Below are positions 1-64,000 of a DNA stretch of 64,000 bases, one piece after another. The stretch is from Pirellulaceae bacterium (lineage in GTDB: Bacteria > Planctomycetota > Planctomycetia > Pirellulales > Pirellulaceae): positions 1-64,000 of the forward strand of contig JADHUC010000008.1 of the NCBI GenBank assembly GCA_016784735.1, given 5' to 3'. Below the pieces are notes generated by a model that was given only the letters and a program-made list of their open reading frames with translations, was not told the origin of the DNA and ran no database searches. Made by a program: the position numbers and the translations under genes. Numbering within the stretch: the stretch's first letter is position 1; every line of letters starts with the position of its first letter.

Positions 1-64
1 CTACTCTTAAGACAATACCAATTTCACCTGATCGTCCCAGACACACCCTAAAGTGCAGGTGACT

Positions 65-1546
65 ATGAAACGCGTCGATATACCACAAAGCCGTTGCCTG
101 GCCGGGGTGACACGGGACGACATCACGCCTCCGGTCGGGATCTATCACCGCATGTGGGGCGCGGCAATGCACGACCGGTCGACCGGCGTTCATCGGCCCT
201 TGACTGCGACCGCCTTGTATCTGAGCAGCCGGCACGGCGAACGCTTGGGGAAAGATGGCAAGGTGATCGTGGCATTGGACCATTGCCTTTTTCGGTCCGA
301 GGAGATGAATGAATTGGTCGATCGTGTCAGCTCCGCGGCAAGCATTCCGCGCGACGCGATCATCGTCTTCTTCTCGCACACGCACGCCGCGGGTTTGATG
401 GACCGCCGGCGTTCAGAACTCCCCGGCGGTGACTTGATCGGCCCTTACCTGGACTCGCTGGCAACGAAACTCGCAGCGCTAGTCCGCGAAGCCCGCGATA
501 GCCAGCAGCCTGCAAGTATCGTCTATGGAGTCGGACGATGTGACTTGGCGAGGAGTCGCGACTATTTCGACGCCGAACGTGGCGAATACGTCTGCGGATA
601 CAACCCGGAGGGCGAGGCCGACGACGCGGTCGTAGTCGGCCGCATCACCGACGACGGCGGGAAGCCTCTGGCGACGATCGTCAACTACGCCTGTCATCCC
701 ACAACGCTGGCGTGGGAAAACACGTTGATCAGCCCGGACTATATCGGGGCGACGCGAGAGGTTGTGGAGCAAGCGACGGGCGCGCCCTGCCTTTTCGTTC
801 AGGGTGCATCTGGAGACGTCGGCCCTAGAGACGGATTCGTGGGCGATGTTGCCGTCGCCGATCGTAACGGCCGCCAACTTGGCTACGCCGTGATGTCGGC
901 AGTCGAGTCGATGCCCACACCAGGGACGAGCTACGAATACACCGGCCCGGTAATCTCCGGAGCGACACTGGGAATATGGAAGTACATTCCCGTTTCAGCA
1001 GACCGTCGCAAGGACATTGACATCTGGGAGTCCCGCCGCGTAGTCATTCCGTTGAAATACCGAGACGACCTGCCAAAGCGAGATGACCTGGAGCGCGAGC
1101 GCAAACAATGGTCGACGCGAGAGGCGGAGGCGAGAGCCGCCGGTGACGATGTCCGCGTCCGCGACGCTCGGGCCATGGTGGAACGCATGGCGCGGAGTTT
1201 GAGCCGAATTCGGCATTTGCCGCCCGGCGACGAGTGTCCGTATGCCTTCGACATCATAAGAATCGGCGACGCAGTGTGGCTGGGCTTGAACGGCGAGCAC
1301 TACAATCGACTGCAGCGCGAGATCCGCAGGCGATTTGCACAAACACCGATCTTCGTCGGCACGTTGGCCAACGGATCCGGTGTATCCTACTTGCTCGATT
1401 CGGGTTCCTACGGGAAAGGACTGTATCAGGAAAAGGTCTCCGTGCTCGCGAAAGGTAGCCTCGACAGACTGGTTGAAGCCATTGCGGATGAAATCCAAAG
1501 AATGGGCATCGCCATACGAGGCTCTATGTCTTGTGGCGGAAGTTGA
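65..1546 (+). CDS. Neutral/alkaline ceramidase-like hydrolase
   Basis: A 493-residue protein resembling the N-terminal catalytic domain of neutral/alkaline non-lysosomal ceramidases, which are Zn-dependent amidases. Two histidine clusters typical of the family's zinc site are visible: SHTHAAG near residue 105 and NYACHPTTL near 215. The motif QGASGDVGPRD follows. ATG at 65 was chosen over an in-frame GTG at 53 because AGGTG lies just upstream of the ATG. No signal peptide is evident, unlike classical secreted ceramidases. The gene is followed on the same strand by an enolase-superfamily dehydratase and a DHDPS-family aldolase. In that setting it may hydrolyse a sugar-derived amide or lactone rather than ceramide; this is inference. 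The family call is fairly secure, the substrate unknown. Confidence 0.8.
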   Translation: MKRVDIPQSRCLAGVTRDDITPPVGIYHRMWGAAMHDRSTGVHRPLTATALYLSSRHGERLGKDGKVIVALDHCLFRSEEMNELVDRVSSAASIPRDAIIVFFSHTHAAGLMDRRRSELPGGDLIGPYLDSLATKLAALVREARDSQQPASIVYGVGRCDLARSRDYFDAERGEYVCGYNPEGEADDAVVVGRITDDGGKPLATIVNYACHPTTLAWENTLISPDYIGATREVVEQATGAPCLFVQGASGDVGPRDGFVGDVAVADRNGRQLGYAVMSAVESMPTPGTSYEYTGPVISGATLGIWKYIPVSADRRKDIDIWESRRVVIPLKYRDDLPKRDDLERERKQWSTREAEARAAGDDVRVRDARAMVERMARSLSRIRHLPPGDECPYAFDIIRIGDAVWLGLNGEHYNRLQREIRRRFAQTPIFVGTLANGSGVSYLLDSGSYGKGLYQEKVSVLAKGSLDRLVEAIADEIQRMGIAIRGSMSCGGS

Positions 1547-1548
1547 CC

Positions 1549-1682
1549 CGTTTAACCCCAATACCGTTCAACGAAGCCGTGATAGCACTGCGAAGCGGTC
1601 AACATGTTGTGCAAGCGGAGGGATGCAGCCACTATATGTGGGCTCATCTCTACCGCTAGCTGTGCTTCATTGAACGGTATTG
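1549..1682. mobile_element. MITE-like element with a 10-bp target duplication
   Basis: The segment 1559-1682 (124 bp) is bounded by 19-bp inverted ends starting CAATACCG and ending CGGTATTG, with 18 of 19 positions matching. It is flanked by the direct repeat CGTTTAACCC at 1549-1558 and 1683-1692. The right copy is also the outer end of a long hairpin (1683-1772), so the element seems to have inserted into that repeat. It has no coding capacity. The inner sequence is also partly self-complementary. Confidence 0.65.
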
Positions 1683-1772
1683 CGTTTAACCCGAAGCCGG
1701 AGGCGATGGCGGGAAGCACAATGGACGGTCCACATGCATCGCCCGCCATCGCCTCCGGCTTCGGGTTAAACG
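1683..1772. repeat. Long perfect hairpin (REP-like)
   Basis: Two 31-bp arms (1683-1713 and 1742-1772) are perfect reverse complements separated by a 28-bp loop. The arm core reads GAAGCCGGAGGCGATGGCGGG. It lies between two same-strand genes. It could act as a transcription attenuator or be a REP-type repeat; there is no T-rich tail, so a classical terminator is less likely. Confidence 0.75.
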
Positions 1773-1818
1773 AAGCAACGCGGCTGTCCTCGCGGGAGGA
1801 GGCATCGAGAGCAAGACT

Positions 1819-2997
1819 ATGAAAATCACCAAGATCGAAACGCTGGTTTGCCATGCCCGCATGAGGAATTGGGTGTTTGTGAAAGTCCTGACCGACGAAC
1901 CGGGGCTTTTCGGATGGGGCGAAGCAACGCTGGAATGGCACACGCGCGCGGTGGTGGGCGCGGTCGAGGATCTGGCTGAGTTGATCGTCGGCGAGGATCC
2001 GCGGCGGATCGAGCACTTGTGGCAGATGATGTATCGCCAGCACTTCTGGCACGGCCATGGCATTGTTCGTTCGACTGCAATCTCGGGCATCGACATCGCC
2101 CTGTGGGACATTGCCGGCAAGATCGCGGACATGCCATGTTCGCAACTCTGGGGCGGTCCGGTTAGAGACTGGATACGCACCTATTGCCACTTGGGTGGCG
2201 GCCGCATGGAGGACATGTACGAGACCAGCGTTGACGACGCTAAGCAGTTCGGGGAATTGGCGCGGGAAGCGGTCGAAGAAGGCTATACTGCCATGAAAAG
2301 CATGGCCGTCCCGCCGACCATGCCGATCGAAGGACTTCGCCCGATCCGCCTGGCCGAGGCGGCCGTGGTAGCCATGCGCGATGCCGTGGGAGACGACATC
2401 GACTTGATGGTCGACTGCCACGCTCGCCCTTCGCCCGCCATGGGCTTGAAGTTTGGCAAGGCCCTCGACCCGTATGGCCTGTATTTCTTCGAGGAACCGT
2501 GCTGGCCCGAGAGCATCGAGGGCCTGGCGATGATCAACCAGGCCATCGCTACGCCGGTGGCAACGGGCGAACGCATCACCGATTTGACTTACTTCCAGAG
2601 GCTGTTTGCCGAACGCGGGTGCGAGGTCTGCCAGTTCGATATCACGCACTGCGGCGGTCTGACCGCGTCGCGTCGGATCGCAGCACTGGCCGACGCTCAT
2701 CGCATTTCGCTCGCGCCGCACAATCCCCAAGGGCCCGTCAGCACAGCAGCGTCGCTGGAATTCGGTTTCTCGCAACCCGGCTATATCATCTGCGAAACTG
2801 TCCACGGAGATGTCCCCTGGCGAGCCGACGTGGTCGACGAAGGTTTTGTTGTCCAGCCGGAAGGCCGCATCGTGCGCCCGAACACTCGCCCTGGCTTGGG
2901 CATCTCGATCAACGAAGACGAGGTCCGAAAACACCCATTCGAGCAAGAACTGCCCCAGCGAGTTTTTTATCGCGATGGCAGTGTCGGAGACTGGTAG
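1819..2997 (+). CDS. Mandelate racemase/muconate lactonizing family dehydratase, galactonate-dehydratase-like
   Basis: A 392-residue enolase-superfamily enzyme, full length for the family, likely dehydrating a sugar acid to a 2-keto-3-deoxy acid. The capping domain covers roughly residues 1-120, with the family motif [16 protein letters not shown]. The TIM barrel follows with the expected metal and acid/base positions: MVDCHAR (Asp and His), FEEPCWPE (Glu), ATGERI (Glu), LAPHNPQGP (catalytic His) and CETVHGD. The Asp-x-His arrangement and [10 protein letters not shown] resemble D-galactonate dehydratases more than mannonate dehydratases. It ends one base before the ATG of the aldolase gene, so the two are surely co-translated. 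Exact substrate specificity cannot be read from the sequence. Confidence 0.85.
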
Positions 2998-2998
2998 G

Positions 2999-3940
2999 AT
3001 GCCCGAGACGATTTCCGGCGTTCTGCCGGTGGTCCACACTCCGTTTCTGGAAGATGAGTCGATCGACTACGAGAGCCTCGCGCGGCAGATCGAGTGGGCT
3101 TTCGCGCAAGGTGCACACGGATACTGCACAGGCATGGTGTCCGAGCTGCTGCGACTATCGACCAAGGAACGCGTCCTGTTGAATGAGACGTTGGCAGAGG
3201 CGAATGCCGGCCGCGGGGTCTTCATCGCTGGAGTGGGCGCCGAAAGCACTCGGCAAGCTATCGAGTACGCCCAAGCAGCGGAAGACTCCGGGTGCGACGC
3301 GATCATGGCCATCCCGCCCATTTCCACGGCGTTACCGCCCCGCGAGTTGCTGGGTTACTTCAGCACGCTGGCCGAACATGTCGACCTGCCGCTCGTAGTC
3401 CAGGATGCCTCATCTTACGTCGGCCAACCGATCCCGCAGGACGTGTGTGTCAGACTGCTGGACGACTTCGGGCCAGACAGGGTCTTGTTCAAACCCGAAG
3501 CCGCTCCCGTTGGGCCGAACCTCTCCGCACTGCGCGATTCGACCGGTGGACAAGCCCAAATCTTCGACGGTTCCGGCGGGGTTTCCCTGGTAGACTGCTA
3601 CCGGCGCGGAATCGTGGGTACGATGCCTGGGATGGAGTTCTTGTCGGGGATCGTCGCACTATGGAAGGCGTTGGAGCGTGATGACGAACAAGCCACCTAC
3701 GACTTGTATTTGCCAATCTGCGCCCTGGTCAGTCTGCAGCTTCAGGCCGGACTGGATGGGTTCCTTGCCATTGAAAAGTACGTTCTCGCAAAGCGAGGCC
3801 TGTTTGCCACCGACGTGCGCCGCAAACCGCACGCGTGGGAAATGGACGAAGAGACACGATTGGAGCTGGAACGCCTGCTTGGCCAACTCGACGAAGCGAT
3901 CCAGCGAGTGACGGGGGAGAGATCGAAAGGGGAGCAATAG
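2999..3940 (+). CDS. DHDPS/NAL-family aldolase
   Basis: A 313-residue protein of the dihydrodipicolinate synthase / N-acetylneuraminate lyase superfamily. These are class I aldolases that cleave or form 2-keto acids through a Schiff-base lysine. The N-terminus (ISGVLPVVHTPF) and the likely Schiff-base lysine in VLFKPEA are present, and GIVGTMPG matches the barrel end of the family. ATG at 2999 has GGAG nine bases upstream; an in-frame ATG at 2975 overlaps the previous gene and lacks a ribosome site. Tight coupling to the dehydratase suggests cleavage of a 2-keto-3-deoxy sugar acid, completing a galactonate-like pathway. That role is inferred from context. It converges with the small gene on the opposite strand nine bases away. 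Confidence 0.85.
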   Translation: MPETISGVLPVVHTPFLEDESIDYESLARQIEWAFAQGAHGYCTGMVSELLRLSTKERVLLNETLAEANAGRGVFIAGVGAESTRQAIEYAQAAEDSGCDAIMAIPPISTALPPRELLGYFSTLAEHVDLPLVVQDASSYVGQPIPQDVCVRLLDDFGPDRVLFKPEAAPVGPNLSALRDSTGGQAQIFDGSGGVSLVDCYRRGIVGTMPGMEFLSGIVALWKALERDDEQATYDLYLPICALVSLQLQAGLDGFLAIEKYVLAKRGLFATDVRRKPHAWEMDEETRLELERLLGQLDEAIQRVTGERSKGEQ

Positions 3941-3949
3941 ACCTGCGAC

Positions 3950-4213
3950 TCACTCTCCGAAAAGTTGGCCGCCTTGACTGTCCAGAGCCTGTTGGCCTTC
4001 GAGCGTATCGATCTCTTCGTCACTAATCACCGCTGCGTCGGTCGCGTGTGCAATCTGGATGGCCTCGCGGATAGAACGTTTCATCCACTGTGCCTCTTCT
4101 CCCTCGGGCACGCGTCCGGCGGAAATGTACGCGGCGTAGATTTGTGCGGCGGCCTGGACCACAACGCTTTCGCTGTGCTGCAGCTTCATATGAGTGACTT
4201 TTGCTTTTGCCAT
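3950..4213 (-). CDS. Small conserved-looking hypothetical protein
   Basis: An 87-residue acidic, probably alpha-helical cytosolic protein with no signal peptide or membrane segment. A strong AGGAGG site sits just upstream of its ATG on the minus strand, which makes it a real gene. Motifs visible are AAQIYAAYISAGRVPEGEE and a C-terminal DEEID segment. I do not recognise the family and propose no function. It is convergent with the aldolase and divergent from the beta-helix gene. Confidence 0.7.
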   Translation of the reverse strand: MAKAKVTHMKLQHSESVVVQAAAQIYAAYISAGRVPEGEEAQWMKRSIREAIQIAHATDAAVISDEEIDTLEGQQALDSQGGQLFGE

Positions 4214-4374
4214 CGAGGCCCTCCTGGTATGCTGATGTTCGCGTCGCGGGATGCCCTGGACTGCTGCGTCGCAAACGGCAGTCTACCAGTAACCGTCGAA
4301 CGTGACTACTCGAACGTGACGGGGAGATGCGCGAACCGTCGACATTATTCTGGCAAGACACCAACAGGGGAGAA

Positions 4375-5664
4375 ATGAAAATGATGGCACGTAGCATGCT
4401 CGGCCTGACATTGTTCGTCGTTGGCCTGTTCGGCTCGTCCCGCGGCGAGGAGTATTACGTCGCAGTCGATGGTCACCCAGATGCGGCTGGGACGAGGGAC
4501 GATGCATGGGATGTCGCCTCCACGCTCGCCGGCCAAAGGCCAGTGAAGCCAAGCGATACGGTGTGGTTGCGTGGCGGAACGTATCGCTGTGAACACGCTT
4601 ACGAGACGAAAGGCCAAGGCTACAGAGTTACTGTAAGTGGCTCGGCCGAGAAGCCAATCACGATACGCGCCGCGGTCGGCGAGCGGGTCACCATCGACGG
4701 TGGGATGGTGGTACAGGGCGATCATCTTTGGCTGTGGGATCTGGAGATCGCCCAGCCGGATAACCTGGAGCGAGTGACTCAGCAAGGGGGCTCGCATCCG
4801 GACTTGGGGAATCCCTACGGCGGGATCGCAGTCCACGGCGACGAGTGCCGCCTGATCAACTTGGTGATTCGAGACAATCTAGGCAATGGCGTCGGTTGGT
4901 GGTCGAGCGCAAAGGGTGGCGAAATCTACGGCTCGATCATCGTGCGGAACGGCTGGAAGGGGCCGGATCGCAACCATGGCCATTGCATCTACACGCAGAA
5001 TCAGGAAGGCACGAAGACGATTTCCAACTGCATCATGACCACGCGTTGGCCCGGCGGACATTACACCATGCACGCCTACGGCTCGTCGCGGGCCTACGTC
5101 GACAACTTTGTGATCGAAGACAATATCGCTTGGCGTCACGGCCCTTTCCTGGTCGGCGGCGGCCGACCCAGCAAGAACATCATCGTCCGCCGCAATTGCT
5201 TGTACAAAGTGCCCCTGCAGAATGGCTACAACGCTCCGCACAACGAAGATTGCGAGATTGTTGAAAACGTGATCTTCCGATCCGGAATGTCGGTGAATCG
5301 TTACAAGAGGGGCGTAGTAAGCGACAATCTCATCGTCGACGGACAGCTGAGCATCAATGGCGAGGGCTCGGTCGACGCGCGGGACAACGTCGCCATGAGC
5401 GACCAGACACCCGAGGCGGTTCGTTCGATCCTGCTTGCTAACAAGTATGATGAGAAGCGCGCGAACCTGGCCATTCTCAACTGGAAGAAGGAGCCGCAAG
5501 TTCGTGTGCCGGCCGGAGATTTCCTGAAAGACGGTGACCGCTTTCGCATCATGGACCCGCTCGATTTCTACGGCAAGCCGGTATTCGAGGCCCAATGCGA
5601 TGGCGACGGTTTCGATGTTCCGATGAACGATGAATTCGCTGTTTTCGTCGTCTTGAAAGATTGA
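4375..5664 (+). CDS. Exported right-handed beta-helix protein (pectate-lyase-like fold)
   Basis: A 429-residue protein with an N-terminal signal peptide (MKMMARSMLGLTLFVVGLFG, predicted cut before EEYYV). The opening YYVAVDGHPDAAGT followed by KPITIRAAVGERVTIDGG is the usual start of parallel beta-helix polysaccharide-binding or lyase-like proteins. Repeated short coils such as CRLINLVIRDNLGNGVG and NIIVRRNCLYKVP follow. The ATG at 4375 follows AGGGGAGAA. It probably binds or modifies a polysaccharide outside the cytoplasm. Catalytic residues of a specific lyase family could not be assigned. It converges with a membrane protein gene 11 bases away. Confidence 0.75.
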   Translation: MKMMARSMLGLTLFVVGLFGSSRGEEYYVAVDGHPDAAGTRDDAWDVASTLAGQRPVKPSDTVWLRGGTYRCEHAYETKGQGYRVTVSGSAEKPITIRAAVGERVTIDGGMVVQGDHLWLWDLEIAQPDNLERVTQQGGSHPDLGNPYGGIAVHGDECRLINLVIRDNLGNGVGWWSSAKGGEIYGSIIVRNGWKGPDRNHGHCIYTQNQEGTKTISNCIMTTRWPGGHYTMHAYGSSRAYVDNFVIEDNIAWRHGPFLVGGGRPSKNIIVRRNCLYKVPLQNGYNAPHNEDCEIVENVIFRSGMSVNRYKRGVVSDNLIVDGQLSINGEGSVDARDNVAMSDQTPEAVRSILLANKYDEKRANLAILNWKKEPQVRVPAGDFLKDGDRFRIMDPLDFYGKPVFEAQCDGDGFDVPMNDEFAVFVVLKD

Positions 5665-5675
5665 TCGGCTGGGTC

Positions 5676-6650
5676 CTATTCGACCGGCTGTTTTGCCTGA
5701 TTGGACGATTCGCCGGGCGTCGGCTTTTCGGGTGCGCCGCTGGTTTTGAATACCGCGGGCAGAAAAAAGCTCCGGTAATGCCCTGCCATGGCCGAATACA
5801 ATCTGCCAGTGATCGCTGCCGTCAGGCTGACCAGGGCGAGTCCAACGAGACGGTAATCCGAGTCGAAGACGTCCATTAACGGGGCCGCCAGAAGGAGCCC
5901 GGCCGAGAAGCCGACCAGCCAGGCCGGCAGCCTTGCCGACAACGCAAGCAAGGCGCCAAACGCCCCGACGAGCAGCCCCGCTGCGTGCGCCCAGAAGCCG
6001 CCTGCCATCGCTTCAGTCACGGCGCTGCCCACGACGGCGCCGGGGGCGGCGTAGAACGCCGCGATGGTTCCCAGAATCAACCCACAGCCCAGGACAAGCC
6101 CGACGCGGCCTACCCATCGACCGCCGGGTACCAGAATAAACCGTACGCCGCCGCCCATCACGCTCAGCGCAATGAAGAGAGTTAGGCCGGCCGCCAAGTC
6201 CCAGGCCAATCCGGCAATCGGTCCCACCACCGCTCCGCCCGCCGCACCGGCCAGCAGCGAACAGGTGAGTATTTGCCGCCCGACCAAACCGGTCGCCGGA
6301 TCTGATCTTGGGTCGGTGCGCGAGCGTGTCTTGATCGCCGAAGCGCCGTCGTCGGACGAGTCCAATTCGAAAAACAGGTCGTCCGGGTCGTCCGTGATGT
6401 ATTCCAGGGCCTCGTCCAGCGGCAGGACCCGTCCGAACTCACCAACTTGGTTCCAGCGTTCGCCGTCCCACCAATGCACCTCGACCTCGTCGTCCTGTCC
6501 AGTCGGACGCAGTCTTGCCAGCGGTTCCTCGTCGTCGGCCCAATAGATGGCATAGGCCCGTCCTCTTTTTCGGCAAACGACATCCAAATCGAGATCATCG
6601 AAATGGTCTTCGATGTGTCTCCTGAAATAGCTGTTCGAGACTCTTGTCAT
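5676..6650 (-). CDS. Polytopic membrane protein with acidic N-terminal domain
   Basis: A 324-residue protein. Residues 1-100 form a soluble, acidic domain with the segments YFRRHIEDHFDDLDLD, EVHWWDGERW and YITDDPDDLFFEL. About six or seven hydrophobic helices fill residues 130-300. ATG at 6650 follows a clear AAGGAGGAG site; an upstream in-frame start nine codons earlier has none. I do not recognise the family. It lies downstream of the DNA methyltransferase on the same strand, but the 141-base gap gives no firm case for an operon. Confidence 0.7.
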   Translation of the reverse strand: MTRVSNSYFRRHIEDHFDDLDLDVVCRKRGRAYAIYWADDEEPLARLRPTGQDDEVEVHWWDGERWNQVGEFGRVLPLDEALEYITDDPDDLFFELDSSDDGASAIKTRSRTDPRSDPATGLVGRQILTCSLLAGAAGGAVVGPIAGLAWDLAAGLTLFIALSVMGGGVRFILVPGGRWVGRVGLVLGCGLILGTIAAFYAAPGAVVGSAVTEAMAGGFWAHAAGLLVGAFGALLALSARLPAWLVGFSAGLLLAAPLMDVFDSDYRLVGLALVSLTAAITGRLYSAMAGHYRSFFLPAVFKTSGAPEKPTPGESSNQAKQPVE

Positions 6651-6791
6651 CTCGCTCCTCCTTGAATCGCTGCCCAATTATCCCTCTGGTTCTCCGAAGC
6701 TGCGACGGCCCCATTCCAGACCGTGATAGTCTATGCGAGAAGCCGGATGAGAGGAACACCGAAACAACGGTGCCGTTCGCCATTTTCTCCT

Positions 6792-9626
6792 TCACTTGAA
6801 GGCACGGGGCCAACCGCCGTGGTGTGTGATGGCCTCGTCGATTTCGCGCATGCAGCGTAACGTCTCGGCCAACGAAGCGACAATCTGGCGATAAACTGCC
6901 GCATCCGCACTCGTTAGCATCCGGCCACGCCGGTCTTTCAGCCATTTTCTGCAGACTTGATGACCTCCTGCGTGGAAATCCCAGACCTCCTCTGGCACAC
7001 CGTCGAACCAACAACGGTCGCTGACAAACACGCGGCCTTCTCGATACTTGGGGAAGCCGCGATTCAGCGACCAACGGCCAGCCGAGTCCGCCCCCGTAAA
7101 ACCGTACCCGTCCGGGCGTGAAACGTCCGATGTGCGCAGCAAATGGCAATCGGCCAGTCTTGCCCCAAACTCGCGGAGCGTGCAGAACAGTTGCAGATCA
7201 TGTGGCAAGAAAACGCGAGGAAAATCAGTGCGCAGCACCTCCGCGTACCGTTCGCGATAAGTCGGCGAGAAGAACAGGGCGTAGCAGTAGTACGCCAGAT
7301 CGTCAGGACCGAAAGACTCGCGTAGATTGCCTGTGCCGTCGTCGGTCCAAGTTAATCCCAAAGCCCGACTTGTTTCGGCGACGAACGGTTCGCTGAAATT
7401 GGCACGGCGATGTGTCACGCCGTCTTTCTTCTCCTTGTACAGATGGACCGGAAACACCGATTCGCTGCCTCGATTGTCCGAACGGATGACTCCGTCGAGC
7501 GTGAGGCCATCGGTAATCCAGAAGTAGTTGCACGGCTGTGTGGGTAGCATCTGCCGTCGGGCGACGATGGCCATGTTGTCGCCCGCAAGGATATGCTGAG
7601 TAACCTCGCTACGTGGCCAATCGACCATCCAATCCGCCCAATAGATGACGCGCCGGTCGAACGGTCGGTACCAGCATGGTCGGATGTAGTCGCGCCAGTT
7701 CTTGTCCTCGGCCATGCGACGACGGGAAACGGGCAACTTCCATCCGCGCGTGTCGCCGGGCGGGTATTTCGCCGAACGGCTGTTCGTGAAATAACGCCGG
7801 CGGATTTCTTCGTCAGGGATCGACAGATCACGAAACTGCTCCATTCGGTCGAGAAGCTCCTCCTCATCGAAGGCAATGACGAAGCTGTCACGAGCGGTCA
7901 CGGGAGCCGTCACGTTTACCGCCATGGTATCGGACAGACGAAACCCGCGTTCGTACTCTTGCCGAAGCGCGTCATCCCGTGGAACGAACACGTAGTCGGG
8001 ACCGCGTGGCGTCAGCGGTGTTGCGGTTGTCGCGTTTCTCTCTCGGGATGAATCCGCGCTCGCCGCAGTGGATGACAACGTCGCAAGCTTCTTGTCTGCT
8101 TCTCCCCATAATTCCGCGTGCTCGACCTTACATCGTTCGCCTTTCCCGGGCCGGCGCGAGAAAAGCCCTATCGCTGTTCCCTGCTCGATGGCGAATACGT
8201 TTTGGTCCAGGCCTCCTTGTGGCGCTCGCTCCTTCTTTTTTCGGTTGCCGTGCAAATCGACGACCGTGATCCGAGAAAAAGTGCGCATGAGTTGCTGACG
8301 CATGCCGCGGAACGTTGGATTGTCCAAGTACCCGTGATTCGATACCAGACCGATGATGCCGCAACCTGCGGATTCGATGTTCCAGTGGGCGTAGCGCATG
8401 AACTTGACGTAGTCGTCCTGCAGCCAATGCTTTCGTTCGCCAAGCGGCCGCCCGTCAACCTCGTAGTAGTTGGCCCAATCGCCGGCCTCGGGCGACCTGC
8501 CTTTCAGCAATTCGGTAATCCACCGACCTTGCTGTTCGGAAATGCCAGAGAATGGCGGATTGCCGACCACAACCGTGAATGGCATCGCGTAGCTGGCGTC
8601 GCGTGCGGCGCTGACGGCACGCTTGATTGCGGCCGAATGGCCACCAAACGAACGCAACTGTTGCGCGGGCCCGACCAACGTATTGGCCAAGTGCACCTGA
8701 AGCTTCGCGGGTGCGTCGAAGGTGAATCCGGTCTCGGCCAACTTGTCAACCAGTTTCAATTGCGCAACGGCACATGCAGGTAACATCAGTTCCAGGCCGA
8801 CGATCCGCGGCAGGAGTTGGCTGGGCACGTACTCGTTCCAGCGTCGGTTCACCTCATTTGCGTTACATCCGCTCGCGATCCAACGCTCCGTTAGCTTGCG
8901 ATGAATCAGGCTGACGACTTCGACCAGGAAGATACCGGTTCCCATGGCAGGATCCAGAACCGTAACGAACGGGCTCTGCGGATCGGCACCGCGGGGAATC
9001 GCCAGTTCATCGTGACGCTGCGCGTACTCGCTCCACGTGACGAGGTCGGCAAGACCGTCGACCAAATCGAACTCGTCACGCAGAGACCGGTCGACTTGTT
9101 GGACGATGTACTTCGCGATTGGGGCGGGTGTGTAGAAGACACCGTGAGTCGTCCGTCGGCCGGAATCGTATTGCGCGAGAAAACGTTCGTAGAAGTGGAT
9201 TATTGGGTCATGTCGATGCGACGCGTAATCAACTTGCGAGGCTAACCTGGCGGTCTGGTCCGGAGGATGCTCCGCGCGGGCGGCAGCCGCGCCCATTTCC
9301 CGTTCAGCCGTCAGTGAGAGACAGTCGCTCCAGATTGTCTGCCATAGCGGATTCGAATTTGCGAGCAACCAATCGAAGGCTCCACCGTCCCGAAAAGTGT
9401 CGTGGGCCAGCCGCAGGACCGCGGTACTGCAAGCGACCGTCTGCGCGTAAAGATCCGCGAAATCGTCGTCTGAAAGGGTCGTAGCAGTGGCCGACTGGAC
9501 CCAATCACGGATCGCTCGCAGCGATGGTCCCTCGGTATTGGACTGCAGTCGGCGCGCAACCTCGCTGCGTTGGTTGTTCGTCCACTGGACGGTGTCTCGT
9601 ACGAATTGGCGGAGGTCGCGGTTCAT
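6792..9626 (-). CDS. Type ISP/IIG-like N6-adenine DNA methyltransferase
   Basis: A 944-residue class I methyltransferase. The segment HFYERFLAQYDSGRRTTHGV (near 144-163) followed by FYTPAPIAKYIV is the N-terminal signature of type ISP (LlaGI-like) and DISARM-type methylases. SAM-binding motif I is DPAMGTGIF (225-233) and catalytic motif IV is NPPF (356-359), as expected for N6-adenine methylation. The C-terminal half resembles a target-recognition region. The Mrr-like nuclease and helicase domains that precede this module in LlaGI are absent, and no restriction or DISARM gene is adjacent, so it may be an orphan methylase. The ATG at 9626 has no strong ribosome site. Confidence 0.85.
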   Translation of the reverse strand: MNRDLRQFVRDTVQWTNNQRSEVARRLQSNTEGPSLRAIRDWVQSATATTLSDDDFADLYAQTVACSTAVLRLAHDTFRDGGAFDWLLANSNPLWQTIWSDCLSLTAEREMGAAAARAEHPPDQTARLASQVDYASHRHDPIIHFYERFLAQYDSGRRTTHGVFYTPAPIAKYIVQQVDRSLRDEFDLVDGLADLVTWSEYAQRHDELAIPRGADPQSPFVTVLDPAMGTGIFLVEVVSLIHRKLTERWIASGCNANEVNRRWNEYVPSQLLPRIVGLELMLPACAVAQLKLVDKLAETGFTFDAPAKLQVHLANTLVGPAQQLRSFGGHSAAIKRAVSAARDASYAMPFTVVVGNPPFSGISEQQGRWITELLKGRSPEAGDWANYYEVDGRPLGERKHWLQDDYVKFMRYAHWNIESAGCGIIGLVSNHGYLDNPTFRGMRQQLMRTFSRITVVDLHGNRKKKERAPQGGLDQNVFAIEQGTAIGLFSRRPGKGERCKVEHAELWGEADKKLATLSSTAASADSSRERNATTATPLTPRGPDYVFVPRDDALRQEYERGFRLSDTMAVNVTAPVTARDSFVIAFDEEELLDRMEQFRDLSIPDEEIRRRYFTNSRSAKYPPGDTRGWKLPVSRRRMAEDKNWRDYIRPCWYRPFDRRVIYWADWMVDWPRSEVTQHILAGDNMAIVARRQMLPTQPCNYFWITDGLTLDGVIRSDNRGSESVFPVHLYKEKKDGVTHRRANFSEPFVAETSRALGLTWTDDGTGNLRESFGPDDLAYYCYALFFSPTYRERYAEVLRTDFPRVFLPHDLQLFCTLREFGARLADCHLLRTSDVSRPDGYGFTGADSAGRWSLNRGFPKYREGRVFVSDRCWFDGVPEEVWDFHAGGHQVCRKWLKDRRGRMLTSADAAVYRQIVASLAETLRCMREIDEAITHHGGWPRAFK

Positions 9627-9726
9627 CGACAGGAGGCCATAAGCTTGTTACTGCCCCAGATTGTCGCGCACGAGACCAAAACGGAAAAGAAGGGGGTGAA
9701 ACTAGAAGTCCGCCAATGGTGATACG

Positions 9727-9764
9727 AAAACACTCCGGCTTATGGCCAGCGCCGGGGTGTTTTT
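9727..9764 (-). terminator. Rho-independent terminator, bidirectional in form
   Basis: Arms AAAACACTCCGGC (9727-9739) and GCCGGGGTGTTTTT (9751-9764) pair with one mismatch around an 11-base loop, with A-rich and T-rich flanks. It lies 40 bases past the stop of the Pro-rich protein gene (minus strand) and before the methyltransferase start, so it probably separates these two transcripts. Confidence 0.75.
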
Positions 9765-9802
9765 CACGGCATGACATGGCGTCGTCGGCATCTGGCAGCG
9801 AA

Positions 9803-10978
9803 CTACGGTCGTACGGCACGCCAGCCGCCGCTGTCCAACTTTTCTTTCTCTTCGACAGCAACCGGTTTGGTCACCCCGGTTTTTGTCCGTCGCTGGATGA
9901 CTCTTTTCTGTTTTTCAGGCCAGGCGATTGTCGAGTAGGCCCATGCGGGGCGAGCGGATCGGTTGGCTGTTCTGTCGTTAGGATCGAAGAGACTGGGGGC
10001 TGCGGGAACTTGTTTGCGATCTGTACCGGCGTCGGGGTCCGGAACGGGTGTGAGATCCAGGATACCGCCCGCGGGCGGCGTTGGCTCTTTCTTCACTTCG
10101 TGAGACGCCCCGTCGCTTGATCGGCCACTTGACTCGCCACTCGATTCCAACGGCGGGAAATTCGTGGTCGTTGTCCCCGGTTGGCCATTTCCCGAAGGTG
10201 GAAGGCCGGACGGCGACAGGTTGGTCGGTTGATCGGCAGGCAGGGACGGCTGCGGCGTCGGTGGCAACGCCGGCGTCGCTGGCGCGGTAGGGGGTGTGTA
10301 GTAGGGCGTTGTGGCCGGTGGGGCACTCGTCGTGCTCGCGCCGGGCACAATGGTCCCTGGATAGTAGCCCGTAACTGCGGGACTAGCGGGAGGGGGCCAA
10401 GGCACCGTCACCGGCGAATAGACAGGTCGATACGTTGTGTACGGGAGTCGACGAAATTGCCACGAGTACGTCGTGCAGGGCTGCATGCTCGTCGTGGGGG
10501 CGCCCGTCACGGGATGGTAGGTAATCACCGGCCGGTAGTTCGTCGTAGGCACTCGCATCAGTCGAGTTCGATAGCGGACCTCGGGCCGATAGCCGACTGC
10601 GCGGCGGCAGAATAGTCGTTCACACCAGGAGCCAAACGTCGTCGTCGGCGCGGCGGGGGCGTACACCGGCGACGCGTTGGAGGTCGTAGCCGGGCCTGCC
10701 CAAGTTGTCGGTGGCACGGCGGTAGTTGGTGGCGGCGTTGCAGCACCGGGCGGCAACGTGACGTTGGGCGGCGTGGTAATGACAGGTACTGGCGTTGGGG
10801 ATACGGGCGGAGTTGCCGGAAGGGCGACCGGCGCCGCTGGCGGGCTGGCCCCGTAGTAGTTCGGCCAGGATCGCATCCAGTCCATCAGCGTATAGGCGTC
10901 GGCATCTTCGAGGCCCACGTTTGCATGCAGTAGGACGACGCACGCGACGATTATCGCTTTCACCGCTGGTCGTGACAT
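9803..10978 (-). CDS. Exported Pro/Thr-rich protein
   Basis: A 391-residue protein with an N-terminal signal-like helix (AIIVACVVLLHANVGLEDA). Residues 40-115 and 215-330 are low-complexity and rich in Pro, Thr and Ala. A middle segment (about 120-215) has two Cys residues (WCERLFCRRAVG) and repeats of the form TTYRPV, e.g. RLPYTTYRPVYSP and VPTTNYRPVITYHP. Such tyrosine/proline-rich exported proteins are common in planctomycetes but have no known function. The C-terminus is basic. GGAG precedes the ATG. Most likely a cell-surface or wall component; this is inference. Confidence 0.65.
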   Translation of the reverse strand: MSRPAVKAIIVACVVLLHANVGLEDADAYTLMDWMRSWPNYYGASPPAAPVALPATPPVSPTPVPVITTPPNVTLPPGAATPPPTTAVPPTTWAGPATTSNASPVYAPAAPTTTFGSWCERLFCRRAVGYRPEVRYRTRLMRVPTTNYRPVITYHPVTGAPTTSMQPCTTYSWQFRRLPYTTYRPVYSPVTVPWPPPASPAVTGYYPGTIVPGASTTSAPPATTPYYTPPTAPATPALPPTPQPSLPADQPTNLSPSGLPPSGNGQPGTTTTNFPPLESSGESSGRSSDGASHEVKKEPTPPAGGILDLTPVPDPDAGTDRKQVPAAPSLFDPNDRTANRSARPAWAYSTIAWPEKQKRVIQRRTKTGVTKPVAVEEKEKLDSGGWRAVRP

Positions 10979-11269
10979 GTTGCTTCTCCGCGTTCGGTTC
11001 AGGTTATGGCGGTCATGCCGGTACGCTGCCCGTTGCGTGTAGGCGCACGAAGGCGCGCAGCCAGATGATGTAATTTAGGCCACAAGCAACGATTGTGGAG
11101 CGGAAAGGAAAGAGATTTCCAGATCTCGGCTCAGATTTCCTTCAGATGCACGGCAAAGGAGAACCTGACAAGCCTCGAAAGGCGAGCCGGTTGGGCAAAC
11201 GGGCGCGGCCGCGACGAGCGTGTGGCCGTGCGAAGTTGCCGGTGTGCGAGGTAGCAATCAAAGCCCCGT

Positions 11270-11902
11270 CTAACCCTGATCATCCGCTCCGCCTGATCTT
11301 TCCTCATAAACGTCGTACAGCGACATAAGCATCTCGCGCAGGTTTCCTTGATGGGCGGAAAAGGCGCAAGACACGTCCTCCGCGGTAATCCGCGAAACGC
11401 GTTGTTGGGGCAACAGGCGCGCGACCAGTGTCCGCGCAAGTTCCAGCGATGTCTCGGTCTCCCACACCGCCGGCAGCCCCACGGAAGCGTGAGCACTGAC
11501 CAGCAATCCCGCGCCGCGCGATCGGCAATTCCGCTTCAGCATCACGCGGCTGAACCAGCCAAGCTGTTCGTATCCATCGACGACCACCTGAGTATGACGA
11601 TTCCAGCCGCTCTTGGTGCGTTGTGCAATTCTCAACCGCCGCTCCGAATCGTGCAGCACGCACAACTCGACGCGACGCCCGGCTTCCTCCAACAATGGCG
11701 CCAGCGAATGCAACAACGCAGTCTTTCCGCTACCGTGTGGTCCAATGATCTGTCCCCACCAGTCGGCCTCGCGCAGTTTGGTCACCAGACGCGCCGCGTC
11801 GGTTCCTTTCGGGAAAAGGTAATCGACGGTAGTCGGGCTTATGAAACGCGTCGAGAACGGGTTGCTCACCAAAGCCGCAGGATCAAGGTCATTGTCGTTC
11901 AT
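11270..11902 (-). CDS. P-loop ATPase (AAA-like, small)
   Basis: A 210-residue protein with Walker A GPHGSGKT near residue 55 and a Walker B-like strand TQVVVDGYEQL. The N-terminus (NPFSTRFISPTTVDYLF) resembles short planctomycete ATPases that start with an NPF...T..I.P motif. The C-terminal part has LAR/LLP helices like a small AAA lid, but no clear sensor arginines. It lies 45 bases downstream of an arrestin-like gene and is the last gene of a three-gene minus-strand set. It probably drives or gates an assembly involving the two upstream arrestin-like proteins; that is a guess from context only. Confidence 0.75.
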   Translation of the reverse strand: MNDNDLDPAALVSNPFSTRFISPTTVDYLFPKGTDAARLVTKLREADWWGQIIGPHGSGKTALLHSLAPLLEEAGRRVELCVLHDSERRLRIAQRTKSGWNRHTQVVVDGYEQLGWFSRVMLKRNCRSRGAGLLVSAHASVGLPAVWETETSLELARTLVARLLPQQRVSRITAEDVSCAFSAHQGNLREMLMSLYDVYEERSGGADDQG

Positions 11903-11947
11903 GCCAAAGTGGGATTGGGATTCGTCGAGCGGGGACGTCGGCCCGGT

Positions 11948-12373
11948 CTATTCCGGGGTGGCCGTTCGTCCGACTGAGGGGCGCGGCAGCAACTGAAAGG
12001 CGCGATCGACGAAAGTCTCTTTGCCGCGTCCCCAAAACAGCCGTACACGCACGCACCAGCGGATTTTGACAATCAAGCCGTTGTAGCTCATCGGAGTTTG
12101 CGGGAGCCGTGTGTCGAGGCAGTGTAATTGCCTGATGTCCCCATCGACTACGTCGCTCGGAGTGTACCGCTCGAAGTAGTGGACGCCAAGATCCTCGTCC
12201 CCCTTGCCTTCGGTGTACCACATAACGGAGATCTCGACCGCTTGGATATCCGACGGCTGAATCGCGTCGATCTGGTATTCGCACTCCAACTGCTCGCCCG
12301 GATGGAAGACACAGTTCGGGCTACGAATTCGTATCGCGATTAGCGGATCGATCGCCGTCTTTATCGCCGTCAT
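11948..12373 (-). CDS. Small arrestin-like beta-sandwich protein
   Basis: A 141-residue soluble protein. The pattern F.PGEQLECEYQID, ISVMWYTEGKGDEDLGVHYF and PMSYNGLIVKIRWCVRVRLFWGRGKE matches arrestin/SpoOM-like sandwiches in general shape. It overlaps the 3' end of the preceding gene by 53 bases if ATG 12373 is used; a later start is possible and no strong ribosome site is seen. Its C-terminal half is analogous to the C-terminal soluble domain of its upstream neighbour, as if the pair supplied the two halves of an arrestin fold. Confidence 0.6.
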   Translation of the reverse strand: MTAIKTAIDPLIAIRIRSPNCVFHPGEQLECEYQIDAIQPSDIQAVEISVMWYTEGKGDEDLGVHYFERYTPSDVVDGDIRQLHCLDTRLPQTPMSYNGLIVKIRWCVRVRLFWGRGKETFVDRAFQLLPRPSVGRTATPE

Positions 12374-13388
12374 GATCGGGGTGGACGATGATGGGAAAAC
12401 TTCGCTCGTAAGGGGGCCATGCGTCAGCCTGGCCGGAAATGACCAGCTTCCAGTTTATCGCGTTGTGTTCAGATTGAAATGAGTGCATGGCGTCATGGGG
12501 AATATCAAACGAACATTCGTGCTCGAAAGGGATTCCCGGATCGATCGAGAATTCGGTCTTGCGGAAGACCTGCCGGTCGAACACTCTCTTCTGCTCGGTG
12601 CGGACATCCGTCCCTTGCCGATAGGTGGCCGCCTCCTCACACACGAGATTCAAGGCCAGTGTCCGCATCGACAGGCGACCTGCCTGGGACACATACACAT
12701 CGTACTTGCCGCCGCGGCGTAAGGGATGAAACGAGATCTCCAGGTTCGTTGGGCCGATCCCCGTATGAATCACGATCTGACGCACCAGGTCGTACACCGA
12801 ACAGCCGCCGATCACCAGGAAGGGAACGGTGAAAAACGTCAAGAACCACTCAGGATCGCGGGCCAGAAAGCTATTCGTCGCGTAGACGACCAACACAACC
12901 GCACTGACATTCCAAACCAGACAGAACAGCGTGGCGAAGACCAGACGCCATGCAGGCGATTGGACCACGGGCAAGCGGTAACGCAGTTTGACCCCAGGAC
13001 TATTCGTCAGATTGGCTTCGCTGGGGACACAAGGCGGTGGCCGACGGGACCCGCCGGTTCGGCCGGTCAAGTCGATCTTGGCGGCTTTCTTGGCCAGTGC
13101 CGACCGCCGCTCGGCAGACGCGCGCACGTTGAGCACCGTCCAGATAAGCCCGCCACCGCCGAGCAAGATGAACGACCCCAACACCAACACCATGACCCAG
13201 AAGCCAAAACCCGGCTGGAAACGTGGCGATGCCGCCATGGACTGAGAGGCGATCAGCGCAGCCAGCGACACTGCGCCCAGCACGAAGAGCGTTCCCGAAA
13301 ACACGACCTCCCCCACCGTGCCCACCAGCTTCGAACCGGTGCGACGGGTGCCGCGTTTCTTTTCCCACAATCTGAACACCCGTGCCAC
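12321..13388 (-). CDS. Membrane protein with C-terminal arrestin-like domain
   Basis: A 355-residue protein starting at GTG with GGGAG eight bases upstream. Two hydrophobic helices lie at about residues 25-48 and 60-85, and two more at about 150-175 and 182-205. They are followed by a soluble beta-rich domain of about 140 residues. The segments IPFEHECSFDIPHDAMHSF, INWKLVISGQ and PIIVHP match the strand pattern of arrestin-like proteins. It leads a likely operon with the small arrestin-like and P-loop genes. I do not recognise a named family and infer a membrane-anchored scaffold. Confidence 0.65.
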   Translation of the reverse strand: MARVFRLWEKKRGTRRTGSKLVGTVGEVVFSGTLFVLGAVSLAALIASQSMAASPRFQPGFGFWVMVLVLGSFILLGGGGLIWTVLNVRASAERRSALAKKAAKIDLTGRTGGSRRPPPCVPSEANLTNSPGVKLRYRLPVVQSPAWRLVFATLFCLVWNVSAVVLVVYATNSFLARDPEWFLTFFTVPFLVIGGCSVYDLVRQIVIHTGIGPTNLEISFHPLRRGGKYDVYVSQAGRLSMRTLALNLVCEEAATYRQGTDVRTEQKRVFDRQVFRKTEFSIDPGIPFEHECSFDIPHDAMHSFQSEHNAINWKLVISGQADAWPPYERSFPIIVHPDHDGDKDGDRSANRDTNS

Positions 13389-13505
13389 AGAGAGCGCTCC
13401 CGCAAAAGGAATTCCAATTCCGGGATGCTATTGTACTCATTCTGCGCACATGGGAATCCCGGCACGCGCAATCGGGCGAGAGAATCCCATCATCTAGGGC
13501 TGCAG

Positions 13506-14372
13506 TCAACCAGCATTTCGGACGGCCTCTGCCTCATCGTCAGAGCCTTCGCGGTCGTCGCTGGGGAACAGCTTGATTGTAGACTTCGGCGGTGCCCGTC
13601 GTTCCCGCACGAACCCCCGTTTTCCCGCTAGCATGAACTCGAAGAAGGCCGCAGCCGGGCCGGTGGGGAACTGCTGCTGCAAGGTCTGTAGTATTTCGCC
13701 AAAAGTCAACTCGCTGCGATAGATGACGCGGTAGGCCTTCTTCAATTGCAGGATGTCTTCCCTCGCATACCCACTTCGCCGAAGCCCGATGCGGTTTAGC
13801 CCGACCACTTCGCTGCTGAGTCCGTCGATCATCACGAACGGCAGTACATCCTGACTGATGTGCGCTTGGCCGCCCACCATGGCAAGCTGACCGACCCGGC
13901 AAAACTGGTGAATGCCCGCGGCGCCGGAAATGTACGCCCGACTCTCGATGGTGACATGACCCGCAATCATGGCATTATTGGTGACGATCGTATGCTCGCC
14001 CACGTGACAATCGTGACCCACGTGGGCGTTGACCATAAACATATTGCCGTTACCAACAACGGTACAGCTATGTTCCTGCAAACCGCAGTTTATCGTGGCG
14101 TTCTCTCGGATGATGTTGCCATCACCGATCTTTAGCCGCCCAACGCGTTCGCCCGCTTGGACATGCTGAGGGCGTCCTCCAAGAACCGCACCTTCGTACA
14201 CCTTATTATCCTTGCCCAGTTCAGTGCGCGCTTTGATAACCGCGTGACCGGCCAACTGGCTGCCATTTCCGATAACCGTGTCACCTTCGACGATCGAAAA
14301 CGGTCCGATGGTCACGTTCGAGCCAATCTGGGCTTGCGGATCGACAATTGCAGTCGCGTGAATGTTAGGCAC
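13506..14372 (-). CDS. lpxA: Acyl-ACP--UDP-N-acetylglucosamine O-acyltransferase
   Basis: A 288-residue left-handed beta-helix acyltransferase that performs the first step of lipid A synthesis in the cytosol. It has hexapeptide repeats from HATAIVDPQAQIG, the catalytic His region MVNAHVGHDCHVG, and the family segments AGHVTIESRAYISG, HQFCRVGQLAMVGG and LNRIGLRRSGY. GTG at 14372 (VPNIHATAIV) is preferred because AGAGGAAG precedes it; an ATG at 14390 has no ribosome site. The C-terminal tail after residue 255 is longer and more charged than usual. It shows that the organism can make lipid A. No other lpx gene is nearby. Confidence 0.92.
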   Translation of the reverse strand: MPNIHATAIVDPQAQIGSNVTIGPFSIVEGDTVIGNGSQLAGHAVIKARTELGKDNKVYEGAVLGGRPQHVQAGERVGRLKIGDGNIIRENATINCGLQEHSCTVVGNGNMFMVNAHVGHDCHVGEHTIVTNNAMIAGHVTIESRAYISGAAGIHQFCRVGQLAMVGGQAHISQDVLPFVMIDGLSSEVVGLNRIGLRRSGYAREDILQLKKAYRVIYRSELTFGEILQTLQQQFPTGPAAAFFEFMLAGKRGFVRERRAPPKSTIKLFPSDDREGSDDEAEAVRNAG

Positions 14373-14683
14373 GTTGCTTCCTCTCGTCATCGAGCGTCAA
14401 CGGCTCGTGGGCGACCTGATCACCGCCGCGTTGGGAAATCGGAGCCAATTCTCGCGCCGCTCCGCGGACTTGGCACGACGGGCCCCCAATCTAGACACGC
14501 AGCCGGGCAGTGCTACCACATCATCGGCTAGTGGGATTATGCGGATTGAGCCGATTTTGCGGATTCAGATACCAACTCACCACCTCCCCCCTGCGATGAA
14601 CGAGGGGAACCTGCTAAACTTGCATGGTAGTCACAAATAAAACTCCGCCGATCCGTTCAAGAGCAAAAAGGGGGCTGCAGTCA
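14373..14683. other. Intergenic region with a degenerate repeat
   Basis: No gene is visible. The 16 bases at 14592-14607 (TGCGATGAACGAGGGG) match exactly, in inverse orientation, the loop side of the folded element at 20057-20177. This suggests a degraded copy of the same repeat family. The region must also hold promoters for the divergent lpxA and TPR genes, which I could not locate. Confidence 0.45.
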
Positions 14684-15019
14684 ATGGCCGATAAGCATGA
14701 ATTGTACGCCGAGGGCGAAAAACTGAAGGACGAGGGCAAAGACGAAGAGGCCATTGAGAAATTCCTCGAAGTCGTTCAAGCCGACGAGGCATTCGCGTTA
14801 CCTCATTTCGCTCTGGCTGTCCTCTACGGCAAGATGGGTGATCACGAGAAAGCGGTCAAACACGGCGAACGGGCTTGTGAACTGGACCCAAACGATCCGT
14901 TTTCGTTTACGGCCATGAGCGTCACCTATCAGCGAGCGTACGCCGGTACTCAGAACCAGGAGTACATACACAGGGCCGAAGACGCCATGCGACGGGCACA
15001 CGGTATACAAGGGGGGTAG
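14684..15019 (+). CDS. Small TPR-repeat protein
   Basis: A 111-residue cytosolic protein beginning MADKHELYAEGEKLKDEGKD. It contains two or three tetratricopeptide helical pairs, visible as AIEKFLEVVQADEAFALPHF and AVKHGERACELDPNDPFSF. A GGGGG run precedes the ATG by a few bases. TPR repeats mediate protein contacts; no partner is evident. An upstream in-frame start at 14624 would add twenty residues without a repeat and is less likely. Confidence 0.75.
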   Translation: MADKHELYAEGEKLKDEGKDEEAIEKFLEVVQADEAFALPHFALAVLYGKMGDHEKAVKHGERACELDPNDPFSFTAMSVTYQRAYAGTQNQEYIHRAEDAMRRAHGIQGG

Positions 15020-15143
15020 TGAAACGCTTGGCAACAACTCGTTTCACGATAGGCCGCTAGCATTCAGACGTTGGCAGTGGCGCGAGTGAATGCTATATTC
15101 TGTGCTTCTGACAACATGCAGCATGACGATAGGAGACATCTAC

Positions 15144-15329
15144 GTGAGTTGTAGCGAACGCCGGAAAGAACTGAAACGTCGTCGCCAGCGAAAGCGGAAG
15201 ATCACTCATTTCAAACACCGGTCCGAAAACGCAAGCGTCTCCGAAAAGGCACATTTGGCTGCCAAGATCCGCAATATGACACCCGGCGCGGACGCCATTA
15301 TCGAGAGCCTAAAGCTAGAAGAACGCTAG
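15144..15329 (+). CDS. Very small basic protein, DUF6800-like
   Basis: A 61-residue, lysine/arginine-rich protein starting at GTG with AGGAGA at 15131-15136. The core RRKELKRRRQRKRKITHFK followed by a helical tail recalls a short planctomycete family that I remember as DUF6800; this is tentative. No membrane segment. The strong ribosome site supports translation from GTG, so an ATG-only gene finder would misplace its start at an upstream codon. Confidence 0.6.
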   Translation: MSCSERRKELKRRRQRKRKITHFKHRSENASVSEKAHLAAKIRNMTPGADAIIESLKLEER

Positions 15330-15351
15330 CATAGCCCGGCTTCCTGGGTCT

Positions 15352-16890
15352 TTACGTCCACAAGTGGCGATCCAACATCCGGTAGTTGACCGCTTCGTGA
15401 ATGTGTGACGCCTGGATCTGTTCGCTATCGTCCAAGTCCGCGATGGTGCGCGCCACGCGCAGTACTTTGTCGTGGGCACGCGCCGATAATCCCAAGTCGT
15501 TGACGCTCGCCCGCAGCAATTCCATGCATTCGTCGTCCAGCCGGCAGTAGTTGCGGATCTCGCGAGTGGTCATGTGAGCGTTGTAGCTCGTCTTGACGTC
15601 GTGGAAACGGCTCTCTTGCGCCTTCCGAGCCCGTGACACATGCTCGCGCATATCGGCGCTGCTGGTCCCCGTGGGCGCGGCGGCGAGTTCTTTGAAAGGC
15701 ACTGCCGGAACCTCGATGTGCATATCGATCCGATCCAGTAGCGGACCGCTGATCTTGGCCATGTACCGTTCGATCTGAGGCGTTGTGCAATGGCAATCCC
15801 GGCGCGGGTCGTTGCGATAGCCGCAGGGGCAGGGATTCAGCGCCGCGATCAACATAAACTCGGCGGGAAACGTCGTGCTGTTCAACGCTCGGGAAATCGT
15901 TACTACGCCGTCCTCCAGAGGTTGGCGCAATACCTCCAACGTGCGACGGTTGAATTCGGGCAATTCGTCAAGGAACAGCACGCCGTTGTGCGACAGGCTG
16001 ATCTCGCCCGGCGTCGGTGTGCTGCCGCCGCCAACCAGCCCGGCATCGCTGATCGTATGGTGTGGAGAACGAAACGGCCGTGTGGCCGTCAGCGGTTGAC
16101 CGGGCTTCAGCCTTCCCAACGCGCTGTAGATTCGGGTCGTTTCAATCGACTCGCTGGCCGAAAGCGTCGGCTGGATGGTCGGTACGCGTTTGGCCAGCAT
16201 TGTCTTACCAGACCCGGGCGGACCAAGCATAAGCAGATTATGCGAGCCGGCCGCGGCAATCGTGATCGCGCGTTTGGCCATTTCCTGGCCGCGCACGTCC
16301 GAAAAATCCACGTCGTATCTGGAATAGGCGTCGAACAGTTCGTCCAGCCGCGACGGCGCCGGTTCGATCTCCAGCGTCCCCGCAAAGAAGCCCACGGCCT
16401 GTGCCAGAGTGGCGACCGGAATCACTTCGATGTCCTCGACCACGGCAGCTTCAGCCGCACTGTCGCTGGACACCACCAATCCGCTCAAACCTTCCTGCTG
16501 CGCCGCCGCAATGGCCATCGAAAGCGCACCCTTGACCAGCCGCGTCTTGCCCTCCAGCGACAATTCGCCCACGACCGCATACTTTTCGAATAGGTCCGAT
16601 TCCAGTTGCCCGCTGCCAGCCAGCATACCCAACGTGATCGGCAGATCAAACGACGCGGCTTGCTTTGGCAATTCGGCCGGAGCCAGATTGATGACGATTC
16701 GGTCCTGGGGGCGCATGAAGCCCGAATTGACAATCGCTCGCTCGACACGATGCGTGCTCTCTTTGACCGCCGCTTCCGGCAGCCCCACCAACACCGTCTT
16801 GGGCAAAGCGCCGGGCGAGACGTCTACCTCCACCTCGACGGGCAAAGCTTCGATACCCAGCAACGAAAACGTTTTTAGCTTGGCGAGCAT
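15352..16890 (-). CDS. YifB/ComM-family Mg-chelatase-like AAA+ ATPase
   Basis: A 512-residue protein of normal family length. It has an N-terminal Lon-like fold domain (residues 1-170; VDVSPGALPKTVLVGLPEAAVKES), a central Mg-chelatase AAA+ module with Walker A GPPGSGKT (223-230) and Walker B LFLDELPEF, a zinc-like CPCGYR and DCHC cluster, and the C-terminal RARKAQ and SARAHDKVLRVARTIADL segments. ComM is a helicase that promotes branch migration during natural transformation. GGAAGG precedes its ATG. Identification is secure; a role in DNA uptake here is inferred from the family. Confidence 0.93.
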   Translation of the reverse strand: MLAKLKTFSLLGIEALPVEVEVDVSPGALPKTVLVGLPEAAVKESTHRVERAIVNSGFMRPQDRIVINLAPAELPKQAASFDLPITLGMLAGSGQLESDLFEKYAVVGELSLEGKTRLVKGALSMAIAAAQQEGLSGLVVSSDSAAEAAVVEDIEVIPVATLAQAVGFFAGTLEIEPAPSRLDELFDAYSRYDVDFSDVRGQEMAKRAITIAAAGSHNLLMLGPPGSGKTMLAKRVPTIQPTLSASESIETTRIYSALGRLKPGQPLTATRPFRSPHHTISDAGLVGGGSTPTPGEISLSHNGVLFLDELPEFNRRTLEVLRQPLEDGVVTISRALNSTTFPAEFMLIAALNPCPCGYRNDPRRDCHCTTPQIERYMAKISGPLLDRIDMHIEVPAVPFKELAAAPTGTSSADMREHVSRARKAQESRFHDVKTSYNAHMTTREIRNYCRLDDECMELLRASVNDLGLSARAHDKVLRVARTIADLDDSEQIQASHIHEAVNYRMLDRHLWT

Positions 16891-17091
16891 AACACACCTT
16901 CCGTCGCCATTGTGAGATACCCCAGCCCGGTGTGCAAGCTACCGGCCCTTTTTGCGAGTCAAACGCCAATTGTTACTTCTGACAGAACCCGGCCGATTCG
17001 ATCCGCTCCCGTTGTGCCTATTGCCACCGTTCCTGCGGCGGAAAATGCAGAACGACTCAGTCTTCCTGTTTCGTCTCGCAAAGACAGGGGC

Positions 17092-18528
17092 TCATCTCTT
17101 GAGGAGCAAGAACTTGTTTCCCGATTCGTGGAGGTTCTCCCGCAATGCGCCGGTTGTGTCTGGTGCGACGTAGTCGAACGCGCTGGTAGCGGCCTCGGTC
17201 GTCCTGAACACGTTGTCCGTGACTTGGATGCTCCTCGGCAGCAAGGGATACTCCGGACGCGGATAAATGCCGACTGCGATGCGGGCGTCGTTGGCAGTAA
17301 AACGATTCCTCGCAATCAGAATGTTCTTGGCCCGGCCGTAGCCTTGCACGTCGCCATGATCACCATAGTTTTCAGCGCTGGCGGCCATGAGCGATATGGG
17401 CCAGCAATAGTAGTTTTTGGGCTTTCTGAGATTGCGGAATTCGTTCTCGATGATGACGTGATCCGAGCCCTGTATCCGGACTCCGCCGGTGTTGGACCGG
17501 CCCTTGCCGTCGAAAATGTTGCCTTCCACCAGTACTCGATTTGCGGAACGGAGGCACAGGACACCCTGGCAGGCGTTGAAGGTGTTACGGCGAACGACGA
17601 TGTCCGATGCTTTGAGGGAGATGATCTCGTTTTCGCCGTCACAGTTCTCGAAGACATTGCCTTCGATCAATGAGCCGGCGGACCGTGCCTTTTCCCCGCT
17701 CCAGCCGATCTGGATGATCTCGTAGCCGTTCTGTTCATCCAGATAGGGGCGGTTGACAAAGCGGTTGTTAAGAACGTGCAGCCGCTGTAATTCACCGGGC
17801 GGCAATTCCTGCGCCGCCAGCATTTGGCCAAAGTTCTTCAAATCGGAGAAAAGAGAATTGGCGACGGTGTTGTCATGTCCTCTAACGACCATGTACCACA
17901 TGCGAACTCGCGGCCGGTCAGCCAAGTCGGGCGAGTTGCAGTTTGCGATTGTCACCCGGTTGACAATGCAGTGAGCGGCCGGCCTGTCTCTGCCGTTGCC
18001 AAGTCTGAAAATGACCGAACCCTTTCGGGTAACCGCCAGGTCTTTGAATTCGAGCCCCGTGATGACAAGATGGGCGCCGTCAAACGCGACACTGGAGTCA
18101 CCCTTGAACACGACTTGTCCGGGAACCTCCGGTCGCACGAGGATTGGCTGCGCCTCCGTGCCGCGACCCGAAAAAGTGAACCTCGCATTCTGCCAATTAG
18201 TGCCGGATAGCACCAATTGGTCACCCGGTTTCAACCGTCGAGACAATGCCTGGACCTCCTTCGGGCCTGCTACGAAGTAGACCTTGCCGTCGAACAGGCC
18301 GCATCCTTCAACGCCTTGCTTCTCCATTCGTAGCAACCGTGCGTCCACGGGTCGTTGAAGTTCGACGCGAATCGAATGCTCTTGCGCAGGCCGATCTTGA
18401 GCGTCAATCGATTCTGCCTCGAGTCGTGCCGCGGGCGGCGGTTGATCCTGCGCGTGAGCCTGTTGAGCGTACGCGCCCAAAAGGGCAAGGGAAAACCCGC
18501 TTGCCCGAATCATGGAAGACACTCTCAT
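17092..18528 (-). CDS. PL6-type polysaccharide lyase (chondroitinase B / alginate lyase family)
   Basis: A 478-residue exported protein with signal peptide MRVSSMIRASGFSLALLGAY and a right-handed beta-helix. The segment EIIQIGWSGEKARSAGS, then ENEIISLKASDIVVRRNTF, GVLCLRSANRVLVEGN and NTGGVRIQGSDHVI, follows the conserved coil of PL6 enzymes. The Lys in SLKASD and the Arg in CLRSAN would be the catalytic Lys/Arg pair. PL6 enzymes cut alginate or dermatan sulfate by beta-elimination. The usual RHGN is RSAN here, so activity is likely but not certain. Divergent from an SHD1-domain gene 165 bases away. Confidence 0.82.
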   Translation of the reverse strand: MRVSSMIRASGFSLALLGAYAQQAHAQDQPPPAARLEAESIDAQDRPAQEHSIRVELQRPVDARLLRMEKQGVEGCGLFDGKVYFVAGPKEVQALSRRLKPGDQLVLSGTNWQNARFTFSGRGTEAQPILVRPEVPGQVVFKGDSSVAFDGAHLVITGLEFKDLAVTRKGSVIFRLGNGRDRPAAHCIVNRVTIANCNSPDLADRPRVRMWYMVVRGHDNTVANSLFSDLKNFGQMLAAQELPPGELQRLHVLNNRFVNRPYLDEQNGYEIIQIGWSGEKARSAGSLIEGNVFENCDGENEIISLKASDIVVRRNTFNACQGVLCLRSANRVLVEGNIFDGKGRSNTGGVRIQGSDHVIIENEFRNLRKPKNYYCWPISLMAASAENYGDHGDVQGYGRAKNILIARNRFTANDARIAVGIYPRPEYPLLPRSIQVTDNVFRTTEAATSAFDYVAPDTTGALRENLHESGNKFLLLKR

Positions 18529-18693
18529 TTTGTGCGCCCTTACTTGGATCGCCGGAACGTGATGCCACTGCGTGGGATGTGTTTTTTATTGTGATTGCAT
18601 CGCGCTGTTTTCCTCGGTTACGATGGATGCATTACTTCGGTTGCATTGTACAAGTCTACGTGCCGCGGTCCTAGTCTGAATGGGGGTAAGAGA

Positions 18694-20055
18694 ATGTTGT
18701 CCCGCGCGATTTGCGTGTTGCTCTGCTCGCTGGCCCTGGCCCCTGCCAGGCTTCCCGCCCAATCCGATGCGGAGTTGCTGAAGGCGGGGATTCCTGCGGC
18801 GGACTATCCCCGCAGTGCTCGACACTGGATCGATGCCTCGGGGCGGCACCAGGTGCTTGCGCGGCTGGTTGACGTCAACAGTAGCGCCGTCCGATTGCAG
18901 ACCCAAGACCGTGGGCAGATCACGGTCCCGGTGGCGAAGCTGGACAAGGCATCCCAGTTGATTGCTCAGGACGCGCAGCCGTACTTCGTCCTGGAGCGAT
19001 TGCTGCAAAGTGTGATTCACGAAATGTTGACGCGCGGCCCCGAACTCGACCTGACTCAGCGCAGCGATATCGAGCGGGCTCTGATGAAGCAGGCGAACCA
19101 GATGACTGCCGGGCTCACGCTTCGTACCAGGTATCGCATCATCGGAGTGTCGGACCGGATGGAAGCCAAGGTCACGGGATCGAAGACGGGCGAGTACGTG
19201 GTAACAGTCAGGCCGCTGTATCGAATTCAGGCCATGCCCGCTTCCTATTCAGGCCGACCGAAAGTCGGCGCGTATCTAAACGGTTGGTACTTCAGGGCGG
19301 AGGATTTTGATCCGCGCCAAGTCGTTCTGAACAAGAGCATAATCGAATTCACCGCCAAGCCCGTGATCGCCCACTACGGACACCATCACTTTCACGTGAT
19401 GGGAATCAAGTACATGTCGACCGGGATTGGATTTGGTTTCAACGGGCCCAAAGTGCGAGTATTCACACCGACGGTCGCGGAGAGCGAGGACATACGCCTG
19501 GGCGGCGGAGTCGATGCGGGAGGCTTCCCTGCGCATGACGTCAGGCCCAAGCCCGCGCCCACCGCCAAGACCACGGGCGTTCCGCTGGCTGGACGATTGC
19601 CACAGGCTCAGCCGTCAGAAGCCACGCCCGTTGGACCGTCGGCGTCGCTGGCGGACATGATCCAGCAGCAGTTTCGCGAACGGGCAGAACAGCAGGTGCA
19701 GCGCATACTGGGCGGCGGAGAGCGCGAAGCCACCGTACCGTCGACCGAACCGGAAGAAGCTCAAAAGCCGATCGGGATTTCAGGTTCCGGCAAGAAAGTC
19801 ACGCTGAAATGTGACGGGGAAAGTGTGTCCGTATCCGGAACCAACCATGAGATCACGATCACTGGCCGGTGTGGCCGCATCCAAGTGAGCGGAATCAACC
19901 ACGCGATCACCGTTGATGAAGTCGCCGTGATTTCAATATCGGGATCGAACAACACGGTCGAGTACCGGTCCGGACCGCAAGGCAAGCCACCAGAGGTTAA
20001 ACAGACGGGCAGCAGCAACAAGGCGGTGCCTGCCGACGAGGCGCAGGCACCTTAG
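18694..20055 (+). CDS. Exported SHD1 and DUF3060 domain protein
   Basis: A 453-residue protein with a signal peptide (MLSRAICVLLCSLALAPARL). Residues 45-90 carry an SHD1-like strand set (HWIDASGRHQVLARLVDV, VPVAKLDKASQLI), a domain common in planctomycete exported proteins. A central region and a low-complexity linker follow. The C-terminal 90 residues are a DUF3060 beta-repeat: VTLKCDGESVSVSGTNHEIT, GRIQVSGINHAITVD, ISISGSNNTVEY. GGGGGTAAGAG lies before the ATG. Function unknown; the repeats suggest a surface or binding role. Confidence 0.8.
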   Translation: MLSRAICVLLCSLALAPARLPAQSDAELLKAGIPAADYPRSARHWIDASGRHQVLARLVDVNSSAVRLQTQDRGQITVPVAKLDKASQLIAQDAQPYFVLERLLQSVIHEMLTRGPELDLTQRSDIERALMKQANQMTAGLTLRTRYRIIGVSDRMEAKVTGSKTGEYVVTVRPLYRIQAMPASYSGRPKVGAYLNGWYFRAEDFDPRQVVLNKSIIEFTAKPVIAHYGHHHFHVMGIKYMSTGIGFGFNGPKVRVFTPTVAESEDIRLGGGVDAGGFPAHDVRPKPAPTAKTTGVPLAGRLPQAQPSEATPVGPSASLADMIQQQFRERAEQQVQRILGGGEREATVPSTEPEEAQKPIGISGSGKKVTLKCDGESVSVSGTNHEITITGRCGRIQVSGINHAITVDEVAVISISGSNNTVEYRSGPQGKPPEVKQTGSSNKAVPADEAQAP

Positions 20056-20056
20056 C

Positions 20057-20177
20057 GCTTTGTCAATTCTAAAACGTGGGGTAAGCATCCTGCTTGCCAA
20101 TGCCTCCCCCTCGTTCATCGCAAGCTGGAAGCTTACGCCACGAGAGCGCGAACCCTGAATCTAAGAATTGACAAAGC
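20057..20177. repeat. Folded element with perfect 14-bp terminal inverted repeats
   Basis: GCTTTGTCAATTCT at 20057-20070 and its reverse complement at 20164-20177 bound an element of about 121 bp. Inside, two 23-base arms differ at three positions and contain GTAAGCaTCCtGCTTGC; they pair around a loop holding CCCCCTCGTTCATC. It starts two bases after the stop of the SHD1 gene and ends 24 bases before the stop of the convergent giant gene, so it may also act as a bidirectional terminator. A partial copy lies at 14592-14607. Confidence 0.7.
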
Positions 20178-20200
20178 ACTGGTTTCGCTTTTGCGGACGC

Positions 20201-23200
20201 CTATTCCTTTGTTCTTCCCAGTTCGGGGATCGAGCGGCCGGTGGTCCAAGGGACGCCGGCGTCGTCGAGTTTCTTCTTGAGCCGCGCGAACTCACCTTCG
20301 ATCAGAGAAATCAGGTTGGTTCGCAACTCCTCATTTTCTTCGGCGGCGATTGCGTACGCCTGCCGATGTGTCTTGGTCGGTCCGTATGTGCTGTTGAGCG
20401 ATCCCTCATAGGCGATTTCGGCTCGTCGTAGAGTGGGCATGGGCGCCATCTGATGCCTGCTTGTGCGCGTGGTATCGCCGGTGAGTCGATCGCGCAGATC
20501 CAGAAGCTTCAGTTCCGTCGAACGCGCCTCGTCCAGCAGCTTGAGGTCGGTCTTCTGCGTCTTGCGAATGGTAGATTTCATCTCGGCCAACTGATCAATC
20601 GTTTCCTGCAGCCGGCCTTTGGCGCCCACGACGGCACGAACGAGTTCTCCGGCCTGACGCTGAAACTCGAGAACCTCTGCCCGGTCTTGAATAGCGAGAC
20701 CAGGCTGAATAATCGGCTCGACTTGGAACGTCTGCGACTCGCCCAGCGGCGTCAGGATGTCGCCCACTCGCTTTGCAGCACTCACAGCGTAAGTGCCGGG
20801 AGTCACCAGCGGTCCGCGTCCACCATTGGCCGTGAACGAAGCATAGCGCAAATTCCAGGCAATACGATGAAAACCGGCTGTCGTAGGGCCGGTGATGCGA
20901 TTGACGACCTTTCCGCCGGCATCCGCAATCGTGAAAATCACCAGCGGGGCTTCCTCGCGTTCTTCCTTCTTCAGTTCGTCGAAACCTGGGTACGGGTTGT
21001 CGCCACCGGCTTTCTTGATCTCCGCTTCTTTCTCGTGGCGGACCTTCTTTCTGGTCTTCAGTCCATCGCACAAGTAGTACGTGAACACGGCGCCGAATGG
21101 CGGATTAGCCGCGGAAAAATAAGCGTCACCCTGACTGCCTTTCTCGCTGCCCAGCACGCGGGCCGGGACGTACAACAGCGACTTTCTAGCCGGGAATAGA
21201 ACGAATTCTTCTTCGAGACGCTTCTGGCTGACAGTGCGCAGGGGCGAGAAATCGTCCAGGACAAAGAAACTGCGACCAAAGGAGGCGCCCACCAAGTCGT
21301 TTTCCCGCTTCTGGATTTCAATGTCGCGGAAGGGAATGGTCGGGACGTTTCCGGAGAGTTTGATCCAGCGCTCGCCGCCGTCCACCGTGAAGAACAAGCC
21401 GAATTCCGTACCGATGAACAGCAGAACCGGTTTGACGTGATCCTGGACAATTCGCCAGACGATATGGCGGTCGGGCAAGTCACCCACCATCGGCTTCCAC
21501 GACCGGCCGCGGTCGCCGCTCCGCATGATGTACGGCTTGAAGTCGCCCGTCTTGTGATTGTCAAACACGGCATAGACCACATTCGCATCGTGCAGGTCCG
21601 CTTTGACGTCGTTGACAAAGGCGAACTCGGGGATGCCGTAGATCTTGTCGATCTTCCGCCAGTGCTTGCCGCCGTCTTCGGTCACTTGGATCAATCCGTC
21701 GTCCGTGCCGACGTAGATCAGCCCTTCCTGAAGCGGTGATTCGGAAATCGAAGTAATGTTTCCGAACTGGGACATGGCCAACAGGTCCCAGGTGGCGTCG
21801 ACGCTCCAGACCCGGCCCATCAATTTGCCCTTGAATCGATCCAAGCTGCGTGAGAGATCCGGGCTGATTTCGGTCCACGAATCACCGCGATCGTCGCTGC
21901 GGTGGAGCTTCTGCGATCCGAAGTACAGCCGAGTGTGCGAGTGGGGACTGATCAGGATGGGCGAGTCCCAATTGAATCGCAGCGAATCTTCGCCCTTGGC
22001 CGGTTGTGGTCGAATGTCAATCGAAGTCCCAGTGCGTCGATCGTAGCGGCGGAGGTATCCGTTTTGCATCTCGCAATAGATGGTGTTCGGATCATTCGGG
22101 TCGATGGCGCAATCGTGGCCGTCGCCGCCTATCGTCGTTCGCCAATCGGCGTTGCGAATACCGCTGCTGTTGCCCGTGCGAGTGGGACCGTATTGAGTAT
22201 TATTGTCCTGTGTGCCTCCGATGACGTTATAGAAAGGTTGGTCGTTATCAAGGCTCAATTTGTAGAACTGGGTCAGCGGCAGATTGGCGGAATACTGAAA
22301 TGTCTTTCCATAATCGTACGAACGGTAGAGCCCGCCGTCGCAGCCGACGAGCAGATAGTCGGGATCGTGGGGCGAAAACACGAGGGCATGGTTGTCCACG
22401 TGTTTCCACTTGCTCTCGACCGTCTGCCAGGTTTTGCCGCCGTCCTCGGTCCGGCCCATACGCACGTTGGCCTGGTAAACCACGTCGAATCGGTGCGGGT
22501 CGGCCCAGATCTCCTGGTAGTAATGCGGCCCCGTGCCGCCACTGATGTAGTCGCTTTGCTTCTTCCAGCTTTCGCCGCCATCCCCGCTGCGCCAGAAACC
22601 ACCTTTGCGGCCGGCCAGCTCGATCGTTGCGTAAACGATGTCGGGTTTCTGTGGTGATACGGCTAACGAGATCTTGCCCTTGTCTTCGGCGGGCAAGCCC
22701 TTCTTCAATTCGCGCCAGTTCTGACCCCCATCGGTCGATTTGTGGATACCCGACTCGGGCCCGCCATTGATCAGCGCCGCGACGGTTCGATGCCGCTGAT
22801 GCGTGGCGGCGAAGATAATGTCCGGATTTCGCGGATCGAAGACGACGTCGGTGACGCCGGTGTATGGGCCTTTGGCGAGAATGCACTGCCACGTCTTACC
22901 ACCGTCGGCCGTTTTGTAGAGACCACGTTCGCCGCCGGAGGACCAGAGCGGGCCTTGCGCGGCGACATAGACCACGTCGCTGTTGAGCGGATCGACCAAA
23001 ATCTTGGCGAGGTGCTCCGTCTGCTTCAATCCAACGTTGACGAACGACTTGCCGCCATCCAGGCTCTTGTAGACCCCGTCTCCATAGCCGCAGTGGCGGC
23101 CGCCAACCGCCTCGCCGGTGCCGACCCAGACCGTGAAGCGATTCTTGGGATCAACCGTGACGCAACCGATAGAGTACGAGCCGTAGTTCTCGAAGATCGG

Positions 23201-23461
23201 TTCCCACGTGGTACCCGCGTTGGTCGTCTTCCAAAGATTGCCCGATCCCGCGGCGACATACCACGTGTTCTGCTTGACGGGATCCACGGCAATATCCGCG
23301 ATCCGGCCCGACTTCAGTGCAGGGCCAATGGAACGCAGTTTGAGGCCGCTGAAGACGTCGCTCGTGAGCTTACTGTCCTTCATCCCGTCCTTCTTGTCGT
23401 CAGCGACTACGATCGTAGTGACGAGCAAAATCGAAACAACCGCCGAAGTGAGTCTATTCAT
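20201..23461 (-). CDS. Exported sortilin/VPS10-like BNR-repeat protein
   Basis: A 1086-residue protein with signal peptide (MNRLTSAVVSILLVTTIVVA). Asp-box repeats of the form S.DGGK.W occur throughout residues 60-720, e.g. KTTNAGTTWEP, KSLDGGKSF, KTADGGKTWQ, RSGDGGESW, RSGDRGRSWKP and FTVDGGERW, making one or two large beta-propellers of the sortilin/exo-sialidase-like class. The C-terminal 250 residues contain a beta-sandwich (VVNRITGPTTAGFHRIAWNL) and a helical tail. Such proteins are common in planctomycetes and are annotated as glycosyl hydrolases, but no catalytic Glu is evident. The ATG at 23461 matches the signal peptide. Confidence 0.82.
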   Translation of the reverse strand: MNRLTSAVVSILLVTTIVVADDKKDGMKDSKLTSDVFSGLKLRSIGPALKSGRIADIAVDPVKQNTWYVAAGSGNLWKTTNAGTTWEPIFENYGSYSIGCVTVDPKNRFTVWVGTGEAVGGRHCGYGDGVYKSLDGGKSFVNVGLKQTEHLAKILVDPLNSDVVYVAAQGPLWSSGGERGLYKTADGGKTWQCILAKGPYTGVTDVVFDPRNPDIIFAATHQRHRTVAALINGGPESGIHKSTDGGQNWRELKKGLPAEDKGKISLAVSPQKPDIVYATIELAGRKGGFWRSGDGGESWKKQSDYISGGTGPHYYQEIWADPHRFDVVYQANVRMGRTEDGGKTWQTVESKWKHVDNHALVFSPHDPDYLLVGCDGGLYRSYDYGKTFQYSANLPLTQFYKLSLDNDQPFYNVIGGTQDNNTQYGPTRTGNSSGIRNADWRTTIGGDGHDCAIDPNDPNTIYCEMQNGYLRRYDRRTGTSIDIRPQPAKGEDSLRFNWDSPILISPHSHTRLYFGSQKLHRSDDRGDSWTEISPDLSRSLDRFKGKLMGRVWSVDATWDLLAMSQFGNITSISESPLQEGLIYVGTDDGLIQVTEDGGKHWRKIDKIYGIPEFAFVNDVKADLHDANVVYAVFDNHKTGDFKPYIMRSGDRGRSWKPMVGDLPDRHIVWRIVQDHVKPVLLFIGTEFGLFFTVDGGERWIKLSGNVPTIPFRDIEIQKRENDLVGASFGRSFFVLDDFSPLRTVSQKRLEEEFVLFPARKSLLYVPARVLGSEKGSQGDAYFSAANPPFGAVFTYYLCDGLKTRKKVRHEKEAEIKKAGGDNPYPGFDELKKEEREEAPLVIFTIADAGGKVVNRITGPTTAGFHRIAWNLRYASFTANGGRGPLVTPGTYAVSAAKRVGDILTPLGESQTFQVEPIIQPGLAIQDRAEVLEFQRQAGELVRAVVGAKGRLQETIDQLAEMKSTIRKTQKTDLKLLDEARSTELKLLDLRDRLTGDTTRTSRHQMAPMPTLRRAEIAYEGSLNSTYGPTKTHRQAYAIAAEENEELRTNLISLIEGEFARLKKKLDDAGVPWTTGRSIPELGRTKE

Positions 23462-23615
23462 GACCTGGCCCTTTCTCGCAAACCAACTTGTCCTGATTTG
23501 TCCCTGCATAACCATACCCGAGTTTGATTGCGCAGGATGCCTGAGTCAAATACCGCTCAGCATAGATGTTCGTCCTCAAGACGATTGATCGCGGATAGAC
23601 CGGATCGTGTGCCAC

Positions 23616-23741
23616 TTACTCCGCAACGCGTTTTACGGCAACTACGCGAAAGCCCAGGGAAGAGGCGCGAGAGCTATGGCTGAGTTGATGGCGCCCTGCA
23701 GATCGGCACAACATCACATCGCCCCCATACCATCTTATTCG
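23616..23741 (-). pseudogene. C-terminal remnant of a SUMF1 domain
   Basis: About 40 codons on the minus strand read RWYGGDVMLCRSAGRHQ and then SSLGFRVVAVKRVAE before a stop. This matches the C-terminal end of SUMF1 (formylglycine-enzyme-like) domains, whose consensus is GGSW...CRSA.R.....LGFRVV. No upstream part of the domain is in frame. It lies downstream of the DUF1080 gene on the same strand and looks like the tail of a lost module of that gene or a duplicate. Confidence 0.65.
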
Positions 23742-23874
23742 AATCGTCGGAGGACGCAGACAGCTCCTGTTGATCTGCGGCACCTTCGTCGGCATCGTAC
23801 GGCGCGATCGCTTCCGTTGTGGGTTGATCATCAACTGCTGGCTCTGAAGTAATGGAAGGTAAACTCCTGGATTG

Positions 23875-26800
23875 CTACCTCAAGCCTCGATTTTCCAATG
23901 CTTGCTTCCTCAACCCTCGATTCCGAGGGCTTTCGGATCTGCCCCCACGCCGAATGCCAGAGCCGGCTTCGGTCTGCTCATCCTGCAAATCGGCCAACTC
24001 TTTGATTCGGATATCCTTGAATTCGACCTTCATATCGGCGAATCCCATTTCAGGCCGGCGCATGATCTGGAAGCCGATAACGCCCTCCTCGGCTGCTGGT
24101 TGGTCTTCCATGAAATCAACGGTTGTACGTCCATTCAACTGGATCGTGATGTGCCGGCCTCTGCAGGTGATAACGTACTCATTCCAATCCTTCTCGTTGA
24201 CAAGCCGCAGAAGCTCCCCTCGATCCATCCACTCAGCCGGCCTGCTCAGCCCTTGGAAGAAGAGGCTCATCGCCTCGTTCGGTCTTTTTCGTGTACTGGC
24301 CCAGCCAATTTCGGCTTGGTATCCAGCAGCTATGTAATCTGGTAGTTGTTCACTTCGAAATTGAATCCCCGAGTTTCCTTCGTGCAGCTTGAACTTCACC
24401 TTCAACACAAAATCTCGATACTTTTTCTCGGTACACAGATACGAATGAACGTCGAATTCCACTCCTTTCGTATTGCCCACGATCGTTCCATCAACCACTC
24501 GCCACAGCAGAGGATCGCCGTGCCAACCGTTCAGTGTTTTGCCGTCGAAAAGACTGACGAAGCCGGGTTCGGTGGGCGACGCTGAAGAAGTAGTTAGTTC
24601 TTTGATACGAATGTTGCGAAAGGCCGTGCCTCTGGCCTGACCCTGCCAGTTCGATAGTCCGATGAATCCTGATCGCGGACGGGTTCGGAGTTCCTCAAAC
24701 TCCATCATGCTTGCATCGACGACGGAGATTCCGTTCAAAGAAACTTGCACTTGGTCCCCCTCACATCGAATCTCCACGGAATTCCATTCTCCAGGAGGCT
24801 TTGCCGCGGATGAAAGTCTCGGTGGTCCGACGACATGCGCGATTGCACCGGTACGCATTTCTTGACGAACCGGCGAAAATGCCTGTCCCTGTTCGTCGAT
24901 GATCTGTATTTCCATTCCCTGCATCGACAAGTGGCCTGCAGCAGGGCAACGGATGAAGATGCCGGAGTTGCCGCCTGTCGGCAGTCTGTATTCCAACTGC
25001 AGGACGAAGTCACCATAATGTCGAGACGACTTCAGCCAACCGGCTTGATCCGAAGTGCAAACAAGCATTCCGTCTTGTACGTCCCAGCCACCGGGCACTT
25101 GGCGCGGATCTTCCATGTTCCTCCCGGTAACTCGCCACGTCTCCCAGCCGACCAAGGTCTTGCCATCGAAAAGACTGACGAAGCCGGGTTCGAGCTGCTG
25201 GTTTGGGACAGGGGTCAGTTCCTTGATGCGGATGTTTCGATATTCGACCCGTCTACGGCTGGCGAAGCCAAGCAAGCCTATCCGGCCGCGTATTCGTGAC
25301 AGCCCAGGACAATCCTGGCCATTGGCCGCTTTGCCCTGGAAAGAATCCAGATTGACGTCCAGGACAGTGCTCGCGTTCAAGCGTACGGTAAGTTGGCGAC
25401 CTTGACAGGTAATCTCCAGTTCATTCCAACTTCCAACGGGCTCCAACTTGCCCGACTGTGCAGGTGCCACTGGCGAGAGTGACGCAGTTCGCTGGTACGG
25501 CTTCGCGCGAAGGATCTCCGCGAACTCCGGGTCGCTGTCGTCGATGACTTGGATCTCCATTCCGTCGCGCTTGGGCTGTCCGCTGCTGGAAGATCGGATC
25601 AATACGCCGCTGTTCGCGCCCGGCTGCAACCGGAATTCCAGACGCAAGGTGAAATCACCGTATTCGCGAGAGGTCAGCAGGTTTCCGCCGGACTTATCAA
25701 GGAACATCTGCTCACCGAAGTCGGACACCAAGAGGCCATCTTGGACGAAGTAGTGCGTCTTGTCGCCCTCCCAACCGTTCAGCGTCTCGCCGTCGAAGAG
25801 GCTGACGAAACCGGGCTCGAGCGGGGGCGAGGACGTTCCCTGTCCCTTTCGCCCCGTCAGGACACTGGTCCAGTCTCCAGCGACCCAGGCCAGGAATCGC
25901 CAGCCCTCTTTCGTACGTGCGTAGAAGTTCAAATGTCCCTGTGCTATGACCGGTCGACCATCCACGATCTGGTCAAGTTGCGACAGCGAGATGGCCAATG
26001 GGCCGTCTATCTTGACGTTCGTGATTGTGTGCTGGTGCTTGTCGACAGCCATGCCGTGCAGATTCTCTTGAGTGTAGGCTTCACTCGTTATGACCTGCGG
26101 TCCGTCATCGCCTTCGATGAAGCCACGCCAATCCGGGTGCGATAGTCTGCGGATGGCCTCGGCATCTTTGCGCACCATCGCTTCTCCGGCTTGATCGAGC
26201 AGCCGTTGCAGGGCAACGTGGTCGTCGTTGCTGGGATCGTAGCGATCCGAGGGACCCAGACGCCAATCGCCCATGACGCCGGCTATCTCCTTCCATTGGC
26301 CGTCACGCGGAATGGCGATTCCTACGCCTGTCGATCCAGCGCTTTGGCCATCGCGCGTTCGAAACTGCACGCTCCCGTCCCATACGATCAGCCCGATTGA
26401 CCCATTGATTTGACATCGTGCGGAATGTGGGCCGAGGGCGACGCCATCGATAGAGTCCAGAAAGGCTGGCATCAGCTCCTTGACTACGTCCATCGAGGTG
26501 AACTGGACAGACGATGATTGGTCGTCTTGCGCGTATACGCCACTGTCTTCCCAATACATGTCATCCTTCGGGCCGAACACGCCTTTCTCCAGCCACAATT
26601 CCGTCTTGCGTTGGGCAAGATTCATCAACGACTGATGCGCCTCCGCGCTGATCTGCAGGACGAAGGGCTCGCCCTCCTCGACCTTAAATCCGCGAATGAC
26701 AATGACCTCGTCTCCCCGGCGAATCTCGTAGCGGTGCTCGCCGGGCTTCAACTCGATCGTGTCGCCCACATCGGCGATCTCCATCTGCTCGCCGTCCAGC

Positions 26801-26937
26801 CACACCGTCGCGTTTGGGTCGCTCAACAGGGCCTCGTCAATCTTCACACTTACCATCTGCCCTTTGTCGGATGACAGGAACACGATCAGCAATAGAAGGA
26901 CTGCAACGACCAGGACAGCCAGGCCGGCGGCAATCAA
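23875..26937 (-). CDS. Membrane-anchored protein with three DUF1080 domains, probably split from the upstream kinase
   Basis: A 1020-residue protein. It has one transmembrane helix at residues 3-21, a PEGA-like strand set (about 43-98), a SnoaL-like fold (about 240-355) and three DUF1080 (3-keto-disaccharide hydrolase/ laminin-G-like) domains at about 374-574, 583-781 and 790-985, each starting EPGFVSLFDG.TL.GW. DUF1080 modules bind or cleave glucosides outside the cytoplasm. The only start is TTG at 26937, overlapping the kinase stop as TTGA. Codons just upstream in this frame read VRDGRSKTPLIAAG, matching [10 protein letters not shown] before the membrane helix of the paralogous kinase. So this is most likely the C-terminal half of a frameshifted kinase, although coupled translation cannot be excluded. 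Confidence 0.75.
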   Translation of the reverse strand: MIAAGLAVLVVAVLLLLIVFLSSDKGQMVSVKIDEALLSDPNATVWLDGEQMEIADVGDTIELKPGEHRYEIRRGDEVIVIRGFKVEEGEPFVLQISAEAHQSLMNLAQRKTELWLEKGVFGPKDDMYWEDSGVYAQDDQSSSVQFTSMDVVKELMPAFLDSIDGVALGPHSARCQINGSIGLIVWDGSVQFRTRDGQSAGSTGVGIAIPRDGQWKEIAGVMGDWRLGPSDRYDPSNDDHVALQRLLDQAGEAMVRKDAEAIRRLSHPDWRGFIEGDDGPQVITSEAYTQENLHGMAVDKHQHTITNVKIDGPLAISLSQLDQIVDGRPVIAQGHLNFYARTKEGWRFLAWVAGDWTSVLTGRKGQGTSSPPLEPGFVSLFDGETLNGWEGDKTHYFVQDGLLVSDFGEQMFLDKSGGNLLTSREYGDFTLRLEFRLQPGANSGVLIRSSSSGQPKRDGMEIQVIDDSDPEFAEILRAKPYQRTASLSPVAPAQSGKLEPVGSWNELEITCQGRQLTVRLNASTVLDVNLDSFQGKAANGQDCPGLSRIRGRIGLLGFASRRRVEYRNIRIKELTPVPNQQLEPGFVSLFDGKTLVGWETWRVTGRNMEDPRQVPGGWDVQDGMLVCTSDQAGWLKSSRHYGDFVLQLEYRLPTGGNSGIFIRCPAAGHLSMQGMEIQIIDEQGQAFSPVRQEMRTGAIAHVVGPPRLSSAAKPPGEWNSVEIRCEGDQVQVSLNGISVVDASMMEFEELRTRPRSGFIGLSNWQGQARGTAFRNIRIKELTTSSASPTEPGFVSLFDGKTLNGWHGDPLLWRVVDGTIVGNTKGVEFDVHSYLCTEKKYRDFVLKVKFKLHEGNSGIQFRSEQLPDYIAAGYQAEIGWASTRKRPNEAMSLFFQGLSRPAEWMDRGELLRLVNEKDWNEYVITCRGRHITIQLNGRTTVDFMEDQPAAEEGVIGFQIMRRPEMGFADMKVEFKDIRIKELADLQDEQTEAGSGIRRGGRSESPRNRGLRKQALENRGLR

Positions 26938-28808
26938 CGGCGTCTTCGAACGGCCATCGCGAACCGTTGCCGGTTCCCTTGCGCGCGGCGACCAGGTGCT
27001 TTGCGGCGGTATTTGTTCCGCCGGTTTATGCGTTCATACAGCAGTCGTGCCAGGCGATCGATCCACCAGTGGTTCGAGTGAGCGGGCAAGAGCATGCCTG
27101 CATCGTCAAAACGATGCTTTTCGTCGGGCCCGTACGTGCCGAGACGCTCGTACAGATCACGTGCCATGATGTTGCCTGGATCGATCTCTAGCAGATTCTC
27201 CAGCACGTCCTCCCGTAACCTCCCGAACTGGCGATCCCGGACCGCTTGCGTCATCCGCTCGTTCAGATCGTCCACCTTTGCCTGAAGTCCTTGGGCCTGC
27301 TTCAACAATTGATCGGCTTCTTCGGATCGTTTGTCCGGCGGAATAGCATCCAGCAGGTCGATTACGCCCGCGTAGTCCTGGTGGGCGAGCCGATCGATGG
27401 CTTCCGAGACCACCGTCGTCCTTTCTCCACGGGCCTCGTCCGGCGTGACAACGGAACGCTTCAGGCTGATGTCGGACGCATCCAAGACGGACGTCTCCGC
27501 GATACTGTCCGCAGCGCCGCTCTGGGTCTCGGCAACAGCAGTGGTTCTTGGAGGAATTGGAGGCGGTCCACCTTTCTCCGCGATGCCGCATCGGCTCAAC
27601 TGCTCGATGACTTCGGCCATCGACGCCTGCCGCTGGTCGGGCTCTTTCGCAAGCATTTGTTGACACACCGCATCCAAGACTTCGGGCACGTCCGATCGCG
27701 CCGCGCGGAGTGACGGGATCGGATCCTGGCGGTGGGCCAGGATCTTTTTCGTCATGGTATCGCCGCCGTAGGGAGCTTGGGCCGTCAGAAGGTAATACAG
27801 CGTGCAGCCCAGGCTGTAGATGTCCGTCCGACCGTCCACATTCCGTGTATCCAACGCTTGCTCGGGCGACATGAAGTCCAGCGTTCCCATCACTTGGCCC
27901 GTCTGTGTCAACGCGTCATCACTCGCTGTGCCGCTTTCCATGCGAGCCAGCCCCATGTCCAGCACCTTCACCACGCCTTCTGTGTCGACGAGGATATTCG
28001 ATGGCTTGATGTCTCGGTGAACGACACCGTGCCGGTGCGCGTATTCCAAGCCTCGAGCGGCCTGGATAATGTCATCCACAGCCGTCTGGAGGCTCAGTGG
28101 GCCTTGCTCCTTGACCAGCAATGCCAAATCCTGGCCCTGAACATGTTCCATCACCAGGAAATGGACGCCGTTGGCTTCATCCGCGTCGTGCGCCGTGACG
28201 ATGTTCACATGCGAGAGTTTTGCTGCAGCCTTGGCTTCACGTTGAAAGCGTTTCACCGCTTCGGGTATTCGCATGGCCGCGGTGGGAAGCATCTTCAACG
28301 CCACAACTCGTTCCATACGCCGATGCCGAGCCTTGAAGACCTGCCCCATGCCGCCACGGCCGATTTTGTCCAAAATGACATAGTTGCCGAGTACCAGCCC
28401 TCGTGTCTTCCCCTGATAGACGGCTCGAGCCTGGAATCGCGTCAGGTGCCCTTGACTGTGCAGTAGCTTGGCAAGATCGTCGGCAGCCTCAGGCTGCTCG
28501 TTCGCGGACAGTCCGTTGAGAATCGTCTGCAGTTGATCGTCGGTCATCAGCTCGGACGAGACCAAACCCTGAACGAACTGAGCCAACGTCACGCGGTGCG
28601 TTTCTTTCCGCCCGTATTCGCCCTGGACGGTCTCCAATTCGTCTCGCAATTGGCTTCGCTGTGGTTCCGGAATGTCGCCCAGGAACGCGTCGATTTGCGG
28701 AGACTTCCCGGCTTTCAGTTCGGCTTCAAACTGGCGGCAGATCTTGTCGACAGCCAACAGGTCTGAAACGGACAACGCATTCTCAGGGCTCTCAGGCACT
28801 TCGACCAT
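26934..28808 (-). CDS. Ser/Thr protein kinase, frameshifted before its membrane helix
   Basis: A 624-residue kinase. Residues 1-135 are a helical N-terminal region ([15 protein letters not shown]...). The kinase domain (141-405) has the P-loop [13 protein letters not shown] lysine, HRDIKPSNI catalytic loop and APE-equivalent SPEQA. The DFG motif reads DMG, as also in its neighbour, so it is family-typical and not a loss. Past residue 590 the frame gives a basic tail (NRRNKYRRKAPGRR) with no counterpart in the paralog, while the -1 frame stays open from 27033 and leads into the membrane helix of the DUF1080 protein. An indel between about 26940 and 27040 is therefore likely. ATG 28808 has GGAG nine bases upstream. 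Confidence 0.85.
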   Translation of the reverse strand: MVEVPESPENALSVSDLLAVDKICRQFEAELKAGKSPQIDAFLGDIPEPQRSQLRDELETVQGEYGRKETHRVTLAQFVQGLVSSELMTDDQLQTILNGLSANEQPEAADDLAKLLHSQGHLTRFQARAVYQGKTRGLVLGNYVILDKIGRGGMGQVFKARHRRMERVVALKMLPTAAMRIPEAVKRFQREAKAAAKLSHVNIVTAHDADEANGVHFLVMEHVQGQDLALLVKEQGPLSLQTAVDDIIQAARGLEYAHRHGVVHRDIKPSNILVDTEGVVKVLDMGLARMESGTASDDALTQTGQVMGTLDFMSPEQALDTRNVDGRTDIYSLGCTLYYLLTAQAPYGGDTMTKKILAHRQDPIPSLRAARSDVPEVLDAVCQQMLAKEPDQRQASMAEVIEQLSRCGIAEKGGPPPIPPRTTAVAETQSGAADSIAETSVLDASDISLKRSVVTPDEARGERTTVVSEAIDRLAHQDYAGVIDLLDAIPPDKRSEEADQLLKQAQGLQAKVDDLNERMTQAVRDRQFGRLREDVLENLLEIDPGNIMARDLYERLGTYGPDEKHRFDDAGMLLPAHSNHWWIDRLARLLYERINRRNKYRRKAPGRRAQGNRQRFAMAVRRRR

Positions 28809-28918
28809 AGGAAGGAACTCCGCGAGCAAACTGCCGGGGGAAGTATTAGCGAAGGAGCAGACGACCCTACACGCGCCAGCGGTTGGCTGACTGCTCGGTT
28901 GGATGGTTCGCGATCTTC

Positions 28919-28928
28919 AGAGTAATAT
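28919..28928 (-). promoter_or_regulatory. Upstream element shared by paralogous kinases (copy 1)
   Basis: On the minus strand the sequence reads ATATTACTCT and starts the same distance (111 bases) before its kinase ATG as a matching element before the second kinase. The surrounding 40 bases are also similar. It could be part of a promoter or an operator, or simply residual duplication. Confidence 0.4.
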
Positions 28929-29032
28929 AGCTGTTACATTTGCACGTACAATGGGCAACGTTGCGAGTGGATCGGTGCAGCGATCTCTTGCACCGGGCGT
29001 GCCTTGGTGGGCGACTGATCTAGTCGACGTCG

Positions 29033-31609
29033 TTACGATGACGAATCGTCAACGCGAGGTTGAAGGTCCCGCCTGGTTCCGGTCCTTCTACCCCGCTTTG
29101 CTCGATTAGAGCTTTCTCCCGGTGCATCGAAAGGAGCGATTTCCGCCGTCGGTTCTTCTTTCGGCCGTTCCGATGTGCCGATGCCCCATTCCTTTGCGAC
29201 GGTCTTGATCTCGGAGATTAGGGCCGGGTTTGTTTCGATACCTACGCTCGATAGATGGGCTTTGTCTGTGCGGCCATGTCCTCCGCGTCCATAACTGTCG
29301 AACACTGCACCACAAAGCTCGTACTCATCGACTATTTCACCGTAAGTACGTATCATGCCGGGGTCGCAGTCCGGCACCAAGCCAACATGGTTTCTCGAGT
29401 CGTTGGACCAGAAGAGTAATAACGGGCGGCCCTCGGCCCTCAGTTTCCAGACTGGCAGAGATCTGTTGTAGGAGGCTCTCCTTTTGGCGCTCTCTTCCCT
29501 GCTCACGGCACGGACCAGAACGACGTCGACGGCAGGGGGAATTCGAAGATCCAGCGGTTCCGACTTGGCTATCCTACCTACTCCCACATATTGAGCCCAG
29601 AGCTCAACATCATGCGGCAAAGACTCCTTTAACATCTGTCCGCACTGCCTAAGCTCATCCGGCCCCATCCGATCAATGTGTAGATCCATGCAGCAGACGG
29701 CGTTGATGCGATACTGTTGGGCCAGGGGGATAACTCGATTTGTCACGATGTCGAGGTTTCCCTCGGCCAATTCGAAGCTAAGGACAACCTTCAAACCAGA
29801 GGCTTGTGCGGCCTCGATCACAGGTTCTGGTTTGGGATGAATTGCGCAGACGAGAACCACATTCGTGTACTCGCTGAACTCCGAGAACTCCACGGGTTCA
29901 TGTACCAGATATCCCAGCCAACGTGTGGGCGAATCTGCGCGCGCAGATTTGGCTTCCGAGACATTGGCTTCTTTCTCTTTGCCTTGCCCAACTGAGATTC
30001 TCGCTTCTGACGCTGACTCGCTGTTTTCAGAAACCAACATATCCTCAGACGTGTTCTTTTTGAAAACTAGGCCAAACAGAATCACAACAAGACATGCCAA
30101 TGCTGCAATGGCCAGACCGATGGCAAGAGGAACCGGAGGCACCTTCGGACGGCCGTCTCGCTTGACGGCCGCATGGGCTTGATGTGCCAGCCCTTTGATC
30201 TCTCCCGAAACCGCGGCTGGCTTGTCCGCGCGGGCTTCATCTGGTGTAACGACCGTATGCTTCAGCCCTATGTCGGGCGGGGCTGTGGTGGAAGTCTCGG
30301 CCGCTTCGTCCGAAACCATGTCGAGCGTGTCGTCGATAATAGCCGTCTTTGGAGGAATTGGGGGCGGGCCGCCGCTGTCTGCGATGGCGAATTGGTTCAA
30401 CTGCCTGATGACCTCGGCCATGGAAGCCTGCCGAACATCAGGTTCCTTGGCCAGCATCTGTTGAAATACGGCCTCCAATTCTTCGGGCACGTCCGACCGC
30501 GCCGCGCGGAGTGACGGGATCGGATCCTGGCGATGCGCCAGGATCTTCTTAGTCATCGTATCGCCGCCGTAAGGCACCTGTGCGGTCAGCAAGTAATACA
30601 ACGTGCAGCCCAGACTGTAGATATCGGCTCGACCATCCGCACTTCGTGTATCGAGCGCCTGCTCGGGCGACATGAAATCCAACGTTCCCATCACTTGGCC
30701 GGTGTGCGTCAGCGCGTCTTCGCTCTTTGTCGCGTCATCCACACGAGCCAGTCCCATGTCCAGCACCTTGATCACGCCCTCCGCATCCACCAAGATGTTC
30801 GAAGGCTTGATGTCGCGGTGGACGACACCATGTTGGTGCGCGTATTGCAGCCCTTGCGCAGATTGTGCGATGTAGTCCACGGCCGTGGCGACGGTCAATG
30901 GGCCCTGCTCCTTGACCAGCGATGCCAGGTCCTGGCCTTCGACACATTCCATCACCAGGAAATGGATGCCCCCCGCATCATCCGCATCATACGCCCTGAC
31001 GATGTTCGCGTGCGAGAGTTTGGCCGCCGCCTTCGCCTCGCGGTGAAATCGTTTCACCGCTTCGGGATGCTTCATAGCCGAGGTGGGCAGCATTTTGAGC
31101 GCCACTACCCGTTCCATACGGCAATGCTGTGCTTTGAAAACCTGCCCCATGCCGCCGCGGCCTAGCTTGTCCAAGATGACATAATTGCCGAGTACCAGCC
31201 CTCGAGTTTTGCCTTGATAGAGAGCTCTGGCCTGGAATGACGTCAGGTGGCCATGACGATGGAGCAGCTTGGCAAACTGGTCGGCCGTCTCAGGCCGCTC
31301 GTCCGTGGACAAGTCATTCAAGACCGTCTGCACCTGGTCCTCTGTCATCACCCCGGACGAGACCAGATTCTGGATAAATTGAACCAACGTCACGCGCTGC
31401 TCGGACTGCTGCCCGTGTTCCCGCTGGATGGTCTCCAACTCGGCCCGCAATTGGCTACGCTGCGGCTCCAGCGTGTCGCCCAGGAATGCTTCGATTTGGG
31501 GACCCTTCCCGGCCTTCAACTCCGCCTCGAACTGGCGGCAGATCTTGTCGATCGCCAACAGGCCCGAAACCGTGAATTCGTTTTGCGGGTTCCCGTGTAC
31601 CTCGGCCAT
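29033..31609 (-). CDS. Ser/Thr kinase with extracytoplasmic TIM-barrel-like domain
   Basis: An 858-residue transmembrane kinase, paralogous over its first 500 residues to the kinase at 26934-28808. The kinase domain spans 141-405 ([12 protein letters not shown] lysine, [12 protein letters not shown] for DFG, SPEQA). A membrane helix lies at about 493-516, after [13 protein letters not shown]. The outer domain, about 555-830, has alternating strands and helices typical of a glycosidase-like TIM barrel ([72 protein letters not shown]). A sensor for a polysaccharide is plausible but not shown. Transcription is divergent from the FHA-kinase gene; GGAG precedes ATG 31609. Confidence 0.85.
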
Positions 31610-31719
31610 ATTTGAAAACTCCAACCATGGACTGGGAATTACAGGCAATCAACAGAATCGCATTATTGCTGCGATTCCGTCTGTGCACAACCTACTTGGG
31701 TGGATGCCTGGTGACTTGT

Positions 31720-31731
31720 AGAGTAACATAT
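31720..31731 (-). promoter_or_regulatory. Upstream element shared by paralogous kinases (copy 2)
   Basis: On the minus strand the sequence reads ATATGTTACTCT and starts 111 bases before the kinase ATG at 31609, exactly the spacing seen at 28919. The TATGTT hexamer could be a -10 box, but no convincing -35 partner at standard spacing was found. Confidence 0.4.
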
Positions 31732-31849
31732 CTGCTGTACTATTTTCCAAGACGGTCGCACGTCGGCTTATACCGAGGGCTGGTGCTGAGGTACGTGCGC
31801 GGTCGGCGAGTCCTGTTTGACGCGATCCTTTTTGCCGGTTGACGATGCC

Positions 31850-34120
31850 ATGCCTTGGCCTATGGCCTCCGATTACAGTGCGATCGTACAGCAACCGCGT
31901 TTCGCGTTTCGCGATCCGGTGCTTCAAGCTTGTAGTATCGAGCGCAACTCGCTCGGGCAACCGCTCACGAGAGCCGGCGCGTTTGCCGTGGTTTACAAAG
32001 GGATCGACGCGGAAGGCAAGGCTTGGGCGCTGCGAGCTTTTACCACCGAATCGCAGCAGCGTCGGGAGCACTACGAGCACATCGCGTCGCATCTACAGTC
32101 GCGAAAGCCGCGTTGCTTGGTCGACTTCGAGTATCGCGATTCGTCCATCCGATCGGCCAGCGACGGCAAGTGGTATCCGTTGGTTGCAATGGATTGGGTC
32201 CAAGGCATGATTCTGTTCTCGTGGGTCCAGTCCAAATGCCGAAAGGGCAAAGGGGCGTCGATCGCCAAAGGCGCCCGCCATTGGCTGAAACTGGTCAAGG
32301 AACTGAGTAAAGCCGAAATCGCGCACGGCGATCTGCAACACGCCAACATCCTGGTGACTCCACAGGGGCGGCTTAAGCTGGTCGATTACGACGGCATGTG
32401 CGTGCCGGGGCTGGTCGGCCGAAGGAATATCGAGATTGGCGTCCGCCCCTACCAGCATCCGCAGCGTAATGAATCCACCTTGCTGTCCACCAGCCTGGAT
32501 GACTTCTCCGCTCTGGCAATCTACACGGCTCTGCGCGCCTTGGCGGCCGACATTTCGCTGTGGGACAAGCACGTGGAACAGCCGGGCTACGACAAACTGT
32601 TGTTCCGCAGCGAGGATTTCCTGGATCGAGAACAGTCGCCCCTGTACCGAGATCTAATGAACTCTCCAGACTCCGATGTCCGTACGCTGGCCGCGCAGTT
32701 GTTCACTTTCGCCCGCGGAAGTATCGACGACGTGCCGCCGTTGAGTCAACTGGTCGCCGCCGAGCCGGGAGGCAAACGCGCAGCGGTATCTGCTATTCCG
32801 AACGTGCCTTGGCAATCCGATATGCCGGAGCCGCAGCCGGGTGACAAACCCGCGTCACGGGTCATCCTGGACGTTACAGCCGGACCGCTTCAGGGCGAGA
32901 CTCTCCATATCGAGCAACATGACACCTTGCTGTTCGGCCGCGGTGCGGACTGCCGTATCCGAGTCGCCGACGACCGCCGGATCTCGCGACATCAGTTCCT
33001 CCTGGAAGTGATTCCGCCTCATGCTTGTCTGCGCGATCTGGGAAGTCGCAACGGGACTTATGTGAACGGCGTCAAGTACGGTGGCCGAGATGAGCCGAAG
33101 CGGCCAGCCGAATCACCGGCAGACGAGGTCTTCGTAGAGGTAGAATTGAAGCACGGCGATCAGATCATTGCTGGCGAGACCACTGTGCTGCTGCGCATAG
33201 AGGGACTGTCGCTGCCGTCTGCTGCAAAAGAGTCGGACAAGGACTCTTCGGATGCACTAGTCGTACCGGAGGAAACAACCGAACGGCTGGTTGACCGCCT
33301 GGAAGTCGGTGAACAGATCGGAACGGGAACACTGGGGGTTGTCTACAAGGTGGAAACCGGACAGGACCAACAAGAACTGGTCCTGAAGGTTGTGCATCCC
33401 ACGACAGAGATCGGCAAGACAAACCGGGCCGAACTCCTTCGTGCATTCGCAAGCTACCAGTCGCTTCGTCACGCGAACATCGTAGGACTGGTGGAACACG
33501 GCACGTTGCGGCGAGCCTTTTACTTCCTTGCGGAATACTGCAACGAAGGCAGCCTGGATCAGTGGATCGAGGAACGCGGCGGCAAACTGATTCTGGGTCA
33601 GGCGCGGCCGCTGATGTTCCAGTGCCTGGACGGTTTGGATCATGCCCATCGTCAAGGGTTGGTGCACGGAGACCTGAAACCTCAGAGCATCCTATTGCAC
33701 CGCGAGAATCGCAAACGAATTGGACGGATTGCCGATTTCGGTCTAGCTCGGATTCTAGAGGACTCAGGATCGTCCGGCATGACGACAACCGGGAAGTCCT
33801 GGAAGAACTTCCATTTCCTGCCCCGCGAGCGACTCGTCAGTCCCCGCGAAAGCGATCTTCGCAGCGACCAATGGAGCATGGCTGCGGTGTTCTACCACAT
33901 GCTGACTGGGCGGTTTCCCCGCGATCTTGCCGGAGGCGACCCGATTGCCGAAATCCTCCATTCCGAGACGGTGCCCATTCGCGATCGCAACTCGACGGTT
34001 CCGCAGCCTGTGGCCCGTGTGATCGATCGGGCCTTGTCGTCGGATCCGGAAAAGAGGTTCCGCGATGCCGCTGAAATGAAATCGCATCTCAAACGCGCGT
34101 TTGCTCGGGTCCGACGTTGA
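31850..34120 (+). CDS. Kinase-FHA-kinase fusion protein
   Basis: A 756-residue protein with no signal peptide or membrane helix. Kinase-like domain 1 (about 35-290) has AGAFAVVYKG, an Arg where the VAIK lysine is expected (WALRAF), HGDLQHANI and VDYDG in place of HRD and DFG. This pattern recalls YegI-like kinases and may be weak or inactive. The FHA domain (about 338-450) is intact with FGRGADCRI, RISRHQF and GSRNGTYVNG for phosphothreonine binding. Kinase domain 2 (about 484-750) has GTGTLGVVYK, VLKVV lysine, HGDLKPQSI and ADFGLAR. The Arg of HRD is Gly in both. ATG 31850 lacks a clear ribosome site. A fragment of its C-terminus recurs at 39845-40060. Confidence 0.82.
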   Translation: MPWPMASDYSAIVQQPRFAFRDPVLQACSIERNSLGQPLTRAGAFAVVYKGIDAEGKAWALRAFTTESQQRREHYEHIASHLQSRKPRCLVDFEYRDSSIRSASDGKWYPLVAMDWVQGMILFSWVQSKCRKGKGASIAKGARHWLKLVKELSKAEIAHGDLQHANILVTPQGRLKLVDYDGMCVPGLVGRRNIEIGVRPYQHPQRNESTLLSTSLDDFSALAIYTALRALAADISLWDKHVEQPGYDKLLFRSEDFLDREQSPLYRDLMNSPDSDVRTLAAQLFTFARGSIDDVPPLSQLVAAEPGGKRAAVSAIPNVPWQSDMPEPQPGDKPASRVILDVTAGPLQGETLHIEQHDTLLFGRGADCRIRVADDRRISRHQFLLEVIPPHACLRDLGSRNGTYVNGVKYGGRDEPKRPAESPADEVFVEVELKHGDQIIAGETTVLLRIEGLSLPSAAKESDKDSSDALVVPEETTERLVDRLEVGEQIGTGTLGVVYKVETGQDQQELVLKVVHPTTEIGKTNRAELLRAFASYQSLRHANIVGLVEHGTLRRAFYFLAEYCNEGSLDQWIEERGGKLILGQARPLMFQCLDGLDHAHRQGLVHGDLKPQSILLHRENRKRIGRIADFGLARILEDSGSSGMTTTGKSWKNFHFLPRERLVSPRESDLRSDQWSMAAVFYHMLTGRFPRDLAGGDPIAEILHSETVPIRDRNSTVPQPVARVIDRALSSDPEKRFRDAAEMKSHLKRAFARVRR

Positions 34121-34207
34121 TGCGCAAGTGCTTGCGATGCTGAAAGCCGATTTCGCGCGGCTGTTCGTGGCCGCTGGTGATGGTCGAACCGTTGTCCAGA
34201 GGGGCGG

Positions 34208-34366
34208 CGGGACTCGTTCAAGTTCCTCCTCCGTGTTGCCCATATCAGTCTTACTCGGCGGGATGAGCACCAGCTTCATGCCGGTCGAGTTCGTGGTTCC
34301 CACAGCAATGCCAAGATGCTCTGCCCATGCGCGATGTCGAAAGGAGCGATGGCAACGGGTGGTGCA
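34208..34366 (-). pseudogene. Decayed SUMF1 module remnant
   Basis: On the minus strand, PPVAIAPFDIAHGQSILAL lies in one frame and NSTGMKLVLIPPSKTDMGN with TEEELERVP in another. These correspond to the PQPAIAPFNTDQAKEHQLA and LTMVLIPPGEFMMGSTAEE starts of the SUMF1 repeats in the intact 1501-residue kinase just upstream. The fragment is frameshifted and ends abruptly, so it appears to be a third SUMF1 repeat that has decayed. It lies just past the stop of the kinase gene. Confidence 0.7.
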
Positions 34367-34395
34367 TCGAACCGGCAGGGTGAGTTGGAGGCAGG

Positions 34396-37300
34396 TTATC
34401 CGGGATGCGGCTTCCCCGGGGCGGATTGCGTTTCTTTGGTCGTCGCTTCCGGCGATTGTGGAGCTGCCCCCCGAGCTTCAGCGATCCGGCCTGGATCGAT
34501 CTGCACGGCCAACCGCAGTCCGAGGCCATCGTTGCGAAATCCCGGCAAACCGTGGTTCCGATCCGCCGACCGGCAGTTCCTCGCGTCGGCGTACCAGCCG
34601 CCGCCGCGATACACGCGATGGGAGCCACTCGGTGGGCCCCTAGGATCGTCCGGCAACGACCGTGTGTAGTAGTCCCACGAGTACCAATCCGCGCACCATT
34701 CCCACACGTGCCCATGCATGTCGTGAACACCGAACCCGTTGGGACGCAACTTGCCGACAGGATGCGTCTCGCCGCCATTATTCGGGGTAAACCATGCGTA
34801 CTCCTGCATTACGGCCTCGTTATTGCCACAGTGCCACAGCGTTGTCGTTCCCGCGCGGCACGCGTACTCCCACTGTGCCTCGGTTGGTAATGCGCACTCC
34901 AGGTCCTGGTTCTTCCAAGACCCGTTCACTCTGGCCAGGAACTGCTGAACGTCGTCCCAGCTCACTTGTTCAACCGGATGCGATGCGTCGCCCGTGAACC
35001 GGGATGGATTCTTCCCCATCATGGCCTCCCACTGGGCCTGCGTTACCTCGCATTTTCCCAGGTAGAACGGTCGTGTGATGCGCACCCGATGCTGCGGCCC
35101 TTCGCCCGGAATCCGCTCGACGCACCATTCGTCGTCCGCAGCCTTAGCCTCTTCGAGGAAGCGAGCCTGCTCTTCTGCCGTCGACCCCATCATGAACTCG
35201 CCGGGCGGGATCAGAACCATTGTCAGCTTCTCATCGCCTGACAACTCGAAGTCTTGCTCGACCGGCACACCCAGATAGTCAGCCCAGGCCAGCTGGTGTT
35301 CCTTGGCCTGATCGGTGTTGAATGGTGCGATGGCTGGCTGCGGGGCATCGGGTGGAAGCTGCCTCTTGGCAGGTGGACCAGCCGAGGTAGTTCCAGGAAC
35401 GACTGGCTTGCTTTCAGGCGTCGTGTCCGGAATCTCGCAGGCCACGCGGAAGCCAGTGTCATTGACGCGGAAACGGGGCCCGCTGCTGTTCCGATAAGCC
35501 GACCGACAGAGTATTCCAGGGTTGTATGCGCTCCCGCCGCGGCGTACTCGGTCCAAGCCCTTCGTAGGTCCGCCGGGGTCGGTCCGCAGTGATGTCACGC
35601 CGGAATCGCTCTCGTCCCAATCCGCACACCATTCCCACACATTGCCGTGCATGTCTTGGAGACCATATCCGTTAGGACGCAACTCCCCAACCGGATGCGT
35701 TCGGCCCTCCCCATTCCTATCGAACCAGGCAGCGTCCTGCAATGCTCCCTCGTCGTCACCGCAATGCCAGGCCGTCGCGGTCCCCGCACGACAGGCGTAT
35801 TCCCACTGCGCCTGGGTCGGCAGGCGATACCGGCCGCCCTGCTTCGTTGACAGCCACTTGCAGAACGCTTCCGCGTCATTCCAGGACACGTTCACGACGG
35901 GATGTTCGTCCGTTTGTGGGAAGCCAAGATCGGCACTCCAGACGAACCGTGGATCTTGAGCGTAACGGCCGTCAAGGTAGCCGAATCCACCTTTCTCGTC
36001 CCGTTCGGCTTCGGTCGTGTACCCAGTCTCCTGGACGAACAGGCGGAATTGAGATCGAGTCACCTCATGGCGGCTCAACCAGAATGGCCTGGTGATCCGC
36101 ACCTGGTGCTGCGAATACTCCTTGCCGATTTGGTCGACAGCACCCTCATAATTCACTGCTTCCGGCGCTTTCCGAAACCGTGTCTTTTCTTTGTCGCTCG
36201 AGCCCATCATGAACTCACCGGGCGGGATCAGCATCATTGTCAGCTTCTCACCGCCGGGCAACTCGAAGTCTCGCTCGACCGGTACGCCCAGGTAGTCAGC
36301 CCAGGCTTTCTGGTGTTGCTTGGCCTGCGCGGCGTTGAATGGGGCAACGGCCAGAGGCGGCTGGCCAGAGGCCGTGGGCGCGATACCCGCTGGTTTTCGA
36401 TGGCAAGCGATCTCGTCTATCCATAGTGTATTTTCGTCCCCGTCCCGAGAGCCCATGTAGCCGAGGCTGAATTCAAATACCTTGCGCAAGTCGAGGTGCG
36501 ATAGTTTCTCCGGCTCCAAGTCAATGGTTACTTTCTTCCACTCCTTGGCACAGTCGAAACCAAAGATGCTCCATCGTACATCGCTTTCGCCGATGGGCTT
36601 GGCGTGTATCATGAATGCTGCAGAGCGAGGCCGAATTCCCTTCACGTAGAATGAAACAGAATCGTACGGAGTGAGGTCGAAGAACTGCTCACGTGACCCC
36701 CGCAACACAACGTTGGCCTGGACCCAAACGTCCTTTTTCGTCTGGTAGGACCAACGCAACGCCTGCGCAGAACCCAATGCCCCCGGGGAGTCGAGAATCG
36801 TACGGGTTGAGATACCATCATAGTCGCTAGCGTAATCCAGAAGCGGGTCTGGAAACAACGCCGTGGTCGGAGCGTCGAAGTTCACAAGGAGAAGCGAGTC
36901 CGGGTCATCGGCTGCCTTGGCCGGAATTGTCGGCGGTTCCCACCTCGCCCGGATCGGCATGTTCCCTCCTGACACAACCGTGACATCCTCGGCGTAAACC
37001 TCGATTCCATTCTTCTCGACCCGGACTCGGCGTTTCCCAGGGTCGACGCTAAAGACAATCTGCCCGTCCTTTCCCTTGCTCTCGACAAGGACCTTACCTT
37101 CGTCGCCGAGAACCTGAACGATTGCGTCGGGGTCGTCGATTTCGACGATCAACGTGCCGTCAGGAGTGGTCAGCGAGATCATCAGGCCCCAGAGGAGCAG
37201 GGGAAAGAGTAAACCGGCGGCCACCGCCAGCCACTTCCAAGAGTTTGGGAACCACCGGCTGCCTGACAGACGACGGCGGAGCGCGATGAGAATTGATGCT

Positions 37301-38901
37301 TTTGGTAGTGAGACTGAGATGGAGTCGTCACTCAGGGCCCCCTGACCCTGCGCTCGCTCCGCAGTGGCTGGGGTGATTCCGGGGCCTGTTTCTGCGTCGT
37401 CTCTTGGCTCCTGTGCCAATACGACCGAAGCGTTTTCGTCTGAGCCCTTTTCGTCCGCTTGGGCGACCGCGGCCGACGGCGCGTCCGGCTTGGAGTGAGA
37501 CGTTTCGCTGGTGGTACTCTTCAGGTAGCCCTTTAGTTCATCGGCGAACTGACGCATGGACGCGTAGCGGTCTTCCGAGTCCTTGGCCATTGCCTTCAGA
37601 CAAATCGCCTCCAAGCGTGGATCGAGATCGGGACGATTGACCGAGGGCGACGCGGGCTCCTGAGTGGCGATCTGCACCAACACGGCCGTTACCGGCCCGT
37701 TGAAAGGTCGCTCGCCGCAAAGCAACTCGTATAGAATCACCCCCAGACTGAAGATATCCGATGCCGGACCGGTTGTCTCGATGTCGCCCCGCGCCTGCTC
37801 CGGCGACATGTAAGCCGGTGTGCCCAACAGTTGGCCGTTGTGGGTAATCTGCGATTCGCTTGCAGTACTGCGCTGCGCCAGGCCGAAGTCCATGATCACC
37901 GGCTCGCCCCGCCGGTCGATCATGATGTTCGAAGGCTTTAGATCCCGGTGGACGATGCCCTTTTGGTGAGCTTCCTCCAGCGCCAAGGCCAACTTACGCA
38001 CGGCCAGTGCCGCCTTGCGCTGGTCAATCTCTTTCTCGCGCTCGATCACCGAGCGAAGGTCCTTGCCCGCGATATAGGCCATCACGATATAGTGCTGACC
38101 GTCCTGGTCGCCGATTTCGTACACCGGGCAGATGTTCGGATGACGCAGGTTCGCCGCAGCACGCGCCTCGCGCAGAAAGCGTTTGAAGTGCTCCTCCGTC
38201 TGGAACATTTCCTTGCGCGGGACTTTCAGAGCGACTTCGCGATCCAATCGCGAGTCATACGCGCGGTGTACCGTGCCGAAAGCCCCCTGTCCCAGTACTT
38301 CGATCAGCCGGAAGTGACCGATCGAATCCATCTCCGCAGGCGACGGATCGGCTCCGGCATCAGACGACTCCAGCGCGTCCCCGTCAGGTCGCCAAACGAC
38401 CGTCTCGCCGAGGCTCATGGCAGATGTTTCGACCGAACATGCTTCGAGTGGGATTGCAGAGACCTGGACCGTTTGGTCGCAGTGCGGGCACTTGCCCCTT
38501 CGGCCCGCATGCTTCGCCTTGACACGGAAGTTGTGGCCATTGGGACAAGTCACTGGGATCGAAGTGCGCTGCCGAGCAGCCTGCGGTGGAACGGCACACG
38601 CGTCATCAGGCGATTGCTCGAAGTTCAACCGGATCAGGTCAGCGTCGTTGGGAAAACGGGCAAGAAACTCCTCTGGATTCGGGTTCTCCCCGCTCATCTC
38701 TCGGTAGGCAATCTCCACCGCCAGCAACTCGGCAAGCAGTGCGCGACGTTCAGGGCCTTCCGGGTTTCCCAAGTACTGTTCGACTTGGGGACACTCTCCA
38801 TTTCGCCAAGCGTCCTCAAAGCGACTACAGATCTCGTCTACTCGCTGCTCCACCGCGATCGGAATGGACTCTTTCCCGGGAACGTGGGCATCTGGCTTCA
38901 T
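34396..38901 (-). CDS. Giant Ser/Thr kinase with carbohydrate-binding-like and two SUMF1 domains
   Basis: A 1501-residue transmembrane kinase. Features in order: a helical N-terminus, a four-Cys zinc ribbon (CPNGHNF...CPHCDQ, about 119-141), a kinase domain (195-460) with GQGAFG, VALK, HRDLKPSNI (318-326), DFG (338-340) and SPEQA, a linker, a membrane helix (about 557-575), a PEGA-like strand set, a jelly-roll domain like complex-I-intermediate/CBM folds (about 670-835), and two SUMF1 domains (about 885-1130 and 1190-1450). SUMF1 repeats end in CRSA.R....LGF/GF, with a single Cys where formylglycine enzymes have two, so they are likely ligand-binding. An ECF sigma factor lies immediately upstream on the same strand. 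AGAGGAG precedes the ATG. Confidence 0.88.
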   Translation of the reverse strand: MKPDAHVPGKESIPIAVEQRVDEICSRFEDAWRNGECPQVEQYLGNPEGPERRALLAELLAVEIAYREMSGENPNPEEFLARFPNDADLIRLNFEQSPDDACAVPPQAARQRTSIPVTCPNGHNFRVKAKHAGRRGKCPHCDQTVQVSAIPLEACSVETSAMSLGETVVWRPDGDALESSDAGADPSPAEMDSIGHFRLIEVLGQGAFGTVHRAYDSRLDREVALKVPRKEMFQTEEHFKRFLREARAAANLRHPNICPVYEIGDQDGQHYIVMAYIAGKDLRSVIEREKEIDQRKAALAVRKLALALEEAHQKGIVHRDLKPSNIMIDRRGEPVIMDFGLAQRSTASESQITHNGQLLGTPAYMSPEQARGDIETTGPASDIFSLGVILYELLCGERPFNGPVTAVLVQIATQEPASPSVNRPDLDPRLEAICLKAMAKDSEDRYASMRQFADELKGYLKSTTSETSHSKPDAPSAAVAQADEKGSDENASVVLAQEPRDDAETGPGITPATAERAQGQGALSDDSISVSLPKASILIALRRRLSGSRWFPNSWKWLAVAAGLLFPLLLWGLMISLTTPDGTLIVEIDDPDAIVQVLGDEGKVLVESKGKDGQIVFSVDPGKRRVRVEKNGIEVYAEDVTVVSGGNMPIRARWEPPTIPAKAADDPDSLLLVNFDAPTTALFPDPLLDYASDYDGISTRTILDSPGALGSAQALRWSYQTKKDVWVQANVVLRGSREQFFDLTPYDSVSFYVKGIRPRSAAFMIHAKPIGESDVRWSIFGFDCAKEWKKVTIDLEPEKLSHLDLRKVFEFSLGYMGSRDGDENTLWIDEIACHRKPAGIAPTASGQPPLAVAPFNAAQAKQHQKAWADYLGVPVERDFELPGGEKLTMMLIPPGEFMMGSSDKEKTRFRKAPEAVNYEGAVDQIGKEYSQHQVRITRPFWLSRHEVTRSQFRLFVQETGYTTEAERDEKGGFGYLDGRYAQDPRFVWSADLGFPQTDEHPVVNVSWNDAEAFCKWLSTKQGGRYRLPTQAQWEYACRAGTATAWHCGDDEGALQDAAWFDRNGEGRTHPVGELRPNGYGLQDMHGNVWEWCADWDESDSGVTSLRTDPGGPTKGLDRVRRGGSAYNPGILCRSAYRNSSGPRFRVNDTGFRVACEIPDTTPESKPVVPGTTSAGPPAKRQLPPDAPQPAIAPFNTDQAKEHQLAWADYLGVPVEQDFELSGDEKLTMVLIPPGEFMMGSTAEEQARFLEEAKAADDEWCVERIPGEGPQHRVRITRPFYLGKCEVTQAQWEAMMGKNPSRFTGDASHPVEQVSWDDVQQFLARVNGSWKNQDLECALPTEAQWEYACRAGTTTLWHCGNNEAVMQEYAWFTPNNGGETHPVGKLRPNGFGVHDMHGHVWEWCADWYSWDYYTRSLPDDPRGPPSGSHRVYRGGGWYADARNCRSADRNHGLPGFRNDGLGLRLAVQIDPGRIAEARGAAPQSPEATTKETQSAPGKPHPG

Positions 38902-39040
38902 GGGGACTCCTCTGCAGATCTAAGGTCTGCCTGCCGGTGCGACAGTTGTCTTGATGACGCGTGTCAATGCTACCAGTATGTATCTCCACAAAGTTCGCCG
39001 CCACCCGACACATTCTTGCTGACAAACTCAGTACATGCTT

Positions 39041-39652
39041 TCAGGTCGGGGCTTCGTCGGACCATAACCTTCGGATCAGCCTCAACTTGCGCTCGACTGT
39101 GCGCGTTACCACTCCCAGACGATGGCCGATTTCCTTGTTGGTGTATCCCTCCATTTTCCAGACCGCGATTTCACGGAGACTCTTTTCGGGCAGCCGATCC
39201 AGAAGCCGTTGATACTGGTCGACCACCGAGACGGCAAATTCGGGCGTCGGCGCGTGGCCGACGACCTGATCGATGCCACCGCCCTCGGTCGCCGTTCCGG
39301 CGCCGATAAGGGCTGATTCACCGTGTACTCTCCCTCCGCCACGTTTCTGGCGAAGATCGTGATGATGCTGGTCAATCGCCTTGCGTGACGCGACAACGAT
39401 CAGCACTTGCCACAAGTCATCTCGATCGTCGAGTCGCGGAAAACGGCCAAGACGAGTGCCTTCCACAAAACTGTTGAACGCACTCAATGCCACGTCTTCT
39501 TCGTCCCAAGCTCGCCTGGGGTGCTCGCCAAGCTTTCGGTGGCAGACTCGGACGAGCTGTGTAAAGTAGCGTTCCCAAAGCGCCTGAACAGCCGCATCAT
39601 CACCCGCCTTCGCCAAAGTTAGCCAATGAGTAACAGAGCCTTCTGCCGTCAT
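39041..39652 (-). CDS. ECF-family RNA polymerase sigma factor
   Basis: A 203-residue sigma-70-family protein of the planctomycete ECF type. The sigma2 region is residues 25-90 (LWERYFTQLVRVCHRKLG, WDEEDVALSAFNSFVEG, DLWQVLIVVASRKAIDQ). The sigma4 region is at the C-terminus (PEKSLREIAVWKMEGYTNKE, then IGHRLGVVTRTVERKLRLIR), a helix-turn-helix that contacts the -35. It is transcribed toward the giant kinase, 139 bases away, so kinase-controlled sigma activity is a likely arrangement known from such ECF groups. No anti-sigma factor is present. No ribosome site is obvious before the ATG. Confidence 0.88.
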   Translation of the reverse strand: MTAEGSVTHWLTLAKAGDDAAVQALWERYFTQLVRVCHRKLGEHPRRAWDEEDVALSAFNSFVEGTRLGRFPRLDDRDDLWQVLIVVASRKAIDQHHHDLRQKRGGGRVHGESALIGAGTATEGGGIDQVVGHAPTPEFAVSVVDQYQRLLDRLPEKSLREIAVWKMEGYTNKEIGHRLGVVTRTVERKLRLIRRLWSDEAPT

Positions 39653-39844
39653 CTCAATGATCCGTGCAAAGGATGGGAAAACGTCTCGCGTGCTGACTCA
39701 CTGTCCCAGGCCTCGTTACTCGGTCCAGCGCGATCAACTTCATCCACCGGACAAAAGCCCGTAATGTAGAATCGCGGAACGGGAAACGATTCTAACCGGT
39801 CAGACCCAGCTAGAGAAGCAGAAGCCCAATGCCAGGAACACAAT

Positions 39845-40060
39845 ATGCTGACAGGACAGTTTCCCCCGATTCCTACGGGCGTGACCCCATCTGTCGACCT
39901 TCAGTCAGAGGCCGTGTACATCCGCAATCACAACTCCAAGGTTCCCCAACCCGTGGCCCGAGTGGATGATCGAGCATTGTCATCGGATCCAGAAAGGTTC
40001 CGCGACGCCGCTCAGATGAAATCGCATCTCAAACGCGCCTTCGCAAAGGTCCGACGCTAA
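39845..40060 (+). pseudogene. Fragment of the C-terminal kinase lobe of the kinase-FHA-kinase gene
   Basis: The 71 codons starting MLTGQFPPIPTG match the end of the second kinase domain of the gene at 31850-34120 (MLTGRFPRDLAGG...). The shared tail is VPQPVARV.DRALSSDPE.RFRDAA and MKSHLKRAFA.VRR, with one codon deleted (EKRF to ERF). No upstream catalytic region exists, so it is a dead fragment. It sits upstream of the divergently oriented sigma gene, in the same plus orientation as the parent. Confidence 0.82.
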
Positions 40061-40175
40061 GACGCGTCCGCGACGACGGTGTTCCATTGTTCTGCGCAAC
40101 GCGGGCGCGGTACAATGCGCACGGTGCAGCGCAAATCGGGCTATGGACGCACAAACCAGCATAAGAGAACATCCT

Positions 40176-40574
40176 ATGAGCAAAGCAGCCAGCGGAGTCC
40201 CCGAAGAGAAACTGGCATTGTACGAGAAGCTTGTGGCAACCAATCCGGGTATTGAGCGGAAGGGTGCCACCATGCCGTATACATCGTTGAACGGCCACAT
40301 GTTCAGCTTCCTGACCAAGACCGGGACGTTGGCGCTCCGGCTTCCGGACGATGAGCGGGATGCATTCATCAAGAAATACAAGACCCAGCTCTGCGAGCAA
40401 CACGGGAGAATCATGAGGGAGTACGTTGAAGTCCCGGATGCCCTGCTGAAGAAGACGCGGGAATTGAAGAAGTACTTCGACCTGAGTTTCGCCTATGTGG
40501 GCTCCCTCAAGCCAAAGCCGACGAAGCGGGCCAAGAAGAAGACCACGAAGAAGAAATCGGCGAAAGAACGATAA
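40176..40574 (+). CDS. Small TfoX/YjbR-like protein with basic tail
   Basis: A 132-residue cytosolic protein. The central part (residues 10-100) contains GATMPYTSLNGHMFSFLTK, TLALRLPDDERDAFIKKY and SFAYVGSLKP, a strand-helix pattern like TfoX N-terminal/MmcQ-like domains. The tail is a lysine-rich stretch (PTKRAKKKTTKKKSAKER) that may bind nucleic acid. Start at 40176 (MSKAASG) is preferred over 40143. No regulator partner or operon mate is evident. Confidence 0.6.
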   Translation: MSKAASGVPEEKLALYEKLVATNPGIERKGATMPYTSLNGHMFSFLTKTGTLALRLPDDERDAFIKKYKTQLCEQHGRIMREYVEVPDALLKKTRELKKYFDLSFAYVGSLKPKPTKRAKKKTTKKKSAKER

Positions 40575-40609
40575 CGTTGCAGGTGATAGCCTCGAACTTC
40601 ACTGGAAGC

Positions 40610-42292
40610 ATGATGGCCTCACGAGACAACATACAACCGACGGCATCGCGAATTGTTCCGCTGGCTGCATTGTTGACGGCAGCGTTTCTGCTGGGGATTG
40701 GATCCACGCGGGCACAACCCGTCTCGACCGACAGCTCGAGCGTTGAGTGGATGGCGGCCAATTCGCAACTGATCGTCCAGGCTGTGATTGAAGACGTCTC
40801 CGTGCATACCTTCAAGAACGGGCTGCATCGCGACACGCACATAAACCACTTTCAGACGGTCTCTGTTCGGGTTATCGAGACGCTCAAAGGCCAATCAATC
40901 GATCGACTGCAGTTCGTACACAACGGAGACATTGGGAGGTTTGAGTTCTCGCAGGCCCAGAAGACCAAGCAGCAGGTCTTGCTGTTTCTCGATCATTGGT
41001 CACGCAACCCGCATTTCAATCGAGCTTATGGGGCATACGCCTACACCCGTTTCCCGGTTGTCGTTCAGTATCTGGCCGTTCTGAGCCCGCAGGATGTCCA
41101 TTGGGCCGACACCAGCGTGCCGGTATTGTCGAGCGATTTGACGCGGCTCTCGACTCCCGAAGAACTGATCGGCACAATCAAAGGCTACTTGAACTCTCGT
41201 CAAGACTATGGCCCGGTTCGAGGGAAGACGATCAAGTTGCCAGCGGAGTTGAAAGGCGGGTTCTATCAAGTCACTTTCACTTTTCCCGTCGATGCGGAAT
41301 TAGACGGCCGAAAGCCGCCTGCCAGCGCGGATGAACGGCCGAACTCAGATTTTGAGGAGTTCAAGCGGGGATATGCAAAGCGGCCGCCGCAGGCTGAAGA
41401 ACTGACCACCTACGACCGCAGAGGGAGCGGTTACGTCGGCGTGGATACCTTAAACCTCATGGCGACCGACTGCGATGCCATTGTTCGGGGCGTGATCGAA
41501 GACTCCTGCTTCCTCGGCACCGATCGTGAACCCACCGCCAACGTGTTTGGCGTCAGGATGCGCGTGCTCGAAACGCTCAAAGGTAAGTGTCCCGAGCAGA
41601 TCGGCGTTTACATGCCCTATCCGCGTGACCTGGAACAACTCGAACGCGACCGGCAGGAACTGGTGGTCTTTCTACGCAGTCAGAGGCTTGGCGACCCGGC
41701 GGCGGCTCTCGGTTTCCAAACTCGCGCTGCGCTGTGGGACGATTCGGCCATTGTGCTTGACGACCAGAAGGCGCAGGTTCTCTTTGGCGAACTGACGTGG
41801 CATCGGCAGCCGAAGGAAATCCTTGACAGGCTTCGTGTTCTCGCCCAGCGCGAACGTGAACAACAGGAAGGAAGTGACAACGCCTCGGCGCCATTTGCCC
41901 ATCACGGAACGCGACCGCCGGTCTTTACGTTCCACCCGCCCGAGTCGATTACCGCCGGCTCGGTGATTGCCGGCAACGTTTATTCCAAGGTTTACATGCC
42001 GGTCGACCGGGAGCTGGAAGCCAACGCGAGCAAGTGGGTAACGTCAGAGAACAAAGACCGGCGTTGGCTCGCGGCGCGGGCGATGATCTACTTCAAATCG
42101 GACGAGAATGCGACGATTCTGAAGACAATGCTCGACGATGATGCGACCTGGCGACGCATCGACGTGCTGCACATGCTCGAGAATTTGCCATATCCGCATG
42201 ACCCTAGGCATCTTGTTCGATGGGAAGCCTGGCACGTTCTCGCCGGTTGGGGCTACGACGCTCCGAAACCCAGTTTTGGCGAAAGCCGATGA
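40610..42292 (+). CDS. Exported protein with duplicated domain and C-terminal helical repeats
   Basis: A 560-residue protein with a signal peptide (VPLAALLTAAFLLGIGSTRA). Two halves resemble each other: SQLIVQAVIEDVSVH with VSVRVIETLKGQSIDRL, and CDAIVRGVIEDSCFLG with VRMRVLETLKGKCPEQI, each followed by a Gln/Glu-rich stretch and LLFL or VVFL. So a domain of about 150 residues is duplicated. The C-terminal 80 residues (RRWLAARAMIYFKSDENATI and following) look like HEAT-type helices. I do not recognise the family. ATG 40610 is chosen over a TTG at 40577. Confidence 0.7.
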   Translation: MMASRDNIQPTASRIVPLAALLTAAFLLGIGSTRAQPVSTDSSSVEWMAANSQLIVQAVIEDVSVHTFKNGLHRDTHINHFQTVSVRVIETLKGQSIDRLQFVHNGDIGRFEFSQAQKTKQQVLLFLDHWSRNPHFNRAYGAYAYTRFPVVVQYLAVLSPQDVHWADTSVPVLSSDLTRLSTPEELIGTIKGYLNSRQDYGPVRGKTIKLPAELKGGFYQVTFTFPVDAELDGRKPPASADERPNSDFEEFKRGYAKRPPQAEELTTYDRRGSGYVGVDTLNLMATDCDAIVRGVIEDSCFLGTDREPTANVFGVRMRVLETLKGKCPEQIGVYMPYPRDLEQLERDRQELVVFLRSQRLGDPAAALGFQTRAALWDDSAIVLDDQKAQVLFGELTWHRQPKEILDRLRVLAQREREQQEGSDNASAPFAHHGTRPPVFTFHPPESITAGSVIAGNVYSKVYMPVDRELEANASKWVTSENKDRRWLAARAMIYFKSDENATILKTMLDDDATWRRIDVLHMLENLPYPHDPRHLVRWEAWHVLAGWGYDAPKPSFGESR

Positions 42293-42355
42293 ACCATTCG
42301 CTGAACCTGGAGTTGCCCAGATGGAAAGCGTCCCCCTGGGCAGTTCCTCCCACCC

Positions 42356-42494
42356 CGGAGCTTGACTCCGTGGAGGAGTGTTCATAACCAGAACGCGGCA
42401 TCGGCTCGCACTGCGTCACCACGCTGCTCGCCAGCGTGGAACGGTGTTTCCAAAACGTTTTCACCGGAACATCGCTCAACGGAGGCAAGCTCCG
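42356..42494. repeat. Imperfect inverted-repeat element (about 139 bp)
   Basis: Arms at 42356-42383 and 42467-42494 are complementary at 23 of 28 positions and share the core CGGAGCTTG.CTCCGT. Between them a smaller palindrome reads CCACGCTG...CAGCGTGG (42419-42439). The unit lies between two convergent genes, in a 383-base gap with no other gene, and looks like a MITE or REP-type repeat. Confidence 0.6.
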
Positions 42495-42675
42495 CCGTGG
42501 CGTCCGGATATGGTTGAATCGCGTTCTGGTTGTGAACATCGTCCGACGGGGGCGAGCCCAGACGTGGCGGGAAATCGCTCTGGCAGTCCCTATTCTCGCA
42601 CCATTCGGGCACGGGGCTATTGGGGCTAAAACGCTGCTTGGTTTCATGAGGGAGAGTGGATTCGGTCATTCTCTC

Positions 42676-43537
42676 TCAATAACGGCAATCGTCGCTGTAG
42701 CCGCGTTCAGATTCGCGCCCGAGACCATTGCACCAATAGCGCGTCATCGTCTGGGTGGTGCCATCGAGTTTGCCCTCGGTGACCATCAGACGCATGTCCG
42801 AACGATTGTGAAAGTGGGGTTTGCCAGTCCGGATCGGCGCGACGATGGCAACCGAACCGCCCTTTGCGTGACGGATCATGGATTCGACGATGGACGGGTC
42901 GGTCTCGGAATCGTATTCGCCGGTGTGACAGGATACCGTAGTGACCAGGGGACAGGCCCCGTCGTTCTTGAGTTGAGCGACGTGCTTGGCTGTGAAAGCG
43001 GAGCGTTCAAGGAACCAAGACGGCAGTAGTCCGTGTCCGTGAATATGCAACTTCCCAGTGGTCTTGTTGTTGATCAGATCAACGAGATTCTCTGCAGTCA
43101 GTTGATAACTTCCCGGCTGTCCGTCTTTGTCCCAGGGGGTCTCGTGAGAAAAGAAACGTCCTACTTTGCCATCCGCCCAAACGTTGGAGACATATCCATC
43201 CCAGCTATTGTGGACTTTGGGATATGCTGGACTGGACGTGCAGGTGTAGATCATCTGTTTTGCGAAGTCGCTCGTCGGGTACTTGGATTCGTAGGCGACT
43301 ACCTTGTCGGTGAACGTCGCCACATCGGCCGCCGTAGGGACCGGTAACGACCGGTTCACCTTGCGATGCGTCCGAGGCGTCCTCATTGCGGGAACGTAGC
43401 CCGGACTCGTTCCTCTCCTCGGCTGGCGGTTTGCGGTCGGCGGCGAACGAGGTCCCGGTTCCCAAGAAGCCAATAACCACCTCGGAAATAAGAACTACGG
43501 TCGTCCACCTTGAATCTGTTAGACAAGCATTCTTCAT
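42676..43537 (-). pseudogene. Gingipain-like (C25) cysteine protease, truncated and frameshifted
   Basis: The main frame (42676-43473) contains VPTAADVATFTDKVVAYESK, HIHGHGLLPSWFLE and TTVSCHTGEYD, which match the catalytic half of C25 peptidases with the His and Cys of the dyad. The signal peptide (MKNACLTDSRWTTVVLISEV from 43537) is in a different frame, and only about 35 residues separate the two, so the usual N-terminal half is missing as well. This is either a pseudogene or a gene with a deletion and frameshift. It is convergent with the exported protein and divergent from the lipoprotein gene. Confidence 0.7.
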
Positions 43538-43788
43538 ATTGGGCGTTCTCCTGCTGAAGCAACGATCAATTCTCTTGATATGTCATTATGACTTGGTCCG
43601 ACGTAATCACTTTGGATTCCAACGCGGTACACAACGCAATTGTGTCCGTTTAGTTTCTTGTAGCCGCTGGCCCTAACGACGCGACAACGGAGCGACACTT
43701 CGGCGGCGCCAGCCTGTGGATTGACGTCGAGGTGATCCAAGTTACAGTGAGAGGATCGTTAGCGGAAGCACCTGGGGAGACCATTTGA

Positions 43789-44301
43789 ATGAGTGAGCGG
43801 GAGCTGAGCGAAATGAAACGCGGCGTATTCTTGGCGGTGGTTGCTGCATTGCTGGTTGGCGAGCTGGGCGGTTGCGGGTCATCTCAGCCACCCACCCTAC
43901 CCGGCGCGGAACAAGTCGAGCAGATTGTCGCCGAAGTGAAAGCCTCGCCGACGGGCTACCCGTGGCGAACCGAATCGGGCGGGTTCACCTTGCCGGAAGC
44001 ATACATTCCACGGGTCTTGGCGGCCATGACACAAGACCCACCTCCGATCCGCTGTGGCGATGAGTCGAGCCACCGGCTATGGGGTATCCTGGAATTCGTG
44101 CTCAAGGGCGGCCGGCGAATCAAGGTCTACCTTTTCCGCAATTCTCTGAAAAGAGCCATCTACAGCATCGGCGATGTGTCGCGTGACAACAGGGTCGAAG
44201 GGGGATCTCAGCCCGGACTTTATAGAGTGCTGCGCGATGCCTACAAGGAAGTGAATCCCGAACGGTTCAAGAACATCATCGAGATCCCGGCCTCTCGGTA
44301 G
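43789..44301 (+). CDS. Small lipoprotein of unknown function
   Basis: A 170-residue protein with a lipobox at about residues 26-29 (ELGGC) after a hydrophobic segment (GVFLAVVAALLVG). Hence a lipid-anchored envelope protein. The mature part has a conserved-looking pattern: PWRTESGGFTLPEAYIPRVL, ILEFVLKGGRRIKVYLF. GGGGAGA lies eight bases before ATG 43789; ATG at 43813 is also possible and gives a more typical signal peptide. No family recognised. Confidence 0.7.
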   Translation: MSERELSEMKRGVFLAVVAALLVGELGGCGSSQPPTLPGAEQVEQIVAEVKASPTGYPWRTESGGFTLPEAYIPRVLAAMTQDPPPIRCGDESSHRLWGILEFVLKGGRRIKVYLFRNSLKRAIYSIGDVSRDNRVEGGSQPGLYRVLRDAYKEVNPERFKNIIEIPASR

Positions 44302-44623
44302 GAAACCGGCAGCGGCAACGGGGTATTTTCTCGGGATACGCATTCTCAAGCCCTCGTTCAGCTCGGGATTGTGCAGACAGACTCCCTACCGGATGAACGG
44401 TGGGGGTAGATCGCCCCTTTCTTGTGACCATCGAAGTCCCCCAAACTTCCGCTTCTTATGCCAGAAATGGTTGACCAAAAGGCTCGGTAAAGGATGCTTT
44501 TTCTCTAACCCGCTTCCGTGCATGGGCCGATATCGTTAGAGAGGTTCCGGAGTATCTGCGCAAAGTGTCTTCGGGCGTTCGGCTATCCCAGGCGGTTTTA
44601 GAAGTGCAGGGAGGTGCAATCCT
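44302..44623. other. Intergenic, no feature recognised
   Basis: No gene, hairpin of note or repeat was seen. It presumably holds the promoter of the downstream GTG-started outer-membrane protein. Confidence 0.4.
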
Positions 44624-46003
44624 GTGCATATCGTTGGTACTCCACATAAACCTGTCCGCAACGGAGTAGCGTCGCACATCCGCTTTCACCTAGTCAGCGG
44701 GCTCCTGTTCTCGCTGCTCGTGGCGGAGACGACGCAAGTTTTGTTGGGTGCGGACGCGGACATCGACCATGGTTCTGTCGTGACGCCGGTGGTATCAGAA
44801 GATGTTCTCTTCGCCCAGCAGCCGAAGCCGAAGACGAACCCAGCCCCTGCGGCTCCAGCGAAGAAGGCTGTTGCTGCCGACGCAAAGAAACCACCGCGAC
44901 GTGACGACGAACCGGCAGACGAACCCCCACCTCGCCCCAGGCCGATACGCGGGGACCTGATACCGGATTTGGGGCTGTTGGCGTTTCGCGCGCCTTCCTT
45001 GCGCTTGGCCAGTGTGCCGAACATGCTGGGTGATTTCTTCAGTCAGGGCGGACAAGTCACCGTCGCCGGGAACTCGAACGCATTCTCAAGCTTGCCGCTT
45101 GCCGGCGGTGGCCGTCGCCTGAAGATTGCCGAAAACAACAAGGCATTGCCCATGAACCGGTGCTACTTCATGTATCACCACTTCCACAACGCTTTTGATT
45201 CCGACGCGAACACGCTAGCACCTGGGGCGGAGCAAAGCGATTCCGTCGATCGTTTCACGATCGGATTGGAGAGGACCTTTCTGGACGATTTGTGGTCGGT
45301 CGACGTGCGCATGCCCTTCGTTGATGCTTATCAATTCAATTCGGCGGGTCTCAGTGCGGAGGGAGGCAGTATCGGCGATCTGTCGATCTCGTTGAAGAGA
45401 CTACTCGCGGGCGGCCCAAATGGTTCGCTGGCAGCAGGTCTAGGTATTGTCATGCCAACCGGCAGCGACGTAACGGGCCAGGTACTCACCACCAGCTACA
45501 CCGTCCACAACCAGGCAGTCCATCTTGCGCCGTATGTCGGCCTACTTCGGGTGCCGAACGACCGGTTTTTCTGGCAGGGTTTTCTGCAACTGGATATTCC
45601 AACCGGCGGAAACCGCGTCGATTACGTGGACACAGTGCTCCCCGCCTCCGGCTCGTTCGGGACGGTCACCGATCAAACGCTTCTGCACGCAGACCTCTCG
45701 GCAGGCTACTGGCTGTACCGAAATTCTGATGCGTGCGTTGTGACGGGACTGGCGTCGCTTGCGGAACTCCACTACACCACGACGCTTTCAGATGCCGACG
45801 TGGTCACCGGCGTGCTCGGGCCGAACACCTACCAATTCGGCAATACGTTCGGGCGTGTCGACGTGATGAACGCTACCGTTGGATTACATGCCGAGCTGAT
45901 CAGCAACACCACGTTTCGGGTCTCCGGTGCCTTCCCAATGCAAAACAACCTGGAGAAGCCCTTCGATGCTGAAGTCAATGTGTCGGTGAATCGGTACTAT
46001 TAG
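44624..46003 (+). CDS. Outer-membrane beta-barrel-like protein
   Basis: A 459-residue exported protein starting at GTG, with AGGGAGGT eight bases upstream. It has a signal segment (FHLVSGLLFSLLVAETTQVL), a Pro/Lys-rich linker (residues 65-110), and then a long domain of alternating strands, e.g. SVDRFTIGLERTFLDDLWSV, SAGLSAEGGSIGDLSISLKR, GSLAAGLGIVMPTGSDVTG, ending in VNVSVNRYY. The C-terminal aromatic residue and strand pattern fit an outer-membrane barrel related to the phenol-MetA-type class. Substrate unknown. Confidence 0.65.
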   Translation: MHIVGTPHKPVRNGVASHIRFHLVSGLLFSLLVAETTQVLLGADADIDHGSVVTPVVSEDVLFAQQPKPKTNPAPAAPAKKAVAADAKKPPRRDDEPADEPPPRPRPIRGDLIPDLGLLAFRAPSLRLASVPNMLGDFFSQGGQVTVAGNSNAFSSLPLAGGGRRLKIAENNKALPMNRCYFMYHHFHNAFDSDANTLAPGAEQSDSVDRFTIGLERTFLDDLWSVDVRMPFVDAYQFNSAGLSAEGGSIGDLSISLKRLLAGGPNGSLAAGLGIVMPTGSDVTGQVLTTSYTVHNQAVHLAPYVGLLRVPNDRFFWQGFLQLDIPTGGNRVDYVDTVLPASGSFGTVTDQTLLHADLSAGYWLYRNSDACVVTGLASLAELHYTTTLSDADVVTGVLGPNTYQFGNTFGRVDVMNATVGLHAELISNTTFRVSGAFPMQNNLEKPFDAEVNVSVNRYY

Positions 46004-46018
46004 GTCAAATCGGTCCAT

Positions 46019-47077
46019 CTACGGCTTGTTCGCGATTTCCACCATCACGACTCGAAAGCCGGACGTGATCTCCATGGAAAGGGCGTAATTCACGTGGACC
46101 GACGAACGGCAAGCATCTGCTTTGTGGCCCGAACGACCTCCACGTCGCACTTTGAGTTTGGCCTGCGGGATTGAGCCGAATGGATCGGTCGGATCGTGGG
46201 CCACGTCGGACGTCTTGTACAGGTCTCGGCGAGTTGTGCACCATTCCTGTACGTTCCCGTGCATGTCAAAGACACCGAACGCATTCGGACGCCGCGATCC
46301 CACCGGCCAGGGATGCCGCTGCGAGTTGTCCTCGTACCGGGCATACCGTCCCAACTGGGATTCGTCGTCGCCAAAACAGAAGCCTCCCTCGGCACCTGCC
46401 AAACAAGCATATTCCCACTCCGCAGAGGTCGGCAAACGATATTGACGGCCCGCCTCCTCGGGCAACTGCGACAACGCCAGGCAAAACGCCAGTGCATCGT
46501 CCCAGGTTGTGTTGTCCACAGGATGCGGGTTTGTGTCCAATCCGTCGACCCTGTCACTGGATTCGCCGGATTGGGCGTAGCGGCTCGGGTTGGTATCCAT
46601 CACGTGTTGGAACTGCTCCTGAGTCACCTCGTGCTTTCCCATGTAGAACGATCCAAGAATGCGCATGCGGCGTCGTGGCTTTTCGTTCGGAAGACCGGTC
46701 CCGTCTGTCCCCATTCTGAACTCGCCCGCTGGGATTCGTTTCAGCTTCATTCCAATGCTGTTCGTGATTTCGAGGGGCGATTCTTCTTCAAGATTTGGCT
46801 TGCTGCCATCTGGAGTCTCTGGCTGGGCAGGCGGCTCGGAAGCTGATTTGCCCATTGACCTGAGGTACTGACGGTCGGCCTCACTCAATCTCGCAATTGG
46901 GACCGCTATTCTCCGCCCGTCGGTGTTTTCCAAGATGACCGTATTGCCCTGTATCTCGGTCAACTCGGCTTCCGTGGAGAACTTCCCCGTGCTGTCCGTC
47001 CACTTCCGCGCAGAGCTTGGAGCCACGACTACGAACAGCAGCACTAGAATTACGGTCATCGACGCGGCGTATCTCAT
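46019..47077 (-). CDS. Exported SHD1-SUMF1 protein
   Basis: A 352-residue protein with a signal segment (AASMTVILVLLFVVVAPSSA). An SHD1 domain lies at about 25-75 (KWTDSTGKFSTEAELTEIQG, IAVPIARLSEADRQYLRSM). It is followed by a SUMF1 domain (about 100-345): NSIGMKLKRIPAGEFRMG, FYMGKHEVTQEQFQHVM, RLPTSAEWEYACLAG, GVFDMHGNVQEWC, CRSSVHVNY...TSGFRVV. Only one of the formylglycine-enzyme Cys pair is present, so a catalytic role is unlikely. Start 47077 (MRYAAS) follows AAAGGAAGAA. Same-strand neighbour of an RTX gene but 250 bases away. Confidence 0.82.
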   Translation of the reverse strand: MRYAASMTVILVLLFVVVAPSSARKWTDSTGKFSTEAELTEIQGNTVILENTDGRRIAVPIARLSEADRQYLRSMGKSASEPPAQPETPDGSKPNLEEESPLEITNSIGMKLKRIPAGEFRMGTDGTGLPNEKPRRRMRILGSFYMGKHEVTQEQFQHVMDTNPSRYAQSGESSDRVDGLDTNPHPVDNTTWDDALAFCLALSQLPEEAGRQYRLPTSAEWEYACLAGAEGGFCFGDDESQLGRYARYEDNSQRHPWPVGSRRPNAFGVFDMHGNVQEWCTTRRDLYKTSDVAHDPTDPFGSIPQAKLKVRRGGRSGHKADACRSSVHVNYALSMEITSGFRVVMVEIANKP

Positions 47078-47329
47078 GGGCTTCTTCCTTTCACGGTCAT
47101 GAGGTGCGATCGGCGCAAGCATGTGATCGCAACGATTCGGACGTGTTTCGTCCCCGAACTATCCAGGTGATCGAAGTGAATCGGCGTTTGCGGCTTCCAT
47201 CGCCGGACGAATTGAGATTTTGCCCGCCCGTCACGGCTGATGCAACTGGTACAACAGATGGACGAAGCGTGACGGGCACATGGCTCGATTGACACACTTT
47301 TTCGGTCGCGGCCGCGAGACCTGCAGGAC

Positions 47330-47791
47330 TCACTGACTCTCGACAGCGAGGAACAGCCCCCAGCCTTTCGTCTCTGGGTTGATGCCGATCTTGTAGGTAC
47401 TCGTGGGTAGAGCGACTTGCTCAGGTCCTTTGTTTCCGCCTTGGTCCCAGTTGATCACTATCGGGAAGCGGGCAATCGTGTTGCCTTTCAGGGCCGTGGT
47501 CGGTACCGTGAAGCCAAGCCAATTACTCCTTGACTCAAAAGGGGTTGAGAAAACGGCACCGGAACGTTCGGGCTCCCTCGGCAACTGTAGAATTGCCAAA
47601 ACGGAGCGGGAGCGGCCAACTCGCAGAAAGATCTCCGCAATATCGGGAAGAAACTCGATGTGGCGGCTGGGTGGCACCGCTACTACCACGGAACTGTGGG
47701 CCGCGGGACGAAAACCCGACATCGCTTTCAAGGAAGACCTGTCCTCAGTCGGCGTTGCGACCAACGGGGTCAAGAATGGATGGCCGCCCAT
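47330..47791 (-). CDS. Uncertain hypothetical protein
   Basis: A short open frame whose last third is protein-like (SNWLGFTVPTTALKGN, FPIVINWDQGGNKGPEQVAL, NPETKGWGLFLAVES), suggesting a beta-rich domain or its remnant. The longest frame starts inside the terminator hairpin of the RTX gene, so ATG 47791 is used. No ribosome site and no family recognised. It could be the decayed end of a longer gene. Confidence 0.3.
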   Translation of the reverse strand: MGGHPFLTPLVATPTEDRSSLKAMSGFRPAAHSSVVVAVPPSRHIEFLPDIAEIFLRVGRSRSVLAILQLPREPERSGAVFSTPFESRSNWLGFTVPTTALKGNTIARFPIVINWDQGGNKGPEQVALPTSTYKIGINPETKGWGLFLAVESQ

Positions 47792-47840
47792 CTTCTGCTT
47801 ACGAGTTGGTGGTTGCGCTTCCAAGTCCAAGAAACAGAAA

Positions 47841-47861
47841 CCGCCGGGCACGGCCCGGCGG
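47841..47861 (-). terminator. Hairpin terminator after the RTX gene
   Basis: A perfect 9-bp stem CCGCCGGGC/GCCCGGCGG with a three-base ACG loop, followed on the minus strand by a T-rich stretch (TTTCTGTTTCTT). It lies 51 bases past the stop of the RTX gene. Confidence 0.7.
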
Positions 47862-47911
47862 CTTGATTCAAACTGGCTGCTCCAAAGACGCCTGTCACTA
47901 CGGGGCGAAGG

Positions 47912-50422
47912 CTATCCCGTAAGGACCCCAATGTCGATCGGGGCGAAGCCATCGAGAAAGTCGTTGACGACGGCCAGTTTCCATACCAGCGTAACGGATT
48001 CCACCGCGGGATACCCGAGGGTTTCTTCGTACCCCATTGCCGCCTGCAACACCGTGCACCAGTCTTCCATTCGGTCTGTCTCACCGTAACTCCCCGCGTA
48101 GTCGTTGGGGTTGCCCGAGTAATAGAAGTGCAGACGCCTGAATCGACGCCAGTAATCCCTACCATCGGGATGATGATCCGCGTCGCGAGACGAGTCCCAA
48201 TTGTGGCCGATTTCGTGGATGACTGCTGAGCGGGCCCACAGGTTGTCGTCGTCGTCGTTTTCGTTCCAGTCCCTTATTTGGATCTTCCGCTTCCAGGCGT
48301 TCGCAGATGGCGACCACCATGTCTCGTTACGTCCACGCCAATCGACGCTGGAAGCCGCTTTGACGAATTTGAGCGGCCCTCGACACTTCGTGTCCTTCAG
48401 GATGCGCATCGAACCGGTCCGCTCGTACAATTGCGCGAATGCGATATCGAGCTGTTCGACCTCCAGATCCGTCCAGCGGCGGCCGGAGTTGCTGATGCTG
48501 ATCTCGACGTCGGTGTGGTCGCGGAACAGCATTTCGTCACCGCCTCCCCTCAGATAGCGATCATCGCCCAGGCGGCCCCCGTAAAGACGGTCGAGCACGT
48601 TATCGGGGCCACCATAAAGGCCGTCATTCCCGGAACCGCCAAACAGGTCGTCCTCGCCCCAACCGCCAAGCAATCGGTCGTTACCCTCATTGCCGTGGAG
48701 GAAATCGTCATCATCTCCGCCGAACAGCGTATCATGGCCATCTTCTCCATATAGATGATCCGCACCATGCCCACCGATCAGCCTGTCATCTCCGCTGACG
48801 GTGTCGTTATCGTCGCCTCCCCACAGACTGTCGTCACCGCGTTCGCCGTCGATGGTGTCGTTGCCAGCGCCGCCCCAGACTTCGTCGTTGCCATAGCCTG
48901 CGTCGATGATGTCATCGCCACCGTTGCCCCAGACGTCGTCGTGGCCGAAGTAGGCATCGATCACGTCTGCGCCGCCTCCACCGTAGATGGTGTCGTCGCC
49001 GAAACCACCGTTGATAGAATCGCGGTCGGCTCCGCCGTAGAGTGTGTCGTTGCCGTATCCACCACTGATTGTGTCATCGCCATCATCGCCGGATATGGTA
49101 TCACGGTCCCTTCCACCCACGATGGAGTCGTGACCGTCACCGCCCCGCAGGTCATCGATGCCTGTTCCTCCGTAGATCGTGTCGTTGTCGGCGTCACCAA
49201 AAATGTGGTCATCGCCGCTGTTGCCGTACAAACGGTCGTTGCCCGAGCCGCCATGGATCGTGTCGTCGCCCACATCGCCCCAAATGTGATCGATCCCTGG
49301 GCTGCCTTGCACGGTGTCGTTACCTAGGCCTCCCCGGACGTAATGGACCGATCGGTAGGTAGAACCTCCGCAGTCGATCGTATCGTTTCCGCCGCCGCCG
49401 TAGATCCGGTCGTCACCGTAATCGCCATTGATGGTATCGTGACCGTCGCCGCCGTGAAGGCGGTCGTTGTCGTTGCCGCCGTGCAACACGTCGTTGCCAA
49501 CGTCGCCCCACAGTTGATCTGCCCCTCCTTGGCCGAGGATTTCATCATCTCCACCGCCGCCATGAATGGTGTCCGCCTGACCGCCACCAGCGATCCTATC
49601 TCCCGGAACACCGTGGTTGTAGGGAATCCAGCGGCCGCTGTGGAGCACGAAAATCAGTTCGTCACCACCGTTGATTGTGTCGCTGCCGCTGCCCCCATCG
49701 ATCGTGTCGCCGCCAAGGTTCCACGCCTCGAGGGCCACCGTACCGGGATGGTAGGAGAAGTAGCCCAGAATTTCGTTTCCGCCATGAATCGTGTCGGCTC
49801 CAGCGTTTCCCTCGATCACGTCGCGTCCTGACCCACCGTACAGTGTGTCATTGTCGTCGTCGCCATGCAGATGGTCGTCTCCGCTGTTGCCATAGATGCG
49901 GTCGTTGCCCCATTGGCCGTAGATCCAATCATTGCCGCCATCTCCGTAGATTTGATCCTCGCCGCCTCCACCGTACACGGTGTCCGAGTCTGCGCCGCCC
50001 TGGACGTAGTCCGCACCACCACGTCCATAGATAGTGTCGTCGCCGGGTCCACCGTGGATAATGTCGGCACTTCCGCCGCCCCGGATCGTGTCGTTGTCCG
50101 CGCCGGCGCTGACGGTACATGGCGTGCTTGTGAAGTTGCTGAACTGATCATCCCCGTCGTGACCGTTGAAGACGATTCTGCTGACACTCGAACTGCGATA
50201 GTCCCACGTCCTTCCGTTCAGATCGGCGTAGAGCCGGCTTCCCACCAAACGAACCTCAGACGTGTCGGCCTCGTCGGTGCCTTCGATGGTCAACGTACTG
50301 CCGGTCAAGTTGACCGGTGACAGGGCGAGCAATCTTCGGTTTTCCAACGATTCGAAGGCCAGTCTTCTGCTCTGACTCCGTCGTCGCTGCTCCTTGCGGT
50401 TCTTTCTGTTGATTCTTGGCAT
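47912..50422 (-). CDS. Exported RTX-repeat protein with zincin motif
   Basis: An 836-residue secreted protein. The N-terminus (RRLAFESLENRRLLALS) is the sorting-type motif of large planctomycete exported proteins. Residues about 90-620 are RTX nonapeptide repeats GGxGxDxhx, which fold as calcium-binding beta-rolls; DNDTIYGG-type units occur dozens of times. The C-terminal 200 residues form a distinct domain with the zinc-protease motif HEIGHNW (736-742) and a downstream DYAGSYGETDRMEDW, whose Glu could be the third zinc ligand. A secreted calcium-dependent metalloprotease is likely. Start 50422 follows AAAGGAAAG. Its terminator is at 47841. Confidence 0.8.
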   Translation of the reverse strand: MPRINRKNRKEQRRRSQSRRLAFESLENRRLLALSPVNLTGSTLTIEGTDEADTSEVRLVGSRLYADLNGRTWDYRSSSVSRIVFNGHDGDDQFSNFTSTPCTVSAGADNDTIRGGGSADIIHGGPGDDTIYGRGGADYVQGGADSDTVYGGGGEDQIYGDGGNDWIYGQWGNDRIYGNSGDDHLHGDDDNDTLYGGSGRDVIEGNAGADTIHGGNEILGYFSYHPGTVALEAWNLGGDTIDGGSGSDTINGGDELIFVLHSGRWIPYNHGVPGDRIAGGGQADTIHGGGGDDEILGQGGADQLWGDVGNDVLHGGNDNDRLHGGDGHDTINGDYGDDRIYGGGGNDTIDCGGSTYRSVHYVRGGLGNDTVQGSPGIDHIWGDVGDDTIHGGSGNDRLYGNSGDDHIFGDADNDTIYGGTGIDDLRGGDGHDSIVGGRDRDTISGDDGDDTISGGYGNDTLYGGADRDSINGGFGDDTIYGGGGADVIDAYFGHDDVWGNGGDDIIDAGYGNDEVWGGAGNDTIDGERGDDSLWGGDDNDTVSGDDRLIGGHGADHLYGEDGHDTLFGGDDDDFLHGNEGNDRLLGGWGEDDLFGGSGNDGLYGGPDNVLDRLYGGRLGDDRYLRGGGDEMLFRDHTDVEISISNSGRRWTDLEVEQLDIAFAQLYERTGSMRILKDTKCRGPLKFVKAASSVDWRGRNETWWSPSANAWKRKIQIRDWNENDDDDNLWARSAVIHEIGHNWDSSRDADHHPDGRDYWRRFRRLHFYYSGNPNDYAGSYGETDRMEDWCTVLQAAMGYEETLGYPAVESVTLVWKLAVVNDFLDGFAPIDIGVLTG

Positions 50423-50678
50423 GATTCTTTCCTTTCCAGTCAATTTGCCGAGCCGGTCCCTACCCGTTGGCCTCGCAAGGTGTATTGCCAGTTAGGCTCA
50501 GGAGTGGCCAAAATTCCCGAAAAACCTTCTTGTCCGATCCTCCATTCGCGCACCTGGTGCGGACCCGGAAGAGAATTCGTCTTCTTCTGGCCGCCTTCCG
50601 GCCACAACGGCAATCGACATTGCAGTGGCAGGTAGTCTGAACCCGTTTGCAGGATCACTAATTCGGAGGGACAAGACA

Positions 50679-51105
50679 ATGAGACTCTTCCACCGCCTCT
50701 TCAGCAATAAATTCCGTCGGCCTCATAAGCCGAGGCGGCTCAGCCTCGAACGGCTGAATGCGCGCCACATGTTCTCGGGTCTCTCTGGGGATTTCTACTG
50801 TCGCCACTACCCCTCCCAGTATCTTCTCCATCCGGGATGGGCACCCAAGAATCGAGGCGTATTTCTCTGGCTTCGAATACGGCTCATCATTGGTTCTAGG
50901 CGACTTCGATGGCGACTGCCAGTTCGACTTGGCCGTTGGCGTGCCGGGCGCCCGGCCTGGAGGCGTGGTCGTGGTGATCTACGCCTACGAGGAGCCGGAT
51001 TCTTCTTGGGACAAGAGTTATAGCAAGCGATACTACTTGAGAAACGACGGACCTTTTGGATCACGCGGGTACGATGACCGGGAGCGTTTCGGCTCCGTTC
51101 TCTGA
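50679..51105 (+). pseudogene. Broken FG-GAP (integrin-alpha-like) exported protein
   Basis: The first frame (from 50679) encodes the planctomycete N-terminal motif RRLSLERLNARHMFSG. The second frame, one base off, contains SSLVLGDFDGDCQFDLAVGV followed by GGVVVVIYAYEEPD and ends at RERFGSVL with a stop. That is one FG-GAP repeat of a beta-propeller and the start of the next. The frameshift lies at about 50790-50850, and intact proteins of this class have many repeats. So this is a decayed gene. Confidence 0.65.
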
Positions 51106-51361
51106 TCGCATGCTCGGCGGCGGTTTGAGCGCGAGCAATCGCAGATACTGAAGGTAGCGTGGCGATTGTAGTCGTTTGCGTGGTTGGCATCGAGCACTTA
51201 CTATTGGTGAGGACAATTAACGGTTGGTGGAGTCCGATAGCGACACTTGCCGTCAACTTCAAGATCGAATGACCAGCTCAAAAAGTAAGAACCCTCGTCA
51301 GACTGGCGAGGGATACCTGCGCGTGTTTCTGACAGACAATTCGACACGAAAGGCCAAATCT

Positions 51362-52177
51362 ATGGCGAACTCATCTTATCCAACCTGGCGGGCCCTATTA
51401 CAGGTCGGCCTGGCCGTCACCCTCTGGATCACCACCAACGATATGACGTTCCTCCGCCAGGCGTTCGCCCAGGGGACGGACAGCCGGCCTGACACTCGCG
51501 CGATGCTAATGGAATCCCGGCGTCTGAAGATGATGTTAGGGTTCGAAGACACGACATCTATCAAGGATATCGAGGCAGCCTTCAAGACAGACATGGCGGC
51601 CCATGGCGCAGCGCTGGCTCCCGGGTTTCGCACTTATCGAGAGGTGATGAAGTCACTGGCTGCAGAGATTGAGAACCTCGAGAATGTGAGGGATGACCTG
51701 GAAAAGCAAGTCCAGACCACCAGGGAACAACTTGGAAAGGCGTTCGAGCAATCCCGCCGCAAACATCCGGACTCAGGGGCGAATCGGGCCATACAAGACC
51801 TGGCCAAGGAAAGAGAAGCGTTCGATCGAGATCGCAAGCGATTGATGGACGAGAACGCGAAACTCCTGGAAAAATGGCAAGAGGAGCGGAAGCAGTTGGA
51901 GGCTCAATTACAGCAGCACGCCGAAACAACTACACGGCTCCGCGGCGTGTTGTCTAAGCACGGGATCGAGCCCAAAGAGGCCACAGCAGGGGGCATCCAG
52001 CCCCGGATGTGGACCGATACCAGCGGCCAGTTTTCGGTCAAAGCCGAGTTGGTCGAACTCAAGGACGGCAAAGCGATGCTACGACGGGCCGATGGCAAGG
52101 TCATCACCGTCCCGGTCGACAGCCTGAGTAGAAGTGATCGCGATTATCTCTCCACCTTGGACAACACCACGCAGTGA
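51362..52177 (+). CDS. Exported coiled-coil SHD1 protein
   Basis: A 271-residue protein with a signal segment (ALLQVGLAVTLWITTND, cut near AFA). A coiled coil fills about residues 90-205 (EIENLENVRDDLEKQVQTTR; KLLEKWQEERKQLEAQLQQ). The C-terminus is an SHD1-type domain (MWTDTSGQFSVKAELVEL, ITVPVDSLSRSDRDYL). ATG 51362 was chosen because the signal peptide starts there, with AAAGG upstream. It shares the SHD1 domain with two other exported proteins in this window. Function unknown; a structural or adaptor role in the envelope is plausible. Confidence 0.75.
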   Translation: MANSSYPTWRALLQVGLAVTLWITTNDMTFLRQAFAQGTDSRPDTRAMLMESRRLKMMLGFEDTTSIKDIEAAFKTDMAAHGAALAPGFRTYREVMKSLAAEIENLENVRDDLEKQVQTTREQLGKAFEQSRRKHPDSGANRAIQDLAKEREAFDRDRKRLMDENAKLLEKWQEERKQLEAQLQQHAETTTRLRGVLSKHGIEPKEATAGGIQPRMWTDTSGQFSVKAELVELKDGKAMLRRADGKVITVPVDSLSRSDRDYLSTLDNTTQ

Positions 52178-52243
52178 TGGTTTGCTACAATCTCTCTTCC
52201 CGTAGCACAGACAAGACCTTCTATCAGAATTGGGGGAATACAG

Positions 52244-53134
52244 ATTTCCTATCGTTTAACCTGTGCGTGCGGAAAGCGTCTCAAGGCAGCCGCCCGGCTC
52301 GCCGGTAAACGCATCAGATGCCCGGCGTGCGGCGAGGCATTGACGATCCCGACGGGGGCTTCCGGCGAAACCACCCAGCACGCTACTGGCACCGCCAACG
52401 CTGATACGTACGCCACGAAATCGCCCGGGGCCTTCTGTCCTCATTGTCGAGCCGTGATGGAGGCTACTGATGTCCTCTGTGTCCATTGTGGCTACCACAA
52501 AGACCGGGGAGTTCATCTTCAAACGGTCTCAACCAGGCCCCTAATGCAAGACCCACCTCAGGGCTACCGCGTCGAAGATCGCGGCAACCGTCTGTTCATC
52601 ACGAGGGGTCCCGCTCTCAAGGGAGGTGTGCCCTGGGCGATTGGCGTCTTGGCGATCGGGCTGGCCGTCGTCGGCGTCGTCTGGCTCGTCCATCCTATCG
52701 CGGCCGGCATCCTGCTGGGTCTCCTCGTGCCCATCTACCTCACCGCGATATACCGCCTCGCCATCGTTGTCGATCACCAGCGGATCTCGGTTCGACACGA
52801 GCCGTTCTTCTGGCCAACCAAGACGATCCCTGCGGATGATGTCGAACAACTCTACTGCCGGAGGCGATTACACAGGAATCAAGCGGCCGATCGCACCTTT
52901 TACACGTACGACGTCTGTGTCCTGACCAGGCATGGACGCCGAAAGCGAATCTTGTCCCGTTTGCCCGTTGAGAGCGACGCTGTGTTTTTCGAGAAACGCA
53001 TCGAGCAGTTCCTCGGAATAACCGATCGGGATGTCGAAGAAGGCCTCATTGAACGTTATCACGGGCTCATCAAATTCGTGATCGTTTTGGCGATCACGAT
53101 TGCCATTACGATCGCGTCGGTCCTTCTCCGCTAA
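52244..53134 (+). CDS. Zinc-ribbon membrane protein, probably starting at ATT
   Basis: A 296-residue protein with two zinc ribbons: CACGKRLKAAARLAGKR then CPAC near residues 7-32, and CPHC...CVHC near 66-87. Two hydrophobic segments follow (VPWAIGVLAIGLAVVGVVWL and AAGILLGLLVPIYLTAIYRL), then a PH-like strand region (HQRISVRHEPFFWPTKTIPA) and a C-terminal helix. Between the previous stop (same frame) and the first ribbon there is no ATG, GTG or TTG. GGGGGA at 52232-52237 ends six bases before ATT at 52244, so ATT is the best start. The TTG at 52340 would remove the first ribbon. Confidence 0.7.
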   Translation: MSYRLTCACGKRLKAAARLAGKRIRCPACGEALTIPTGASGETTQHATGTANADTYATKSPGAFCPHCRAVMEATDVLCVHCGYHKDRGVHLQTVSTRPLMQDPPQGYRVEDRGNRLFITRGPALKGGVPWAIGVLAIGLAVVGVVWLVHPIAAGILLGLLVPIYLTAIYRLAIVVDHQRISVRHEPFFWPTKTIPADDVEQLYCRRRLHRNQAADRTFYTYDVCVLTRHGRRKRILSRLPVESDAVFFEKRIEQFLGITDRDVEEGLIERYHGLIKFVIVLAITIAITIASVLLR

Positions 53135-53471
53135 CCTGATTCGCAATCGGTGTGTTTAGGGCCTGGACAAAGTCCCTGCATCGAGCATTACCATCCTATG
53201 TACGAGACGGTTGATGTTCTTTCACCTGACCAATCGTCGCTGAGGTCAACATAGAGCCGATCGTCACCGTTGAAGTCGACCAGCGGCCAACTTATTGAGA
53301 AAGAGCAAAGACAATCCAAACAGACGTTGCACGTGCCGGACAGATGGCAGTGTGCCTTACGCGGAACTGCGTCAGCCGGTGCGCACGTCCGAACCACTCT
53401 TCGGGGCATGGCACATCTGTTTGCTCGTCCGTAGAATTGACTAACCTCAGCCAACTTTCGCAACAACCGCA
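53135..53471. other. Intergenic, no feature recognised
   Basis: No gene or strong repeat was seen. A minus-strand frame reads VDFNGDDRLYVDLSDD, which recalls FG-GAP sequence, but nothing else supports it. Confidence 0.35.
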
Positions 53472-56321
53472 ATGCGACAACCACTCCTCCTCGTTAGTTT
53501 GATGGTGCTACCGCTGGCTTCGGCGATCGGTGCTGAACAGAAGCTTCAACGGTGGGCGTTGATGGCGACCGACCGGGTCGCTGAGACTGGGCTGCTGGAC
53601 CTGTTGACGGTCGAACTTTCACAGAACGATTCGCTTCAACTTGTCGAACGTGAGAGGTTACGGGAGGCGATGCGTGAGCTGCAACTAATGGCTCTGGTCA
53701 CGGCAGACCAAGTCGAGCAGCGTTTGCGACTTGGCAAAACGCTGCGAGCCGACGCGTTGATGGTATTGTCTTTCGAGCGTCAAGAAGAACAGCGGATGCT
53801 CCGAGTCGTTGTCTGCGACTCGAAACTCGGTGTCCGATTGTGGCGCGGAAGCTTTGCTTGCAGTGACGAATCGGATGTCACGCAACTTGTCCAGTATTGT
53901 GCTACGACGGTCGGCGAAGTCCGCCAGCGATTCGCGGGAGGCATCCGACACCTCATCGCGGTGCCGCCTTTTCTGTGCGATGACTTTGCCCAGAAGTTTG
54001 ATTACCTGCAGTCTCGATACAGCGACCGGTTGAGCAGTTCGCTAATGGCTCACGCGGGTGTGGCGGTCGTCGAGATTGAAGAAGCACGAGCCGTCTTGCG
54101 CGAGCTGCAAGATACGTTGTCAGGCGGACTGGAGCGGCCAATTGCTACGATCGTGCAAGGCAGATACAACGTCGATGATCAGCAGCGCGTCAACCTGCAA
54201 ATCGAGCTTGTTCACGACGAGGAACGGCGAGAACAGATTAAGCAATCGTTCGATCTGGGAACGGTCGGCCACTGGCTTTCCAAAGACTTGTCGAGTCGGC
54301 TGCTCGCTTCCAGCCAGACCAACGCGCCGACATTGAGCCCGAAAACGCAGAAAGCGATCCTCAGCCGGCACGCGCAGCGATTCGCCGAGCTGGGTGATTG
54401 GGGACGATCGACTTCGCTTCGTGAAGCAGTTTTGACGCTGGATCCGAACGACGCGCTCGAGCGGGCGTTGTTGATCAGCGAGTACCAATACGGTTTCACG
54501 CCAGCCGTGGACGAGAACTGGCATCTAGCCCGGTTTGCGAAGCCGCTTCCACCCGAACGGCGCGAACGTGCCTTGAGCCGCGCGGCACATGACTATTGCA
54601 TCGGCCTGGAGCATTTGGCGTATTTGATTCGCAATGGGATCATCAAACGCACGGATGCGTTCGGGCTGTTGTATACGCACATCTGGTACAAGCGGAGCGC
54701 GGTCGGAGCGGCCTTGCCCATGGATCCGCTCAAGTTCAACGCACTGCGACCGGCGTGCGTCGCCCAGCGGCAGTTCGTTCGGGATGTTGTTCCGCTCGCC
54801 AATCAGTTGCCCGCCGGCGGCATCTTGCCCAAACACTTCAGCAGCCCGTTCTATGGTGCTCGCTACGTGGTCACAACTCACGTAGCCAGCGACGTCGCTT
54901 TCAACAATTACAGTGCAGAGTCGTTAGCCAGCCTGCAAGACTTGCTCGAACGCGTTCTTCCCGAGAAGGAGAAGACTTCGCACAGCATTCTTGGGATTTT
55001 CACGTTTACGCTCGTCCCGAAAGCAGGCGACGATAACTTCGACGCATGGCGGACGCTGTTGACAGATCTCAGCAATTCCGAGCGTGAGGTCACTCGACTG
55101 TACGGACGGTTTGGGCTGGCCATGGAGGCCAGGAGGCAAAACGGATCGTACTCCGGTTTGGAGCCAATACTTGACGAGGTGAAACGGCTGGGACGCACCG
55201 ACGAGCCGATCTTTGACGTGATCAAACTCAAGCTGGGCCTCGCCAAGCGACAGCCCGCTGCACCAAGTACTCGGTACGGACGACCGCCGCGAGGCAACTT
55301 CGGACCGTTGGGGCGGATGCAGTTAGAGCCGATCCGGCTTGTTATCGAAGGTGACGAGGATGTTCCCCGACCGCCGCTCATCAAGGGCATGCTTCGCTGT
55401 GGCCAGCGGGATGCGTATTGGACAAAGGATCGCTTCTTTGTCATGCACGAACCAGGAGTTCTGCGTGAGCTGAAGTTGACCGACAAGACGGCCAATCACA
55501 TCCTGTTCTGGGGCATGACCTGGGACGGCGAGTGTATTTGGCTTCACGCACAGGGTCGGGGCATCGTCGCCATTCGCCCGGATGGGACGCGAATGGCGAC
55601 TTTCAAGCGGAACGAACATGTGCCCAGTTACTGGAAAGGTCTCAGGCTACTCGGCCTGTCACCGCGACGCGTTTTGATCGTTGGGAGCTTTGGCGAAACA
55701 AACCGCGCGTGGTGCGGCATTCTGGAAATTGACGAGAAAGGCAAACAGTCCGCCAGTATTTTCTTCGAGGCAAAGTACGTTGCCGAAGGCCAGTCTCCGG
55801 AGGAAGCTCGAGCGAATCCGAACACCGTCTTTCAGCCCGAAGATCTGCAATACGTTGAACACACGAGCGGCAAGGATTACTTCTTGGTTGGCCGCCGCGG
55901 ACTGTCCTATCTGCAGGTCGATGTCGAAACGCTCAATGTGACCGTTCCAGAGAAGGTGATCGGCGCAGAAGGAGCATCTACGCGTACGGACTTCGGGTTC
56001 TCCGGCCGGACCTTCCTCCGCGATGGTCGTCCGGTGTGGGCCCACTCCGGCCTCGCCACCTTGCCCAACTCGAAACAGATACTGTTCCACGACGGATGGA
56101 TCTACCGTCCCGGTTACGTCTGGATGCGCGAGGACCCTGAGACAGGCAGGCGTGAGCGCTTGCAGGCTCATAAATTGCCCCACCAATACTGGCACCTGCA
56201 AGTCGGCTCTTCAGCTCACTACGGATTAGTTACCTTTGACCGTTACAACCGTGGTTTGCCCCTCGCACGCGTCACCATCCTGGATGAGTCCGCTGATTGT
56301 GATGCGTCGGAGGACGAGTGA
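53472..56321 (+). CDS. Large exported CsgG-like protein with propeller-like C-terminus
   Basis: A 949-residue protein with a signal peptide (MRQPLLLVSLMVLPLASAIG). The first 200 residues follow the pattern of CsgG/FlgT-like proteins: a strand with MATDRVAE, then LQLVERERLREAMRELQLM and DALMVLSFERQ. A helical middle part of about 300 residues follows. From about residue 640 strands such as MTWDGECIWLHAQGRGIVAI, RVLIVGSFGETNR and FLVGRRGLSYLQVDVET suggest a beta-propeller. Function unknown. No ribosome site is visible before the ATG. Confidence 0.68.
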   Translation: MRQPLLLVSLMVLPLASAIGAEQKLQRWALMATDRVAETGLLDLLTVELSQNDSLQLVERERLREAMRELQLMALVTADQVEQRLRLGKTLRADALMVLSFERQEEQRMLRVVVCDSKLGVRLWRGSFACSDESDVTQLVQYCATTVGEVRQRFAGGIRHLIAVPPFLCDDFAQKFDYLQSRYSDRLSSSLMAHAGVAVVEIEEARAVLRELQDTLSGGLERPIATIVQGRYNVDDQQRVNLQIELVHDEERREQIKQSFDLGTVGHWLSKDLSSRLLASSQTNAPTLSPKTQKAILSRHAQRFAELGDWGRSTSLREAVLTLDPNDALERALLISEYQYGFTPAVDENWHLARFAKPLPPERRERALSRAAHDYCIGLEHLAYLIRNGIIKRTDAFGLLYTHIWYKRSAVGAALPMDPLKFNALRPACVAQRQFVRDVVPLANQLPAGGILPKHFSSPFYGARYVVTTHVASDVAFNNYSAESLASLQDLLERVLPEKEKTSHSILGIFTFTLVPKAGDDNFDAWRTLLTDLSNSEREVTRLYGRFGLAMEARRQNGSYSGLEPILDEVKRLGRTDEPIFDVIKLKLGLAKRQPAAPSTRYGRPPRGNFGPLGRMQLEPIRLVIEGDEDVPRPPLIKGMLRCGQRDAYWTKDRFFVMHEPGVLRELKLTDKTANHILFWGMTWDGECIWLHAQGRGIVAIRPDGTRMATFKRNEHVPSYWKGLRLLGLSPRRVLIVGSFGETNRAWCGILEIDEKGKQSASIFFEAKYVAEGQSPEEARANPNTVFQPEDLQYVEHTSGKDYFLVGRRGLSYLQVDVETLNVTVPEKVIGAEGASTRTDFGFSGRTFLRDGRPVWAHSGLATLPNSKQILFHDGWIYRPGYVWMREDPETGRRERLQAHKLPHQYWHLQVGSSAHYGLVTFDRYNRGLPLARVTILDESADCDASEDE

Positions 56322-56518
56322 ACAAAGGGGGCCCAGAACTTAGCTGTTACTCCTAAAGTCGGCTTTGGAGTTCCGACCGACTCGCATATGCGATGTTCGG
56401 CCTCACATTGCGTACGGCGGAAGAATCGACGACAATACGGCGTCAACGGTACGGTTCTTCATGTTCCCGCCCTCCCCGAGGAATCCTCTTTCCCTGGCCC
56501 ACCTTAGAAAGGACTGGC

Positions 56519-58633
56519 ATGCGCCACACTCCTGCGAAATCGCTTGTCCACTCACTCGCCGTAGTCGTTCTGGGCCTATTGGCCAACGGCGCGTTTGCAG
56601 ACAAGCCGCTGCTGACGGTGAACGCAGCTTTCGACGTGGATTCGATCGCTTCGCGGGATGTTGATTTGCGTGCCGTCTCTCGCCATGGCAAATACGCGCT
56701 GCGCATGGCTGCGGGCCACCAGGACAAATGGCCGGGGATTACCGTGAAACCGTCCGAGAGAATCTGGGACCTGTCGACGTTTGAATACATCTCGATGGAC
56801 GTAAAGAACGCTGGTGATCATCAAGCTAGAATCGGCTTGCGGGCGGACAGCGCTGATGCCGCGGGCGAACGCGAGACTCTGCAAACGGTCTCAGAACTCG
56901 CTCCGGGCGAACAACAGACGCTTCAACTCGGTTTGAAACGCCGAATGTCGACGGAACTGAGCGACAAGCTGTTCGGCATGCGTGGTTATCCCGGTGGGCT
57001 GAATCGGGACAGAGGGCTGGATTCGAAGAGGATTGACCAGGTGTTGATCTTCGTCAGTCAGCCAAAGGAGAATCATCTTATTGAAATCTCGGATCTCCGG
57101 GCCGGTGGTTCGTTTGACGGCGGTCTGTGGTTGACCGAAGACGCGGACAAGCTGTTTCCGATGATCGACCGCTTCGGGCAGTACACGCATAAGGATTGGC
57201 CCGGCAAGACGAAATCGGAAGCGGACCTCCAGCGGCGAAAGCAGGAAGAGGCCATCGAGTTAACCGCAAATCCCGGCTCCATGGACCGGACCGAATACGG
57301 CGGTTGGGCCGCAGGCCCGCAACTCGATGCGACCGGCCATTTCCGTGTTCAGAAACACGAAGGCAAATGGTGGTTGGTCGACCCGGTTGGTCGGCTGTTC
57401 TGGTCGCACGGCATCGACTGCGTTCGGCCGACGACGGCTTACACTCCGATCACCGACCGCAAGTTCTACTTCGCCGAACTGCCGGCGAATGACTGGCCGC
57501 TGGCCGAATTCTACGGGCGAGGCAACTGGGCGCCGCACGGATACTATCAGGGAAAGGGCAGATACGAGACTTACAACTTCACGGGCAGCAACTTGTACCG
57601 CAAGTACGGTCCCGGCTGGCGGGCAGAGTTCAACGATCTGTGCCATCGCCGGCTGCGGAGTTGGGGGCTGAACACGATCGCCAACTGGTCCGATCGGGAT
57701 GTCTTCCGCCTGCGGCGAACGCCGTACGTGGTCACGGTCGGTTCCGGCCGCAAGTCGATCGAAGGCAGCACCGGCTACTGGGGGAAATTCCCCGATCCTT
57801 TTGATCCGGACTTCACGGCAACTACCCGCAGGAACGTGTCTCGGTCAAAGGACGACATTTCGACCCCTTGGTGCCTGGGCGTCTTTATCGACAACGAATT
57901 GGCGTGGGGCAACAACGGTACGTCACTGGCCGTCGCGACGTTGGCATCGCCACGCGACCAAGCGGCCAAACAGGTTTTTGCTGAAGATCTGAAACGGAAG
58001 TACGGCACGGTCGAGAAACTGAACGACGTGTGGGGAACGGAACATGCCTCGTGGGATGCCTTGCTCGATAGCCAAACGCCGCCCAATGAGGAAAGGGCCC
58101 GAGAGGATCTGACCGCATTCTACACTCGGATCGCCGAGAAGTACTTCGAGGTGTGTTGCGGCGCCGTGAAGGAGGTCGCTCCGAAGAAGCTGTATCTGGG
58201 CTGCCGTTTCGCGTGGGTCAACGAGCGGGCCGTGCGGGCTGCGGCGAACCGCTGTGACGTGATCGGTTTCAACAAATACAGCTATTCGGTCGCCGACTTT
58301 TCGCTGCCCGACGGTGTGGACTCACCTGCGATCATTGGCGAATTCCATTTTGGCGCACTGGATCGCGGGATGTTCCACACCGGTTTGCGGGCGACAAAGA
58401 ACCAAGCCGAACGGGCCGAAGCGTACAAGAGTTATGTCCGCGGCGCGTTGAAGAATTCCTGGCTGGTCGGCACGCACTGGTTCCAATTCGGCGATCAGGC
58501 AACCACGGGCCGCGGCGACGGCGAGAACTACCAGATCGGGTTCCTTGATGTCTGTGACACCCCCTACCCGGAGATTATCGCCGCCAGCCGCGAAATAGGT
58601 GCCGAGATGTATCAAACGCGGCTTGTGCGTTAG
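56519..58633 (+). CDS. Exported GH50-type beta-agarase
   Basis: A 704-residue enzyme with a signal peptide (HSLAVVVLGLLANGAFA). An N-terminal beta-sandwich of about 180 residues precedes a TIM barrel. The general acid/base Glu lies in FIDNELAWG (Glu460) and the nucleophile Glu in IIGEFHFGA (Glu608), the clan GH-A arrangement, and flanking segments (DPVGRLFWSHGIDCVRP, GWRAEFNDLCHRRLRSWGLN) match GH50 agarases. GH50 members cut beta-1,4 bonds in agarose or neoagaro-oligosaccharides. It would act in the periplasm or outside. GAAAGGA precedes ATG 56519. Followed on the same strand by a Gfo/Idh oxidoreductase, which suggests joint use of the sugars. Confidence 0.85.
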   Translation: MRHTPAKSLVHSLAVVVLGLLANGAFADKPLLTVNAAFDVDSIASRDVDLRAVSRHGKYALRMAAGHQDKWPGITVKPSERIWDLSTFEYISMDVKNAGDHQARIGLRADSADAAGERETLQTVSELAPGEQQTLQLGLKRRMSTELSDKLFGMRGYPGGLNRDRGLDSKRIDQVLIFVSQPKENHLIEISDLRAGGSFDGGLWLTEDADKLFPMIDRFGQYTHKDWPGKTKSEADLQRRKQEEAIELTANPGSMDRTEYGGWAAGPQLDATGHFRVQKHEGKWWLVDPVGRLFWSHGIDCVRPTTAYTPITDRKFYFAELPANDWPLAEFYGRGNWAPHGYYQGKGRYETYNFTGSNLYRKYGPGWRAEFNDLCHRRLRSWGLNTIANWSDRDVFRLRRTPYVVTVGSGRKSIEGSTGYWGKFPDPFDPDFTATTRRNVSRSKDDISTPWCLGVFIDNELAWGNNGTSLAVATLASPRDQAAKQVFAEDLKRKYGTVEKLNDVWGTEHASWDALLDSQTPPNEERAREDLTAFYTRIAEKYFEVCCGAVKEVAPKKLYLGCRFAWVNERAVRAAANRCDVIGFNKYSYSVADFSLPDGVDSPAIIGEFHFGALDRGMFHTGLRATKNQAERAEAYKSYVRGALKNSWLVGTHWFQFGDQATTGRGDGENYQIGFLDVCDTPYPEIIAASREIGAEMYQTRLVR

Positions 58634-58757
58634 GCTTTGTCCGCGGATGGTGGTTTCCGCGAGGCCGTGGCCAAGCCCCGCGATTGTGAGTACACTAGTG
58701 GATCGCTGGATCTTCGACTCGCGTCGGACGAGAAATGCGTCAAAGGAGAGGTCAAAT

Positions 58758-60056
58758 ATGTCAGCAGAATCGAGACGTTCCGGCCGACGGGACTTCCTGA
58801 AAACGCTCACGGCCGCAACGGTGGCCGCGCCGTATGTGATTACCTCGAATGCACTGGGAGCCACGGGAGTTGCACCAGCGAGCGATCGCATTACCACGGC
58901 TCTGATTGGTTCGGGTGGCCGAGGCCAACAGATCATCGCAGGCGGAGACCAGGTCGTGGCCGTCTGCGACGTGGACGCCAAACACGCAGAACGGACCAAG
59001 CAGAAAATCGACGCTGCGTCAGACACGATGGGATGCATGATCTACAGTGACTTCCGCGGTGTGCTGGCTCGCGACGATATCGATGCGGTTGTCGTGGCCA
59101 CGCCGGATCACTGGCACACGCTGATTGCCGCGGCTGCGATCAAGGCGGGCAAGGCGGTGTACGTGGAAAAACCCTTGTCATTGACCATCCGCGAAGGGCG
59201 AATTCTCGCGGATATTGCCCAGCGGTACGGGGCTATCGTCCAGGTTGGCAGCCAGCAGCGGTCCGATGTGAAATTCCACCGGGCGTGTGAATTGGTGCGC
59301 AATGGGCGGATCGGTGAGCTTAAGACCGTGAGAGTCGAAATCCCAACACGTCCGGGCGACGGCAACAAACCGTGGACTCCTCAGGCGGTGCCGCCGGAAC
59401 TGGATTACGATACGTGGCTGGGGCCCGCGCCGCTGGCACCCTACCATCCCGATCGATGCCATTACAAGTTCCGTTTCGTCACCGACTACTCGGGCGGCGA
59501 CGTGACCAACTGGGGCGCCCATCAATTGGACATCGCCCAATGGGGCATCGGCGCCGACGATTCGGGGCCGGTCGAAGTGGAAGGGCACGGCAAACGCAAC
59601 CAGGATGGCCTGCACGACGTATTCTATGACATCCACGTCGATTTCACGTATGCCAGCGGAGTGAAGATCGAATTACGTAGCGGCGGCAACGGAGTCACGT
59701 TCGTGGGCACGGAAGGGTCGATCTTTGTCAGCCGCTCGAAGCTGGAAGCAGACCCCGCATCCATATTGACTTCGCGGATCGGGCCCGACGAGATCCACCT
59801 CGCACGCGGCGGCCCCGAAAACGAAGGCGGCACGCACATGGGCATCTGGTTGGACTGCATCCGTGCTCGCAACAGCAAGGCGTTGAACGTACCCGTGGAG
59901 ACCGGTCACCGGTCTGCTACAGTTTGCCATTTGGCCAACATCATCATGGGGTTGGACCGCAAGGTTCAGTGGGATCCGGCCGCCGAACAGTTCGTCGACG
60001 ATGACGAAGCGAATCACATGACCTGGCGTCCGATGCGCGCTCCGTGGACGTTTTGA
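58758..60056 (+). CDS. Tat-exported Gfo/Idh/MocA-family oxidoreductase
   Basis: A 432-residue NAD(P)-dependent sugar dehydrogenase-like protein. The N-terminus SRRSGRRDFLKTLTAATVAA is a twin-arginine signal, so it is likely exported folded with its cofactor. The Rossmann fold starts with TTALIGSGGRGQQI, and the EKP motif VYVEKPLSL is present near residue 135. The segment VTNWGAHQLDIAQWG holds the His used in catalysis by many members. AAAGGAGAGG precedes the ATG. It follows the agarase by 124 bases, likely the same transcriptional unit. Substrate unknown; many exported planctomycete homologues have no assigned role. Confidence 0.9.
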   Translation: MSAESRRSGRRDFLKTLTAATVAAPYVITSNALGATGVAPASDRITTALIGSGGRGQQIIAGGDQVVAVCDVDAKHAERTKQKIDAASDTMGCMIYSDFRGVLARDDIDAVVVATPDHWHTLIAAAAIKAGKAVYVEKPLSLTIREGRILADIAQRYGAIVQVGSQQRSDVKFHRACELVRNGRIGELKTVRVEIPTRPGDGNKPWTPQAVPPELDYDTWLGPAPLAPYHPDRCHYKFRFVTDYSGGDVTNWGAHQLDIAQWGIGADDSGPVEVEGHGKRNQDGLHDVFYDIHVDFTYASGVKIELRSGGNGVTFVGTEGSIFVSRSKLEADPASILTSRIGPDEIHLARGGPENEGGTHMGIWLDCIRARNSKALNVPVETGHRSATVCHLANIIMGLDRKVQWDPAAEQFVDDDEANHMTWRPMRAPWTF

Positions 60057-60103
60057 TATACTGGTCGCCGATCCGGCTGAGCGGTCGGAGGCGAGTTAAG
60101 ACT

Positions 60104-60168
60104 GGTTCCCAAGCTCCGGCTTGGGAACCAAGGGAACGGACAGTTAGTTCCCAAGCCGGAGCTTGGGA
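60104..60168. repeat. Pair of palindromes in inverted orientation (BIME-like)
   Basis: The first palindrome (60104-60129) is perfect: GGTTCCCAAGC, loop TCCG, and its complement. The second (60147-60168) has the same arms around CGGA, so it is the reverse copy. Such REP pairs often mark ends of transcription units. The pair lies between the oxidoreductase and a HEAT-repeat gene. Confidence 0.75.
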
Positions 60169-60227
60169 AACAGAAGAAACAACAGGACCATCGCACCACC
60201 AAGGCTAATCGAGAAAAGGAGAAAAGC

Positions 60228-61019
60228 ATGTCACTCAACCGAAAAGCGACCGCCGTAGGCTTGGTATTCGCCATTCTGCTAGGACTGGCTCTGCCGGTCA
60301 CGGCCGCTGACGATGCCGCTTTGGACAAGGCATTCGAGGTACTGAAGACATACGATTGGGGCAACGATCGCAGCCCTCTGGAAGCGTTGGACAGGGCGAT
60401 CGCAGCCTCGCACGGCGATGCGGCGGCACAGAAGGCACTTGAGGCACGCTTGGTGGCGGTCCTCAAATCCGATGCCCCCAACGCGGCCAAAGACGTGACG
60501 TGCCGGCAGCTTAGCCTGGTTGGCTCCGCCGGCTCCGTGGAGACTCTTGCCGATTTGCTCGGCGACGAGAAACTCGCGCACATCGCTCGATACGCTCTTG
60601 AGCGCATGCAGTGCCCGGAGGCTTTGGCGGCTCTGCGTGAGGCTCTGTCGAAAACGAGCGGACGAGTGAAGGTGGGCGTCATCAATTCGCTGGGAGTCCG
60701 CCGAGACGCCGAGGCCACCGCCGCACTGACGGCTCTGCTGGACGCTTCCGACGAAGCGATCGTATCCGCAGCCGCCGGAGCGTTGGGAAAGATCGGTAGC
60801 TCCGACACGGCGAAGACGCTGAAAGCGTTCCAAGCCGATGCTCCCGACTCGCTGGCCTTGGTCGCCGCTGACGCATGTCTGGCCAACGCCGAACAACTGC
60901 TAGCGGACGGTAAGAAGCTTGAAGCAATGATGATGTACAGAGGTCTTTCTAAGTCCGAAATCAAGCACATCAAAGTGGCGGCCACGCGAGGGCTTTTGGC
61001 AGCGGCCGGAAAGAAGTAA
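60228..61019 (+). CDS. Exported HEAT-repeat protein (short)
   Basis: A 263-residue exported protein with signal peptide (AVGLVFAILLGLALPVTAA). About five HEAT-type helical pairs are visible, for example VETLADLLGDEKLAHIARYA, PEALAALREALSKTSGRVKV and ATAALTALLDASDEAIVSAA, each about 32 residues. HEAT repeats form protein-binding solenoids. AAAAGGAGAAAA precedes the ATG. It comes before a second HEAT protein with the same orientation. Confidence 0.85.
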   Translation: MSLNRKATAVGLVFAILLGLALPVTAADDAALDKAFEVLKTYDWGNDRSPLEALDRAIAASHGDAAAQKALEARLVAVLKSDAPNAAKDVTCRQLSLVGSAGSVETLADLLGDEKLAHIARYALERMQCPEALAALREALSKTSGRVKVGVINSLGVRRDAEATAALTALLDASDEAIVSAAAGALGKIGSSDTAKTLKAFQADAPDSLALVAADACLANAEQLLADGKKLEAMMMYRGLSKSEIKHIKVAATRGLLAAAGKK

Positions 61020-61029
61020 GCGGCGAGCA

Positions 61030-61110
61030 AAAAGGGGTCGGGAGTCGTTTTCGTGTAACCGTCAACCATATGAAACGGCGCAGGCCCGAAAACGACTCCC
61101 GACCCCTTTT
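61030..61110. repeat. Perfect 24-bp inverted repeat
   Basis: Arms 61030-61053 and 61087-61110 are perfect complements, starting AAAAGGGGTCGGG and ending CCCGACCCCTTTT, around a 33-base loop. The T-rich end makes it a possible terminator after the first HEAT gene, and its form fits the REP elements seen across planctomycetes. Confidence 0.75.
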
Positions 61111-61163
61111 CGCACAAAGACGCTGGTAATGTCGAGTAGACGATGCACGTAGGGAGGAAACGT

Positions 61164-62543
61164 ATGTTCTTGGGTAAATGGGACCTGGCCCACGCTCGCA
61201 TGGCAACGATCTATGTAGCGTTCTTCTGGTCGATTGGGATCATGTCAATTGCGAACCCGTCCGTTTGGGGCCAGGAAGAAGAGGAAGATCCATTGCTTCA
61301 GATGGTCGTCGAGTTGGTCAGCGACACCGACCGGGATATGCGCGCGTTGGGGCTGCAGCAGGTTCGCGAGGAGGCACCCGGCGAAGCGGCAACGAAGAAC
61401 TTCGTCGAGCTGTTGCCGAAACTGGCCACCGACGCACAGGCAGACCTTTTGGAAGCACTGGGTGAGCGTGGCGACGTGGCGGCTCGGCCAAAAGTCCTGG
61501 AGATGGTCGACGGCAAAGAGGAAGTGGTCCGTATCGCTTCGCTGCGAGCGTTGGGCGGCTTGGGCAGCGCCGCCGAGGTATCGCTCCTGGCCAAATGTGC
61601 CGCGTCCGGATCGGATAACGAAAAATCCGCCGCACTGCAGAGTCTTGTGCGACTTCGCGGCGACGATGTCAATAAGGCCATCGTGGCGGGGATGTCCGAC
61701 GCTGAGACGCCGGTCCGCGTAGCCCTGCTGGGCGTGCTGGCCGACCGTAACGCCAAGGAGGCCCTGTCGTCCGTGCTGGATTCCGCAAAAGGAACGGAAC
61801 CATCGGTTCGCCTGGCTGCCACGAAGGCCCTGCGTTATCTGGCCGACGAGAGCAACACGGCGGCTATTGTGGATCTTCTAAAGGTGGCCAAGGGAGATGC
61901 CGAACGAGGTCAGACCGAGTTGGCACTGCTGGTCGTCTGCAGCCGCGGCCGCGAGAAGTGCGCGGAAGCCATCGTCGCCGGCCTGGACGACGCCGATGCG
62001 TCGGCGCGTATCGCGCTGTTGCACGCGTTGGCCCGAGCGGGCGGAGCGGATTCGCTGGCAGCGATTGTCGAGCGATTGAAGGACGACGACGAAGCGGTGC
62101 AAGACGAAGCCGTACGAATGCTCTCGGCTTGGCCGGATCCGGCCGTAAAGTCGAATCTGATGGACCTTGCCGAGAAAGACAATCCACGACATCAGGTACT
62201 GGCCATTCGCGGCTTGGTGCGCCTTGCAGGCCCCCAGGAAGACCAGCCCGCCGACATAGAGACGCTGTCGAAAGTGATGGACATGGCAAAACGGCCGCAG
62301 GAGAAGCGGCTGGTTATCGGCGTTCTGGGTGGTATTGCCACTTCCGAGTCACTTGCCCTGGCCATGTCCGCGGTAAGCGATCTGTCTATTGCCGAAGAAG
62401 CGGGGCTTGCCGCGGCGCAAGTTGCCGAAAGAATCGAAGATGGTGATGCAGACGAGATCCGCACCGCCATGCAGAAAGTGCTGCGATTCGTCCAGAACCG
62501 AGAGACACGCGATCGCGTGCAAAAGGTCCTGGAGTCGCTCTAG
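61164..62543 (+). CDS. Exported HEAT-repeat protein (long)
   Basis: A 459-residue protein with an N-terminal hydrophobic segment (IYVAFFWSIGIMSIANPSVW) and about eleven HEAT or PBS-lyase-type repeats, e.g. VVRIASLRALGGLGSAAEVS, PVRVALLGVLADRNAKEALS and SARIALLHALARAGGADSLA. ATG 61164 is chosen because AGGGAGGAAAC lies just upstream; an ATG at 61143 has no ribosome site. A solenoid scaffold in the envelope is likely; binding partner unknown. Confidence 0.85.
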   Translation: MFLGKWDLAHARMATIYVAFFWSIGIMSIANPSVWGQEEEEDPLLQMVVELVSDTDRDMRALGLQQVREEAPGEAATKNFVELLPKLATDAQADLLEALGERGDVAARPKVLEMVDGKEEVVRIASLRALGGLGSAAEVSLLAKCAASGSDNEKSAALQSLVRLRGDDVNKAIVAGMSDAETPVRVALLGVLADRNAKEALSSVLDSAKGTEPSVRLAATKALRYLADESNTAAIVDLLKVAKGDAERGQTELALLVVCSRGREKCAEAIVAGLDDADASARIALLHALARAGGADSLAAIVERLKDDDEAVQDEAVRMLSAWPDPAVKSNLMDLAEKDNPRHQVLAIRGLVRLAGPQEDQPADIETLSKVMDMAKRPQEKRLVIGVLGGIATSESLALAMSAVSDLSIAEEAGLAAAQVAERIEDGDADEIRTAMQKVLRFVQNRETRDRVQKVLESL

Positions 62544-62578
62544 GTTGCTAGAACGTGATCGACAAGGAGAAAAACGCG

Positions 62579-63442
62579 ATGATCCATTTCCAATATTCTG
62601 GCCGGCTTTGGTCGGTCCTCACCGTGCTGGCCTTGTGTGTCGTCATCGGCTGTGTGCCGCCCCCGGAACGGCCGATTGGATCGACGACGACGGGAAGCAC
62701 AAACTTGACGTCCGTAGCTTCAAACGTGACGACGCCGTACACGGAACCGCTCGTCGAGGAACCGGTTACTGACCCGTACGCGTCGGCCGAAGTCGAAACC
62801 GTTACTCCGTTGGATACGGTGGCGATGGCGCCGACCACTAGCCTTGCGAACCTGGTGCACATTGATCTGGAATTGCCTGCCCCAGCCTTCAAGGGTACGC
62901 CCGTTCCATTGGAAGAGCCGAATGTCGAAAAACCGAGGGGCAAGCCGCGACCGCCGTTCCTGGCCCCGGAAGGCACGGTCAATTTGGCGCTCGGCCAACG
63001 CGTGACCGCCAGTGACCTGGTGCCAATCAGCGGCGAATTGGACTTGGTGACCGATGGCGACAAGGAGGCATCGGACTTTGGCTATTTGGGGACGCGGGCC
63101 GGTTCCGAATGGGTCCAGGTGGATCTAGGGCAGAAGGGTTCGATCTACGCCGTAGTGGTATGGCACAACCATGCCGACGCGCGAGTGTACCGGGATGTGA
63201 TCGTCCAGGTCAGCGACGATCCCGATTTCCTGGACGCGCAGACCGTATTCAACAACGACTATGACAACAGTTCGGGCATGGGCATCGGCGCCGACATGGG
63301 CTATGTCGAAACATCCGAGGGCAAACTGATCGACTGCAAAGGCGTGCAAGGCCGCTTCGTCCGCCTTTACAGCAAGGGCAGCACCGTCGACGACAAGAAT
63401 CACTACACCGAAGTGTCGGTGTACGGAAGGCCGGCGGCGTGA
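62579..63442 (+). CDS. Lipoprotein with discoidin-like domain
   Basis: A 287-residue protein with lipobox VVIGC (Cys at about 23), so lipid-anchored. The middle is Thr/Pro-rich. The C-terminal 150 residues (NLALGQRVTASDLVPISGEL...EWVQVDLGQKGSIYAVVVWH...GRFVRLYSKG) match the F5/8-type-C (discoidin, CBM32-like) beta-sandwich, which binds galactosides or other sugars. AAGGAGAAAA precedes the ATG. It is followed by a glycosyltransferase gene 29 bases on. Confidence 0.83.
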   Translation: MIHFQYSGRLWSVLTVLALCVVIGCVPPPERPIGSTTTGSTNLTSVASNVTTPYTEPLVEEPVTDPYASAEVETVTPLDTVAMAPTTSLANLVHIDLELPAPAFKGTPVPLEEPNVEKPRGKPRPPFLAPEGTVNLALGQRVTASDLVPISGELDLVTDGDKEASDFGYLGTRAGSEWVQVDLGQKGSIYAVVVWHNHADARVYRDVIVQVSDDPDFLDAQTVFNNDYDNSSGMGIGADMGYVETSEGKLIDCKGVQGRFVRLYSKGSTVDDKNHYTEVSVYGRPAA

Positions 63443-63471
63443 CGTTTCGATCAGAGAGCAGGTAAACAAAG

Positions 63472-64000
63472 GTGTCGGGAACCTCTTCTACGCAAGTTCC
63501 TTCGGAGCGAAGCGGTAAGAGATTCTTGGCACCTTTTTCTTTTGGCGTGTTGCTGTTTATCGTCGCCGGAGCTGCGGTGCCGCGTCTGGCGAAATTGGAC
63601 AACCGGCCGATGCACTGCGACGAGGCGGTGCATGCGATCAAGTTTGGGCGGCTGCTGGAAGATGACGACTACGTCTACGATCCTCACGAGTATCACGGCC
63701 CCAGCCTGAACTTCCTTGCCCTGCCGATCGCTTGGCTGGTATCGGCCGAACGACTCACCGAAATCACCGAGACGCATCTTCGGCTGCTGCCGGCCGTATT
63801 CGGTATCGCCATCGTTGGCGCCGTCTGGCGGCTCAGACGCGAGTTGGGTTACGCGGCCGCTTTGTGCGCAGCCGCACTGACAGCCGTTTCGCCGGCTATG
63901 GTCTTCTACAGCCGGTACTACATCCAGGAAATGCTGCTGGTCGTCTTCACCTTCGGGGCCATCATCGCCGTATGGCGTTTCGTGCGCGCTGAACAGGTGT
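63472..64000 (+). CDS. Agl23-like (TIGR03663) membrane glycosyltransferase, cut off by window end
   Basis: The first 176 codons are present. After a GTG start (63472) and a membrane helix, residues NRPMHCDEAVHAIKFGRLLE and DPHEYHGPSLNFLALPIAWL match the GT-C family described as Agl23-like flippase-activity-associated proteins. The Asp-Glu of CDEAVH is the expected catalytic pair in GT39/GT83-like enzymes. More membrane helices follow. The gene continues past position 64000. It may be co-transcribed with the discoidin lipoprotein. Confidence 0.85.
   Translation, partial: MSGTSSTQVPSERSGKRFLAPFSFGVLLFIVAGAAVPRLAKLDNRPMHCDEAVHAIKFGRLLEDDDYVYDPHEYHGPSLNFLALPIAWLVSAERLTEITETHLRLLPAVFGIAIVGAVWRLRRELGYAAALCAAALTAVSPAMVFYSRYYIQEMLLVVFTFGAIIAVWRFVRAEQV

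Follow-up and report, generated by a model that had tools for sequence, protein, structure and literature searches.

Genes and repeats at the locus

The window, by which we mean the whole 64,000-nucleotide stretch of DNA analysed here, belongs to a planctomycete assembly of 11.66 Mb in 450 contigs and has a GC content of 58.7%. Within its kinase gene cluster lies a gene, designated K1 (31817 to 34120, forward strand), whose 767-amino-acid product carries a kinase-like domain, an FHA domain and a C-terminal Ser/Thr kinase (Pfam Pkinase and FHA); the ATG at 31850 is its probable conserved start. Head-to-head with K1 is a second kinase gene identified with Pfam (29033 to 31648, reverse strand), an arrangement that is kept on the contig of one relative, L046. 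This neighbour has a tandem duplicate (26934 to 28829, reverse strand), which is 77% identical to it across 1.4 kb in a comparison of the window with itself. The similarity lies in the N-terminal and kinase parts of the two proteins, and their C-terminal parts have diverged strongly.

To the right of K1, on the reverse strand, are a gene for a giant Ser/Thr kinase of 1501 amino acids with two FGE-sulfatase (SUMF1-like) domains (34396 to 38901; Pfam) and, 139 bp upstream of it and co-directional, a gene for an ECF sigma factor (39041 to 39652; Pfam Sigma70_ECF, PF07638, E = 4.9e-40), the two forming an ECF sigma factor-STPK pair. The FGE regions of the giant kinase are partly duplicated from one another (35181-35334 with 36198-36351, and 34681-34887 with 35614-35820), and one of these internally duplicated stretches is 86% identical across 154 bp. 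The 5' side of the sigma gene (39653 to 39839) is free of K1 homology by shuffle comparison. It is followed by the fragment that is the subject of this analysis (39840 to 40059, forward strand), and the first gene to the right of that fragment encodes a small TfoX-N-like protein (40143 to 40574, forward strand), recognised by a weak Pfam match under the curated cut-off.

The fragment is a direct repeat of the 3' end of K1. In a BLASTN comparison of the window with itself, 33899-34116 aligned with 39845-40056 in direct orientation (219 columns, 76.3% identical, E = 1.5e-36); this pair of repeats ranked third in strength within the window. Smith-Waterman alignment extended the match to 33894-34125 and 39840-40067, with a score of 226 against a best score of 37 in 200 shuffles. 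The left copy is thus the K1 3' end (33894 to 34119, forward strand), and the right copy, on these alignments together with the codon alignment and tree described below, is a decayed version of it, 72 codons long and with its own stop. Homology runs out at the stop codons, TGA at 34118-34120 in K1 and TAA at 40059-40061 in the fragment: the DNA 3' of the two stops (34121-34400 against 40060-40300) does not align above shuffles, nor does the 188 bp between the sigma gene and the fragment (39653-39840) align with K1. In the whole assembly, DNA matches to the 3' part of K1 occur in these two places only. The initial annotation, which described a kinase-FHA-kinase gene ending at 34120, a degraded copy of its end in the same orientation at 39845-40060 and a sigma factor with a giant kinase between the copies, was accurate to within a few bases, and the Pfam assignments bear out the genes that it named. 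Its word "degraded" is apt, since the fragment differs from K1 by a -1/+1 frameshift patch and two 3-base (whole-codon) deletions.

Relationship and decay of the fragment

Full-length relatives of K1, with 52-66% amino acid identity, were found in five metagenome-assembled genomes (MAGs). Complete K1 genes are rare: across 241 genomes searched within the family, five others have one, seemingly the same five as the contig search had found. We aligned by codon, over 72 codons, the fragment, the K1 of the window and the K1 genes of the five relatives (L046, L047, L049, L050 and G009), and built trees from the alignment. Compared codon by codon, the fragment is 74% identical in nucleotide sequence to the window's K1 and 53-59% identical to the other five. 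It groups with the window's K1 in the tree, on a branch with SH-aLRT and bootstrap support of 91 and 89 from DNA and 84 and 80 from protein, indicating that it is a lineage-specific duplicate. The copy was most likely made in this lineage after its split from the nearest relative compared.

The two copies have since evolved differently. The branch leading to the fragment (0.30) is about five times longer than that leading to the window's K1 (0.066). When substitutions were polarised with the outgroups, those on the K1 branch fell at codon positions 1, 2 and 3 in the numbers 1, 3 and 10, a departure from uniformity (p = 0.004) that indicates constraint; on the fragment branch the numbers were 9, 9 and 14, which is indistinguishable from an unconstrained sequence (p = 0.14). 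Maximum likelihood branch lengths for positions 1 and 2 combined and for position 3 were 0.028 and 0.35 for K1, against 0.17 and 0.34 for the fragment, an intermediate ratio that leaves room for a period under constraint. The fragment thus has the marks of a pseudogene: same-direction homology with loss of constraint, and greater proximity to the K1 of its own genome than to those of relatives. On a plain reading of these sequences it would be what is left of a duplicate gene, a stub that is dead or dying and has lost most of its codon constraint. Because the evidence on rates comes from the 72 codons alone, a copy cut at birth and a copy that lived as a gene and later died are not separable; both would fit, and an early death is possible.

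K1 and the fragment differ at 31 of 72 third positions (0.43), and third-position divergence in the kinase part of the tandem duplicates at 26934 and 29033 is 0.32-0.45, indicating that kinase genes in the cluster were being duplicated side by side at about the time when K1 was copied. Both duplications might have sprung from one tandem duplication of the two divergently oriented genes, K1 and its kinase neighbour; we set this aside, as the resulting gene order would fit only if a third copy or a rearrangement is assumed as well.

The sigma factor-kinase pair in this genome and its relatives

Pairs of this kind recur in the genome. Seven of the eleven related sigma genes examined, counting that of the window, have a co-directional kinase gene directly downstream; the pairs outside the window number at least six (on contigs C312, C3, C219, C262, C369 and C335), and the sigma genes lacking such a kinase are on C67, C185, C423 and C3, where this is a second sigma gene beside the paired one. 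A DNA search of the genome found no K1 fragment at any of these other places. On C312 (L092 5079-5330), about 1.4 kb from the intact pair, a second sigma gene is truncated and has one internal TGA; it too is a signalling-gene duplicate in decay. For the giant kinase itself, a search of 149 genomes of the family at E = 1e-150 yielded no full-length relative, and its FGE part was matched in one genome.

Planctomycete sigma factor-kinase pairs are known and are thought to act through phosphorylation (PMC8999054, PMC8103513). The STPK-linked planctomycete groups ECF59, ECF61, ECF62 and ECF217 are listed under that mode of regulation (PMC8999054), and the ECF43 pairs EcfP/PknT and EcfK/PknS are further examples (PMC8103513, PMC13147305). 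The pair in the window resembles all of these in having the sigma gene directly upstream of a co-directional Ser/Thr kinase gene, and differs from the pairs compared in the two FGE-sulfatase domains of its kinase. By analogy with the other planctomycete pairs, the kinase would most likely sense a signal and regulate the neighbouring sigma factor by phosphorylation. In ECF43 the acidic, DAED-like sigma2.2 motif is replaced by uncharged residues with a phosphorylated Thr. The corresponding region of the window's sigma factor, DEEDVALSAF, keeps the acidic DEED, as do nearly all of the aligned paralogues from the same genome; charge restoration as in ECF43 is therefore not directly transferable. 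Relative to the consensus DxxDxxQE, the window's sequence has Ser in place of Glu, and this Ser is a candidate phosphorylation site. Matches of this sigma factor to NCBIfam models were under the cut-offs.

The neighbourhoods of K1 in other genomes bear on how the arrangement arose, with the qualification that the K1-bearing relatives are distant and their contigs short; that of L050 stops about 460 bp past K1, which leaves four readable flanks. K1 in L046 is head-to-head with a relative of the 29033-31648 kinase; to its right are short ORFs and then a gene for pyruvate kinase. A recombinase-like ORF suspected by eye after K1 in this genome was not confirmed. In L047 and L049, RecD-, RecB- and RecC-like genes, so read by eye, begin within about 10 bp after K1, and in G009 K1 is followed by other genes, with a lone FGE-sulfatase domain further along. 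Neither the sigma factor-kinase pair nor a K1 fragment is present beyond the K1 stop codon in any of the four, so the synteny comparison that the initial annotation had proposed shows K1 without the adjacent pair in every relative that can be read. The pair therefore probably came to this site in the lineage of the window, as the initial annotation supposed, although the DNA to the right of K1 is variable in general. Among the K1-bearing relatives we found none with an intact second K1 or with an empty site.

A relative of the TfoX-like protein, 69% identical, occurs in a single genome from another family, and the gene at 40577 has one distant relative among 149 genomes of its own family. The genome of the other family was considered as a possible case of synteny, since a lone sigma gene lies 1.2 kb from its TfoX gene; that sigma gene shows 37% identity and has no kinase behind it, there is no K1 fragment, and we judged the proximity coincidental.

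Origin of the arrangement and other features of the window

The initial annotation interpreted the locus as a module gained or shuffled by recombination between duplicated kinase genes. Part of this holds: the sister relationship in the tree supports an origin of the fragment from a duplicated K1, and gain or shuffling at this site is likely, given that four relatives have no such pair downstream of K1. The direct copies are not supported as the means of gain, as they are old (31 of 72 third positions differ) and share only the last 226 bp of the gene, the boundaries carry neither inverted ends, a second direct repeat nor an integrase, and six similar pairs stand elsewhere in the genome with no fragment. 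We consider it likely that the right copy is all that survives, as a 3' stub, of a duplicated and dead kinase-FHA-kinase gene, whose 5' part was lost when, or before, an ordinary sigma factor-kinase pair arrived. Derivation of the fragment from another kinase gene, since deleted, is one of the outcomes that the initial annotation had named as undercutting its argument from the bracketing copies. The inferred sequence of events is that this lineage made a second copy of K1, in direct orientation, within a cluster that also tandem-duplicated its neighbour; that the right-hand copy had lost its 5' nine tenths by the time the ECF sigma factor-kinase pair came to lie there; and that the stub has been shedding codon constraint ever since. 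Tandem gene duplication is among the processes reported for the expansion of Ser/Thr kinases in Planctomycetota and myxobacteria (PMC11032199). The cases treated there are likewise lineage-specific kinase duplications, some in immediate proximity; here, unlike those cases, all that remains of one copy is a 220-bp stub, separated from the other copy by a gene pair.

One competing explanation invokes a mobile piece of DNA. In integrative elements that use gene 3' ends, whether tRNA-type or protein-gene att sites, the cargo is flanked by a direct repeat of the gene's 3' end. The pair could have come in on a circular or integrating DNA that carried a K1 3' end, with homologous or site-specific recombination in the gene end rebuilding K1 on the left and leaving the displaced end to decay on the right. 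The geometry agrees with this (an intact gene, cargo, and a displaced 3' end in direct orientation finishing at a stop codon), as do the constraint on the left copy with decay of the right and the different K1 3' flank in each separate lineage of relatives. We nonetheless think it unlikely, because the marks of such an element are lacking. The segment from 34121 to 39839 holds the sigma and kinase genes only, with no recombinase, integrase or transposase gene in or beside it; its two edges share no inverted or further direct repeats above shuffles; and its GC and GC3 equal those of the flanks. In place of near-identical att repeats, a short conserved att core or terminal inverted repeats there is a 226-bp repeat at 76% identity with gaps. 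The left-hand copy, at the 3' end of K1, does not look foreign either, as the divergence of its last codons from the K1 of L046 is not above that of other variable parts of the gene, and similar pairs occur elsewhere in the genome without a K1 end. That the pair is a transferable cassette, inserted at a kinase gene 3' end by recombination with the gene end rebuilt, we regard as highly improbable; were it so, the ends of kinase genes would be docking sites for new signalling modules.

Two explanations without an element were also weighed. A larger tandem duplication might have encompassed K1 and a neighbouring stretch with the sigma factor-kinase pair, later deletions taking one of the pairs and the greater part of one K1. 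The neighbouring kinase, tandem-duplicated at about equal divergence, is in keeping with such an event, but beside the fragment there is neither a further copy nor a remnant of the pair or of other K1-flanking DNA, and in the four relatives that can be read K1 has no such pair next to it; this too appears improbable. Alternatively, some 220 bp might have been duplicated or copied ectopically in an unrelated, partial event, the pair lying between the copies by accident; this would account for a sharply bounded match that has flanks without homology and takes in only the last tenth of the gene. The direct orientation, the short distance and the end exactly at the stop suit a decayed tandem copy at least equally well, and the sharp limits fit such a copy because noncoding flanks of that age could no longer be recognised. 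We consider the ectopic event very unlikely. Most simply, the feature reflects ordinary genome turnover with no special mobile module. Under the preferred reading of a dead K1 duplicate, the locus is a small case of turnover in the planctomycete kinase repertoire, in which a gene was duplicated, one copy was lost and another signalling pair came to occupy the same place, and no new mechanism is required.

Several other features of the window were recorded. A palindromic element at 61027-61113 (AAAAAGGGGTCGGGAGTCGTTTTCG ... CGAAAACGACTCCCGACCCCTTTT) had no match in Rfam. Copies or half-copies of it occur at six other places in the assembly (C262, C434, C11, C439, C449 and C283). G009 has it too, with one copy directly after its K1 gene; the palindrome resembles a dispersed, REP-like sequence common to more than one genus. 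Two more inverted repeats, at 1683-1772 and 60102-60173, are 83-86% self-complementary across 72-93 bp. The gene at 47912-50443 on the reverse strand encodes a protein of 843 amino acids that contains 18 stretches of RTX calcium-binding repeats, together with a weak planctomycete extracellular motif.
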